Assembly: GCA_001788395.1 (NCBI GenBank)
Contig: MGBT01000079.1
Coordinates: 1 to 37,215 of the forward strand
Length of the DNA: 37,215 nt
Source of the DNA: Candidatus Rokubacteria bacterium GWA2_70_23
Lineage (GTDB): Bacteria > Methylomirabilota > Methylomirabilia > Rokubacteriales > CSP1-6
Direction of reading: 5' to 3'
Positions within the stretch are counted from its first letter, which is position 1. The number at the start of each line of letters is the position of its first letter. The position numbers and the translations under genes were made by a program. The notes beneath the pieces were generated by a model. That model saw only the letters and a program-made list of their open reading frames with translations, had not been told where the DNA came from and searched no databases. Below are positions 1 to 37,215 of the stretch, one piece after another.

Positions 1-351
1 CAGTGGGACCGGGCGGCGACCGCCTCGCTTCCGTGGCTTTCGCCTCCCTCGTTGGCTTCGCAGTTCCACGCGGGCCCCTCGTCCTTCGGCGTCTGGGGCC
101 ACCCCAGCACAATCCTCATCGACCAGGCGGGGAAAGTCGTCGGGCGGGTGCGCGGCGAGCGTGACTGGGACACGGACGCCGCCCGCCGCCTCGTCGAGTC
201 GCTGCTGAAGACGAAGCAAAAGGACACGTCCGAGCGTGCACCCCAGGCCATGGCGGAGATGATGGGTTCAATGGGCGGCGGGATGGGCGGCGCCGGCGGG
301 ATGATGCGCGGCTCGTCCCGCCAGCACGAAACGCCCGATACGACGCGCTGA
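1..351 (+). CDS. C-terminal part of a thioredoxin-like (TlpA/ResA-type) protein, cut by window edge
   Basis: The frame is open from base 1, so the 5' end lies outside the window. Residues about 31-65 look like the last strands and helix of a thioredoxin fold: a cis-proline segment GHPST, then ILIDQAGKVVGRV and a closing helix ARRLVESLL. The active-site CxxC would lie upstream and cannot be seen. The tail is unusual, being Met/Gly-rich (MMGSMGGGMGG), a composition shared with secreted proteins elsewhere in the window. The first ~25 residues do not look like thioredoxin, so a frameshift near the edge is possible. A periplasmic thiol or metal role is an inference from the fold and the tail. Confidence 0.55.
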   Translation, partial: QWDRAATASLPWLSPPSLASQFHAGPSSFGVWGHPSTILIDQAGKVVGRVRGERDWDTDAARRLVESLLKTKQKDTSERAPQAMAEMMGSMGGGMGGAGGMMRGSSRQHETPDTTR

Positions 352-372
352 CAATCACTTCAGGAGGAAGCA

Positions 373-579
373 ATGGCGATCGAGACCACTGAGAAGTACT
401 GCCCGATCTGTGGGAAGCAGGTGGCGGAGCCGACGTTCAACCGCTTCGGCGAATGGGCCTGCTCGGAGGCGCACGCCGACGAGTACGTGAAAGAGACGCG
501 AGCCCAGAAGATGCGGGCGGCGGCTCCCGCCCCGGAGCAGCAGCCGCAGCGGCCTCCGCGCCAGATGCGCGGGGGCTGA
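373..579 (+). CDS. Small TRASH/YHS-like metal-site protein
   Basis: This 68-residue protein is preceded by a strong ribosome-binding site (AGGAGGAAGCA then ATG), 21 nt after the thioredoxin-like gene. It carries CPICGK near the N-terminus and FGEWACSEAH about 20 residues later. That CxxC...CxxxH layout resembles TRASH/YHS metal-binding domains, with His in place of the last Cys. The C-terminus is a Gln/Pro/Arg-rich tail. The gene at 915 encodes the same domain (CAFCGAEV...FGEIFCSDAH), so the two are paralogues. Binding of Cu, Zn or Hg is plausible from the residues but not proven. No signal peptide is seen, so a cytoplasmic location is likely. Confidence 0.7.
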   Translation: MAIETTEKYCPICGKQVAEPTFNRFGEWACSEAHADEYVKETRAQKMRAAAPAPEQQPQRPPRQMRGG

Positions 580-722
580 GCGCGGAAGCGAAGGTATGCG
601 GTGAACGGCCCCGCGCTCTCCACGCCGATCGTGAAGGGCAAACCGGACGTCGAACCGGGTTCGGTCTGATCCTGCGCGGCGCCGTGGCGGCGCTGCCCGG
701 GACCCCGTGGGCCGGAGATTCG

Positions 723-861
723 CGAGCTGAGCTCGTGGACACGGCCGCGGACTACGAGGGCTGGGTTACGGCGCAGCGGGCGCTCGCCGAAGATGCCGGC
801 GCCGGGCGTCACGAAGGGGCAGGCGCGCACTGTGGCGGAGTACCTAATGAGCCTGAAGTAA
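723..861 (+). pseudogene. Remnant of a monohaem cytochrome c C-terminus
   Basis: This lies in the 335-nt gap between the two TRASH-like genes. One frame reads AADYEGWVTAQRALAE. After a one-base frame change near 790 the sequence reads PKMPAPGVTKGQARTVAEYL and ends at TAA. The second part looks like the typical end of a small cytochrome c: the methionine ligand in KMPAPG followed by the last helix. No CxxCH is found upstream. I read it as a decayed gene tail. The evidence is similarity of pattern only. Confidence 0.35.
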
Positions 862-914
862 TGGCCAAACGGAGGCGTAAACGCGTGAATCGAGACAGAC
901 GAGAAGGAGTGGAC

Positions 915-1442
915 ATGATTGAGTCATCGCGGGAAGGCAACGGACAGCGGATCGAACTCTCTGTGGTGCCGGTCGCTTCCAGGAACGGGCCGCCACCTGT
1001 TCAGGCGACAGACCAGGCGCGGTACTGCGCGTTCTGCGGCGCGGAAGTCGGTCAGGAGGGCGCGCCGGAGCGCTTCGGCGAGATCTTCTGCTCCGACGCG
1101 CATGCCGAGGAGTTCGTCAAAGGCGTGCGGGCGGTTCGGGTCCAGACTGCCGTCGCGGGTGGCGCCGAGGTCCAGCGCACGGACGGGACCGCCCCGGAGC
1201 AGCCGACCGGAGCCGCAAAGCCCTGGGACTGGAAGATGGCGCTCAAGATGGCCGCCTGCTGCGGCGCGCCGCTTCTGGCCCTCGTCGTCCTCGCCGGCGG
1301 TGGAGGTGCCCTGCTCGGTGCGGCCGGAGCCCTTCTCCCCTTGCTGGCGTTGCTTGCGTGTCCGCTCGGCATGTACTTCATGATGCGCGGCAGGTCGACG
1401 GGGCACCAGCAACAGCCGAAGGACGAAGATCACGACAAGTGA
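915..1442 (+). CDS. TRASH-like metal-site protein with C-terminal membrane segments
   Basis: This 175-residue protein starts at the ATG with GAGAAGGAG just upstream; the frame stays open further upstream without a credible start. Residues ~36-70 hold the TRASH-like module CAFCGAEV...FGEIFCSDAH, paralogous to the gene at 373. Two hydrophobic segments follow: one begins ACCGAPLLALVV and the other ends LLACPLGMYFMM, with a cytoplasmic-looking His/Gln/Asp tail. The ACPLGMYFMM segment resembles DUF2933-type small membrane proteins, and the paired Cys in ACCGAP recalls MerT-like transporters. A metal sensing or export accessory role is an inference. Confidence 0.65.
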   Translation: MIESSREGNGQRIELSVVPVASRNGPPPVQATDQARYCAFCGAEVGQEGAPERFGEIFCSDAHAEEFVKGVRAVRVQTAVAGGAEVQRTDGTAPEQPTGAAKPWDWKMALKMAACCGAPLLALVVLAGGGGALLGAAGALLPLLALLACPLGMYFMMRGRSTGHQQQPKDEDHDK

Positions 1443-1526
1443 CGCGACGACCCTGGACATCGCCCGGACGATGGACAAGGCTCGCATTACTTCCCGACCT
1501 ACCTCACCCCAGAGGGATGCCTGAGG

Positions 1527-1856
1527 ATGGGCCTTGTGGACGCGGAACGACGGCCGCTAAAGACCGCCGTGCCAGAAGCCCCCATTGGACACGATCCGCC
1601 GCTCGACCTGTCCCGCGAGGTGTACGACACGCGCCTCGCGCCCAAGGCGAGCTTCACCATGACAGAGCCCTGGAGGGTGGACCGCCCCGGGCTCGGGCTC
1701 CGGCCGCGCGTCGTCGTCGAGCCCGATCGCTTCTACACTCGATCCTTCGACATCTCACGGCGGCAGACCGAGCGACGGACGGCCCCGCTCTGCGAAGCGC
1801 TCCGGCAGACGCGCCACTCGCCCTTCACGATCTTCTTGCGGGAGGCCCCGCTGTAA
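1527..1856 (+). CDS. Hypothetical protein
   Basis: This 109-residue frame was not recognised. It has a protein-like composition (for example DLSREVYDTRLAPKASF, VVVEPDRFYTR and the ending SPFTIFLREAPL). The same frame upstream of the ATG, back to the TGA of the previous gene, also reads plausibly (GSHYFPTYLTPEGCL). The gene may therefore be 5'-truncated and joined to its neighbour by a deletion. Its TAA overlaps the ATG of the next signal-peptide frame (TAATG). No membrane segment, Cys motif or signal peptide is seen. Confidence 0.4.
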   Translation: MGLVDAERRPLKTAVPEAPIGHDPPLDLSREVYDTRLAPKASFTMTEPWRVDRPGLGLRPRVVVEPDRFYTRSFDISRRQTERRTAPLCEALRQTRHSPFTIFLREAPL

Positions 1857-1951
1857 TGCGCGCCGTCCGTCGTCTCACACTGGTGCCTTTCGCCGCACTC
1901 TTGTCCTTGGGCACACCCGCGGAGGCCACCCACGAGGTAAGCCACCGCTAA
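1856..1951 (+). pseudogene. Signal peptide cut off by an in-frame TAA
   Basis: The frame encodes a clean Sec signal peptide (MRAVRR, then LTLVPFAALLSLGTP and AEA) followed by HEVSHR and TAA. The same frame continues at once with VVLGYVRDGARRPMA, which is the natural start of the mature domain in the next entry. The stop therefore looks like a nonsense change, for example Tyr TAT to TAA, inside one original secreted protein. If the downstream part is made from the GTG at 1952, it would lack an export signal. Confidence 0.6.
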
Positions 1952-2815
1952 GTGGTGCTGGGATATGTCCGAGACGGGGCGCGCCGGCCGATGGCGCGCG
2001 GCACGGTCGAGGTGGTCCGCGAGAAGACAGGATTCTCCTATCTCACCGAGACCGACGCCGAGGGCTTCTACGTCGTTGTCGTCCATTTGCAGGACGGGGA
2101 TCTCCTGGACGCCTTGCGAGTCACGGCAGGGCGAGCCACGATCCGAATCCAGGCCCGGTTCAACCCGCTGAACTCTCGGAGCAATCGAGGGACGAGGGTC
2201 GACTTCACCGGAAGCTCGGCGGTGGAGCGGCAAGAGATATTCGATGCGACGGTCAACTTCACCGAGATGTTCGGAGTCCCGTTGACCATCTACCTGCTGG
2301 CCCCTCTGCTCGGCCTTCCGGCGTCTGCGTTCGGGATGAACGAGAGCCATCTCTGGGCCTTTGCTCTGGATCGCCTCGGGCTGCTCCCGCTCCAGGCCGG
2401 AGTCTACCTGGTCATGACGGTGAGCACCGTCCTCATCGCGGCCGGTCTGTCGCTGCTCGCCGTCGGCTGGGCCACCGTCTATCGGGGACGGGATCGGTTG
2501 GTGACGGACGGTATCTACCGCTACCTCCGGCACCCTCAGTACGTCGGCCTGATGCTGATCATCTTCGGCTTCAACATCATGTGGCCGACTGTCCTCACCT
2601 TCCTGATGGCGCCCGTGCTCATCGTCATGTATGTCCGCCTGGCGCGCCGCGAGGACGAGGAGTTGGCGACGTTCTTTGGCGAGGCGTTCTTGGGCTACGC
2701 CGCTCGGACCCGGGCTTTCCTTCCATGGGGGCGAGGCCGAGCGGTGCTGCCCCGCGGCACTCCGGAACGCCCTCCCCGGGATGCTGAAGCGCTCACGATC
2801 GGGGAACGGGAATGA
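1952..2815 (+). CDS. Chimera: carboxypeptidase-regulatory-like domain fused to ICMT-like membrane methyltransferase
   Basis: The frame opens with GTG directly after the TAA of the signal-peptide frame. Residues 1-~105 form a small beta domain (LGYVRD, GTVEVVREKTG, TDAEGFYVV) like secreted carboxypeptidase-regulatory domains. From FTEMFGVPLTIYLL onward it is an isoprenylcysteine carboxyl methyltransferase-like integral membrane enzyme, with about four helices and the signature GIYRYLRHPQYVGLML. The ICMT part resembles the intact paralogue at 4165-4842 (YAEMYGFPLTIYVL, RHPQYAGIFL), but its first helix is missing. A deletion appears to have joined two genes. The product may be inactive. The ATG of the next remnant overlaps its end. 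Confidence 0.6.
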   Translation: MVLGYVRDGARRPMARGTVEVVREKTGFSYLTETDAEGFYVVVVHLQDGDLLDALRVTAGRATIRIQARFNPLNSRSNRGTRVDFTGSSAVERQEIFDATVNFTEMFGVPLTIYLLAPLLGLPASAFGMNESHLWAFALDRLGLLPLQAGVYLVMTVSTVLIAAGLSLLAVGWATVYRGRDRLVTDGIYRYLRHPQYVGLMLIIFGFNIMWPTVLTFLMAPVLIVMYVRLARREDEELATFFGEAFLGYAARTRAFLPWGRGRAVLPRGTPERPPRDAEALTIGERE

Positions 2816-3346
2816 CGGTGGTGCCCCGCTGGCTCCTGGCTGCCCTCTCCGGGGCCCTGCTGGCCCTGGCCTTTGCCGGCAGTGGCGACCAGAGCTGGCT
2901 CGCCTTTGCGGCTCTGGTGCCGCTCCTCGTCGCCGCCGACGGAGTGGACCGGCGGCGCGCCGGAATCCTGGGCCTCCTCTCCGGGTTGATCTTCTGGCTG
3001 GCGACCATCCCGTGGGTGGCGCAGACGATAGGGGTGGAACGACCGGCTGGGCGGGCTCGGCGTCGCGAGGGCGGTCGTCGGTCTTGCGATCGGCTCGGGC
3101 TGGCTGCTGTCGCCCGCGCGCGAGGGGACGCCTGCGATTCCGGTCGCGCTGGTCCAGGCGAATATCGACCAGGGCGTGAAGTGGGACCCCGCGTATCAGG
3201 GGACGACGCCGGAGGTCTACCGGCGGCTCACGCTGGAAGCGGCGCGCAGGGGTGCCAGTCACATCGTCTGGCCGGAGACGGCGGTGCCCTTCTTCCTCCG
3301 CGCCGACCCCCACTGGCGCGAGGTCGAGCGCATCGCCCACCCTGAA
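2812..3346 (+). pseudogene. lnt: Decayed apolipoprotein N-acyltransferase (Lnt)
   Basis: The first frame reads like the Lnt N-terminus: a membrane helix, GSGDQSWLAFAALVPLL, then GLLSGLIFWLATIPWV. At about 3030 the frame changes, and the sequence resumes at WNDRLGGLGVARAVVG and enters the nitrilase-like domain (VALVQANIDQGVKWDP, SHIVWPETAVPFFLR). The membrane region between these two pieces is missing. After IAHPE (3346) the frame runs straight into PBP2-like sequence. About two thirds of a ~500-residue Lnt is absent, including the catalytic Lys and Cys, so it cannot function. Part of it is readable as one frame, 3176-4117, together with the next remnant. Confidence 0.65.
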
Positions 3347-4143
3347 CGCGATAACGCTGCCGGCCCGCCGCGTCCCGGCGAGCTCGAGGATCGCCAGACC
3401 GTGCTCGCCACGCTTTCGATCCTCCTCAAGATCCCGTACGCGGAGCTCGACCGCGCGCTCGCTGCGCCGCCCGCCGACTCGCCCTGGCCCGTGCGCGTCC
3501 GGCGCGGGTTGACGTTCCAGGAGGTCGCCCCGCTCGAAGAGCGGCGCGCGGGGCTGCCGGGCGTGACGGTAGCGCTCGAGCCCCGACGCGCCTACCCGTC
3601 GGGCCGCTTCGCCGCGCACCTCCGCGCGTGGTTGCCGGGAGATACCGCGAACGTGGCGATCGGCCAGGGGCGCGTACTCGTGACACCGCTCCAGGTCGCG
3701 CGGTTCATGGCGGCGATCGCGAACGGGGGGATCCTCTGGCGGCCTCGCCTCGTCCAGCGTGTCGAGAGCGCCGGCGAAACGGTTCTTTTGGTCGCTCCAG
3801 AGGTCACTGGACACGTGGCGTTCGCTCCCGCCGTTCTCGCCGTCCTCCGTCGAAGTCTCTGGGCCACGCTCGACGACGGTGGGACGGCTTCTGCCGCGCG
3901 GAGTCTCGACCTTCTCGTCGCGGGAAAGACCGGGACCGCACAGATCATCCCGGACAGCGATTCCACCAAGGGGCAGGATCACGCCTGGTTCGCCGGCTAT
4001 GCGGCGGCGGATGCTCCTCGGATGGTGGTGGTCGCCCTGGTCGAGCGCGGTGGGATGGGGGGAAGGTCGCTGCGCCGATCGCCGGCCGCATCTTCCGCGA
4101 GATCTTTCACTCCGTGACTCAGGCCCCCGAGCACCCCGCGTGA
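3347..4143 (+). pseudogene. mrdA: Decayed penicillin-binding protein 2
   Basis: In the same frame as the Lnt tail come pieces of a PBP2: the pedestal region (ELEDRQTVLATLS, RRGLTFQEVAPLEERR, YPSGRFAAH), then a jump to LPGDTANVAIGQGRVLVTPLQVA and the KTG box in VAGKTGTAQ. The transpeptidase SxxK serine region and the SxN box are deleted. Near 4060 the frame shifts again, and the true C-terminus (KVAAPIAGRIFREIF) is read in another frame up to TGA at 4143. The N-terminal membrane anchor is absent. This is a pseudogene made of at least three disconnected pieces. Confidence 0.65.
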
Positions 4144-4164
4144 TGACGGCGCCTCATGCTGCAA

Positions 4165-4842
4165 CTAGTCTCGGGGTCTGAGCGGCTCACCGCTGGATGC
4201 ACGCGTCCCGTCCAGCAGCCGTCTCCACTCCCCCCGGTGTGGAAAGAACATGGGGACGCGCCGCCGGTAGTCCAGGTACTCCTCGCCGAACTGCCCGATC
4301 ATCCGCCCCTCCTCCTTGCGCGCGAGCCGGACGTAGGCCCAGACGATGACGGGGAAGAGCGCCACGGTCAGGATGGTCGGCCAGTGGATGAGCTGACCGA
4401 AGAGCGCCAGGAAGATCCCCGCGTATTGAGGGTGCCGGACGACGCCATAGAGGCCGGCGGTGGCCAGGCGTCCCGCGCGGCTCGCCCGGTAGACCCCGCG
4501 CCACCCGTGGATCAGCAGGGAGATCCCCAAGAAGACGAAGGCGTACCCGACCATCATCTCGATCATGGCCCCGAGATCGCCCCAGCCGAAGAGCGTGGCC
4601 CAGAGGTGACCGCTCTCGTGGAGCCAGGGGACGTCCCAGCCCAGGAATCCGCTCAGGACGTAGATGGTGAGGGGGAACCCGTACATCTCGGCATAGAGGG
4701 TGATGATGAAGGCCTGCACCAGCCCCGCCCGGCTCCACTCCCGCCACCCTTTGGGGGCCACGTAGCGGTAGAGCAGCCACGAGGCGATCACCACCATGAT
4801 TACCGTCAGCTCCCAGAACCCGATGTTCGTCGCGCGTTCCAT
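4165..4842 (-). CDS. Isoprenylcysteine carboxyl methyltransferase-like membrane protein
   Basis: This 225-residue integral membrane protein has five or so helices. The signature GLYGVVRHPQYAGIFLALFG and the following PTILTVALFPVIVWAYVRLARKEE are typical of the ICMT/PEMT superfamily, which uses S-adenosylmethionine at the membrane. The substrate is unknown; bacteria carry many such proteins without prenylated targets. The ATG at 4842 (MERATNIGFWE) is chosen over an upstream start because it begins the conserved first helix and has AGGCAGG upstream. It is a monocistronic unit. A sigma-54-type promoter lies 26 nt upstream with paired upstream sites beyond it. It is paralogous to the C-terminal half of the gene at 1952-2815. 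Confidence 0.75.
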   Translation of the reverse strand: MERATNIGFWELTVIMVVIASWLLYRYVAPKGWREWSRAGLVQAFIITLYAEMYGFPLTIYVLSGFLGWDVPWLHESGHLWATLFGWGDLGAMIEMMVGYAFVFLGISLLIHGWRGVYRASRAGRLATAGLYGVVRHPQYAGIFLALFGQLIHWPTILTVALFPVIVWAYVRLARKEEGRMIGQFGEEYLDYRRRVPMFFPHRGEWRRLLDGTRASSGEPLRPRD

Positions 4843-4867
4843 TGTACCTGCCTCTTCATTGTGGGCA

Positions 4868-4882
4868 GCAGGAACAATGCCA
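4868..4882 (-). promoter_or_regulatory. Candidate sigma-54 promoter of the ICMT-like gene
   Basis: Read on the minus strand: TGGCATTGTTCCTGC. The GG and GC dinucleotides are exactly 10 nt apart and 8 of the 11 consensus positions (TGGCACG-N4-TTGC) match. It sits 26 nt before the ATG at 4842. It is the weakest of the six such sites in the window but has the clearest paired upstream sites. Confidence 0.5.
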
Positions 4883-4982
4883 GGAACGCGGCGCCGGAGT
4901 GGACCCACCGGAAACACCACTCGTCCGAGGGGTTGGAGAGCAGGCCTCACCCTTCGCGGGCCGGGCAGACACCCCGAGGATC

Positions 4983-5032
4983 GACATCCTGGCGGAAGAA
5001 GCGCGGAGCCAGTGACGCGCGCAGACAATCTG
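4983..5032. promoter_or_regulatory. Paired candidate activator sites upstream of the ICMT-like gene
   Basis: GACATCCTGGC (4983-4993) and GACAATCTGTC (5022-5032) start 39 bp apart, about 100-150 bp upstream of the candidate sigma-54 promoter. The same pair architecture recurs at 10985/11025, 11758/11797 and 17065/17106. Spacing of about four helical turns is typical of NtrC-family enhancer sites. Confidence 0.45.
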
Positions 5033-5138
5033 TCAGGCGAGCCGGGAGCGCCGGAAGGAGCGCCCCACCAACGAGGGACCCTCTCGCCTCAGGGGAAAGC
5101 GCCGGTGAGCCTCGGGCCGGCCCCACTCCCGATCTGCG

Positions 5139-5240
5139 CCACGGCATCACGCTGATCCCGTTGGGGCCGCGCCCCACCGGGATCGTGGCGACGACCTTCA
5201 GGTCCTTGACCTCGATGACCGAGACGGAGTTCGCATGGTC
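5139..5240 (-). pseudogene. Fragment of a YVTN beta-propeller gene
   Basis: On the minus strand the frame reads DHANSVSVIEVKDLKVVA, then TIPVGRGPNGISV. This is one blade repeat of the YVTN type (NSVSVID...VVATIPVG..P.G), also seen in the intact propeller at 22038-22985. A stop lies just upstream and nothing recognisable lies downstream, so only about 34 codons survive. Confidence 0.5.
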
Positions 5241-5349
5241 CCGCCCTGCTCAGCGCCCAGGCCGGAGCACGAATGACCGGCCCGACGATGCGACAGTCTC
5301 CCGGACCGATCGGCCCCTTCGGCTGGGCGTTACACCCTTCGCGCCAAGC

Positions 5350-6012
5350 TCACGGACGACCACGTCCCGCCCCGGAAGAGGCCGCGATCGGAGCCAAGGC
5401 CGCATAGAGCGGCGGCGCGATCTCCGAGACGAGGCTCAGGGCGTCCTCGAGCGCGCCGCCGCTCTCTGCCGGGATCCCGAGGCGCACCAGCATCGCATCG
5501 GCCTGCCGCCGGAACAGGATCTCGCGCATCAGCGCCAGCCGATAGCGATAGTCGCCGCCGTAGACACGCCGGCCGAGCTGACGCCAGTACACCACCGCCA
5601 GCGGCCCCCCCTGCTTGTAGCCGACCACGGCCGGCAACCGCACCGGTGCCGCGCCGTTCAAGATCACTGGAATGGCGACCCGGTCGATCCGGCTGGTGTT
5701 CGCCTCCGGGAAGATGCGGTCGATGGAGCCCCGCCGCTTCGGATCGTCCTCGCGCGCGAAGAGTGCGACCGAGACCCAGACGACCTGGCCCGCGCGCCGG
5801 TAGGTCCGCCGAAGAGCCGCTTTCTCGTTCGGATCGACGGGAAGCGCCCACTCGGGAGCCCCTGCCGTGGACGTCCACCCCGCGACCTCCGTGGGCAGCG
5901 CATCGAGCCCCGCGCCCCACTGCCCTTCGCGCACCTCGGGAGCCAGACCGATCGCCACGGCGGTGGCGCCGATCAGTCCGAGGAGGATTGCGAGACGTCC
6001 ACGGAGGCTCAC
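5350..6012 (-). CDS. epsI: EpsI-family exosortase-associated protein
   Basis: The product has 220 residues and starts at GTG 6012, overlapping the exosortase stop (GTGA), which implies translational coupling. An N-terminal hydrophobic helix (LAILLGLIGATAVAIGL) is followed by the EpsI domain: GWTSTAG, then WVSVALFAREDD, and later GDYRYRLALMREILFRR. EpsI proteins accompany exosortases, either as separate genes or fused to their C-terminus, and are linked to exopolysaccharide-associated protein sorting. The domain is probably extracytoplasmic and anchored by the N-terminal helix. No PEP-CTERM substrate was recognised in the window. Confidence 0.8.
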   Translation of the reverse strand: MSLRGRLAILLGLIGATAVAIGLAPEVREGQWGAGLDALPTEVAGWTSTAGAPEWALPVDPNEKAALRRTYRRAGQVVWVSVALFAREDDPKRRGSIDRIFPEANTSRIDRVAIPVILNGAAPVRLPAVVGYKQGGPLAVVYWRQLGRRVYGGDYRYRLALMREILFRRQADAMLVRLGIPAESGGALEDALSLVSEIAPPLYAALAPIAASSGAGRGRP

Positions 6013-6899
6013 CGAGGCAGGTTCCTCGCCGCGACGCGAAGCATCACGGCGTCCAGCGCGACCAGCAGTACCACCGTCATGAGAAATACGGTGGTGCCGT
6101 TGAACTTGTGAATCACGTTGTCCAGGGCCACGGGACCGAAGTAGTAGACGCTCACCGCGGTGAGGGTGATGCGGACGATATTGGACGCAAACCCCAAGGG
6201 AGCGGCCGCAACGATGAGGGCGGCCCGGAGCCACGTCGGACGCGGGTGCATCTGCCCGTAGGCGGCGCCCAGGGCCGTCAGGGCCGCGATGGCCGGCACG
6301 CTGCTGCACACCGAGGCGACCTCGAGGGTGATGCCGGGAAGGTGCAGAAACACCCCCTCCCGAAAGACGGGCACGCCGAGCCATGAGAGCGCTCGGGCGC
6401 TCGCCCCCGCATCGATGAGCTGGAACTGATAGGTGAGGCTCTTCAGCATGAGATAGGGGAGGGGGATCATGAAGAGCAGGAACCCGATTCCTGCCCAGAC
6501 GTGCCGGGCGACGCGGGCGCCGGCCAGGAAGAGCACCGTCCCCAGCAGCATGACGGGCAGCGACACGCGAGCGAGGAACGGCTCGCCGCCCAGGGACCCG
6601 AGCGCGAGGATGGCGAGCCCGAGCACCACGAGAGGGAGCCCGAACGGAGAGGACTCGAGCGCCTCGCCCGCGATCCGCTCCCTGCGCGCCCAGATCAGGT
6701 ACGCCGCGATGAAGGGGATCGCGAAGCCGTGGGAGAGGTTCGGAAACGCCGCCCACTCGCCGACCATGGCGGGGACGACCGGCGCGTAGATGCCGAGGAC
6801 CGCCGCCACCCCGGCCCCGAGCGGAATCCACGGACGCGACGGCCCCACCGGCATCGCCGGGCTCTTCACGACGGCCGCCGGGGGGGAGAACGAGGTCAT
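6009..6899 (-). CDS. Exosortase (membrane cysteine protease/transpeptidase)
   Basis: The product has 296 residues and about eight membrane helices. The exosortase catalytic triad is visible: Cys198 in EVASVCSSVPA, Arg243 in FASNIVRI and His264 in DNVIHKF. The family cleaves C-terminal PEP-CTERM-type sorting signals at the inner membrane. The ATG at 6899 is chosen because GGAGG lies 5-6 nt before it; an upstream in-frame start would overlap the rhodanese remnant. The TGA of that remnant overlaps this ATG (ATGA), and EpsI overlaps its 3' end. Which exosortase subtype it is cannot be decided by eye. Confidence 0.88.
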   Translation of the reverse strand: MTSFSPPAAVVKSPAMPVGPSRPWIPLGAGVAAVLGIYAPVVPAMVGEWAAFPNLSHGFAIPFIAAYLIWARRERIAGEALESSPFGLPLVVLGLAILALGSLGGEPFLARVSLPVMLLGTVLFLAGARVARHVWAGIGFLLFMIPLPYLMLKSLTYQFQLIDAGASARALSWLGVPVFREGVFLHLPGITLEVASVCSSVPAIAALTALGAAYGQMHPRPTWLRAALIVAAAPLGFASNIVRITLTAVSVYYFGPVALDNVIHKFNGTTVFLMTVVLLVALDAVMLRVAARNLPR

Positions 6900-7127
6900 C
6901 GGCGCCTCCGCGCCACCGGGCTGCCCGCGTCCGCCCAGGCCACCAGCCCCCCGTCCAGGTTCCACACGTCCGTGTAGCCGAGCGTGACCAGCGTGCGTGC
7001 GGCGATGGCGCTCATGGCTCCACTCCGGCAGTAGACGACGAGCCGCGCGCTCCTGTCGGCCGGCAGCTTGCTCCGGTTCGCCTCCAGCTGGTCGAAGGGG
7101 ATGTCATGGGGCCCTCCTGCGTCACAA
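6896..7127 (-). pseudogene. 5'-truncated rhodanese domain
   Basis: Directly after the TGA of the flavoprotein gene, the same frame reads DAGGPHDIPFDQLEANRS, then LVVYCRSGAMSA (the rhodanese active-site loop with Cys) and ends near GYTDVWNLDGGLVAWADAG. The N-terminal half of the fold is gone, and the GGHIPGA region is shortened to GGPHD. No in-frame start precedes the active-site region. The remnant ends at TGA 6896, overlapping the exosortase start. It is either a dead gene or, less likely, a short product from an internal start. Confidence 0.6.
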
Positions 7128-7129
7128 GT

Positions 7130-8164
7130 TCAGGGTTGTCCGAACCGAAGATAGCGTGGCCACCAGTACCCGCGAATCGCGGGGTGGTTTCCGAGCTCCG
7201 CCAGCGGGCCCAGCCAGGCCCCCGGCATCCTCTGGACGCCCCGCTGGAGCGCCCGGAGCAGCCGGTAGGCCCGCCGACACGCGAGCACGCGCCGGCGATA
7301 CTCGTCCAGGGCGACCTCGAGCGGGCGGGCGCCGGCGATCACGGACTGGACGAGCTGCCCGCAAGCCCGCCCGAAGTAAGCCGCCGGGCGAATGCCCTCG
7401 CCGGTCAGCGGCAAGCACTGGCCCGCCGCGTCCCCCACCGCGAATATCCGGCCGGCGATCGGGGCCCCGAGCCGAGCGGGGAAATACGTCCCGTGGAAAC
7501 GGGTCGGGGCGAGGCCCAGGGTGCGAAGAAAGCGCGCGAGGGGCGCGCGCAGCTTCGGAGTGCCGGCATAGCTCCCGAGCCCGACGCGGCTCTGGGCGCC
7601 GGCGGGGAAAAGCCAGGCGGCCCCCTCGCGAAGGATCCCGGGGTCGATCCAGAAGTAGAGCGCCTCGCCCGAATAGTGGGCCTCGGTCTCCAGCCCGAAG
7701 CTCAGCGGCACGGCCGGCGCGGCGGGGAGCCCGCCGTCCCCGACCAGCGCGCGGTGCCAGCCTGACGCGTCGATCAGGCACGGGGCCTCGAAGCGCCCGG
7801 CGTCGGTCTCCACCACCCCACCCTCGAGCCCCCTGACGGCGGTGCGCAGGAAGTGAACCTGGCACTGGCCGAGCACGCCGCGGCAGAAGCGCCGGTAGTC
7901 GAAGGTGCAATAGGGCGACTCCGACGTGTCGTAGGTCACGGTCCGGCTCGGCGTGTGAATCACCACGCGGGTGTGGACCTGGATGACGCTCTCCTTCACG
8001 CCGAGGCGCTCGGCAACCCAGAGCGGCGTGCCGCAGGCCGAGGTCTGGTGCGAGCCCACCTCGTGCCTGTCGACCAGCAGCACCTTCCCTCGAAGCTCAC
8101 GGGCCACGGCGAGGCCGGCGAAGCTAGCGCCGACGATGATCGCGTCGTATTCTCGAGTTGGCAT
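7130..8164 (-). CDS. FAD-dependent oxidoreductase, geranylgeranyl reductase family
   Basis: The product has 344 residues. It opens with a dinucleotide-binding fold (DAIIVGASFAGLAVAREL, then VLLVDRHEVG), has the central ACLIDASGWH stretch, and the second FAD motif IFAVGDAAGQCLPLTGEGIRPAAYFG. These are features of the geranylgeranyl reductase/digeranylgeranyl lipid reductase flavoprotein family, which saturates isoprenoid chains. The actual substrate is unknown. The start at 8164 is placed at MPTREYD, directly before the beta-alpha-beta fold; the frame is open further upstream without family features. Co-oriented neighbours suggest it is part of the 10.9-5.3 kb unit. Confidence 0.8.
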   Translation of the reverse strand: MPTREYDAIIVGASFAGLAVARELRGKVLLVDRHEVGSHQTSACGTPLWVAERLGVKESVIQVHTRVVIHTPSRTVTYDTSESPYCTFDYRRFCRGVLGQCQVHFLRTAVRGLEGGVVETDAGRFEAPCLIDASGWHRALVGDGGLPAAPAVPLSFGLETEAHYSGEALYFWIDPGILREGAAWLFPAGAQSRVGLGSYAGTPKLRAPLARFLRTLGLAPTRFHGTYFPARLGAPIAGRIFAVGDAAGQCLPLTGEGIRPAAYFGRACGQLVQSVIAGARPLEVALDEYRRRVLACRRAYRLLRALQRGVQRMPGAWLGPLAELGNHPAIRGYWWPRYLRFGQP

Positions 8165-8729
8165 CGGTCCTGGAGAACCCTCCGCCCCGGGCTCCCTCCG
8201 TGCGATCTGGTGATGTGGAACGCGCTCCCTCGGAACGCCCTCCGGCATCCCGATCAGCCCTGCGGCCTCCGAGGGCCTCCACGCCTCGAAGACCTTGCAC
8301 AGTCGTCCCACGATCGTTCACCATCTGTTGGTGGGCTGCGATGGCTGCCAGGATTCGCCGCCTGAGCGCTGCCGGAGCACGGACCCGGCGGTACCGCTCG
8401 ACGAATCGCGCCCACGCCCAGGCCGCCCTCGCATCCCAGACCGGATTCTCGTTCGCATGTTGCTCCCTGCCTGGTCCGCTTCTCACGCCTATCACCTCTT
8501 TCGGCACGCGAGGAAGACCACGCTGTGCGATGTCGGCGACGTCCTCACGCGCACACCCCTTACCGCCCGTCTTCTCGGCCCCCACGTACGTCTCGGGGGC
8601 CTTCACGAAGGTCGCCTTGCACCTCGCGGCGCAGAAGACATACATCTTCCCCTCGTACGCCGACGTGGCCACGGCCTTCTTTTCGTCGACTGACATCCCG
8701 CACACCGGATCCTTCGCGATATGCCTCAC
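8124..8729 (-). CDS. YHS-domain protein with anomalous C-terminal extension
   Basis: The product starts at GTG 8729, next to a GAGGAGG stretch. Residues 1-~50 are a YHS metal-binding domain: DPVCGMSV (Cys10), YVFCAARC (Cys33, Cys37) and the closing APETYVG. Such proteins normally stop soon after GGKGC. Here the frame runs on for about 140 residues. Part of it, FVERYRRVRAPAALRRRILAAI, resembles the C-terminal end of small zinc-binding anti-sigma factors, and the rest is low-complexity and overlaps the flavoprotein start. I suspect a deletion fused the YHS gene to the tail of a lost anti-sigma gene. Only the first ~60 residues are assigned with confidence. Confidence 0.55.
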   Translation of the reverse strand: MRHIAKDPVCGMSVDEKKAVATSAYEGKMYVFCAARCKATFVKAPETYVGAEKTGGKGCAREDVADIAQRGLPRVPKEVIGVRSGPGREQHANENPVWDARAAWAWARFVERYRRVRAPAALRRRILAAIAAHQQMVNDRGTTVQGLRGVEALGGRRADRDAGGRSEGARSTSPDRTEGARGGGFSRTDANSRIRRDHRRR

Positions 8730-8982
8730 CTCCTCCTCTTCCCTGACCCTCCCGCCCAGCAGCCACGGGGGTGACCCGGACCTGAACGCCGAGACGCGAG
8801 ATCGTGCGTGCGAGCCCGTCGAACTGCTCGAGGCTGTCCGAACGGTAGACAACGAATGCCCTTCCCTTCCCCCGGGGCAACTCGCCAGTGGTTTGCTCCA
8901 TGCCCTCGGGCACGCTGGCAAGGGCTTGCGCCACCGCGCCGGCGATGGGGTCATCCCAACGAACCTCCAGCAAGTACTCCAT
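8560..8982 (-). CDS. Hypothetical small protein, 3' end uncertain
   Basis: The ATG at 8982 opens MEYLLEVRWDDPIAGAVA, and the frame remains protein-like through FVVYRSDSLEQFDGLARTISR and LGVQVRVTPVAAG (about 75 residues, an alpha/beta pattern). After that it becomes Arg/Gly-rich and overlaps the YHS gene for about 170 nt, which is unlikely to be real. A one-base frameshift near 8770 would end the protein at a TGA overlapping the YHS GTG. The family is not recognised. It overlaps the winged-helix gene upstream by 32 nt, so the three are probably translated together. Confidence 0.5.
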   Translation of the reverse strand: MEYLLEVRWDDPIAGAVAQALASVPEGMEQTTGELPRGKGRAFVVYRSDSLEQFDGLARTISRLGVQVRVTPVAAGREGQGRGGGEAYREGSGVRDVSRRKEGRGHVGVRGEDVCLLRREVQGDLREGPRDVRGGREDGR

Positions 8983-9235
8983 GCTCTTCCTCCGTCTCGC
9001 CCGCCCGCTCCCCCCGGATGGCACTCGCGCGCAGTGGCGTAGCGTCTCTCCGGGAAGCGGCGGCGACCCCTTCGATGGACAGTCGCCCGCTCGATGCGAG
9101 CAAATGAATGTAGTAGACCGCAGAGCCCTCCGGGATGCCGAGGGCCCCGGCGAGCTCCCGCGCCGACATCGTCCCGCCCGTCCTCAGGCAGGACAGCACC
9201 TCCTCCTCGATGGCGTCAAGCCAGCCGGGAACCAT
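8951..9235 (-). CDS. Small winged-helix DNA-binding protein
   Basis: The product has 94 residues, with a strong GGAAGGAGG site before ATG 9235. Residues ~8-55 form a compact winged helix: EEEVLSCLRTGGTMSARELA, then a recognition helix in GIPEGSAVYYIHLLASSGRLSIEGV. It resembles small regulators that read out a metal or thiol state, but no sensor residues are evident. The C-terminal third is low-complexity and may be non-native because it overlaps the next gene. It is probably a local regulator or an accessory of the surrounding metal-site genes. Confidence 0.6.
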   Translation of the reverse strand: MVPGWLDAIEEEVLSCLRTGGTMSARELAGALGIPEGSAVYYIHLLASSGRLSIEGVAAASRRDATPLRASAIRGERAGETEEEHGVLAGGSLG

Positions 9236-9263
9236 GGCGGTGTCCTCCTTCCTTGCGCCTGCG

Positions 9264-9503
9264 TCACGGGGCCCCGCTCATCCCGTCGGGCGGGGAGGCC
9301 GGGCGCGCATCGTTCGTCGTGCACAGCCCCCAGCAGAGTCCGCCGACGAGCACGAGAAGGCCGAGGGCGGCTGCCGCGGCCGGCCCCAGCCCAAGCCGAG
9401 GGACGAGCAGCCAGAAGACGAGCGGCAGGCTGCAGAGCCAGACCAGGCCGGCGATCATCATCGGCGTGAGCCTCTCCCTTCTCCGCCCCGTGCCGCGCTC
9501 CAT
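9264..9503 (-). CDS. Small membrane protein
   Basis: This 79-residue protein starts just after the Lgt stop (TGA then CATG) with GGAGAG upstream. It has two hydrophobic helices (IAGLVWLCSLPLVFWLLVP and AAALGLLVLVGGLCWGLC) joined by a short Gly-rich turn, and a polar C-terminus. The family is not recognised. Tight spacing with lgt implies one transcript. Confidence 0.6.
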   Translation of the reverse strand: MERGTGRRRERLTPMMIAGLVWLCSLPLVFWLLVPRLGLGPAAAAALGLLVLVGGLCWGLCTTNDARPASPPDGMSGAP

Positions 9504-9504
9504 G

Positions 9505-10266
9505 TCACACTCTCCGGGCCGTCAGCCTCCAGGCATAGGTGACGAGGGCGGCGGCGAGAAATGCGAGGCTCGCGCCCTGGAGCAGGGACAGGCCGAAGCC
9601 GAGATCCACGCGGTCTCCCCTGAAAACCTCCGTGACGAGACGGATCACCCCGTAGCCCCCCATGTACAGCAGAAAGAGCTGCCCATCGAAGGTCGTCCGC
9701 CTCCGGAGGCCCCACAGGGCTGCGAGGAGAGCAAGGTCGAGACCGAGCTCGTAGAGCTGGACCGGATGAAGCGGCACCCCCTGCGGGGCCATCGCCTGCG
9801 CGTCGGTGAAGGTGACGGCCCAGGGCAGCGCGCTGGGGCTGCCGTACGAGTCTCCGCTGAGGAAGCATCCCACCCGCCCGATTCCCTGGCCCAGGATGAG
9901 CGCGGGCGCGAGCGCATCGCCGAGGCGCCAGACGCTCAGCCGGCGCCCCCGCGCGTACCAGACGCCGGCAGCGAGACCGGCCAGGAGGCCGCCGTGCAGG
10001 GCCAGCCCGCCACGCCAAACGGCGAGGACGCCGAACGGATCACGCCAGAGCAGCTCCGGCTCCCACCCCAGCACGTAGGCGAGCCGGCCGCCCGCGAGGC
10101 CTGCCAGGATCACCGGGAGCGCCAAGTCGTTGACCGTATCGCCAGGGAGCCCCTTGCGTCGGGCCTCCAGGCTCCCGACCCAGATGGCCGCCAGGAAAGC
10201 GGCCGCGACTAGCACGCCGTAGCTGTGGACGCTGAAGCCGCCCACCTGGAAAAGCACCGGGTACAT
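9505..10266 (-). CDS. lgt: Prolipoprotein diacylglyceryl transferase (Lgt family)
   Basis: The product has 253 residues and seven predicted helices. Lgt transfers diacylglycerol from phosphatidylglycerol to the lipobox Cys of prolipoproteins in the inner membrane. Visible landmarks are HSYGVLVA near the N-terminus, GGLALHGGLLAG with His91, and the signature GRVGCFLSGDSYGSP at 130-144, followed by HPVQLYE. The signature differs from the enterobacterial GRIGNFxNGE (Asn to Cys, NGE to SGD). This is a divergent Lgt subfamily, and the protein may act on special substrates or duplicate a housekeeping copy. GGAGGCGG precedes the ATG. Neighbouring small membrane and metal-site genes give no obvious lipoprotein substrate. 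Confidence 0.85.
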   Translation of the reverse strand: MYPVLFQVGGFSVHSYGVLVAAAFLAAIWVGSLEARRKGLPGDTVNDLALPVILAGLAGGRLAYVLGWEPELLWRDPFGVLAVWRGGLALHGGLLAGLAAGVWYARGRRLSVWRLGDALAPALILGQGIGRVGCFLSGDSYGSPSALPWAVTFTDAQAMAPQGVPLHPVQLYELGLDLALLAALWGLRRRTTFDGQLFLLYMGGYGVIRLVTEVFRGDRVDLGFGLSLLQGASLAFLAAALVTYAWRLTARRV

Positions 10267-10377
10267 GCTATCCGCCTCCGCGTCAGCGTGCGCCGCCGGA
10301 GAGGCCCAGTGCCGCAGCGAGGGAGATTCCGATGTGGCCGGGCGCGCCCGCCCGCCCGACCCGCCGATCCAGGACGT

Positions 10378-10581
10378 TCATCGCGGCTTGCCCTCCTCGG
10401 TGCTCCGCGACGACTCCGCCCCGCCGTGGTGACCGCGGTGCATGCCGAAGAAGTGCAGCAGCGGGCAGAGCAGGAGCACGAGGAAGCCGAGCGCCTGCCC
10501 TCCGCTTACCTCCACGGCCGGGAGGTAGAGATACCCCACGACCACGGCGAGGACGACCATCCAGATCCACCAGCGGGTCAT
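10378..10581 (-). CDS. DUF2933-like small membrane protein
   Basis: This 67-residue protein starts at ATG 10581, preceded by GGAGG; a second ATG 15 nt upstream has a poorer site. Helix one is WWIWMVVLAVVVGYLYLP. Helix two ends in the typical segment LLLCPLLHFFGMHRGHHGG, where Cys, His and Met could hold copper or another metal. Such proteins are common beside copper-resistance genes. The tail is polar. It is probably co-transcribed with the gene at 10682-10870 and with lgt. Confidence 0.7.
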   Translation of the reverse strand: MTRWWIWMVVLAVVVGYLYLPAVEVSGGQALGFLVLLLCPLLHFFGMHRGHHGGAESSRSTEEGKPR

Positions 10582-10681
10582 CGCACGGCCCTCCATGTGC
10601 GCAACTCCCGTCGGCCCGGCCGGTTCGAGGGCGGGACGAACCGGGCGAGGAGCGGCGTGTCAAGCGTCACTGGCACCATCC

Positions 10682-10870
10682 TCAGTGGCATCCTCCCGAA
10701 TGGCCGGAGTGCACGGGGTCCTTCTTCTCCTCCGTCGGTTTGCCCGGCGCCTCGTCGGCATCGCGCTTACGGGAATGACCGCCGCCGCAACCCATCCCGA
10801 AGCGGTGCATCGCCACGAAAACGCCCGCGAGCAGGATCCAGATGCCGTAGTTCCTCAGGAAATCTTCCAT
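10682..10870 (-). CDS. Small His/Cys-rich membrane protein
   Basis: The product has 62 residues. The N-terminus MEDFLRNYGIWILLAGVFVAMH forms one helix, followed by FGMGCGGGHS, a charged linker, and the ending VHSGHSGGCH. The His/Cys-rich ends suggest metal binding, similar in style to the neighbouring DUF2933-like protein. The start at ATG 10870 has AGGGGG 7 nt upstream, and a good sigma-54-type promoter lies 27 nt before it. It is the first gene of a long co-directed series. Confidence 0.65.
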   Translation of the reverse strand: MEDFLRNYGIWILLAGVFVAMHRFGMGCGGGHSRKRDADEAPGKPTEEKKDPVHSGHSGGCH

Positions 10871-10896
10871 GGCATGTCCCCCTGACCATGGAGGGA

Positions 10897-10911
10897 GCAA
10901 GGCGGGTGCCA
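10897..10911 (-). promoter_or_regulatory. Candidate sigma-54 promoter of the 10.9-5.3 kb gene series
   Basis: Minus strand TGGCACCCGCCTTGC: 10 of 11 consensus positions match and the GG-N10-GC spacing is exact. Transcription would start about 12 nt downstream, leaving a leader of roughly 15 nt with the AGGGGG ribosome site before ATG 10870. Confidence 0.65.
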
Positions 10912-10984
10912 GCGAGCTCGTGCGTGAACTCGCAGAGTGGCGCGGGGTTACGTCACGTGCACGGGAAGAGCAGGGACAGGCTCA

Positions 10985-11035
10985 GACAAAGTGGCAAAGC
11001 GGATGGAAGGAGACGTCCAGGCCCGACTTCTTGTC
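10985..11035. promoter_or_regulatory. Paired candidate activator sites upstream of the 10870 promoter
   Basis: GACAAAGTGGC (10985-10995) and GACTTCTTGTC (11025-11035) start 40 bp apart. The proximal one lies 74 bp from the candidate sigma-54 promoter. The proximal site differs by one base from GACAGAGTGGC at 17065. Confidence 0.5.
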
Positions 11036-11074
11036 AGCGGGTTGCAGCCGGAGAATGCGGCCCGGGAGAGAGAC

Positions 11075-11106
11075 GACCCCCCGGGAACCGAAGCTCCCGG
11101 GGGGTC
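11075..11106 (-). terminator. Hairpin terminator after the PepSY-like gene
   Basis: A perfect 12-bp stem (GACCCCCCGGGA / TCCCGGGGGGTC) with an 8-nt loop begins 19 nt after the stop codon at 11125. On the minus strand it is followed by CGTCTCTCTC, a weak pyrimidine tail rather than a T run. Confidence 0.6.
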
Positions 11107-11124
11107 GCACACAGACAATCCTGG

Positions 11125-11589
11125 CTAACCGCTACGGCGCTGCGGGCCGCCGAACGGCATTACGTTCCCCAACGGGTTGATGTGGAAGGTGCGCACCTGC
11201 CCGTCGGCGCCCTTCAACTCCACCGAGTACATCGTGCCGTGCATCCCGGTAAACGGGAGCACCTTCTCGACCGTGAATCCCTTGAGATAGGTGTCCGCGT
11301 ACTGCTGAGCCAGCTCCTTGGCCTTCTCCTCCGTGATCTGGGCCGACTGGGCACCGGCGCCAGCCTCTCCGGCCGCGCCGCCCATCATGCCGGGCCCCAT
11401 CGTCCCACCACCCATCATCCCTCCGCCCATCATGCCGGGCCCCATCGTCCCGCCGCCCATCATGCCTCCGCCCATCATGCCCGGGCCCATGCCGCCTGCC
11501 GCGGGACCACCACCCATCTGGGCGAGGGCCACGCCGGCGAGCAGGGCGACCACACCTACCGCGAGCGCTACGCTTAGAAAACGCCTCAT
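11125..11589 (-). CDS. Secreted Met/Gly-rich protein with PepSY-like domain
   Basis: The product has 154 residues. A Sec signal peptide (FLSVALAVGVVALLAGVALA) is followed by a low-complexity stretch, residues ~25-72, of tandem GPGMMGGGMMGGGTM units, then an alpha/beta domain beginning ITEEKAKELAQQYADTY and ending VELKGADGQVRTFHINPLG. The domain has the helix-plus-strands layout of PepSY-like proteins. Met-rich segments of this kind bind Cu(I) in periplasmic copper proteins, so copper buffering is a reasonable inference. AAAGGAGGTGA is a near-perfect ribosome site. A strong sigma-54-type promoter precedes the gene, and a hairpin terminator follows, so it is monocistronic. Confidence 0.7.
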   Translation of the reverse strand: MRRFLSVALAVGVVALLAGVALAQMGGGPAAGGMGPGMMGGGMMGGGTMGPGMMGGGMMGGGTMGPGMMGGAAGEAGAGAQSAQITEEKAKELAQQYADTYLKGFTVEKVLPFTGMHGTMYSVELKGADGQVRTFHINPLGNVMPFGGPQRRSG

Positions 11590-11645
11590 CTGGTCTCACC
11601 TCCTTTCTGTCGATCCGGTTATCGCGTTCCTCATCTGAAGTGGGA

Positions 11646-11660
11646 GCAGGACCCGTGCCA
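11646..11660 (-). promoter_or_regulatory. Candidate sigma-54 promoter of the PepSY-like gene
   Basis: Minus strand TGGCACGGGTCCTGC: the -24 box is perfect and the -12 box is CTGC, with exact GG-N10-GC spacing. It lies 57 nt before the ATG at 11589, giving a leader of about 45 nt. Confidence 0.65.
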
Positions 11661-11743
11661 CGCAGGACGGCCTGTGGGGATCCTGTCTTTTCAGCTGCTT
11701 CGACGGCTGGCTGGGCTTCGGGGTCCGGCCGCCTCGCCGGTAT

Positions 11744-11807
11744 TGTCGAAACCCATCGACATCCGTGTCGACCGACATCGCTGCCGGCGTCAGCCCGACG
11801 AACTGAC
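11744..11807. promoter_or_regulatory. Cluster of candidate activator half-sites upstream of the PepSY-like gene
   Basis: TGTCGA (11744) and TCGACA (11756) form one inverted repeat. TCGACATCCGTGTCGA (11756-11771) is a second, perfect one. A weaker copy, GACGAACTGAC, starts at 11797, 39 bp after GACATCCGTGTC (11758). They lie about 85-150 bp upstream of the promoter. The core resembles GACATCCTGTC at 17106. Confidence 0.45.
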
Positions 11808-11827
11808 GCATGGGCGCGCGAGGGTCA

Positions 11828-13082
<1,255 letters not shown>

Positions 13083-13105
<23 letters not shown>

Positions 13106-13652
13106 CTTTCCCCTCCCGGCCGCTCAGCCTTCCCTGCCGCGCCTCGTCGAGCTTCGCGTGGATGACCTCGGGACCGTCGAGCCCGCCGATGTGCTTGTAG
13201 GTGATGCGCCCGTCAGGGTCGATGAAGAAGGTCTCGGGGAGCCCCCACACCCCGTAGCCGATGGCGATGCGGCTGCCGGCGTCGATCCCGTTGAGGTAGG
13301 TGATGCCGAACTCGCGCAGGAACTCCCGGGCCGCCGCCTCGCGGTCCTGCATGTTGATCCCGAGGAAGACCACGTCCTGGCCCTGGTGGTCCTTCCAGGA
13401 GGCCTCCAGCATCCGCGCCTCGGCCCGGCACGGCGGGCACCACGACGCCCAGAAGTTGAGAAACACGACCTTGCCCCGCAGGTCGGCCAGGCTGAGCTCC
13501 TTGCCGTCGAACAGCTGCACCGTGAACGGCGGGGCCGGGCGGCCGATAAGCGGTGACGGGATCTCGCGCGGATCCCGCGTGAAGCCGTAGGCCAGGACCG
13601 CGATGAGCGGGACGCCCAGCCCGAAGACGATGGCGAGCCGCTTCCAGTTCAT
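13083..13652 (-). CDS. ccmG: CcmG/DsbE thioredoxin of cytochrome c maturation
   Basis: The product has 189 residues, with one N-terminal membrane anchor (LAIVFGLGVPLIAVLAYGF) and a periplasmic thioredoxin domain. The active site is WASWCPPCRAE (Cys72, Cys75). The family-typical GVWGLPETFFIDPDGRI carries the cis-proline, and VVFLGINMQD is also as in CcmG. It passes electrons from the CcdA-type protein to CcmH/apocytochrome. It starts 1-2 nt after ccmF ends and overlaps ccmH. Confidence 0.93.
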
Positions 13653-13653
13653 C

Positions 13654-15609
13654 TCACGCCTCCCGGGCCGCCCGCCGGAACGGCCAGATCACCAGGAGGG
13701 TCCCCAGGACGAGGACGCCGCCCCCGATCCAGACCCAGTTCACCATCGGTCGCACCATGACCTTCACGGTGGCCTGTCCCGACTTGATCTCGCTGAACCC
13801 GGAGAGGATCAGGTAGAGGTCCTCCTTCAAGCTCATCCGGAGCACGGCCCGTCCCACGGGCGACTGCCGGGCCGGGAAGAACTTGAGGGCGGGGCTCAGC
13901 ACGCCGAGCTCCTGCGCGTCGTTGAACACTCGGAAGTCGGCCTCCACGCGCTCGTGGGTGGGCCGCTGCATTCGTCGCAACCCCTCGAACCGCAGCGTGA
14001 AGCGGCCGAGCCCCACGGTCTCCCCAGACGCCACGGTGGCGCTGTGCTCCTGGCTGAAGTTCATCGAGCCGGTGATGCCCAGCACCATGAGCACGATGCC
14101 CAGGTGGACGACGAAGCCGCCGTAGCGCCGCTGGTTACGCCGGAGCAGGCTCCCCAGCGCGGCGAGGACGCCCTCGCCCGCGATGGCCCGCCGCGCGGCC
14201 ACCGCCCGCGCCGTGTCGTGGATCATCGTGAGGAGGACGAAGGCCGACAGCGTCAAGGCCAGCAGCGGCCACAGGTCCCGCACCCCGAGCACCGCCAGCG
14301 CGACGGCGACGACGACGGACAGCACAGCCGGCCAGAGGAAGTTGCGCCGGAGGTTGTCTGCCGAGGCCTTGCGCCAGGCGATGAGCGGCCCGACGCCCAT
14401 CAGGAAGAGCAACGCCACGAAGAGCGGCACGGTGACCCGGGAGAAGTACGGCGCCCCGACCGAGAGCTTGACCCCCGTCACCGCCTCGGCCACCAGCGGG
14501 AAGATCGTGCCCAGCACGATCGTGAAGGTGACGGCGGCCAGAACCACGTTGTTCAGCAGGAAGGTGGACTCGCGGCTCACCATGGAGTCGATCTCGGGCT
14601 GCGAGCGCAGGCGGTCGGCGCGGAGCGCGACCAGCGCGAAGGAGCCGAGGAGCACGAGCGCCAGGAAGCCGAGGAACAGGCCGCCCACCGGCCCCGAGGA
14701 GAAGGCGTGGACCGAGGACAGCACCCCGCTCCGGGTGAGGAACGTGCCGAAGATCGTGAGCGCGAAGGTCACGATGATCAGCGAGACGTTCCAGACCTTG
14801 AGCATCCCCCTCCGCTCCTGGATCTGCACCGAGTGCAGGAACGCGGTGGCCGGCAGCCACGGCAGGAACGAGGCGTTCTCCACCGGGTCCCACGCCCAGA
14901 AGCCGCCCCAGCCGAGCACGTGGTACGACCACCACCCGCCGAAGATGTTGCCGAGCGTGAGGAAGAGCCAGCCGCCGATCGTCCACCGCCGCGTCGTGGC
15001 GATCCACCCCTCGTCCAGCCGGCCGGTGATGAGCGCCGCCATCGCGAAGGCGTACGGCACCGTGAGGGCCACGAAGCCCGCGTAGAGCATGGGCGGGTGG
15101 GTGAACATGTCGACGTCCTCGAGCAGCGGGTTCAGCCCGCGGCCGTCGAGCGGAACGGGCCACAGCCGCTCGAACGGGGGCGAGGCGAAGGCCAGCACCC
15201 CCAGGAAGAACGCGGAGACCCCGGAGAAGACCGCCATCAGCCACGGCATCAGCTCCCGGTGGCGCGCCCGCTGCTGCCAGACCGCGAGCCCCGCGAAGGC
15301 CACGAGCATCCATTCCCAGAGCAGCAGCGAGCCCTCGAGCGCCGCCCACAGCCCGGTGACACGGTAGTAGAGCGGCGTGCGGAGCGAGCTGTTGTTCGCG
15401 ACATACTGGAGGCTGAAGTCGGCGGTGACCAGTGCCCAGATCAGGGCGAGCGCGGCCACGGTGACCAGGACCAGCTGCCCGAGCATCGACGCGCCCCCGA
15501 GGGCGAGCCGGCGCGGCCCGCCCCGGCCGGCCAGCCACGGGACGGCCATGCCGCCGAGCGCGAGGGCGAATGCGAGGAGGAGACTCCAGGAGCCGATGGT
15601 CGCTGTCAG
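13654..15609 (-). CDS. ccmF: CcmF, haem lyase subunit, with probable CTG start
   Basis: The protein is a multi-helix membrane protein (about 15 helices) with the WWD domain GGWWSYHVLGWGGFWAWD at about residues 225-241 and PPMLYAGFV before it. It attaches haem to apocytochrome c. An ATG at 15549 would give 631 residues but would cut into the conserved first helix. The same frame upstream reads TIGSWSLLLAFALALGG, the normal CcmF N-terminus. No ATG, GTG or TTG exists in frame back to the previous gene. The best candidate is the CTG at 15609, 11 nt after the CcdA stop and behind GAGGGCG, giving 651 residues. Confidence 0.9.
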   Translation of the reverse strand: MTATIGSWSLLLAFALALGGMAVPWLAGRGGPRRLALGGASMLGQLVLVTVAALALIWALVTADFSLQYVANNSSLRTPLYYRVTGLWAALEGSLLLWEWMLVAFAGLAVWQQRARHRELMPWLMAVFSGVSAFFLGVLAFASPPFERLWPVPLDGRGLNPLLEDVDMFTHPPMLYAGFVALTVPYAFAMAALITGRLDEGWIATTRRWTIGGWLFLTLGNIFGGWWSYHVLGWGGFWAWDPVENASFLPWLPATAFLHSVQIQERRGMLKVWNVSLIIVTFALTIFGTFLTRSGVLSSVHAFSSGPVGGLFLGFLALVLLGSFALVALRADRLRSQPEIDSMVSRESTFLLNNVVLAAVTFTIVLGTIFPLVAEAVTGVKLSVGAPYFSRVTVPLFVALLFLMGVGPLIAWRKASADNLRRNFLWPAVLSVVVAVALAVLGVRDLWPLLALTLSAFVLLTMIHDTARAVAARRAIAGEGVLAALGSLLRRNQRRYGGFVVHLGIVLMVLGITGSMNFSQEHSATVASGETVGLGRFTLRFEGLRRMQRPTHERVEADFRVFNDAQELGVLSPALKFFPARQSPVGRAVLRMSLKEDLYLILSGFSEIKSGQATVKVMVRPMVNWVWIGGGVLVLGTLLVIWPFRRAAREA

Positions 15610-15619
15610 GGTCGCGCCC

Positions 15620-16438
15620 TCAGAGAGCCCAGTACACGAGCGTGTCGTTGACGCCGACCACGAGGAACACGACGCCGGTCGCCCGTGTGAGGATCCGACC
15701 AGTCCGCCCGAGCCGGGCGTGGATGTCCACCGGCGCCCCGGCCGCGAGCAGGACGCCGAGCGTCAGGACCGGCACGCTCGTGCCCACGGCGAACAGTGCC
15801 GGGAAGACCAGCCCCGCGGGGCTCGCGAGCCCCAGCGGGATCGTCAGCCCGAAGAAGAGCCAGAAGAGCGTCGGGCAGAAGGCCAGCGCGAAGGCCCCCC
15901 CCATGAGGAATGCCCCGCCGGTGCCAGACTTCGGCCCGAGGGCCCTGAGCCGCGCCGAGAGCCGCGAGCCGAAGCCGCCCCGCAGGCGCACCACGCCCAC
16001 GAGCGACAGCCCGATCACGAGCAGGACGGGGCCCAGGACGCGCCGGGTGACGACGGCCATGGGGATCGCCGCCTGCTGGAGCCCGGCGCCGAGGGTGAAC
16101 GCCAGGCCGCCCAGCACCGTGTAGACGACCGCCTTGCCGAGCAGGAAGGCCCCGGCCTCCCGGGCCGCCGCGCCGCGGCCGCCCTCGCGCGACAGGTAGG
16201 CCATCGCCGAGGCGTTGGTCGTGATCTGGCAGGGCGCCACCGCCCCGATGAGCCCGAAGAGGAAGGCGCTGACCAGCGGCAGGCCGAGCCACGTGGAGAA
16301 CTGGCCCAGCGGGTCGGCCAGGAGCGCGCTCGGCGTGCTCAGCACCACGTACCATTCGCGCAGGAGCTCCACGACTGGGCCAAGCCTGATCTCGCCGCGC
16401 CCGCGGCCTGGCGCTCCGGCGCCCTCACGCCGGGGCAC
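15620..16438 (-). CDS. CcdA/DsbD-type membrane thiol electron transporter
   Basis: The product has 272 residues and about six to seven helices. The two redox cysteines sit in the typical proline-flanked positions: GAVAPCQITTNA in the first helix and AFALAFCPTLFWLFFG in the fourth. This family moves electrons from cytoplasmic thioredoxin to periplasmic CcmG-type proteins. It lies between the Rieske gene and ccmF in one unit. ATG 16438 overlaps the Rieske stop by 14 nt; a GTG about 22 codons later (VELLREWYVV) is an alternative start. It could equally be labelled a DsbD transmembrane-domain or SafE-like protein. Confidence 0.85.
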   Translation of the reverse strand: MPRREGAGAPGRGRGEIRLGPVVELLREWYVVLSTPSALLADPLGQFSTWLGLPLVSAFLFGLIGAVAPCQITTNASAMAYLSREGGRGAAAREAGAFLLGKAVVYTVLGGLAFTLGAGLQQAAIPMAVVTRRVLGPVLLVIGLSLVGVVRLRGGFGSRLSARLRALGPKSGTGGAFLMGGAFALAFCPTLFWLFFGLTIPLGLASPAGLVFPALFAVGTSVPVLTLGVLLAAGAPVDIHARLGRTGRILTRATGVVFLVVGVNDTLVYWAL

Positions 16439-16892
16439 TGCGGCTGACGACGACCTTGTCGGCGCGCGCGTTGACCGCGTACGCCTCCAGGGGCCGCGGC
16501 GGCGGCCCTCCGATGTTCTTGCCGGTGACGGGATCGAAATGGCCGTTGTGGCAGGCGCACCAGATATGCTGGAGATCCTCCCGGTACTGCACGGTGCACT
16601 GGAGATGGGTGCACACGGCCGTGAAGGCGTGGAGCTCCCCGGCAGGCGTCCGCACCAGAATCGCCGGCTGCTTGCCGAACTTGAACACGCGGCCGCTGTT
16701 CGACCTGATCTCGGTGGGCTTGACGTCCAGCGCGACGGTCTGGGCGCTGGACTCCTCGCTCCGCGGCGGGATCAGGAACCGACTCACCGGATACAGCGCC
16801 GAGACCACGAAGGCGCCGACGCTGGTGCCGAGAAGCCAGTTGAGGAGCGACCGCCGCTCGAGCGGATCCCGCGACAACGTTCCCTGGGACAT
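16425..16892 (-). CDS. Rieske [2Fe-2S] protein, Tat-type anchor
   Basis: The product has 155 residues. A Tat-like N-terminus (ERRSLLNWLLGTSVGAFVVSALYP) serves as the membrane anchor. Cluster ligands are in CTHLQC (Cys94, His96) and WCACHNGHFD (Cys112, His115), and Cys99 and Cys114 would form the disulfide. It resembles QcrA/PetC-type proteins, but no cytochrome b gene is adjacent. Its partner could be elsewhere, or it may serve another electron-transfer complex. GGAGGGAGGC precedes ATG 16892. It is the first gene of the Rieske-ccdA-ccmF-ccmG-ccmH unit, with a sigma-54-type promoter 82 nt upstream. Confidence 0.9.
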   Translation of the reverse strand: MSQGTLSRDPLERRSLLNWLLGTSVGAFVVSALYPVSRFLIPPRSEESSAQTVALDVKPTEIRSNSGRVFKFGKQPAILVRTPAGELHAFTAVCTHLQCTVQYREDLQHIWCACHNGHFDPVTGKNIGGPPPRPLEAYAVNARADKVVVSRSAPA

Positions 16893-16974
16893 GCCTCCCT
16901 CCTTGTGGCGCCGGCGTAGCGCAGCCAGCCTCGTCTCCGCGCCGCATCCTCCGGCCCCACCACCGGGAGATGGA

Positions 16975-16989
16975 GCAAGAGTGGTGCCG
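16975..16989 (-). promoter_or_regulatory. Candidate sigma-54 promoter of the Rieske-ccm unit
   Basis: Minus strand CGGCACCACTCTTGC: 9 of 11 consensus positions match and the GG-N10-GC spacing is exact. It lies 82 nt upstream of ATG 16892. The rest of the 292-nt intergenic region holds the paired sites and hairpins listed separately. Confidence 0.6.
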
Positions 16990-17064
16990 GGAGCCGGCGC
17001 TGCTGAAGTGCTCGGAACTCGTGAGGTCTTCGTCGGGGGATCGAGCCGGAGCGCGGAGCGTCTT

Positions 17065-17117
17065 GACAGAGTGGCGAATGCGCCGACGGGGGGTCGCCCC
17101 CCTCTGACATCCTGTCA
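17065..17117. promoter_or_regulatory. Paired candidate activator sites upstream of the Rieske-ccm unit
   Basis: GACAGAGTGGC (17065-17075) and the perfect palindrome TGACATCCTGTCA (17105-17117) start about 41 bp apart. The proximal site is 76 bp from the promoter. TTGACAG at 17063 and CTGTCAA at 17112 also form a wide inverted repeat. A GGGGGG-TCG-CCCCCC hairpin (17088-17102) lies between the two sites. Confidence 0.5.
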
Positions 17118-17138
17118 ACCGGACGGGAAACGCGCCTG

Positions 17139-17159
17139 CCCCGGAGCCCGCTCCCGGGG
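17139..17159 (-). terminator. Possible terminator after the glutaredoxin-like gene
   Basis: CCCCGGAG and CTCCCGGGG can pair with one bulged C, about 26 nt after the stop at 17185. There is no clear T tail, so this is tentative. Confidence 0.3.
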
Positions 17160-17184
17160 CCGCCGAGCCGGCTCTCGCGGGCCT

Positions 17185-17430
17185 TTACGTCCCCTCGCGC
17201 CCCAGGCGACGGCGCAGGGCTGCTTCCTGGACCCGGAACTTGAAGGCGATCCGGCCATTGACCAGGACCAGCGGGATGCGCTCCGCGTAGATGGCGTACA
17301 GCTCCGGGGTGGACTCAATGTCGATCTCGTGGAGATCGAAAGGGATGTCGCGGCGGACCTTGAGGAGCGTCGCCTTGACGTCGTCGCAGAGACAGCAGTC
17401 GCGCTTGCCGTAGACCTCGACGCGGATCAC
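17185..17430 (-). CDS. Glutaredoxin-like (DUF836) protein
   Basis: This 81-residue protein has the fold of short glutaredoxins: a first strand IRVEVYGKRD, the active-site region DCCLCDDVK (Cys12, Cys15, with an extra Cys13), and FDLHEIDIESTPELYAIY before the cis-proline segment RIPLVLVNG. It is cytoplasmic, since no signal is seen. It probably reduces disulfides or relays electrons for the thiol/selenol proteins of the same operon. Its ATG overlaps the cyclase stop (ATGA). It is the last gene of the long 26.0-17.2 kb operon. Confidence 0.85.
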   Translation of the reverse strand: MIRVEVYGKRDCCLCDDVKATLLKVRRDIPFDLHEIDIESTPELYAIYAERIPLVLVNGRIAFKFRVQEAALRRRLGREGT

Positions 17431-18362
17431 GCGGTGACCCTGTACACGCCGTGGAGCCCCGCGAAGCCCTTGAGCGCGCAGAACCCCACGGAGTCGAGCC
17501 CGATGCCCCTGGCCCGCGCCTCCTCGGCCGCCGCCTCGTCGAGAAAGATGCGGTCGTCTTCGGGGATCTCCACCTCGTTGGCTGCGCCCCCCACCTGCAC
17601 GAAGGCGGCCGGCGTCACTCCTTCGAGGCGGAAGGCCTTGTTGATCACCGCCCCGTGGCGCGCCCCACGGCCGTCGAGGAGGATCTCGCCGTAGGTGATC
17701 GCCGCGCGCACTCTCGGCGGCGGCGCCGGGGCCAGGTCCGCGGACCGCGCCGCGAGATCCCGCAGCAGCGCGAGCGCCGTCTCGATGGCGCCAGCCACCG
17801 AGACGAAGGTCATGAAGCAGCCGTCACCGGTGCTCTCGGTGTACGTCAGCCCGTGGCCCGCGGCTACGGCCAGCGCCCGATCCCTCACGACCGTTCTGGC
17901 CCTCATCGCCAGGCCGTCGCCGTAGTGGGTGGCGAGATGCGTGGACTGCACCAGGTCAACGACCAGGACCGCTTCTGTCACGACGGCCGCTCGCACGGTC
18001 TGGCGGCGCCACCGGGCCCGGGCCAGGCGATAGGTGATGAAGCCGCCGCCGGCCGTCGCCGCCCCCACGAGCAAGAGGAATGTCGATTCGAGATAGAACG
18101 GCACCGGAACGGCCGGGTGGGCCATGGACTCCGCCATCTGGGCCCGCGGGCTCGCCACCGCTTCGGGCCGGGCTGCGGGCGGGGCCGGCGGCGCCTCGCG
18201 CCGCGGCTCCGGGTTCGCCGGGCCGCGGGGTCCTATCGAGCCTCCCATGCCCGGCCCCATCCCGGTCCCCATCTGGGCCGAGGCCGGGGCCGGAAGGAGC
18301 GCCAGCGCGACGAAGGTCGCGAGGACGCCTACGCGGCGAGGGCGCCGACGCGCCACCCGCAC
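17427..18362 (-). CDS. Class III nucleotide cyclase with signal peptide and membrane anchor
   Basis: About 311 residues. A signal peptide (VGVLATFVALALLPAPASA), a Met/Gly- then Pro-rich periplasmic stretch, and a membrane helix near 92-113 precede a class III cyclase domain. Metal-binding Asp136 is in VVDLVQSTHLA and Asp180 in STGDGCFMTF; the Asn/Arg pair is in VINKAFRLEG. Glu176 stands where adenylate cyclases have the adenine-selecting Lys, which is the guanylate cyclase choice, so cGMP production is possible but unproven. The frame opens at GTG 18362; the GTG at 18356 has better GGAGG spacing. It starts 31 nt after the selenoprotein stop and overlaps the glutaredoxin gene. Confidence 0.75.
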   Translation of the reverse strand: MRVARRRPRRVGVLATFVALALLPAPASAQMGTGMGPGMGGSIGPRGPANPEPRREAPPAPPAARPEAVASPRAQMAESMAHPAVPVPFYLESTFLLLVGAATAGGGFITYRLARARWRRQTVRAAVVTEAVLVVDLVQSTHLATHYGDGLAMRARTVVRDRALAVAAGHGLTYTESTGDGCFMTFVSVAGAIETALALLRDLAARSADLAPAPPPRVRAAITYGEILLDGRGARHGAVINKAFRLEGVTPAAFVQVGGAANEVEIPEDDRIFLDEAAAEEARARGIGLDSVGFCALKGFAGLHGVYRVTA

Positions 18363-18393
18363 CTCCGCCGCCAGCCTGACGCCGCCTGGACGA

Positions 18394-18870
18394 TCACCGC
18401 GGCCCCCAGTAGGAGCGCACGATCAGCCGGCGCTCCGGAGCGGCCGGATCGTTGGTCCGTAGCGGCGTGTGGAACTCGTGGGCGCCGCCCATCCCCGCGT
18501 GCATCGTGAACTGCATCGACAGCGTCGTGGACCCGCCCGGCTTGATGGTCGTCTGCCCGACGACCGCCTCCGGCGGTCAGCACCCCTCGACGGCCTTGAC
18601 CCGCGGCACCTCGGCGATCTTGAGGGTGCCGTCTCCCGCGTTGGTCAGGGTGAAGACCACCCGGGCCGGCGCCTCGAATGGAAGGTCGCCGAGCTCCACG
18701 ACCTCCCGATCCACGACGAGACGCGGCGCCCCACTCAGGGTGCCGAGGCTTTCCGACTGCCACCAAAAGGTGCCCGCTCCCGCGACGATCGCGACCAGCA
18801 CCCCCACCACCCCCCACCGCCGGCGCCCGCGGCGCGGCGCCGGCGGCTCGACCCTCTTCTTCGTGCTCAT
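18394..18870 (-). CDS. Probable new selenoprotein: anchored beta-sandwich protein with Cys-Sec motif
   Basis: The ATG at 18870 overlaps the SHOCT stop (ATGA) and follows GAGAGGAG. A cytoplasmic Arg-rich start, one membrane helix (VVGVLVAIVAGAGTFWW) and a DUF1573-like beta-sandwich follow (RLVVDREVVELGDL, VFTLTNAGDGTLKI). Codon 98 is TGA, directly after VKAVEGC. Reading on, the frame gives PPEAVVGQTTIKPGGSTT, then LSMQFTMHAGMGGAHEFH and PERRLIVRSYWGPR before a real stop at 18394. This completes the same domain: strands, TNDP turn and closing strand. A perfect stem-loop begins 11 nt after the TGA. The motif would be Gly-Cys-Sec-Pro-Pro, a redox pair in the periplasm. A plain nonsense mutation is the alternative. 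Confidence 0.72.
18547..18579 (-). promoter_or_regulatory. SECIS-like element after the in-frame TGA
   Basis: On the minus strand, the TGA (18579-18577) is followed by 11 nt and then a perfect 7-bp stem GGTCGTC / GACGACC closing the 5-nt loop GGGCA. The distance from TGA to loop is 18 nt and the loop begins with G, both within the usual pattern for bacterial SECIS elements. A competing hairpin (GACCGCC-GGA-GGCGGTC) starts at the TGA itself. Confidence 0.6.
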
Positions 18871-19172
18871 GGCTCTCCTCTCCGTGTGGGCCCCGTGGAT
18901 CGCCACGGGGCCTCGTTCTCCGCTGCCTGCAGGTCGCGTCTCTTCTCCTCGAATTCCTCCCGATCGATCTCGCCTCGAGCGTAGCGGGTCCTGAGGATCT
19001 CCAGGGCCCGGTCGTCGTCTCCCGGCGGCCGACGCGACTGTCCCTGGTCCCAGAGCCAGCGCACGGCGAGGACGGCCGCGACGATGACGACCACCCAGAC
19101 GAGCAGCATGCCGAGCCCCGCACCGCCCATCCCGAATCCTCCCCATCCCATCATGCCAGCGCCGGGCATCAT
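18867..19172 (-). CDS. Small membrane protein with SHOCT domain
   Basis: This 101-residue protein begins MMPGAGMMGWGGFGMGGAG, a Met/Gly-rich leader, then one helix (LGMLLVWVVVIVAAVLAVRWL), a short linker and a C-terminal SHOCT motif (ALEILRTRYARGEIDREEFEEKRRDL region). SHOCT segments often end small membrane proteins and are thought to mediate oligomerisation. The ATG at 19172 is preceded by GAGGGG. Its TGA overlaps the start of the selenoprotein, so the two are translationally coupled and may form one membrane complex. Confidence 0.8.
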   Translation of the reverse strand: MMPGAGMMGWGGFGMGGAGLGMLLVWVVVIVAAVLAVRWLWDQGQSRRPPGDDDRALEILRTRYARGEIDREEFEEKRRDLQAAENEAPWRSTGPTRRGEP

Positions 19173-19191
19173 GGCAATCCCCCTCGCCCCT

Positions 19192-19815
19192 TCATCGGGC
19201 CACGATGAGTTTAATCCAGTCAGAGAACACGCGCCGTTCCTCGACCACGACCAGGCCGGCCTCGCGGATGGTGTCCAGCGTGCGCCGGTTGAGATGCGGC
19301 CCCATGACACGGCTGACGATCGGATCCAGCAGGTCGAAGAGCCTCCCCAGCCACCCGCTGGGCCGCATGTGCTCGAGCAGGAGCACCTCGCCCCCGTCCT
19401 TCAGGACCCGCCGCACCTCCCTCAGGCCGCGGCGGGGATCCGGCACGCTGCAGAAGACGCAGGTGGCGACCACGGCGTCGAAGGCGTGATCCCTGAAGGC
19501 GAGATCCTCGGCATCCGTCAGCACGAGACGGCGCCCGCCCCCACGACGGCCGGCCTTCTCGGCTGCCCGCGCGAGCATCCCCGGACTCAGATCGGACGCC
19601 ACGATGACGGGCCCCGCCGGATAATACGCGATGTTCTTCCCGGTCCCCGCCCCTACCTCGAGGACCCGTCCCTCCGGCACCCGCGCGAAGATCCACTCAC
19701 GGCCCCGCTCGAAGCCGAGCATGCGCTCCATCGGCGCGGTCAGGCGATCGTAGAGCCGCGCCTGCCGGCTCCAGCGCCTGAGGGCGCGTCCCGTCCCCTC
19801 CGGAGATGTCGGCAT
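19192..19815 (-). CDS. SAM-dependent methyltransferase (UbiE/PmtA-like)
   Basis: The product has 207 residues, a class I Rossmann methyltransferase. Motif I is VLEVGAGTGKNIAYYP, the acidic residue is in VIVASDLSPGML, and the post-I region is LTDAEDLAFRDHAFDAVVATCVFCSVPDP. The C-terminal part LLLEHMRPSGWLGRLFDLLDP and the ending FSDWIKLIVAR resemble bacterial phosphatidylethanolamine N-methyltransferase/UbiE-like enzymes. The substrate could be a lipid or quinone; the context does not decide. It follows the cupredoxin by 8 nt and precedes the SHOCT gene in the same operon. Confidence 0.82.
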   Translation of the reverse strand: MPTSPEGTGRALRRWSRQARLYDRLTAPMERMLGFERGREWIFARVPEGRVLEVGAGTGKNIAYYPAGPVIVASDLSPGMLARAAEKAGRRGGGRRLVLTDAEDLAFRDHAFDAVVATCVFCSVPDPRRGLREVRRVLKDGGEVLLLEHMRPSGWLGRLFDLLDPIVSRVMGPHLNRRTLDTIREAGLVVVEERRVFSDWIKLIVAR

Positions 19816-19823
19816 CGTCCCCC

Positions 19824-20222
19824 CTACGGCTCCACCACCAGGGTCCCCATCAACGCCATGTGCAGCGGGCTGCAGCGGACGCTGCAGTAGAACGGGAACT
19901 CCCCGGCCCGTTCCGCCGTGAACTCGACCACCTTCGTCGTCCCGGTCTTGATGGCTCCCGCGTTCACCCCGAAGTGGAGAAGCTGGAAGCCGTGGGTCAC
20001 GTCCTCCGCGAGGATCCTGAGCCGCACCGTCTGTCCCTGCTTGACGACGATCCGCGCGGGGCTCCAGCCTCCGTGCTCCACCGTCCGCGCGACCAGGAAG
20101 ATCTCGCCGGACGCGTCGGGCCGGCTCCGGAGGGCTTGATACGAAAAGACCGCGGCGGGGACACCGACCAGGATGGCCAGGACCACCGCCAGGGCGAGCC
20201 GCTCCGCGCTCTTGATCGCCAT
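19824..20222 (-). CDS. Membrane-anchored cupredoxin with CuA-like motif
   Basis: The product has 132 residues. One N-terminal helix (LALAVVLAILVGVPAAVFSY) is followed by a cupredoxin domain. The ligand set resembles COX2/NosZ CuA: His77 in DVTHGF, then FYCSVRCSPLHMALM with Cys113, Cys117 and His121. In canonical CuA the Met follows His by three residues (NosZ HMEM); here that position is Leu124 and Met is at 125, so the site may be altered. Its ATG overlaps the stop of the cupredoxin-polyferredoxin gene (TGATG). It probably exchanges electrons with that protein at the periplasmic face. Confidence 0.8.
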   Translation of the reverse strand: MAIKSAERLALAVVLAILVGVPAAVFSYQALRSRPDASGEIFLVARTVEHGGWSPARIVVKQGQTVRLRILAEDVTHGFQLLHFGVNAGAIKTGTTKVVEFTAERAGEFPFYCSVRCSPLHMALMGTLVVEP

Positions 20223-22036
20223 CACCCAAGGTACAGGGCCAGGAACGCCCACGCCAGGAGCCCCAGGAAGCCCGCGAGCGGCACGAGGCCGCGCCGGGCG
20301 GCCTCCGCCTCCCCCAGCGCGTCCCTGACGATCTCGCGGGCCGCACGGACCGAGCCCCAGAGCCCCGCCAGAAGCAGGCCGAGCTGGGCCCAGGGCAGAA
20401 GCCCCAGGGGCACCCACGTCCACGTGGTTTCGCGTGTCCCGAAAAGGTCCCAGCCCCAACCAAGCGGATCGGACAGGACCCGCGGGATATAGGAGAGGTT
20501 CGGAAGCACCACCGCCAGCGTGAAGGCCATCCATGCCGCCAGGCTCAGAGGGATCAGGGCGTACGCGTAGGCCACGAAGAGCTTCCCCAGCCGCAACGAC
20601 GGCGCGCCCGCCAGCGCCCGCGACAGCCACGCCGCCACGAGATGCAGGCCCGGAAGCACGCCCAGGACCGCCCCGAGGAAGAGCCCCGAGTAGAACAGGA
20701 ACTCGACGGGCCCGTCGAGGTTGGCCCACGACTTGATCCAGCCCCACGGCCCGAGCTTGATCACCGAGTGGGCGAGGGCGGTTCCGAGGAGGAGGAGCGC
20801 GATCCACGCCTCGTCCGCCCGTGCCCCCCGGCTCACGCGCAGGTCCGCGCCGAAAAGCCTGAGGCTGAGGGCGAGATTGTCGTGGGGACAGGCCTTCAGG
20901 CACTCGGTGCACAGCAGGCAGTAGGTGTTCCGCATGAGCCCGCTCCCCGGGAACTGGAAGGTCGGGCAGGGGTAGCCGGCGCCCCCGCGGAAGCACGGCT
21001 TGTCCCGGCATGCCCGGCAGACATCGAGGTCCCGCGCCCGCAGCTCGATCGGAGCCGCCAGCGCGTAGACGCCGAGGAGGCCGCCCACCGGGCAGAGGTA
21101 GCGACAGAAGACCCGCCGCTCGAAGAGAAGGTGGGTGACGAGGGCGACCGCCGCGAGCCCGAGGAGCAGCGCCGCCGTGACGATGGGGCGCGTCGTCACG
21201 ACAAGTCCGAACAGGACGAGCAGGAGGAGGCCGCCGAAGGCCGGCCAGAGGTTCCGGAGCGCCTTCGGCCAAGGCCACCCGAGGCCCCAGCCGCGCATCC
21301 TCCGCTCCACGATCGCGCCCCGCGCCAGCCACTCGCCGGGGGCCGGGAGCGGGCACATGGCGCACCAGGCTCGCCCTCCGAGCGGGATCAGGACCAGCAC
21401 GAGGAGGCCCCACCAGGCCAGCCAGACGAAGATCGTGGACACGTTCATGGCCCCGGTCGCCGTCCCGACGAGCCCGGCCAGGACGATGAGGGTGAAGACG
21501 AGCAGGTTCGGGGCGATGAGCGCGAACTGGAAGGGGCGCCGCGTGAGGAGCCAGCCGAGCGGGCGCCAGCGGAGCAAGTCGCGTCGCATGCCCGGGCGCG
21601 CCAGGCCAGCCGAGGCGAGGAAGCCCACGACCAGCATCAGGCCGCCCCCCCAGAGGGGCCAGCGGTTGGGCTCCACGATGATCTCGCCCACCATGAAGGG
21701 GTGGAGCGGCCCGCAGATGACGGAGCAGCGATAGCGGATCTTCCCCGGCCGCCCGGCCTGGACGGTCACGCGCACCTCCCGACCCGGCAGGATCGTCGCG
21801 TCCACCCCCGTCCCCTCGACGGCGAAGCCGTGGGTGATGTCGAGGGAGCGGATCCTGAAGGTCACCCGGTCCCCGGCCGCCACGCTCACGCGCGGAGGGG
21901 AGAAGGCGAACTTCTGAACGGTCAACGGCACGTCCACCTCGCGGCCGCCCCGCGGGACGGCGAAGAAGCCGGCGAGGAGCAGGCCGGCCCCCGCGAGGGC
22001 CACGAGCCGCACGACCGGCGGGAAGCGCCCGGCCAT
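20222..22036 (-). CDS. CuA-like cupredoxin fused to a NapH/NosR-type iron-sulfur membrane protein
   Basis: The product has 604 residues. After an N-terminal helix, residues ~35-122 are a cupredoxin with a complete CuA ligand pattern: His69 in DITHGF, and CSVICGPLHPFM with Cys104, Cys108, His112 and Met115. Then come membrane helices with the NapH/NosR signatures WCAMCPLPAPGE (225-228) and FCRYLCPVGG (311-315). A ferredoxin-like segment follows with two cluster-type Cys sets (CRACRDKPC; CLLCTECLKACP), then five more helices. NapH/NosR proteins carry electrons between quinol and periplasmic or iron-sulfur partners. Fusion to a CuA-like domain is unusual. It sits between the YVTN propeller and a second cupredoxin with almost no spacing. 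Confidence 0.85.
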   Translation of the reverse strand: MAGRFPPVVRLVALAGAGLLLAGFFAVPRGGREVDVPLTVQKFAFSPPRVSVAAGDRVTFRIRSLDITHGFAVEGTGVDATILPGREVRVTVQAGRPGKIRYRCSVICGPLHPFMVGEIIVEPNRWPLWGGGLMLVVGFLASAGLARPGMRRDLLRWRPLGWLLTRRPFQFALIAPNLLVFTLIVLAGLVGTATGAMNVSTIFVWLAWWGLLVLVLIPLGGRAWCAMCPLPAPGEWLARGAIVERRMRGWGLGWPWPKALRNLWPAFGGLLLLVLFGLVVTTRPIVTAALLLGLAAVALVTHLLFERRVFCRYLCPVGGLLGVYALAAPIELRARDLDVCRACRDKPCFRGGAGYPCPTFQFPGSGLMRNTYCLLCTECLKACPHDNLALSLRLFGADLRVSRGARADEAWIALLLLGTALAHSVIKLGPWGWIKSWANLDGPVEFLFYSGLFLGAVLGVLPGLHLVAAWLSRALAGAPSLRLGKLFVAYAYALIPLSLAAWMAFTLAVVLPNLSYIPRVLSDPLGWGWDLFGTRETTWTWVPLGLLPWAQLGLLLAGLWGSVRAAREIVRDALGEAEAARRGLVPLAGFLGLLAWAFLALYLG

Positions 22037-22037
22037 C

Positions 22038-22985
22038 CTAGCGCTCCAGGATCGCCACGGAGGAGGGGGCCTTCCCCACCGGGATCGTCGCCACCACTGC
22101 GCGCCGCGCCGTCGCGATCACCGAGACGGCGTCGGCCTCCATGTCGGCGGTGAAGGCATAGGCGCCGTCGCGGGAGAGGAACATCGTGTGGGGCATCCGC
22201 CCGACGGGGATGCGCGCGACGACTTGCGCCCTCGTCGTGTCCACCACCAGCACCGTGTTCCCGACCTCGCTCGCCACATAGAGCGTGCGCCCGTCCGGGC
22301 TCACCGCCATGCCGTGGGAGTTCACGCCGAGGTCGATGGTGCCGACGACGGCGCGGGCCGCCGCGTCGATCACCGACAGCTCGTTCGAGCCGGTGCTGCT
22401 GGCCCATGCCCGCCGGCCGTCGGGCGAGAAGAGCGCCAGGTGCGGGAGGAACCCGACGCGGATCCGGTCAGTGAGCCGCCGCGCGACCGGATCGATGACG
22501 AAGATCTGGTTGGATTCGGCCCCACCCACGAAAACCACCTTGCCGTCGCGCGACACCGACGTGATGTGAGGCTCGGGGCCGGTCGGGATCCTCGCCTCGA
22601 CCCGCTGGGTCATCGTGTTGATGACGCCGACTTCCTGGGAGGTCTCCAAGCTCGCGTAGACGAACTTCCCGTCCGGGGCCATGGCGAGGTGGGTGGGGCG
22701 GAGCCCGAGCGGGATCTTCGCGACGACCTTGTCGCTGGCGGTGTCGAAGACCCAGACCTGATCGGCCCCGGCCATGGTCACGAAGAGCCGCCGGCCGTCC
22801 GGCGTCGCGACCGCGAAGTGCGGGTCCTGGCCGGTGGGGATGGTCCGCGTGACCTTGAGCGTCCGCCCGTCGATCACGGAGATGGTGTTTCCGCCCAGGT
22901 TCGTCACGTACAGCCGCTCGGGCTCGGCACCGGCCGGGGCACCGAGGAGAAGCAGGACAAGCGTCAGGACCGTCGTCATTCTCAT
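22038..22985 (-). CDS. Secreted seven-bladed YVTN beta-propeller with repeated hub histidines
   Basis: The product has 315 residues, with a signal peptide (MTTVLTLVLLLLGAPAGA) and seven ~42-residue YVTN repeats (for example RLYVTNLGGNTISVIDG). Each blade starts with a G-x-x-P-H-like turn, and six carry His at the same place: 56, 99, 140, 182, 224 and 266. The seventh has Ser. Such turns lie at the propeller mouth. In NosZ hub histidines hold the copper cluster, and in NirF/cd1-type propellers similar turns meet haem d1. Many plain YVTN proteins have only scattered His. GGAAGGAG precedes ATG 22985, which overlaps the NfeD-like stop. Metal or haem binding is an inference. Confidence 0.85.
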   Translation of the reverse strand: MRMTTVLTLVLLLLGAPAGAEPERLYVTNLGGNTISVIDGRTLKVTRTIPTGQDPHFAVATPDGRRLFVTMAGADQVWVFDTASDKVVAKIPLGLRPTHLAMAPDGKFVYASLETSQEVGVINTMTQRVEARIPTGPEPHITSVSRDGKVVFVGGAESNQIFVIDPVARRLTDRIRVGFLPHLALFSPDGRRAWASSTGSNELSVIDAAARAVVGTIDLGVNSHGMAVSPDGRTLYVASEVGNTVLVVDTTRAQVVARIPVGRMPHTMFLSRDGAYAFTADMEADAVSVIATARRAVVATIPVGKAPSSVAILER

Positions 22986-23356
22986 CGTGCCACTCCTTCC
23001 GGGCGCGCGAGTCCCGCGCGCGCCACCGGGCGCACGCGCGCCGTCAGGCCTTCGATCTCGACCACCCTCACGCGCTCTCCGGGCGCGAGCGGGCCTGGCG
23101 CGGAGCACCGCCAGAGCTCGCCCTCACAGAGGAACATCCCGGACTCTCCCTCGGCCGCCACCACCACTCCCTCCTTGCCACGCATCCCTTCGGCACCGGT
23201 AATGGAAGGCTGGTACATCGCCCGGATGCTCGGGATGGCGACGGCGAGGGAGAGCGCGGTCAGCGGGAGGTAAAGCGCCAGGGCCTCCGGCAGCGGCAGG
23301 ACCGCGAAGAGGACAAGGCCTGCCAGGGGGAGGATGAACGGGAGGTGGCAGAGCAT
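22982..23356 (-). CDS. NfeD-like membrane protein
   Basis: The product has 124 residues. Two to three N-terminal helices (FILPLAGLVLFAVLPLPEALALYLP region, then LTALSLAVAIPS) precede a small beta domain (GKEGVVVAAEGESGMF, then ERVRVVEIEGLTARVRPV), the OB-fold typical of NfeD C-termini. NfeD proteins usually pair with stomatins or membrane proteases; neither is here. It starts 3 nt after the response-regulator stop with AAGGAG upstream, and its end overlaps the propeller start. Confidence 0.7.
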   Translation of the reverse strand: MLCHLPFILPLAGLVLFAVLPLPEALALYLPLTALSLAVAIPSIRAMYQPSITGAEGMRGKEGVVVAAEGESGMFLCEGELWRCSAPGPLAPGERVRVVEIEGLTARVRPVARAGLARPEGVAR

Positions 23357-23359
23357 CGC

Positions 23360-24703
23360 TCACTCCTTGAGCTTCCGGTAGATGGTGCGGCTGGCGATGC
23401 CGAGGAACTTCGCGGCCAGCTCCTTGTTGCCCTTGGTGAGCCTGAGCGTCTCCTCGATCAACCGCTGCTCGACTTCGCTGAGCGGCATGCCGAGGGGGAT
23501 CGGAACCACACGGGCGGCGGGGGGCTCCGCCTGGCTGACCGCGGGAGGCAAGTCGACGAGGTCAATCAGCTTCCCCCGGGTCAGGATGACGGCCCGCTCC
23601 ACCGCGTGCTCCAGCTCACGGACATTTCCCGGCCACGGGTAGGCCCGCAGCCGGCTCAGCGCCGCCTCGGTGAACCCGTCGATCTCGCGGTGGTTCTTGG
23701 CGGCGTGCAGGCGCAGGAAGTGCCCGGACAGCAGGGGGATGTCCTCGGCCCTGTCCCTGAGCGGCGGGATCTCGATGGCGATCACGTTGAGCCGGTAATA
23801 GAGGTCCTCCCGGAAGCGCCGCTCCCTGACGAGCAGCGCCAGGTCCTGGTTGGTCGCGGCCACGATCCGGACATCCACCTTGAGCGTCTTCGTCCCCCCG
23901 AGCCGCTCGAACTCCCCCTCCTGGAGCACGCGTAGGAGCTTGGCCTGGGTGGCACCGCTGAGGTCCCCGGCCTCGTCCAGCAGCAGCGTTCCCCCGTCGG
24001 CCAGCTCGAAGCGGCCCTCCTTGCGGGCGGCGGCGCCGGTGAAGGCCCCGCGCTCGTACCCGAACAGCTCCGATTCGAGCAGCGCCTCGGGGAGCGCCGC
24101 GCAGTTCACCCGGATGAACGGAAGCCCGCTGCGCGGGGAGCCGTCGTGAAGCGCGCGGGCCACCAGTTCCTTGCCCGTCCCGCTCTCGCCCTGGATCAGG
24201 ACGGTGGCGGCGGTCGGCGCGACCTGATTCACGAGCGCCAGCACCTGCCGGATCGCGGGGCTTTCCCCGATGATCTCGCCGGCCCCGACCAGCGCGTCGA
24301 GCCGGCGCTGGAGGCTCCGGTTCTTCAAGAGGAGGGCGCGGTGCTCCAGGGCCTGGCGCACGGTGCGAACGAGCTGGGCCCGCTCGAAGGGCTTGGTGAG
24401 GAAGTCGTAGGCGCCCTCCTTCATTGCCGCCACCGCCTCCTCCACCGTCCCGTGACCCGAGAGAACGACGATCTCCACCTCCGGGGTGAGGAGCTTCGCG
24501 GCCCGGAGCAGCTCGAGCCCGTCGAGCCCCGGCATCCTGAGGTCGGCCAGGAGCAGGTCGACGCCGCCTTCGCGCAGGGCGGCCAGCGCGGCGTCGCCGT
24601 CCTCGGCGGCGATCACCCGGAAGCCCTCGTGGCGGAGGACGCGCCCAACGCTCTCGCGCAGGCCGCTCTCGTCGTCCGCCACGAGGACGGTGGGCTCAGT
24701 CAT
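23360..24703 (-). CDS. NtrC-family sigma-54-dependent response regulator
   Basis: The product has 447 residues. A receiver domain (Asp10, Asp11, phospho-acceptor Asp54 in LLADLRMPG, Lys104) is followed by an AAA+ domain with Walker A GESGTGKE (172-179), the sigma-54 contact loop GAFTGA (219-224) and Walker B LLLDEAGDL. A Fis-type helix-turn-helix ends the protein (AAKFLGIASRTIYRKLKE). It activates sigma-54 RNA polymerase from distant sites. The ATG at 24703 overlaps the kinase stop (ATGA), so the pair is coupled. Six sigma-54-type promoters, four with paired GACA-N3-TGKC-like sites, occur in this window and are its likely targets. Confidence 0.95.
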   Translation of the reverse strand: MTEPTVLVADDESGLRESVGRVLRHEGFRVIAAEDGDAALAALREGGVDLLLADLRMPGLDGLELLRAAKLLTPEVEIVVLSGHGTVEEAVAAMKEGAYDFLTKPFERAQLVRTVRQALEHRALLLKNRSLQRRLDALVGAGEIIGESPAIRQVLALVNQVAPTAATVLIQGESGTGKELVARALHDGSPRSGLPFIRVNCAALPEALLESELFGYERGAFTGAAARKEGRFELADGGTLLLDEAGDLSGATQAKLLRVLQEGEFERLGGTKTLKVDVRIVAATNQDLALLVRERRFREDLYYRLNVIAIEIPPLRDRAEDIPLLSGHFLRLHAAKNHREIDGFTEAALSRLRAYPWPGNVRELEHAVERAVILTRGKLIDLVDLPPAVSQAEPPAARVVPIPLGMPLSEVEQRLIEETLRLTKGNKELAAKFLGIASRTIYRKLKE

Positions 24704-26022
24704 GAGCGCGCCCCTCCCGAAGGGGCGGCCGAGGCCGCCTGGACCGCAGCGCTCGGCGCGCCAGCCCCGAGGGTCCCCAGGGGGATGTGAAGCACGAAGC
24801 GGGCTCCGCCCTCGCGCGCGTTCTCCCACGTCAGGGTTCCGCCATGCTCCTCGGCGATCTGGCGGGCGATGGCGAGCCCGAGCCCGGTGCCGCGCGGCTT
24901 CGTCGTGTAGAACGGCTCGAAGAGGTGCGACGCGTGACGCGCGTCGATCCCGGCCCCTGAATCGGCGACCGCCACCTCGACCCGCCCGTCGCAGAGCCGC
25001 GTCGCCAGCCGGACCCGACCCCTGCGCGGGGTCGCCTCGATCGCGTTCTTGAGAAGGTTCAGCACCGCCCGCCGGAGCAGATCCCGGTCGAAGGAGAAGA
25101 GCGGGATCAGAGGGTCGGGCGCGGCCTCGAGCGCCACGTCGCGCTTCTGGGCCTCGGGCCTCACGAAGGCCAGGAGCTCGTCGACCATCTCGTTCACGGA
25201 GTCGTCCTCGGGACGGGCCCGCGGCAGCCGCGCGAAGGTCAGGTACTCCTCGGTGAGCCCGGCGAGCCGCTTCACCTCGGCCCGGATCCCGCGGAGAAGG
25301 TCAGCGGCATCGCCCATCGAGGGGCCCGGACAAGAACCCACGATGTCCTCCAGCATCTCGACGTTGAGGCCGATCGCGCTGATCGGGCTCCGTACCTCAT
25401 GCGCCATCCTGGCCGAGATCCGACCCGCGGCCGCCAGCTCCTCGGCCCGGAGCGCCCGATCCTTCGCCGCTTCGAGGTCAGCCAGCACCGCGCGGAGCTC
25501 CGCGTTGATCCGCTCAATCTCGGCGCGCGCCCACCGCTCCCGGCGCGCGATATGGCCCAGCGCCAGGCCGAGCAGCGCGAAGAGGGCCGCCCGGGCGGCG
25601 ATGTGGGACCACGGCGCCGCCGGCACGACGAGGAGGTTGGCGAGGGCCATCAGCCCGGCTGACAGCACGCCCGCCAGCGTGCCGATCCCGGGACCGAACT
25701 GGTACCCGTTCAGCGCCACAAGAATGAGAAAGAGCAGATAGAAATGGCTCTCGCCGCCCCCCGTGAACCAGACGAGGATGAAGACGATGCCGAGATCGGT
25801 CCCGAGGGTGGCGAGGAAGATGGGTCGCGCGTGCTCCGGACTGAAGAAGAGCAGGGTGAAGAGCGCCGCCTTGTAGGCGATGAACGCGCCGAGGAGCGGG
25901 AGCAGATGGATCTCATGCTCCAGCCGGAGCGGCACGATCGACAGCGCCGCCAGCCCCCCGATCATGGTGAGCCCACGCAGCACCGAGAAGGCCAGCGCAT
26001 CAGGATCGAGCCGGGCTCTCAC
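24700..26022 (-). CDS. Membrane sensor histidine kinase
   Basis: The product has 440 residues. Five to six N-terminal helices carry only very short loops, so sensing is probably within or near the membrane. A coiled region (RAEIERINAELRAVLADLEAAKDRA) leads to the H-box MAHEVRSPISAIGLN (His208), then the ATPase domain with N-box LNLLKNAIEAT, G1 ADSGAGID and G2 GTGLGLAIARQIAEEHGG. The GTG at 26022 is preferred because GGAGGAGGCGGACG precedes it. It controls the NtrC-type regulator next door. The signal is unknown; the operon suggests redox, copper or respiratory state. Confidence 0.92.
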   Translation of the reverse strand: MRARLDPDALAFSVLRGLTMIGGLAALSIVPLRLEHEIHLLPLLGAFIAYKAALFTLLFFSPEHARPIFLATLGTDLGIVFILVWFTGGGESHFYLLFLILVALNGYQFGPGIGTLAGVLSAGLMALANLLVVPAAPWSHIAARAALFALLGLALGHIARRERWARAEIERINAELRAVLADLEAAKDRALRAEELAAAGRISARMAHEVRSPISAIGLNVEMLEDIVGSCPGPSMGDAADLLRGIRAEVKRLAGLTEEYLTFARLPRARPEDDSVNEMVDELLAFVRPEAQKRDVALEAAPDPLIPLFSFDRDLLRRAVLNLLKNAIEATPRRGRVRLATRLCDGRVEVAVADSGAGIDARHASHLFEPFYTTKPRGTGLGLAIARQIAEEHGGTLTWENAREGGARFVLHIPLGTLGAGAPSAAVQAASAAPSGGARS

Positions 26023-26089
26023 CGTCCGCCTCCTCCAGTCACACCGCGTCCACCGACACCACACCGGCCGCGAAGGACTCCCGCGCGGC

Positions 26090-26497
26090 TCACTGGAGCG
26101 GCAGCGCCCAGCGGAAGGCGCGCTCCGCGATGCCCCCCACGTCCTTGACGACGATGTGCACCGCCGTCGCGCCGTCGATCGCCGGGAACTTCACCACCGC
26201 CTCTCGATGATGTCCCGCGCCGCTCGCGCCCTCCACGGCCACGGGCGCGATCTCGGTCCCATCGGGCCTCCGGAGCCTCACGGCCTGCTCGAAGGCAATG
26301 CCGTCCAGCGCCACCGAGTGCGTGTCGAGAACGACCTTGGCCGTGATGCCGCTGGCCGTCGCCTCCATGAGCGTGACGACCACCGCCACGGGCCCCTGCC
26401 CGTCGCGCTTCGTGAGCGCGCTCTGGGCGCTCGTAGGAGCCAAGGAGCCGCCGATGAGCAAAACGAGCGCGAGGGCTGCCGAAAAGACTGTGTGCAT
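26090..26497 (-). CDS. Secreted hypothetical protein
   Basis: The product has 135 residues, with a Sec signal peptide (MHTVFSAALALVLLIGGSLAPTSA region) and a mature domain of mostly beta character (VAVVVTLMEATASGITAKVV, VRLRRPDGTEIAPVAVEG). The family is not recognised, and no Cys or metal motif is evident apart from GAGHHRE. It lies 67 nt upstream of the kinase gene in the same direction and may open that operon. Confidence 0.6.
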   Translation of the reverse strand: MHTVFSAALALVLLIGGSLAPTSAQSALTKRDGQGPVAVVVTLMEATASGITAKVVLDTHSVALDGIAFEQAVRLRRPDGTEIAPVAVEGASGAGHHREAVVKFPAIDGATAVHIVVKDVGGIAERAFRWALPLQ

Positions 26498-26577
26498 GAT
26501 CGAATTTCTCCCAGGTCAGAGCAGCGTTGTGGACAAGCCCGGGCCGTATCAATCCCGGGGACCAGCGTGAGGGACGG

Positions 26578-26817
26578 TCAGGCCTTGGGAGGGGGGGGAG
26601 GAAGATCCGCGATGAGGGGAAGGTAACCGAAAGACAGGCCAAGATCCGGTCGCCCCACGATAACCAGGCACACCGTCAGCAGGGCGACGGTCAGGATCGC
26701 CACGCTCAGGGCACAGAGATCCACGTTTGCCCCTTGGTCATGGTCGAAGAGGCAAAGCCAGGCCGCGAACACCAGCAGCGTCGCAGCGAGGATCGCGAGT
26801 TTTCCACGCATGCTCAT
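26578..26817 (-). CDS. Small membrane protein
   Basis: This 79-residue protein has two helices (LAILAATLLVFAAWLCLF and LSVAILTVALLTVCLVIVG) and a proline-rich end (LPPPPPKA). The family is not recognised. An ATG two codons downstream is an alternative start. A good sigma-54-type promoter lies 31 nt upstream. It may be the first gene of the transcript leading into the two-component system. Confidence 0.55.
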   Translation of the reverse strand: MSMRGKLAILAATLLVFAAWLCLFDHDQGANVDLCALSVAILTVALLTVCLVIVGRPDLGLSFGYLPLIADLPPPPPKA

Positions 26818-26847
26818 CTTGAGCTACGCCTCCGGTTCACAAGCCTA

Positions 26848-26862
26848 GCAATCTGCCTGCCA
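26848..26862 (-). promoter_or_regulatory. Candidate sigma-54 promoter of the small membrane protein gene
   Basis: Minus strand TGGCAGGCAGATTGC: 10 of 11 consensus positions match, with exact GG-N10-GC spacing, 31 nt before ATG 26817. No clear paired activator sites are seen upstream. Confidence 0.55.
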
Positions 26863-27012
26863 ACTGTGTGCTGCTGGAAAAGCGCTGAAGAACCGGCGAT
26901 CTTCGACGACGGTGGCCGCGGAGATGCGCCGGCAGGGCCGACGGGGTGGGGCCCCGGAACCCCAGACCAGACCGGACCGGACCGGCACGCCACAGCCTGC
27001 CTCGATGGCAAT

Positions 27013-27028
27013 GGCTCCGGCCGGAGCC
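27013..27028. repeat. Perfect 16-bp palindrome after the FmdE-like gene
   Basis: GGCTCCGGCCGGAGCC lies about 18 nt beyond the stop at 27046. Next to it is CCCGGG-ATG-CCCGGG. It could act in termination of the AhpD-FmdE transcript, though no T tail follows. Confidence 0.35.
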
Positions 27029-27045
27029 CCCGGGATGCCCGGGTC

Positions 27046-27693
27046 CTAGGACGGCGGCTCCTCCGGAGCCGGGACGCTCCGCGCGCAGGGGGGCAGCAGG
27101 TAGCTCTCCCCGCTGCACGGGCGGCAGAGCGTCCGCTCCCCCACCCGGACCTCCCGCTCGTAGTTGATCCCCTCGCCGCAGCAGTCGCAGCATACGCGCA
27201 CCCGCCGCCTGTCCAGCCAGCCGGGCCGGACCACGGCACGCTCGATCTTCAGGAGCTCGCCCTCGGGCATGTGCCGGTACGCCAGCGTCTGCGCCTTGCG
27301 GGCATCGGGCTCGAAAGGCGCCCACTCGGCGGCCCTTGCGCGGGCGGTCTCGCGGGCGGCCACGCGCACGGCCGTCCCGCTCACCATGTTGACGAAGGTG
27401 GCCGCCATCTTGCCGTAGTCGAGATGCTTGAGCGTCCGCTTGCCGAGGCTCACCCCGGTGAGCGCCTGGATGGCGTCGGTGGCGCAGCGGTCGATCTCCA
27501 CGAGCACGACGAGGTCCTTGCCGGCCTGCCGCGCCCGCCCGATCCCGACCTCGCGGCAGCCTGCGAGCGTCATCCTCACCCCCAGCACCTGGCCGGGACA
27601 GAGGTGGCCGTGGAAGCGCACCGCCGCGTCGAGCAGGTCGTCGAACGCGTGCTCCGAGAGGGCCATTTCCTCCCCCTCGGCCACGAGCGTCAT
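27046..27693 (-). CDS. FmdE-family protein with C-terminal zinc ribbon
   Basis: The product has 215 residues. The FmdE domain begins FHGHLCPGQVLGVRM (His28, His30, Cys32), a metal site, and includes LVEIDRCATDAIQALTG and TLKHLDYGK. The C-terminus holds a zinc ribbon (VCCDCCGEGINYE, then CRPCSGE). FmdE-like proteins accompany molybdenum/tungsten formylmethanofuran or formate dehydrogenases, but their reaction is not established. The ATG at 27693 is chosen because it overlaps the upstream stop (ATGA); a second ATG at 27666 has a good GGGGAGG site. It is coupled to the AhpD-like gene. Confidence 0.85.
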   Translation of the reverse strand: MTLVAEGEEMALSEHAFDDLLDAAVRFHGHLCPGQVLGVRMTLAGCREVGIGRARQAGKDLVVLVEIDRCATDAIQALTGVSLGKRTLKHLDYGKMAATFVNMVSGTAVRVAARETARARAAEWAPFEPDARKAQTLAYRHMPEGELLKIERAVVRPGWLDRRRVRVCCDCCGEGINYEREVRVGERTLCRPCSGESYLLPPCARSVPAPEEPPS

Positions 27694-28022
27694 CGCCGCG
27701 TCTTCTTCCGGGCGCCGCCCAGGATGTCCTCCACCCACGTGAACACCGCCACCGTGGTGGGGAAACCGAGCGTCGGCGCGGCGAGGGCGACCACCTGACT
27801 GATTTCGTCCGGGGTGGCGCCCGCCTCCAGCGCGCGGCGCGTGTGCGAGTGCACCGCCCCTTCGAGCCGCCCGCCAATGGCCATGCCGAGCTTGACCAGC
27901 TCCCGGGTCTTCCCGTCGAGGGGCCCCGCCTTGGCGGCCGCTTCCCCGAGGGCCTCGTAGGCCTTCATCACTGCCCGGTGCTGCTTACCGAACTGCTCGA
28001 AGGGCCGCGGAAGTCCAACCAT
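27690..28022 (-). CDS. AhpD-like/carboxymuconolactone decarboxylase-family protein
   Basis: The product has 110 residues. The helical CMD core is clear: KTRELVKLGMAIGGRLEGAVHSHTRRALEAGAT, in two pieces, then ISQVVALAAPTLGFPTTV. The usual CxxC of AhpD is absent (EGAVHSHTRRA keeps the His), so it is not a classical peroxidase reductant. It may use acid-base chemistry or bind a ligand. AGGAGGAACCG precedes ATG 28022. A strong sigma-54-type promoter lies 80 nt upstream. Its stop overlaps the FmdE start, and the pairing suggests a shared pathway. Confidence 0.82.
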   Translation of the reverse strand: MVGLPRPFEQFGKQHRAVMKAYEALGEAAAKAGPLDGKTRELVKLGMAIGGRLEGAVHSHTRRALEAGATPDEISQVVALAAPTLGFPTTVAVFTWVEDILGGARKKTRR

Positions 28023-28101
28023 CGGTTCCTCCTCTCTGCCTGTCTCTCGGTGAGGGATCCGCTTCAGGAGCACACCTCTGCCCGCCGCATGTCCCATGCT
28101 A

Positions 28102-28116
28102 GCAAGGACCGTGCCC
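28102..28116 (-). promoter_or_regulatory. Candidate sigma-54 promoter of the AhpD-FmdE pair
   Basis: Minus strand GGGCACGGTCCTTGC: 10 of 11 consensus positions match with exact GG-N10-GC spacing, 80 nt before ATG 28022. The remaining 28117-28249 region holds no other feature I can support. Confidence 0.65.
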
Positions 28117-28249
28117 CTCGCTTCAACTCTCTTGCGCTCGCCGAACGGCCCATCGGGGCACGCAGATGGAGGGCAACGCCCAGACGTCGGCGCGCGAGCC
28201 GATGGGGAAACCGTGCCCCAGCGGGGCCGGCACACCCCATCTCGCCAGA

Positions 28250-28456
28250 TCACGCCGCCTGTGCCTCGACGCTCCCGATCCGCCCGTCGGTCATGTGGTA
28301 CACGCGGTCGAACCCTTCCAGCATGCGCTGGTCGTGGGTGACGACGATGACGGCGGCGCGCTGCTCGCGGCCGAGCCCCCGGAGCAGGTCCATGACCGCC
28401 CGGCCGCGCTCCGTGTCCAGCGCCGCCGTGGGCTCGTCGGCCAGGATGGAGATCAT
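28250..28456 (-). pseudogene. C-terminal piece of an ABC-transporter ATPase (LolD/MacB type)
   Basis: The 68-codon frame starts inside the ATPase fold: Walker B with D-loop ([11 protein letters not shown]), the segment [11 protein letters not shown] and the H-loop IVVTHDQRM, ending with [11 protein letters not shown]. Walker A and the signature motif are missing. Its first ATG overlaps the ccoS stop (ATGA), which looks like normal coupling but must be a by-product of a deletion. The full gene probably once followed the cbb3 genes. A functional product is unlikely. Confidence 0.7.
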
Positions 28457-28605
28457 AGAGAGCGGGGATCGTCGTCGTGGAGGATCCGCACCGCCGGCGT
28501 GTGGAGGTCGTCGAACTGGCCGGAGGTGGCCGCCCAGATGAAGACGGCGAGCGCGACCGCCGAGAAGAGGAGTGCCAGCGGGAGGAGGATGAACATCACC
28601 GACAT
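28453..28605 (-). CDS. ccoS: CcoS, cbb3 oxidase maturation protein
   Basis: This 50-residue protein starts at ATG 28605, inside the end of ccoI. It has a single helix ([21 protein letters not shown]) followed by the CcoS hallmark [15 protein letters not shown] and a short acidic tail (HDDDPRSL). CcoS is needed for loading copper and haem into cbb3 oxidase. Length, topology and position after ccoI are all as expected. Confidence 0.92.
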
Positions 28606-31115
28606 GGCATCGCCTCCCCGCCCCCGCCGCTGAACATCCGGGCGCGGTACGAGCTCACGATCACCGTGAGCGAGCTCAGGGGCATGAGGACGGCGGCCAC
28701 CACGGGATTCAGGAGGCCCGCCATGGCCAGGGACACGCCGACGGCGTTGTAGAGGAGCGAGAAGATCAGGTTCCGCCGGACGACGCCCATGGTCCGGTGG
28801 GCGCCGTCGAGAAGGTCGGCGACCCGTCCCACGCCAGGGCGCGTGATGTACACGTCGGCCGCGGCCAGCGCCGCCTCGGCCCCACCATGCACCCCGACGC
28901 CGACGGTGGCCGCCGCCAGCGCGGCGGCATCATTCACCCCGTCGCCCACCATGATCACGGGGCCGTCGTTCCGATCCGTCGTGACGACCTGGAGCTTTTC
29001 CTCGGGAGAGACGCGCCCGCGGCAATCGGCGCGGTCCACACCGAGCTGCTGCCCCGCCGCTGCCACCACCGCGGCATGATCTCCGGACAGCACGCCCACT
29101 CGCCAGCCGTGAGCCCGTACTCGATCAAGGGCGCTCTGCGCGTCATCGCGCAGCGGGTCGCCGAAGGCCGCGAGGGCCACGGCCCGCCCGTCCACCGCGA
29201 CCAGCACCGGTGACAGCCCCTCGGCGCTCAGCGCCTCCGCGCGCTCGCTGATCCCGAGGGGAATCGCCTCCACCCTGGCCGCGACCCAGTCGTGAGCCCC
29301 CACCACCACGCGCCTCGATCCCAACCGCCCCTCGATCCCGGCCCCCTGGGTCTCCACGATCTCGACGGGCTCGACGCTGCCCGGGGCCTGGCGATCCCCG
29401 ATCGCTGCCACGAACGCGCGAGCCAGCGGATGAGCGGAGTGCGCCTCGACGGCAGCCACCAGCGGCCTGGCGTCCTCGTCTCCCCACCACTCGACCAGTG
29501 CCGCCCGCCCCGTGGTCAGCGTGCCGGTCTTGTCGAGCCACATGCGCCCCGGGCGGGTGAGCTTCTCGAGCACATCGGCGCCCTTGATAAGAATGCCCGC
29601 CCGGGCCGCCTGCGCGATGGCGGCGCTGACGGCGAGCGGCGTCGCCAGCCCCAGGGCGCAAGGACAGGTGACGATGAGGAGCGCCACGGCGTGGTCCAGC
29701 GCCCGGGCAGGATCGAGGCGCGCCCACAGCGCGAAGGTCGCGGCCGCCAGGACGAGGACCACCAGAACGAAGCTACCCGAGAGGCGGTCAGCCATCTGCA
29801 CGATGGGGGCGCGCCGGCGCGCATGCTCCTCCACGAGCTTCATGAGCCGGCCCACCCGTGTCTCCTCCCCTGCCCGTTCCACGCGGACCTCGATGCGGGA
29901 GGAGAGATTCACCGTGCCGGCGTGGATGGAGTCTCCAGGGCCGATCGCCACGGGCCGTGACTCGCCCGAGAGGAGTGAGACGTCGAGCGCGGAGCGCCCG
30001 CGCTCGACGACGCCATCGGCAGGGACCAGCTCTCCTGCCCGGACCTCCACGAGCGCGCCCGCGGCGAGGGCCTCGAGCGGGACCTCGCGGACCGTGTGGC
30101 CCTCGATGAGCCGCGCCGCGCTGGGCGCCAGCGAGGCCAGCAGCTCCGTCGAGTCGGCCGCGGCGCGCTGCTGGCGGCGCTGGAGATGGCGCCCCACCAG
30201 GAGGAGGAAGATCAGCGTGGTCACCGAGTCGAAGTAGACCTCACCCGTCCCGGCGAGCGTGTTCCAGGCGCCGTGGAAGAAGCCAGCCAGGAGGCCGATG
30301 CTGATCGGCAAGTCCATGTGCAGCGTCCGCACCCGGACCGCCGCCCAGGCGCCTCGGAAGAAGATGCCGCCGCCCCAGATCACGGACGGCACCGTGATGA
30401 GCAGGCTCGCCCAGCGGAACAGCGCGGCGAGCTCCGGCTCCATGCCGTGGAACATGCCGCCGTAGAGCGCGAAGGCGATGGCCATCACGTTGCCCGCCAC
30501 GGCCCCGCTGAGCCCGATGCGCGCGAGCATCGCCCGATCCTCCCGGCGCCGCTCCTCCTGGGCGCGCAAACCCCGGGAGGGATGAGGGGCGTAGCCGAGG
30601 GAATCCAGGAGGCGCGCCACCGCCGCCAGCGTCACCGCCCGCGGGTCCCAAACCAGGCGGCAGCGGGAGCGCGGCAGATCCAGGCGGATCTCGACCAGCC
30701 CGGGACAGAGCCGCGGCAGCTTCTCCACCAGCCACACGCAGGCCGAGCAGTGTACGCCCTCGAGGTACAGCTCGGTCTCCATGAGCCCGCCGGGTGCCGG
30801 CCAGCAGGAGCGCTCCCTGAAGCCCGGATCGTCCATCTCGGCATAGGACTTGTCGGTTGTCCTCGCCGCCGCCGGCGTCCGCGGGAGCGCGAGCGACGCC
30901 TCGTCTGCCGAGGCGCGGAGAGCGTAGTAGCGCTCGAGCCCGTGCTCGTGGAGTGCGGCGTACACGGCGCGGCAGCCGGCGCAGCAGAATTGCCGCGCAG
31001 CGCCTTCGTCGTGCATCCCGCGAGGCACGGCAAGCCCGCAGTGGGCGCATGGAGCCGTCTCCGGCGCCGGAGGCTCCAGCGCCAGGCGCCGAGTCCCCAC
31101 CTCAGCGGTGAGCAT
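28596..31115 (-). CDS. ccoI: CcoI/FixI copper-transporting P1B-type ATPase
   Basis: The product has 839 residues. The N-terminal zinc-ribbon-like part ([14 protein letters not shown]) is typical of CcoI. It is followed by a heavy-metal-associated domain with GVHCSACVW (Cys123, Cys126). Eight helices include the ion-path motif TCPCALG (484-486). The catalytic Asp528 is in DKTGTLTTG, and the hinge is [12 protein letters not shown]. It supplies copper to the periplasmic side for cbb3 assembly. It overlaps the SafE-like gene upstream by 14 nt and ccoS downstream by 10 nt. Confidence 0.95.
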
Positions 31116-31842
31116 GACCGCCAGGGACCGACTGCGTCGAGACGCCGGGCGGCGCGAGCGCGGCCGGATCGACGAAGCGTCCTCTTCCCGCCACGGCGAG
31201 GAGACCTACCACGATCATCGCCACGGCGGCGGCCGCCGGGAGGTGACGGCGCAGCGGACCGGCGACGGTCTCGAGCAGGAGGCCGACACCGGCCAGCATG
31301 GGCAGGGTGCCGGCCCAGAACACCGCCATGACGAGGGCGCCGCCGGCGGCGCTTCCCGTGCCTGCCGCGGTCACGACGAAGGCCCAGAGCCAGCCGCACG
31401 GGAGCACGGCCGCCAGCAACCCAGTGACGAAGGCCCGTGCGGATGGGGGCCATCCCGCCACGAGCCTCATGCCGCCCCCGAGGGCGCGCTCCAGCCCGCG
31501 CGGCGAGCCGGCGCGCGGGAGGTGCAGCCCGAGCGCTTCGAGCAGGGCTGCGGACCCCCAGAGGACGATGAGGAGACCCGCGAGGAGACCCGCGAGCCGC
31601 TGAACTCCACCCAGCGCTCCCGCCAGATCGAGCGCGCCGCCGAGCGCGCCGCCGCCGGCGCCGAGCGCGACATAGGCCACGAGCCGTCCAGCGCTGTAGG
31701 CGAGATGCGCGAGCGCTCCGCGACCGCGGCTCCGCGCGCCGGGTGCGCCCGCGTGGAGGGCCACGAACCCTCCGCACATGCCCGCGCAGTGGAGACTTCC
31801 GAGCAGACTGGAGGCGAGCACGGTGACGACAAGAGCGGTCAT
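31102..31842 (-). CDS. SafE/TauE-like membrane protein of the cbb3 cluster
   Basis: The product has 246 residues, about six helices. The N-terminal LLGSLHCAGMCGGFVALHAG and the second-half VTGLLAAVLPCGWLWAFVV are the marks of the sulfite exporter TauE/SafE branch regularly found between ccoH and ccoI. Conserved Cys residues in both halves suggest thiol or metal handling. Its function in oxidase assembly is not firmly established. It overlaps ccoH by ATGA and ccoI at the other end. Confidence 0.88.
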   Translation of the reverse strand: MTALVVTVLASSLLGSLHCAGMCGGFVALHAGAPGARSRGRGALAHLAYSAGRLVAYVALGAGGGALGGALDLAGALGGVQRLAGLLAGLLIVLWGSAALLEALGLHLPRAGSPRGLERALGGGMRLVAGWPPSARAFVTGLLAAVLPCGWLWAFVVTAAGTGSAAGGALVMAVFWAGTLPMLAGVGLLLETVAGPLRRHLPAAAAVAMIVVGLLAVAGRGRFVDPAALAPPGVSTQSVPGGHAHR

Positions 31843-32324
31843 CGCGCGGCCGTCAGCTCTCGCGTCAGGACCTGGGTGAACACCGCCTCCCCCCGCGTCA
31901 CCCGGAAGCGTAGCTCCCAGAGCCCCGGCCGCCCCCCTTCGAGCAGGCTCGTGTAGCCATCACCCATCGGCGCGAGCACGGCCTCGCGCACCTGTCCGGC
32001 TCGAGCATTGTGGAAGGCCTCGACGCTCAGCGTGGCGCCGTCGAGCGCCGTCCCGTCACGGTCCGTCACCTTCGCGGACACACGCATCTGGCCGCGCCCT
32101 CCCTCAGCGGGGCTGAGCTCGGCGGCGACCGTCCAGCCCAGCGCGACGTTCCGCTGCGCCTGGGCCATCGTCTCGTCCCAGCGGAGGGCCTTCTGGTAGT
32201 AGTTGCGCTCCACGGCGAAGGACGGATCCCCGGTCGCCACCAGCATGAACGCGATATTCGCCGCCGCCGACCCCATGAGCAGCGCCACCAGGCCGGCGGG
32301 CCAGAGCCACGCGCGCCGCATCAT
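31839..32324 (-). CDS. ccoH: CcoH/FixH-family cbb3 assembly protein
   Basis: The product has 161 residues. One N-terminal helix (AWLWPAGLVALLMGSAAANIAFMLV) is followed by the family hallmark SFAVERNYYQKALRWDETMAQ and a periplasmic beta domain (LGWTVAAELSP, WELRFRVTRGEAVFTQVL). FixH/CcoH stabilises newly made oxidase subunits. The first of two ATGs (32324) overlaps the ccoG stop (ATGA), and its own stop overlaps the next gene. Confidence 0.92.
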   Translation of the reverse strand: MMRRAWLWPAGLVALLMGSAAANIAFMLVATGDPSFAVERNYYQKALRWDETMAQAQRNVALGWTVAAELSPAEGGRGQMRVSAKVTDRDGTALDGATLSVEAFHNARAGQVREAVLAPMGDGYTSLLEGGRPGLWELRFRVTRGEAVFTQVLTRELTAAR

Positions 32325-33826
32325 TCGCTCGGCCCCATGAGCCGATACGGGGTTGCCGTGCCGAACCCTCCCTCGTCTTCCACGTGGAGCCTGATATCGC
32401 GCTGCCCATGGACGAAGGCGCTCCGTGGCGCGATCACGAAGACAGTGGCCGTGGCCGACTTGCCCCCGCCCACTGGCAACGGGTTGGCGGGGGCGACAAG
32501 CCGCAAGATGGCGTCCTCCGCCAGGTGTATGCGGTAGTGACGCTCCTCGCTGCCCCGGTTGACGATCTTGACGCGCAGCTGATTGGACACTTCCCCGGAG
32601 GGGAGGAGCGTGAACGGGCTGCCGAGCCCCCGAAGGACCGTGATCTCCGCCGGAGAGCGGTGGGCCAGCGCCACGCCGAGCGCGCCCCAGACGAGCAGGA
32701 CGAGCAGCGGGTACACGACGACGCGCGGGCGCAAGATCCGCCGCGGCCCGCCCTGGAGCTGGTCTTTCGAGCTGTAGCGGATGAGACCGGGCGGCCGGCC
32801 GATCCTGTCCATCACGGCATCGCAGGCGTCCATGCACTGGGTGCAGTGGATGCACTCCATCTGCAGCCCCTGGCGGATGTCGATGCCCGTGGGACAGGTC
32901 ACCACGCAGGCGCCGCAGTCGATGCAATCACCGAAGGCGCCGGCCCCCGGGCTGTCGCCCACCACCATGACGCGGGCACCCGGGCTGTCGCCCGTCACCA
33001 TGACGCGGGCACCCGGGCTGTCGCCCGCCCGCGTCGCCGCGAGTTCGTCACGCGAGGCCCTGCGGTCCCTGTAGGTGCCGCGCGGCTCGCCCCGCTGCGC
33101 GTCGTAGCCCACGATGAGGGAGCGGCGGTCCAGGAGCACGGACTGCAGCCGTCCATACGGGCAGGCGACCATGCACACCTGCTCGCGGAACCAGCCGAAG
33201 TCGAGGAACATGAGCGCCGTCGTGGTGGCCATGACGAGGAACGCCGCGGGATGCTCGACGGGCGAGCGCGTGACCCAGCGCCGCAGCTCCTCCACCCCCA
33301 CGAAATAGGCGAGGAAGGTGTGGGCGAGGAACAGGGACAGCCCCACGAAGACCGCGTGCTTGACGAGCCGCCTGAGCGTCCAGCCGCGACGATCGAGATC
33401 CGACTGGGCCCTCGGTCCGCCCTCGATCAGCCGCTCGATGGGGCGGTAGAGGAACTCCATGTAGACGGTTTGCGGGCAGGCCCAGCCGCACCACACGCGG
33501 CCGTACACGGCCGTGAGCCAAAAGATCGCGAGAAAGATTCCCACCAGGAGCAGCATCAGGAGCACGGTGTCCGTGGGAAGGAACGTCGTCCCGAACAGCG
33601 TGAACTGGCGCCGCACCACGTCCAGCAAGATGAGCGGCTTCCCGCTCATGCGCAGGTACGGGATCAGCGCGAAGAGGACGATGAGCCCCCAGGCCAGCCC
33701 CCGGCGCCGGCGAAAGAAGCGCCCCCGTGACGGCGTCGGGCGAAGCCAGCGCCGGGTGCCGTCCTGGTTCAGGGTCGGCAGCACCCGCTCGGCCGCCGGC
33801 TCGGGGAGAAGCGCGGTCGGCGGCAT
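32321..33826 (-). CDS. ccoG: CcoG/RdxA iron-sulfur protein with inserted repeat
   Basis: The product has 501 residues. Membrane helices carry the polyferredoxin motifs GRVWCGWACPQTVYMEF and VCMVACPYGRLQS. Two 4Fe-4S sets follow: GDCIDCGACVVTCPTGIDIR and CIHCTQCMDACD. A periplasmic Ig-like FixG C-terminal domain ends the protein. CcoG acts as a cupric reductase in cbb3 assembly. Just before the first cluster, where homologues have a short basic linker, there is a triplicated 11-residue unit (GDSPGARVMVT). ATG 33826 overlaps the ccoP stop (TGATG). Confidence 0.94.
   Translation of the reverse strand: MPPTALLPEPAAERVLPTLNQDGTRRWLRPTPSRGRFFRRRRGLAWGLIVLFALIPYLRMSGKPLILLDVVRRQFTLFGTTFLPTDTVLLMLLLVGIFLAIFWLTAVYGRVWCGWACPQTVYMEFLYRPIERLIEGGPRAQSDLDRRGWTLRRLVKHAVFVGLSLFLAHTFLAYFVGVEELRRWVTRSPVEHPAAFLVMATTTALMFLDFGWFREQVCMVACPYGRLQSVLLDRRSLIVGYDAQRGEPRGTYRDRRASRDELAATRAGDSPGARVMVTGDSPGARVMVVGDSPGAGAFGDCIDCGACVVTCPTGIDIRQGLQMECIHCTQCMDACDAVMDRIGRPPGLIRYSSKDQLQGGPRRILRPRVVVYPLLVLLVWGALGVALAHRSPAEITVLRGLGSPFTLLPSGEVSNQLRVKIVNRGSEERHYRIHLAEDAILRLVAPANPLPVGGGKSATATVFVIAPRSAFVHGQRDIRLHVEDEGGFGTATPYRLMGPSE
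32948..33030. repeat. 33-bp tandem repeat inside ccoG
   Basis: CGGGCTGTCGCCC recurs at 32948, 32981 and 33014. Full 33-bp units (11 codons, no frame change) are present about 2.6 times. They encode GDSPGARVMV-type units upstream of the first ferredoxin cluster. Units differ by only one or two bases, so expansion looks recent. Confidence 0.9.
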
Positions 33827-34422
33827 CAGGACCCTGCCTTGGCCTCTGGCGCCGGCTTGCCGGCTCCGTCAACGCCCTGCGGGGGGCGCGCATTCGGCGG
33901 GTTGGTGCCGCGCAGCGTCCCCACAAAAGCGGCCACGGCCGACAGCTCGGCGGGCTGCAGCTGGTCCTTCCACGGCACCATCCCCTTCTCCGGCACGCCC
34001 TCCCGGATGGTGCGGTGGATGTCGGTGAGCGTGCGGCCGTGGAGCCAGTAGTCGTCGGTGAGGTTGGGCCCGATGATGCCCTGGCCGCGGTCGCCGTGGC
34101 AGGCCGCGCAGCGTGCGACGAAGATCTGCTTCGCCCGCGTCATGGCCCCGGGGTTCCTCTGCAGCACCGCCAGCACATCCTCGCTGATCGCTCCGGCGGT
34201 GGCCGTCTGCTTGGCTGCGCGCTCGGCCGCCAGCCGCACGTCCTCCTCGTACTGGCCGATCACGGACGGCCCCGGGCCGATGTGGTAGAAGGCGACATAG
34301 ACGCCGGAGAACACGATGGTCGCCCAGAACAGCCACACCCACCAGCCGGGGAGCGGGTTGTCGTACTCCTCGATGCCGTCGTACTCGTGGTCCAGCAATC
34401 GGTCCCGGTCGGTCCTGTCCAT
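33826..34422 (-). CDS. ccoP: CcoP, monohaem form of the cbb3 subunit III
   Basis: The product has 198 residues. The N-terminus DHEYDGIEEYDNPLPGWWVWLFW is the CcoP hallmark and leads into the single membrane helix. Only one haem c site is present: CAACHGDRGQG (Cys105-His109), with the Met ligand expected in EKGMVPWKDQL. Classical CcoP is about 300 residues and has two haems, so this is a short variant with one. The Pro/Ala-rich tail is disordered. ATG 34422 follows GAGGACTAG, 4 nt after ccoQ. Confidence 0.93.
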   Translation of the reverse strand: MDRTDRDRLLDHEYDGIEEYDNPLPGWWVWLFWATIVFSGVYVAFYHIGPGPSVIGQYEEDVRLAAERAAKQTATAGAISEDVLAVLQRNPGAMTRAKQIFVARCAACHGDRGQGIIGPNLTDDYWLHGRTLTDIHRTIREGVPEKGMVPWKDQLQPAELSAVAAFVGTLRGTNPPNARPPQGVDGAGKPAPEAKAGS

Positions 34423-34426
34423 GGAT

Positions 34427-34591
34427 CTAGTCCTCACGCAGGGGCAGGTGTCGCGCCCGCTCGAACGCGTCGCGGTTCCGCCGCAGGAAGATGCTCACGC
34501 CGACGACGAGGAAGCCGCCGCTCGCGAGCAGCAGCGCCACCTCGGCGAACACATGCAGTCCGGCCCCGCCCATGATGTCCCCGAGGCTCAT
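34427..34591 (-). CDS. ccoQ: CcoQ-like small cbb3 subunit
   Basis: This 54-residue protein starts one base after the ccoNO stop. It has a single helix (FAEVALLLASGGFLVVGVSIFL) followed by a basic stretch and the ending FERARHLPLRED. Length, topology and position between ccoNO and ccoP match CcoQ/FixQ, which stabilises the complex. Confidence 0.85.
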   Translation of the reverse strand: MSLGDIMGGAGLHVFAEVALLLASGGFLVVGVSIFLRRNRDAFERARHLPLRED

Positions 34592-34592
34592 G

Positions 34593-36776
34593 TCACGGCC
34601 TTCCCGCGGTCACCTGGGCTCGGCCCTTGATGTCCGTCCCGAGGCGCTGGAGATAGGCAACCAGCGCCACGATCTGCTTGTCCTCGAGCCCCGCGCGCCC
34701 CCCTTGCTGCACGACGTCCCGCGCGATGACTCCCGCCTGCTCGCGGGCCAGGTCGGCCGCGCGCGCGACCTCTTCCGGCCGGTACGGCACGCCGAGGCTC
34801 ACCTGGGCCTTCACGTGCGCGCCGAGCGAGGCCCAGTCCAGCGGCGCCGTCAGGAGCCACGGGTAGGCCGGCATGATCGACTGCGGCGTGGTGGAGCGGG
34901 GGTCCTCCATGTGGCGCACGTGCCAGAGATGCGGGTACTTGCCGCCCACGCGGTGAAGATCCGGTCCGATGCGCCGCGAGCCCCAGAGGAATGGGTGGTC
35001 GTAGACGAACTCGCCCGGCTTGCTGTACTCCCCGTAGCGAAGCGTCTCGGCCCGGATGGGGCGGACCATCTGCGAGTGGCAGTTATTGCAGCCCTCCGCC
35101 ACGTAGATGTCCCGTCCCGCCAGCTCCAGCGGCGTGTAGGGGCGCACCGAGGCGATGGTCGGCACGTTCGAGCGGATGAGGAACATGGGCACGATCTCGA
35201 ACAGCGAGGCGCTGACCACCGCCACCACCACCCAGACCGTGAACGTCGTGGGCAGCCCCTCCCATCGGCGATGCCACCCTGCCCGCATGAACCTGGCCCA
35301 TGCCGACAGACCCGCGGGCGCGGGGACCACCGGGTACCCGCGCGACAGTGCCGGCGCCTCGTGGACCGTCTCCGTGTAGCGCTCCGGCCGGCTGCGCCAT
35401 GTCATGACCGCGTTGACCAGGCACAGCAGCAACCCGGCGATGTAGAAGCTCCCGCCGATCACCCGTACCCAGTACATGGGGATGAGCCGCAGCGTCGTCT
35501 CGATGAAGTCCGGATAGGCGAGGCGGCCCGTGTCATCGAACGCCCGCCACATGAGGCCCTGCGTGAGTCCCGCCGCGTAGATCGCCACGATGTAGAGGAG
35601 AATCCCGATGGTGCCGATCCAGAAGTGCAGCTCCGCCGCCTTCCGGCTCCAGAGCGCCGTCTGGAACACGCGCGGCAGGAGCCAGTAGACCATCCCGAAC
35701 ACCATGAACCCCACCCAGCCGAGCGCCCCCGCATGCACGTGGGCGATGGTCCAGTCCGTGTAGTGGGAGAGCGCGTTCACGCTCTTGATGGAGAGCACCG
35801 GACCCTCGAAGGTCGACATGCCGTAGAAGGTGACGGCCACCACGAAGAACTTCAGCACCGCGTCCTCGGTCACCTTGTGCCACGCCCCGCGCAAGGTCAG
35901 CAGTCCGTTGATCATCCCGCCCCACGACGGCATCCACAGCATCAGCGAGAACAGCATCCCCAGCGTCGAGGCCCAGGCGGGCAGCGCCGTGTAGTGCAGG
36001 TGGTGCGGCCCAGCCCAGATGTAGATGAAGACGAGCGTCCAGAAGTGGAGGATGGACAGCCGGTAGGAGAAGACCGGCCGCTCGGCGGCCTTGGGCAGGA
36101 AGTAGTACATGAGGCCGAGGAACGGGGTCGTCAGGAAGAAGGCCACCGCGTTGTGCCCGTACCACCACTGCATGAACGCATCCTGCACCCCGGCGTACAC
36201 GGAGTAGCTCTTCATGGGGCCCGCGATGACGACCAGGTTGTTGAAGATGTGCAGCACGGCGATGGCCACGAGGGTCGCGATGTAGAACCAGAGCGCCACG
36301 TAGAGGTGGCGCTCGCGCCGCCGCGCCACCGTGCCGAAGACGTTCACGGCGAAGATCACCCACACGAGCGTGATGGCGATGTCGATGGGCCACTCCAGCT
36401 CGGCGTACTCCTTCGACTGGTTGTAGCCCAGCGGCAGCGTCACCGCGGCGGCGACGATGATCGCCTGCCAGCCCCAGAAGTGCAGCCGTCCCAGCAAGTC
36501 GCTCCACATGCGGGCCCGCAGCAGCCGCTGCGCGGAGTAGTACACCCCGGTGAAGATGGCATTGCCCGCGAACGCGAAGATCACCGCGTTGGTGTGCAGC
36601 GGCCGCAGGCGGCCGAAGGACAGCCACGGCGTCTGGAAGTTGAAGAGCGGGTCCACCAGCTGGAGGGCGATCAGCAGCCCCACGGCCGTGCCCACCGCCC
36701 CCCAGATCACGGTGGCCAGCAGGAACATGCGGACGATGCCATCGTCGTAGACGAACCGCTCGACTCGCTCGGTCAT
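34593..36776 (-). CDS. ccoNO: CcoN-CcoO fusion, catalytic core of cbb3 cytochrome c oxidase
   Basis: The product has 727 residues. Residues 1-~480 are CcoN: twelve helices with haem and copper histidines in RPLHTNAVIF, WYGHNAVAFFL, GPHHLHYTALP and TIAHVHAGALGW. After a linker and another helix comes CcoO, with the haem c motif CNNCHSQMVRP at 563-567 and the closing region IVALVAYLQRLGTD. The enzyme reduces oxygen with high affinity and pumps protons. Fused NO forms are known in some phyla. ATG 36776 overlaps the Rrf2 gene stop (ATGA); upstream in-frame sequence belongs to that gene's shadow. Confidence 0.96.
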   Translation of the reverse strand: MTERVERFVYDDGIVRMFLLATVIWGAVGTAVGLLIALQLVDPLFNFQTPWLSFGRLRPLHTNAVIFAFAGNAIFTGVYYSAQRLLRARMWSDLLGRLHFWGWQAIIVAAAVTLPLGYNQSKEYAELEWPIDIAITLVWVIFAVNVFGTVARRRERHLYVALWFYIATLVAIAVLHIFNNLVVIAGPMKSYSVYAGVQDAFMQWWYGHNAVAFFLTTPFLGLMYYFLPKAAERPVFSYRLSILHFWTLVFIYIWAGPHHLHYTALPAWASTLGMLFSLMLWMPSWGGMINGLLTLRGAWHKVTEDAVLKFFVVAVTFYGMSTFEGPVLSIKSVNALSHYTDWTIAHVHAGALGWVGFMVFGMVYWLLPRVFQTALWSRKAAELHFWIGTIGILLYIVAIYAAGLTQGLMWRAFDDTGRLAYPDFIETTLRLIPMYWVRVIGGSFYIAGLLLCLVNAVMTWRSRPERYTETVHEAPALSRGYPVVPAPAGLSAWARFMRAGWHRRWEGLPTTFTVWVVVAVVSASLFEIVPMFLIRSNVPTIASVRPYTPLELAGRDIYVAEGCNNCHSQMVRPIRAETLRYGEYSKPGEFVYDHPFLWGSRRIGPDLHRVGGKYPHLWHVRHMEDPRSTTPQSIMPAYPWLLTAPLDWASLGAHVKAQVSLGVPYRPEEVARAADLAREQAGVIARDVVQQGGRAGLEDKQIVALVAYLQRLGTDIKGRAQVTAGRP

Positions 36777-37204
36777 GCCGTCGCCTTCTCCTCTCTCATG
36801 CCGCCACCCTGCGCCAGGTCCCTCGCGCTCACCGCCTCGAGCTCGCGCATCAGCACCGCCTGGATGCGGCCCCACACGGGGTGGACGGTGCAGAAGCTGT
36901 CGCGCACGCACTCGCCGGGCCGGATCAGACAGCGATTCAGGACGATCGGGCCCTCCACCGCCTCCACCATCTCCCGCAGCGTGATCGCCGCCGGATCCCG
37001 CCGCAGCCGCACGCCGCCGCGCGGCCCCTGCTGCGTCTGGACGAGCCCCGCGCGGGACAGGAGCTGGATGATCTTGGCGAGGTAGGCCTTGGACACCTGC
37101 GTGGTGCGCGTCAGCTCCTCCGTGCGGACCATGGCTCCGGGCGACCGCCCGGCCAGATCCACGACGACCCGGACGGCGTAGTCGCCTTCACGCGTGAGGC
37201 GCAT
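36773..37204 (-). CDS. Rrf2-family iron-sulfur regulator
   Basis: The product has 143 residues. The N-terminal winged helix (MRLTREGDYAVRVVVDLAG, then QVSKAYLAKIIQLLSRAGLV) and wing QQGPRGGVRLRR are typical of Rrf2. Three cysteines in CLIRPGECVRDSFC match the IscR/NsrR/RsrR cluster-binding spacing type, so it probably senses iron-sulfur status, NO or redox state. It is translationally coupled to ccoNO and is likely the autoregulated first gene of the cbb3 operon. Its promoter lies outside the window, as only 11 nt remain upstream. Confidence 0.92.
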   Translation of the reverse strand: MRLTREGDYAVRVVVDLAGRSPGAMVRTEELTRTTQVSKAYLAKIIQLLSRAGLVQTQQGPRGGVRLRRDPAAITLREMVEAVEGPIVLNRCLIRPGECVRDSFCTVHPVWGRIQAVLMRELEAVSARDLAQGGGMREEKATA

Positions 37205-37215
37205 CGAAGAGTTCC

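Follow-up and report, generated by a model that had tools for sequence, protein, structure and literature searches.

The window, the whole stretch of DNA that was analysed, comprises 37,215 nucleotides of contig MGBT01000079.1 from Candidatus Rokubacteria bacterium GWA2_70_23. A minus-strand gene starts with an ATG at 18870, carries an in-frame TGA at codon 98 (18579-18577) and closes with a TGA at 18396-18394 that acts as true stop. Residues 1-97 finish with VKAVEGC, and the same frame continues after codon 98 with PPEAVVGQTT...SYWGPR. A first-pass annotation had described a DUF1573-like frame up to VKAVEGC, the TGA at codon 98 and the continuation in frame; all were found at 18394-18870, and these coordinates hold, with the correction that the gene lies on the minus strand. 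The features of the gene and of its surroundings are listed in Table 1. Between this gene and that of the glutaredoxin-like protein lies a reading frame for a 311-residue protein (17427-18362, minus strand), which is cyclase-like by eye and had no Pfam match. At 2812-4117 of the window (plus strand), LNT_N (apolipoprotein N-acyltransferase N-terminus) and a frame encoding a PBP dimerisation/transpeptidase domain overlap, which looks like truncated or rearranged genes.

Table 1. Features of the predicted selenoprotein gene and of the neighbouring genes (positions in the window).
Feature	Position	Strand	Description	Basis
Predicted selenoprotein gene	18394..18870	-	158 aa; membrane anchor and DUF1573/Ig-like domain, motif E-G-C-U-P-P	translation, Pfam, relatives, model
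Predicted membrane-anchor helix	18748..18828	-	residues 15-41	AlphaFold2 secondary structure, hydrophobic sequence
Cys97	18580..18582	-	invariant; adjoins Sec98 on the N-terminal side	two alignments
In-frame TGA	18577..18579	-	codon 98, predicted to be read as Sec	TGA/Cys codons across GTDB loci, tree changes
Predicted SECIS hairpin	18547..18565	-	7-bp stem GGTCGTC/GACGACC, loop GGGCA, starts 11 nt after the TGA	covariation, RNAalifold, fold z
FTMHAGMGGAHEF segment	18472..18510	-	M123, M127 and H131 invariant, H124 nearly so	alignment conservation
SHOCT-domain membrane protein	18867..19310	-	stop overlaps selenoprotein start (ATGA)	Pfam SHOCT, 36.2 bits
Cupredoxin	19824..20240	-	COX2/CuA-like C-terminal motif (CSVRCSPLHMAL); approximate start	Cupredoxin_1, COX2 matches
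CuA-like cupredoxin fused to Fer4_5 iron-sulphur membrane protein	20222..22036	-	CuA-like motif (CSVICGPLHPFM)	COX2, Cupredoxin_1, Fer4_5 matches
Glutaredoxin-like protein (DUF836)	17185..17430	-	downstream	Pfam Glrx-like, 57.4 bits
CcdA/DsbD-type membrane thiol transporter	15620..16438	-		DsbD_2, 59.3 bits
TlpA/CcmG-like thioredoxin	13083..13652	-		AhpC-TSA, Redoxin matches
Heavy-metal (CcoI/CopA-type) P-type ATPase	28596..31115	-	~10 kb away	E1-E2_ATPase, HMA matches

The read-through protein was matched by Pfam to DUF1573 (PF07610; residues 53-128, 29.6 bits, gathering score 26.1) and to a HYDIN/VesB Ig-like domain (residues 49-151, 32.6 bits, gathering score 25.5). Both matches span codon 98 above their gathering scores; the domain thus continues across the TGA. 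In comparisons of the window with seven relatives, changes in the codons 3′ of the TGA were mostly at third positions (dN 0-0.16 versus dS 0.12-0.68), and the downstream frame is, judged by these rates, under purifying selection. The standard code reads TGA as a stop, and the gene also terminates in TGA; codon 98 might accordingly be a true stop that leaves a 97-residue product and, 3′ of it, either decaying remains or an independent frame. Purifying selection beyond the codon speaks against this reading, as do the retention of the TGA over dozens of genomes, its exchange for Cys codons, the covarying hairpin and the Sec machinery described below, and it was judged highly improbable.

Of the 119 related genomes searched, 21 have a homologue that carries a single in-frame TGA, and the Gly-Cys-Sec-Pro-Pro site is invariant in 17 aligned sequences of this kind. 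A GTDB-wide scan returned 43 loci from Methylomirabilota/Rokubacteria, from Chloroflexota and from one MAG labelled Deltaproteobacteria. At the position of codon 98, TGA was present in 36/43 and TGC or TGT in 6/43, one further locus being cut off before the site. All six Cys-codon loci (L063, L068, L069, L074, L077 and L079) belong to Chloroflexota and supply the Cys-98 (GCCPP) homologues for which the first-pass annotation had advised a search. Across the relatives and the GTDB loci the TGA is flanked by invariant Gly-Cys and Pro; Pro-Pro follows in all but one, the TGA member L090 (G-C-U-P-S). On a tree calculated with the Sec column masked, the Sec/Cys state switches at least three times. 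The window is a single contig from an assembly of 243, and the TGA might be a sequencing or assembly error for TGC or TGT; an assembly error at 18577-18579 had been named beforehand as a possible objection. But the TGA recurs at the identical place in dozens of independent genomes, assembled independently in two phyla, together with a covarying hairpin. This explanation is already refuted and was given a negligible probability.

Two MAGs deserve separate mention. The Anaerolinea MAG CH2 carries the Cys form (L068:6001-6336) and the Sec form (L081:6001-6480) on two contigs, and its Cys copy retains most of the SECIS stem and resembles a recent Sec-to-Cys change. In the MAG labelled Deltaproteobacteria (L050, JAUYMQ010000189.1) the gene is 85% identical and its neighbourhood is of the Rokubacteria type; this MAG is probably a misnamed or mixed bin.

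The perfect 7-bp stem with a GGGCA loop, 11 nt after the TGA, is present exactly as the first-pass annotation had described it. The 37-nt hairpin stretch gave an MFE of -15.8 kcal/mol (z -2.34), and 1/200 shuffles folded equally well. Among 35 distinct Sec sequences the stem was 94.3% paired, with two-sided compensatory changes in five of the seven pairs, and 0/500 shuffles matched the observed pairing and compensatory values; the inner six pairs were recovered independently by RNAalifold. Loop position 2 was G in 39/39 distinct Sec sequences, and all six inner pairs formed in 37/39. The published bSECIS model specifies a loop of 3-9 nt, a stem of 4-16 bp, a G in the first two loop positions, a UGA-to-loop distance of 16-37 nt and an MFE of <= -7.5 (PMC13188914). 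The window hairpin, with its 5-nt loop, 7 bp, GG, 18 nt and -15.8 kcal/mol, lies within all of these limits, and its stem covaries. An Rfam scan of the window returned no match. Among the Cys homologues, at least two inner pairs are lost in L063, L069 and L074; all six are kept, counting G-U, in L077 and L079, and 5/6 in L068. The idea that the hairpin is lost in every Cys homologue is contradicted by the last three: since L077 and L079 form it and L068 is near-complete, retention of the stem is not exclusive to Sec forms.

A search for selA, selB, selC and selD had also been suggested, and counterparts of all four were found in the same genome. SelA and a 633-residue SelB-like GTPase are neighbours on contig C154, which starts within a tRNA gene with the anticodon loop CTTCAAA (L134:1-73, G000:C154). 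The portion of this tRNA that lies on C154 does not differ from the corresponding 3′ portion of the complete tRNA-Sec (TCA) in a relative (G001), and the distance from tRNA-Sec to selA is similar in the two. The genome's own SelD (L019:1501-2439, G000:C99) is a Sec-type protein too (SYAACAG-U), and its TGA is followed by a strong hairpin. All matches to RF01852 in the genome were sub-threshold, and those that ARAGORN could name were ordinary tRNAs; the true tRNA-Sec is the truncated one with which C154 starts.

Every Chloroflexota genome with the TGA form gave a strong tRNA-Sec match and all but two a SelA match. SelA was not found in the TGA-bearing genomes G023, G033 and G086 (68-81% complete), nor in G137 and G138, in which tRNA-Sec is present; in TGA-bearing G141, the MAG of L050, neither SelA nor tRNA-Sec was found. 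The idea that genomes with the Cys form are those without Sec machinery was rejected: it fits only G124 (the genome of L069; a weak SelA-like match, no strong tRNA-Sec), and the other Cys genomes keep the machinery.

A reassignment of TGA in the lineage, for example to Trp or Gly, would look alike at a lone in-frame TGA. TGA, however, also serves as the true stop of this gene, Cys rather than Trp or Gly stands at the homologous position, and tRNA-Sec, SelA, SelB and SelD are present in the genome; the chance of reassignment is minute. The conserved TGA, the Cys homologues, the covarying hairpin and the Sec machinery together indicate a real selenoprotein gene, and on this sequence evidence UGA codon 98 is almost certainly decoded as Sec. 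Decoding would be performed by SelB, directed by the SECIS hairpin 11 nt downstream. The first-pass annotation had called the product a probable selenoprotein; this is supported, and none of the three outcomes that it had set against itself (a genome without Sec machinery, homologues without Cys at position 98, the assembly error) occurred.

DUF1573 already holds a selenoprotein family, OS_HP2, with the motif UGC (PMC2398784, PMC9312934, PMC13188914). The first-pass annotation knew of no selenoprotein here; DUF1573 is not new to Sec, and what is new is the Sec position and the subfamily. OS_HP2 shares with the window protein the DUF1573/Ig-like domain and a single Sec in the same motif loop. 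That the protein is merely another OS_HP2 could be argued from the common Pfam family and from a profile alignment with a set made up of an OS_HP2-like protein and ordinary DUF1573 proteins, which had a probability of 98.8%. Against this, the window protein scored 24.2 bits with the OS_HP2 profile NF041425, the cut-off of which (100 bits) was passed by no searched genome of the phylum, and the motif of the window protein and its relatives is G-C-U-P-P (G-C-U-P-S in L090) instead of U-G-C. With G-C placed on G-C in the profile alignment, the OS_HP2-type Sec lies over E95 and Sec98 over the T after C-G-C: the OS_HP2 Sec is the first residue of C-G-C, where Glu stands here, whereas the Sec described here follows the second Cys. 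An earlier multiple alignment was shifted by some columns, and the two Sec positions coincide in neither alignment. The Pro-Pro and FTMHxGMGGxHxF segments also mark the GCUPP group against OS_HP2. Identity with OS_HP2 was considered very unlikely, also in view of genome G067, which carries both types. Beside a GCUPP protein it encodes an OS_HP2-like DUF1573 protein with S-U-G-C-T and an in-frame TGA (L120/L117, G067:C69:6489-6776, minus strand), that is, two Sec positions of one family in one genome.

Ordinary DUF1573 proteins (PF07610, C-G-C-T) are alike in fold and domain, with matches over the gathering score, but those aligned here (L045-L047) are without Sec, GCxPP or the Met/His segment. 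Of their C-G-C-T motif the window protein keeps G-C; the first Cys is absent and T is replaced by Sec. A 2026 inventory of 119 families and subfamilies, in which differing Sec positions define distinct subfamilies, has no G-C-U-P-P DUF1573 entry (PMC13188914); Deng et al. 2026 (as cited in PMC13188914) reported 63 predicted selenoproteins in one Methylomirabilota MAG. No literature naming the exact E-G-C-U-P-P motif was found, and a listing in Deng 2026, Zhang & Gladyshev 2007 or Haft & Tolstoy 2025 is possible. Given Sec at another position, a score far under the OS_HP2 cut-off and an inventory without G-C-U-P-P, the GCUPP proteins very probably form a distinct, new DUF1573 selenoprotein subfamily.

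The AlphaFold2 model is confident (mean pLDDT 88, rising to about 95-98 within the Ig domain) and has one N-terminal helix followed by a beta domain, with position 98 in a loop between short strands and M123, M127 and H131 after strand 114-121. From the Ig topology of the model, the Cys-Sec and Met/His motifs would be close in space. The closest solved folds were 2qsv (E 3.3e-7, 26% identity) and ASH/PapD-like domains, and a PDB sequence search gave mainly Ig/ASH matches. These HYDIN/CFA65/VesB-like Ig (ASH/PapD-like) domains, PDB 2qsv among them, are closest in fold but belong mostly to other cell contexts, and to our knowledge a Cys-Sec pair has not been described in them. The N-terminal helix would anchor the product in the membrane, so placed that the Ig-like DUF1573 domain probably faces the periplasm; its motif loop, canonically C-G-C-T, would present a vicinal Cys-Sec pair in E-G-C-U-P-P. 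M123, M127, H131 and H124 with C97/U98 are proposed as Cu(I) ligands, a metal role that we infer.

Neighbouring genes were counted by tblastn with the named neighbours at 44 loci (43 GTDB loci and the window), with kinship ignored and short contigs included. Cupredoxin-type proteins were found at 14-18 loci, the Fer4_5 membrane protein at 16, heavy-metal P-type ATPases at 13, PCYCGC proteins at 12 and CcdA/DsbD at seven. Whole genomes of 4.4-7.7 Mb hold 8-17 P-type ATPases of all kinds each, from which ~0.03 would be expected by chance in 12 kb. In the window itself, two cupredoxins with CuA motifs, one of them fused to the Fer4_5 protein, are encoded upstream of the selenoprotein gene. The operon partners named in the first-pass annotation fared unequally: CuA-like cupredoxins are more widespread, but the SHOCT partner occurs at 8/44 loci and the glutaredoxin partner at 6/44, nearly all Rokubacteria-like. 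About a third of the 44 loci have no copper gene, and many of these are short contigs. Copper neighbours are absent from a Chloroflexota group (L075, L078 and L085); L075 and L085 have a PAS sensor kinase, and L075 a cytochrome c552/NapC pair. PCYCGC proteins (PF13798, OS_HP4 family) lie beside the gene at L069:6448-6924, L087:3889-4440 and ten other loci. This PCYCGC/CYCXC family has known Sec members and is a recurrent neighbour, but the protein is unrelated, and where its motif was seen the neighbour has Cys, not Sec.

Tentatively, the product may be a periplasmic selenol/thiol protein that serves copper (CuA-type) sites. Cys97-Sec98 with M123, M127 and H131 (and H124) would act on copper sites outside the cytoplasm, in one of two ways: the Cys-Sec pair and the Met/His set could hold Cu(I), or a low-potential selenol/thiol could reduce the Cys pairs of the adjacent CuA-type cupredoxins before copper uptake. 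The electrons would come from a CcdA/TlpA-type system, in which the CcdA/DsbD-type protein is a candidate for supplying the periplasm with reducing power. Elsewhere, CuA sites have two kinds of helper, a thiol reductant that acts on their cysteines and a chaperone for Cu(I) (Sco, TlpA, pCuAC) (PMC6696091); a membrane-anchored Cys-Sec protein with Met/His residues could be either. The recurrent cupredoxin, Fer4_5, P-type ATPase and PCYCGC neighbours and the invariant M123, M127 and H131 are consistent with a copper role; the L075/L078/L085 group without copper neighbours argues against it. pCuAC and Sco resemble the proposed protein in their working, with an extracytoplasmic Met/His or Cys/His copper site serving CuA proteins, but the pCuAC motif H(M)X10MX21HXM (PMC6696091) and CxxxC are absent from the window protein. 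Known copper chaperones did not match the domain by sequence (Pfam) or among the fold matches listed, and this holds for the pCuAC family in particular.

The same selenoprotein could instead be a general periplasmic thiol/selenol oxidoreductase, or a peroxide or electrophile scavenger with a Cys-Sec selenenylsulfide switch, the copper genes being near only through a shared respiratory gene region. Bacterial selenoproteins are for the most part regarded as redox proteins (PMC13188914), genes for CcdA, TlpA/CcmG and glutaredoxin lie nearby, and L075, L078 and L085 manage without copper neighbours. A general redox role, however, leaves unexplained the invariant Met/His segment and the fact that genes for cupredoxins, heavy-metal ATPases and PCYCGC proteins recur nearby in two phyla, and the domain is not thioredoxin-like; we regard this role as conceivable but rather doubtful. 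Taken whole, Sec decoding combined with the proposed periplasmic work at copper sites is the best explanation and somewhat probable. The stronger statement, that a periplasmic Ig-fold protein with Cys-Sec and Met/His residues binds Cu(I) or prepares CuA-type sites and that Sec arose at least twice in DUF1573, at different loop positions, is open to considerable doubt. No description of such a copper-handling use of selenocysteine was found in the literature.

Gene finders would stop at the TGA and so lose the C-terminal half of the protein with its conserved Met/His segment. DUF1573 selenoproteins as such are known from OS_HP2; the Sec position and the subfamily are new, and one small domain is now seen with Sec at two different positions. 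The GCUPP family extends across Methylomirabilota and Chloroflexota, with natural Sec/Cys switches and one MAG that holds both forms. These switches would allow a direct question to be put: what a possible copper site gains from having Sec in place of Cys.
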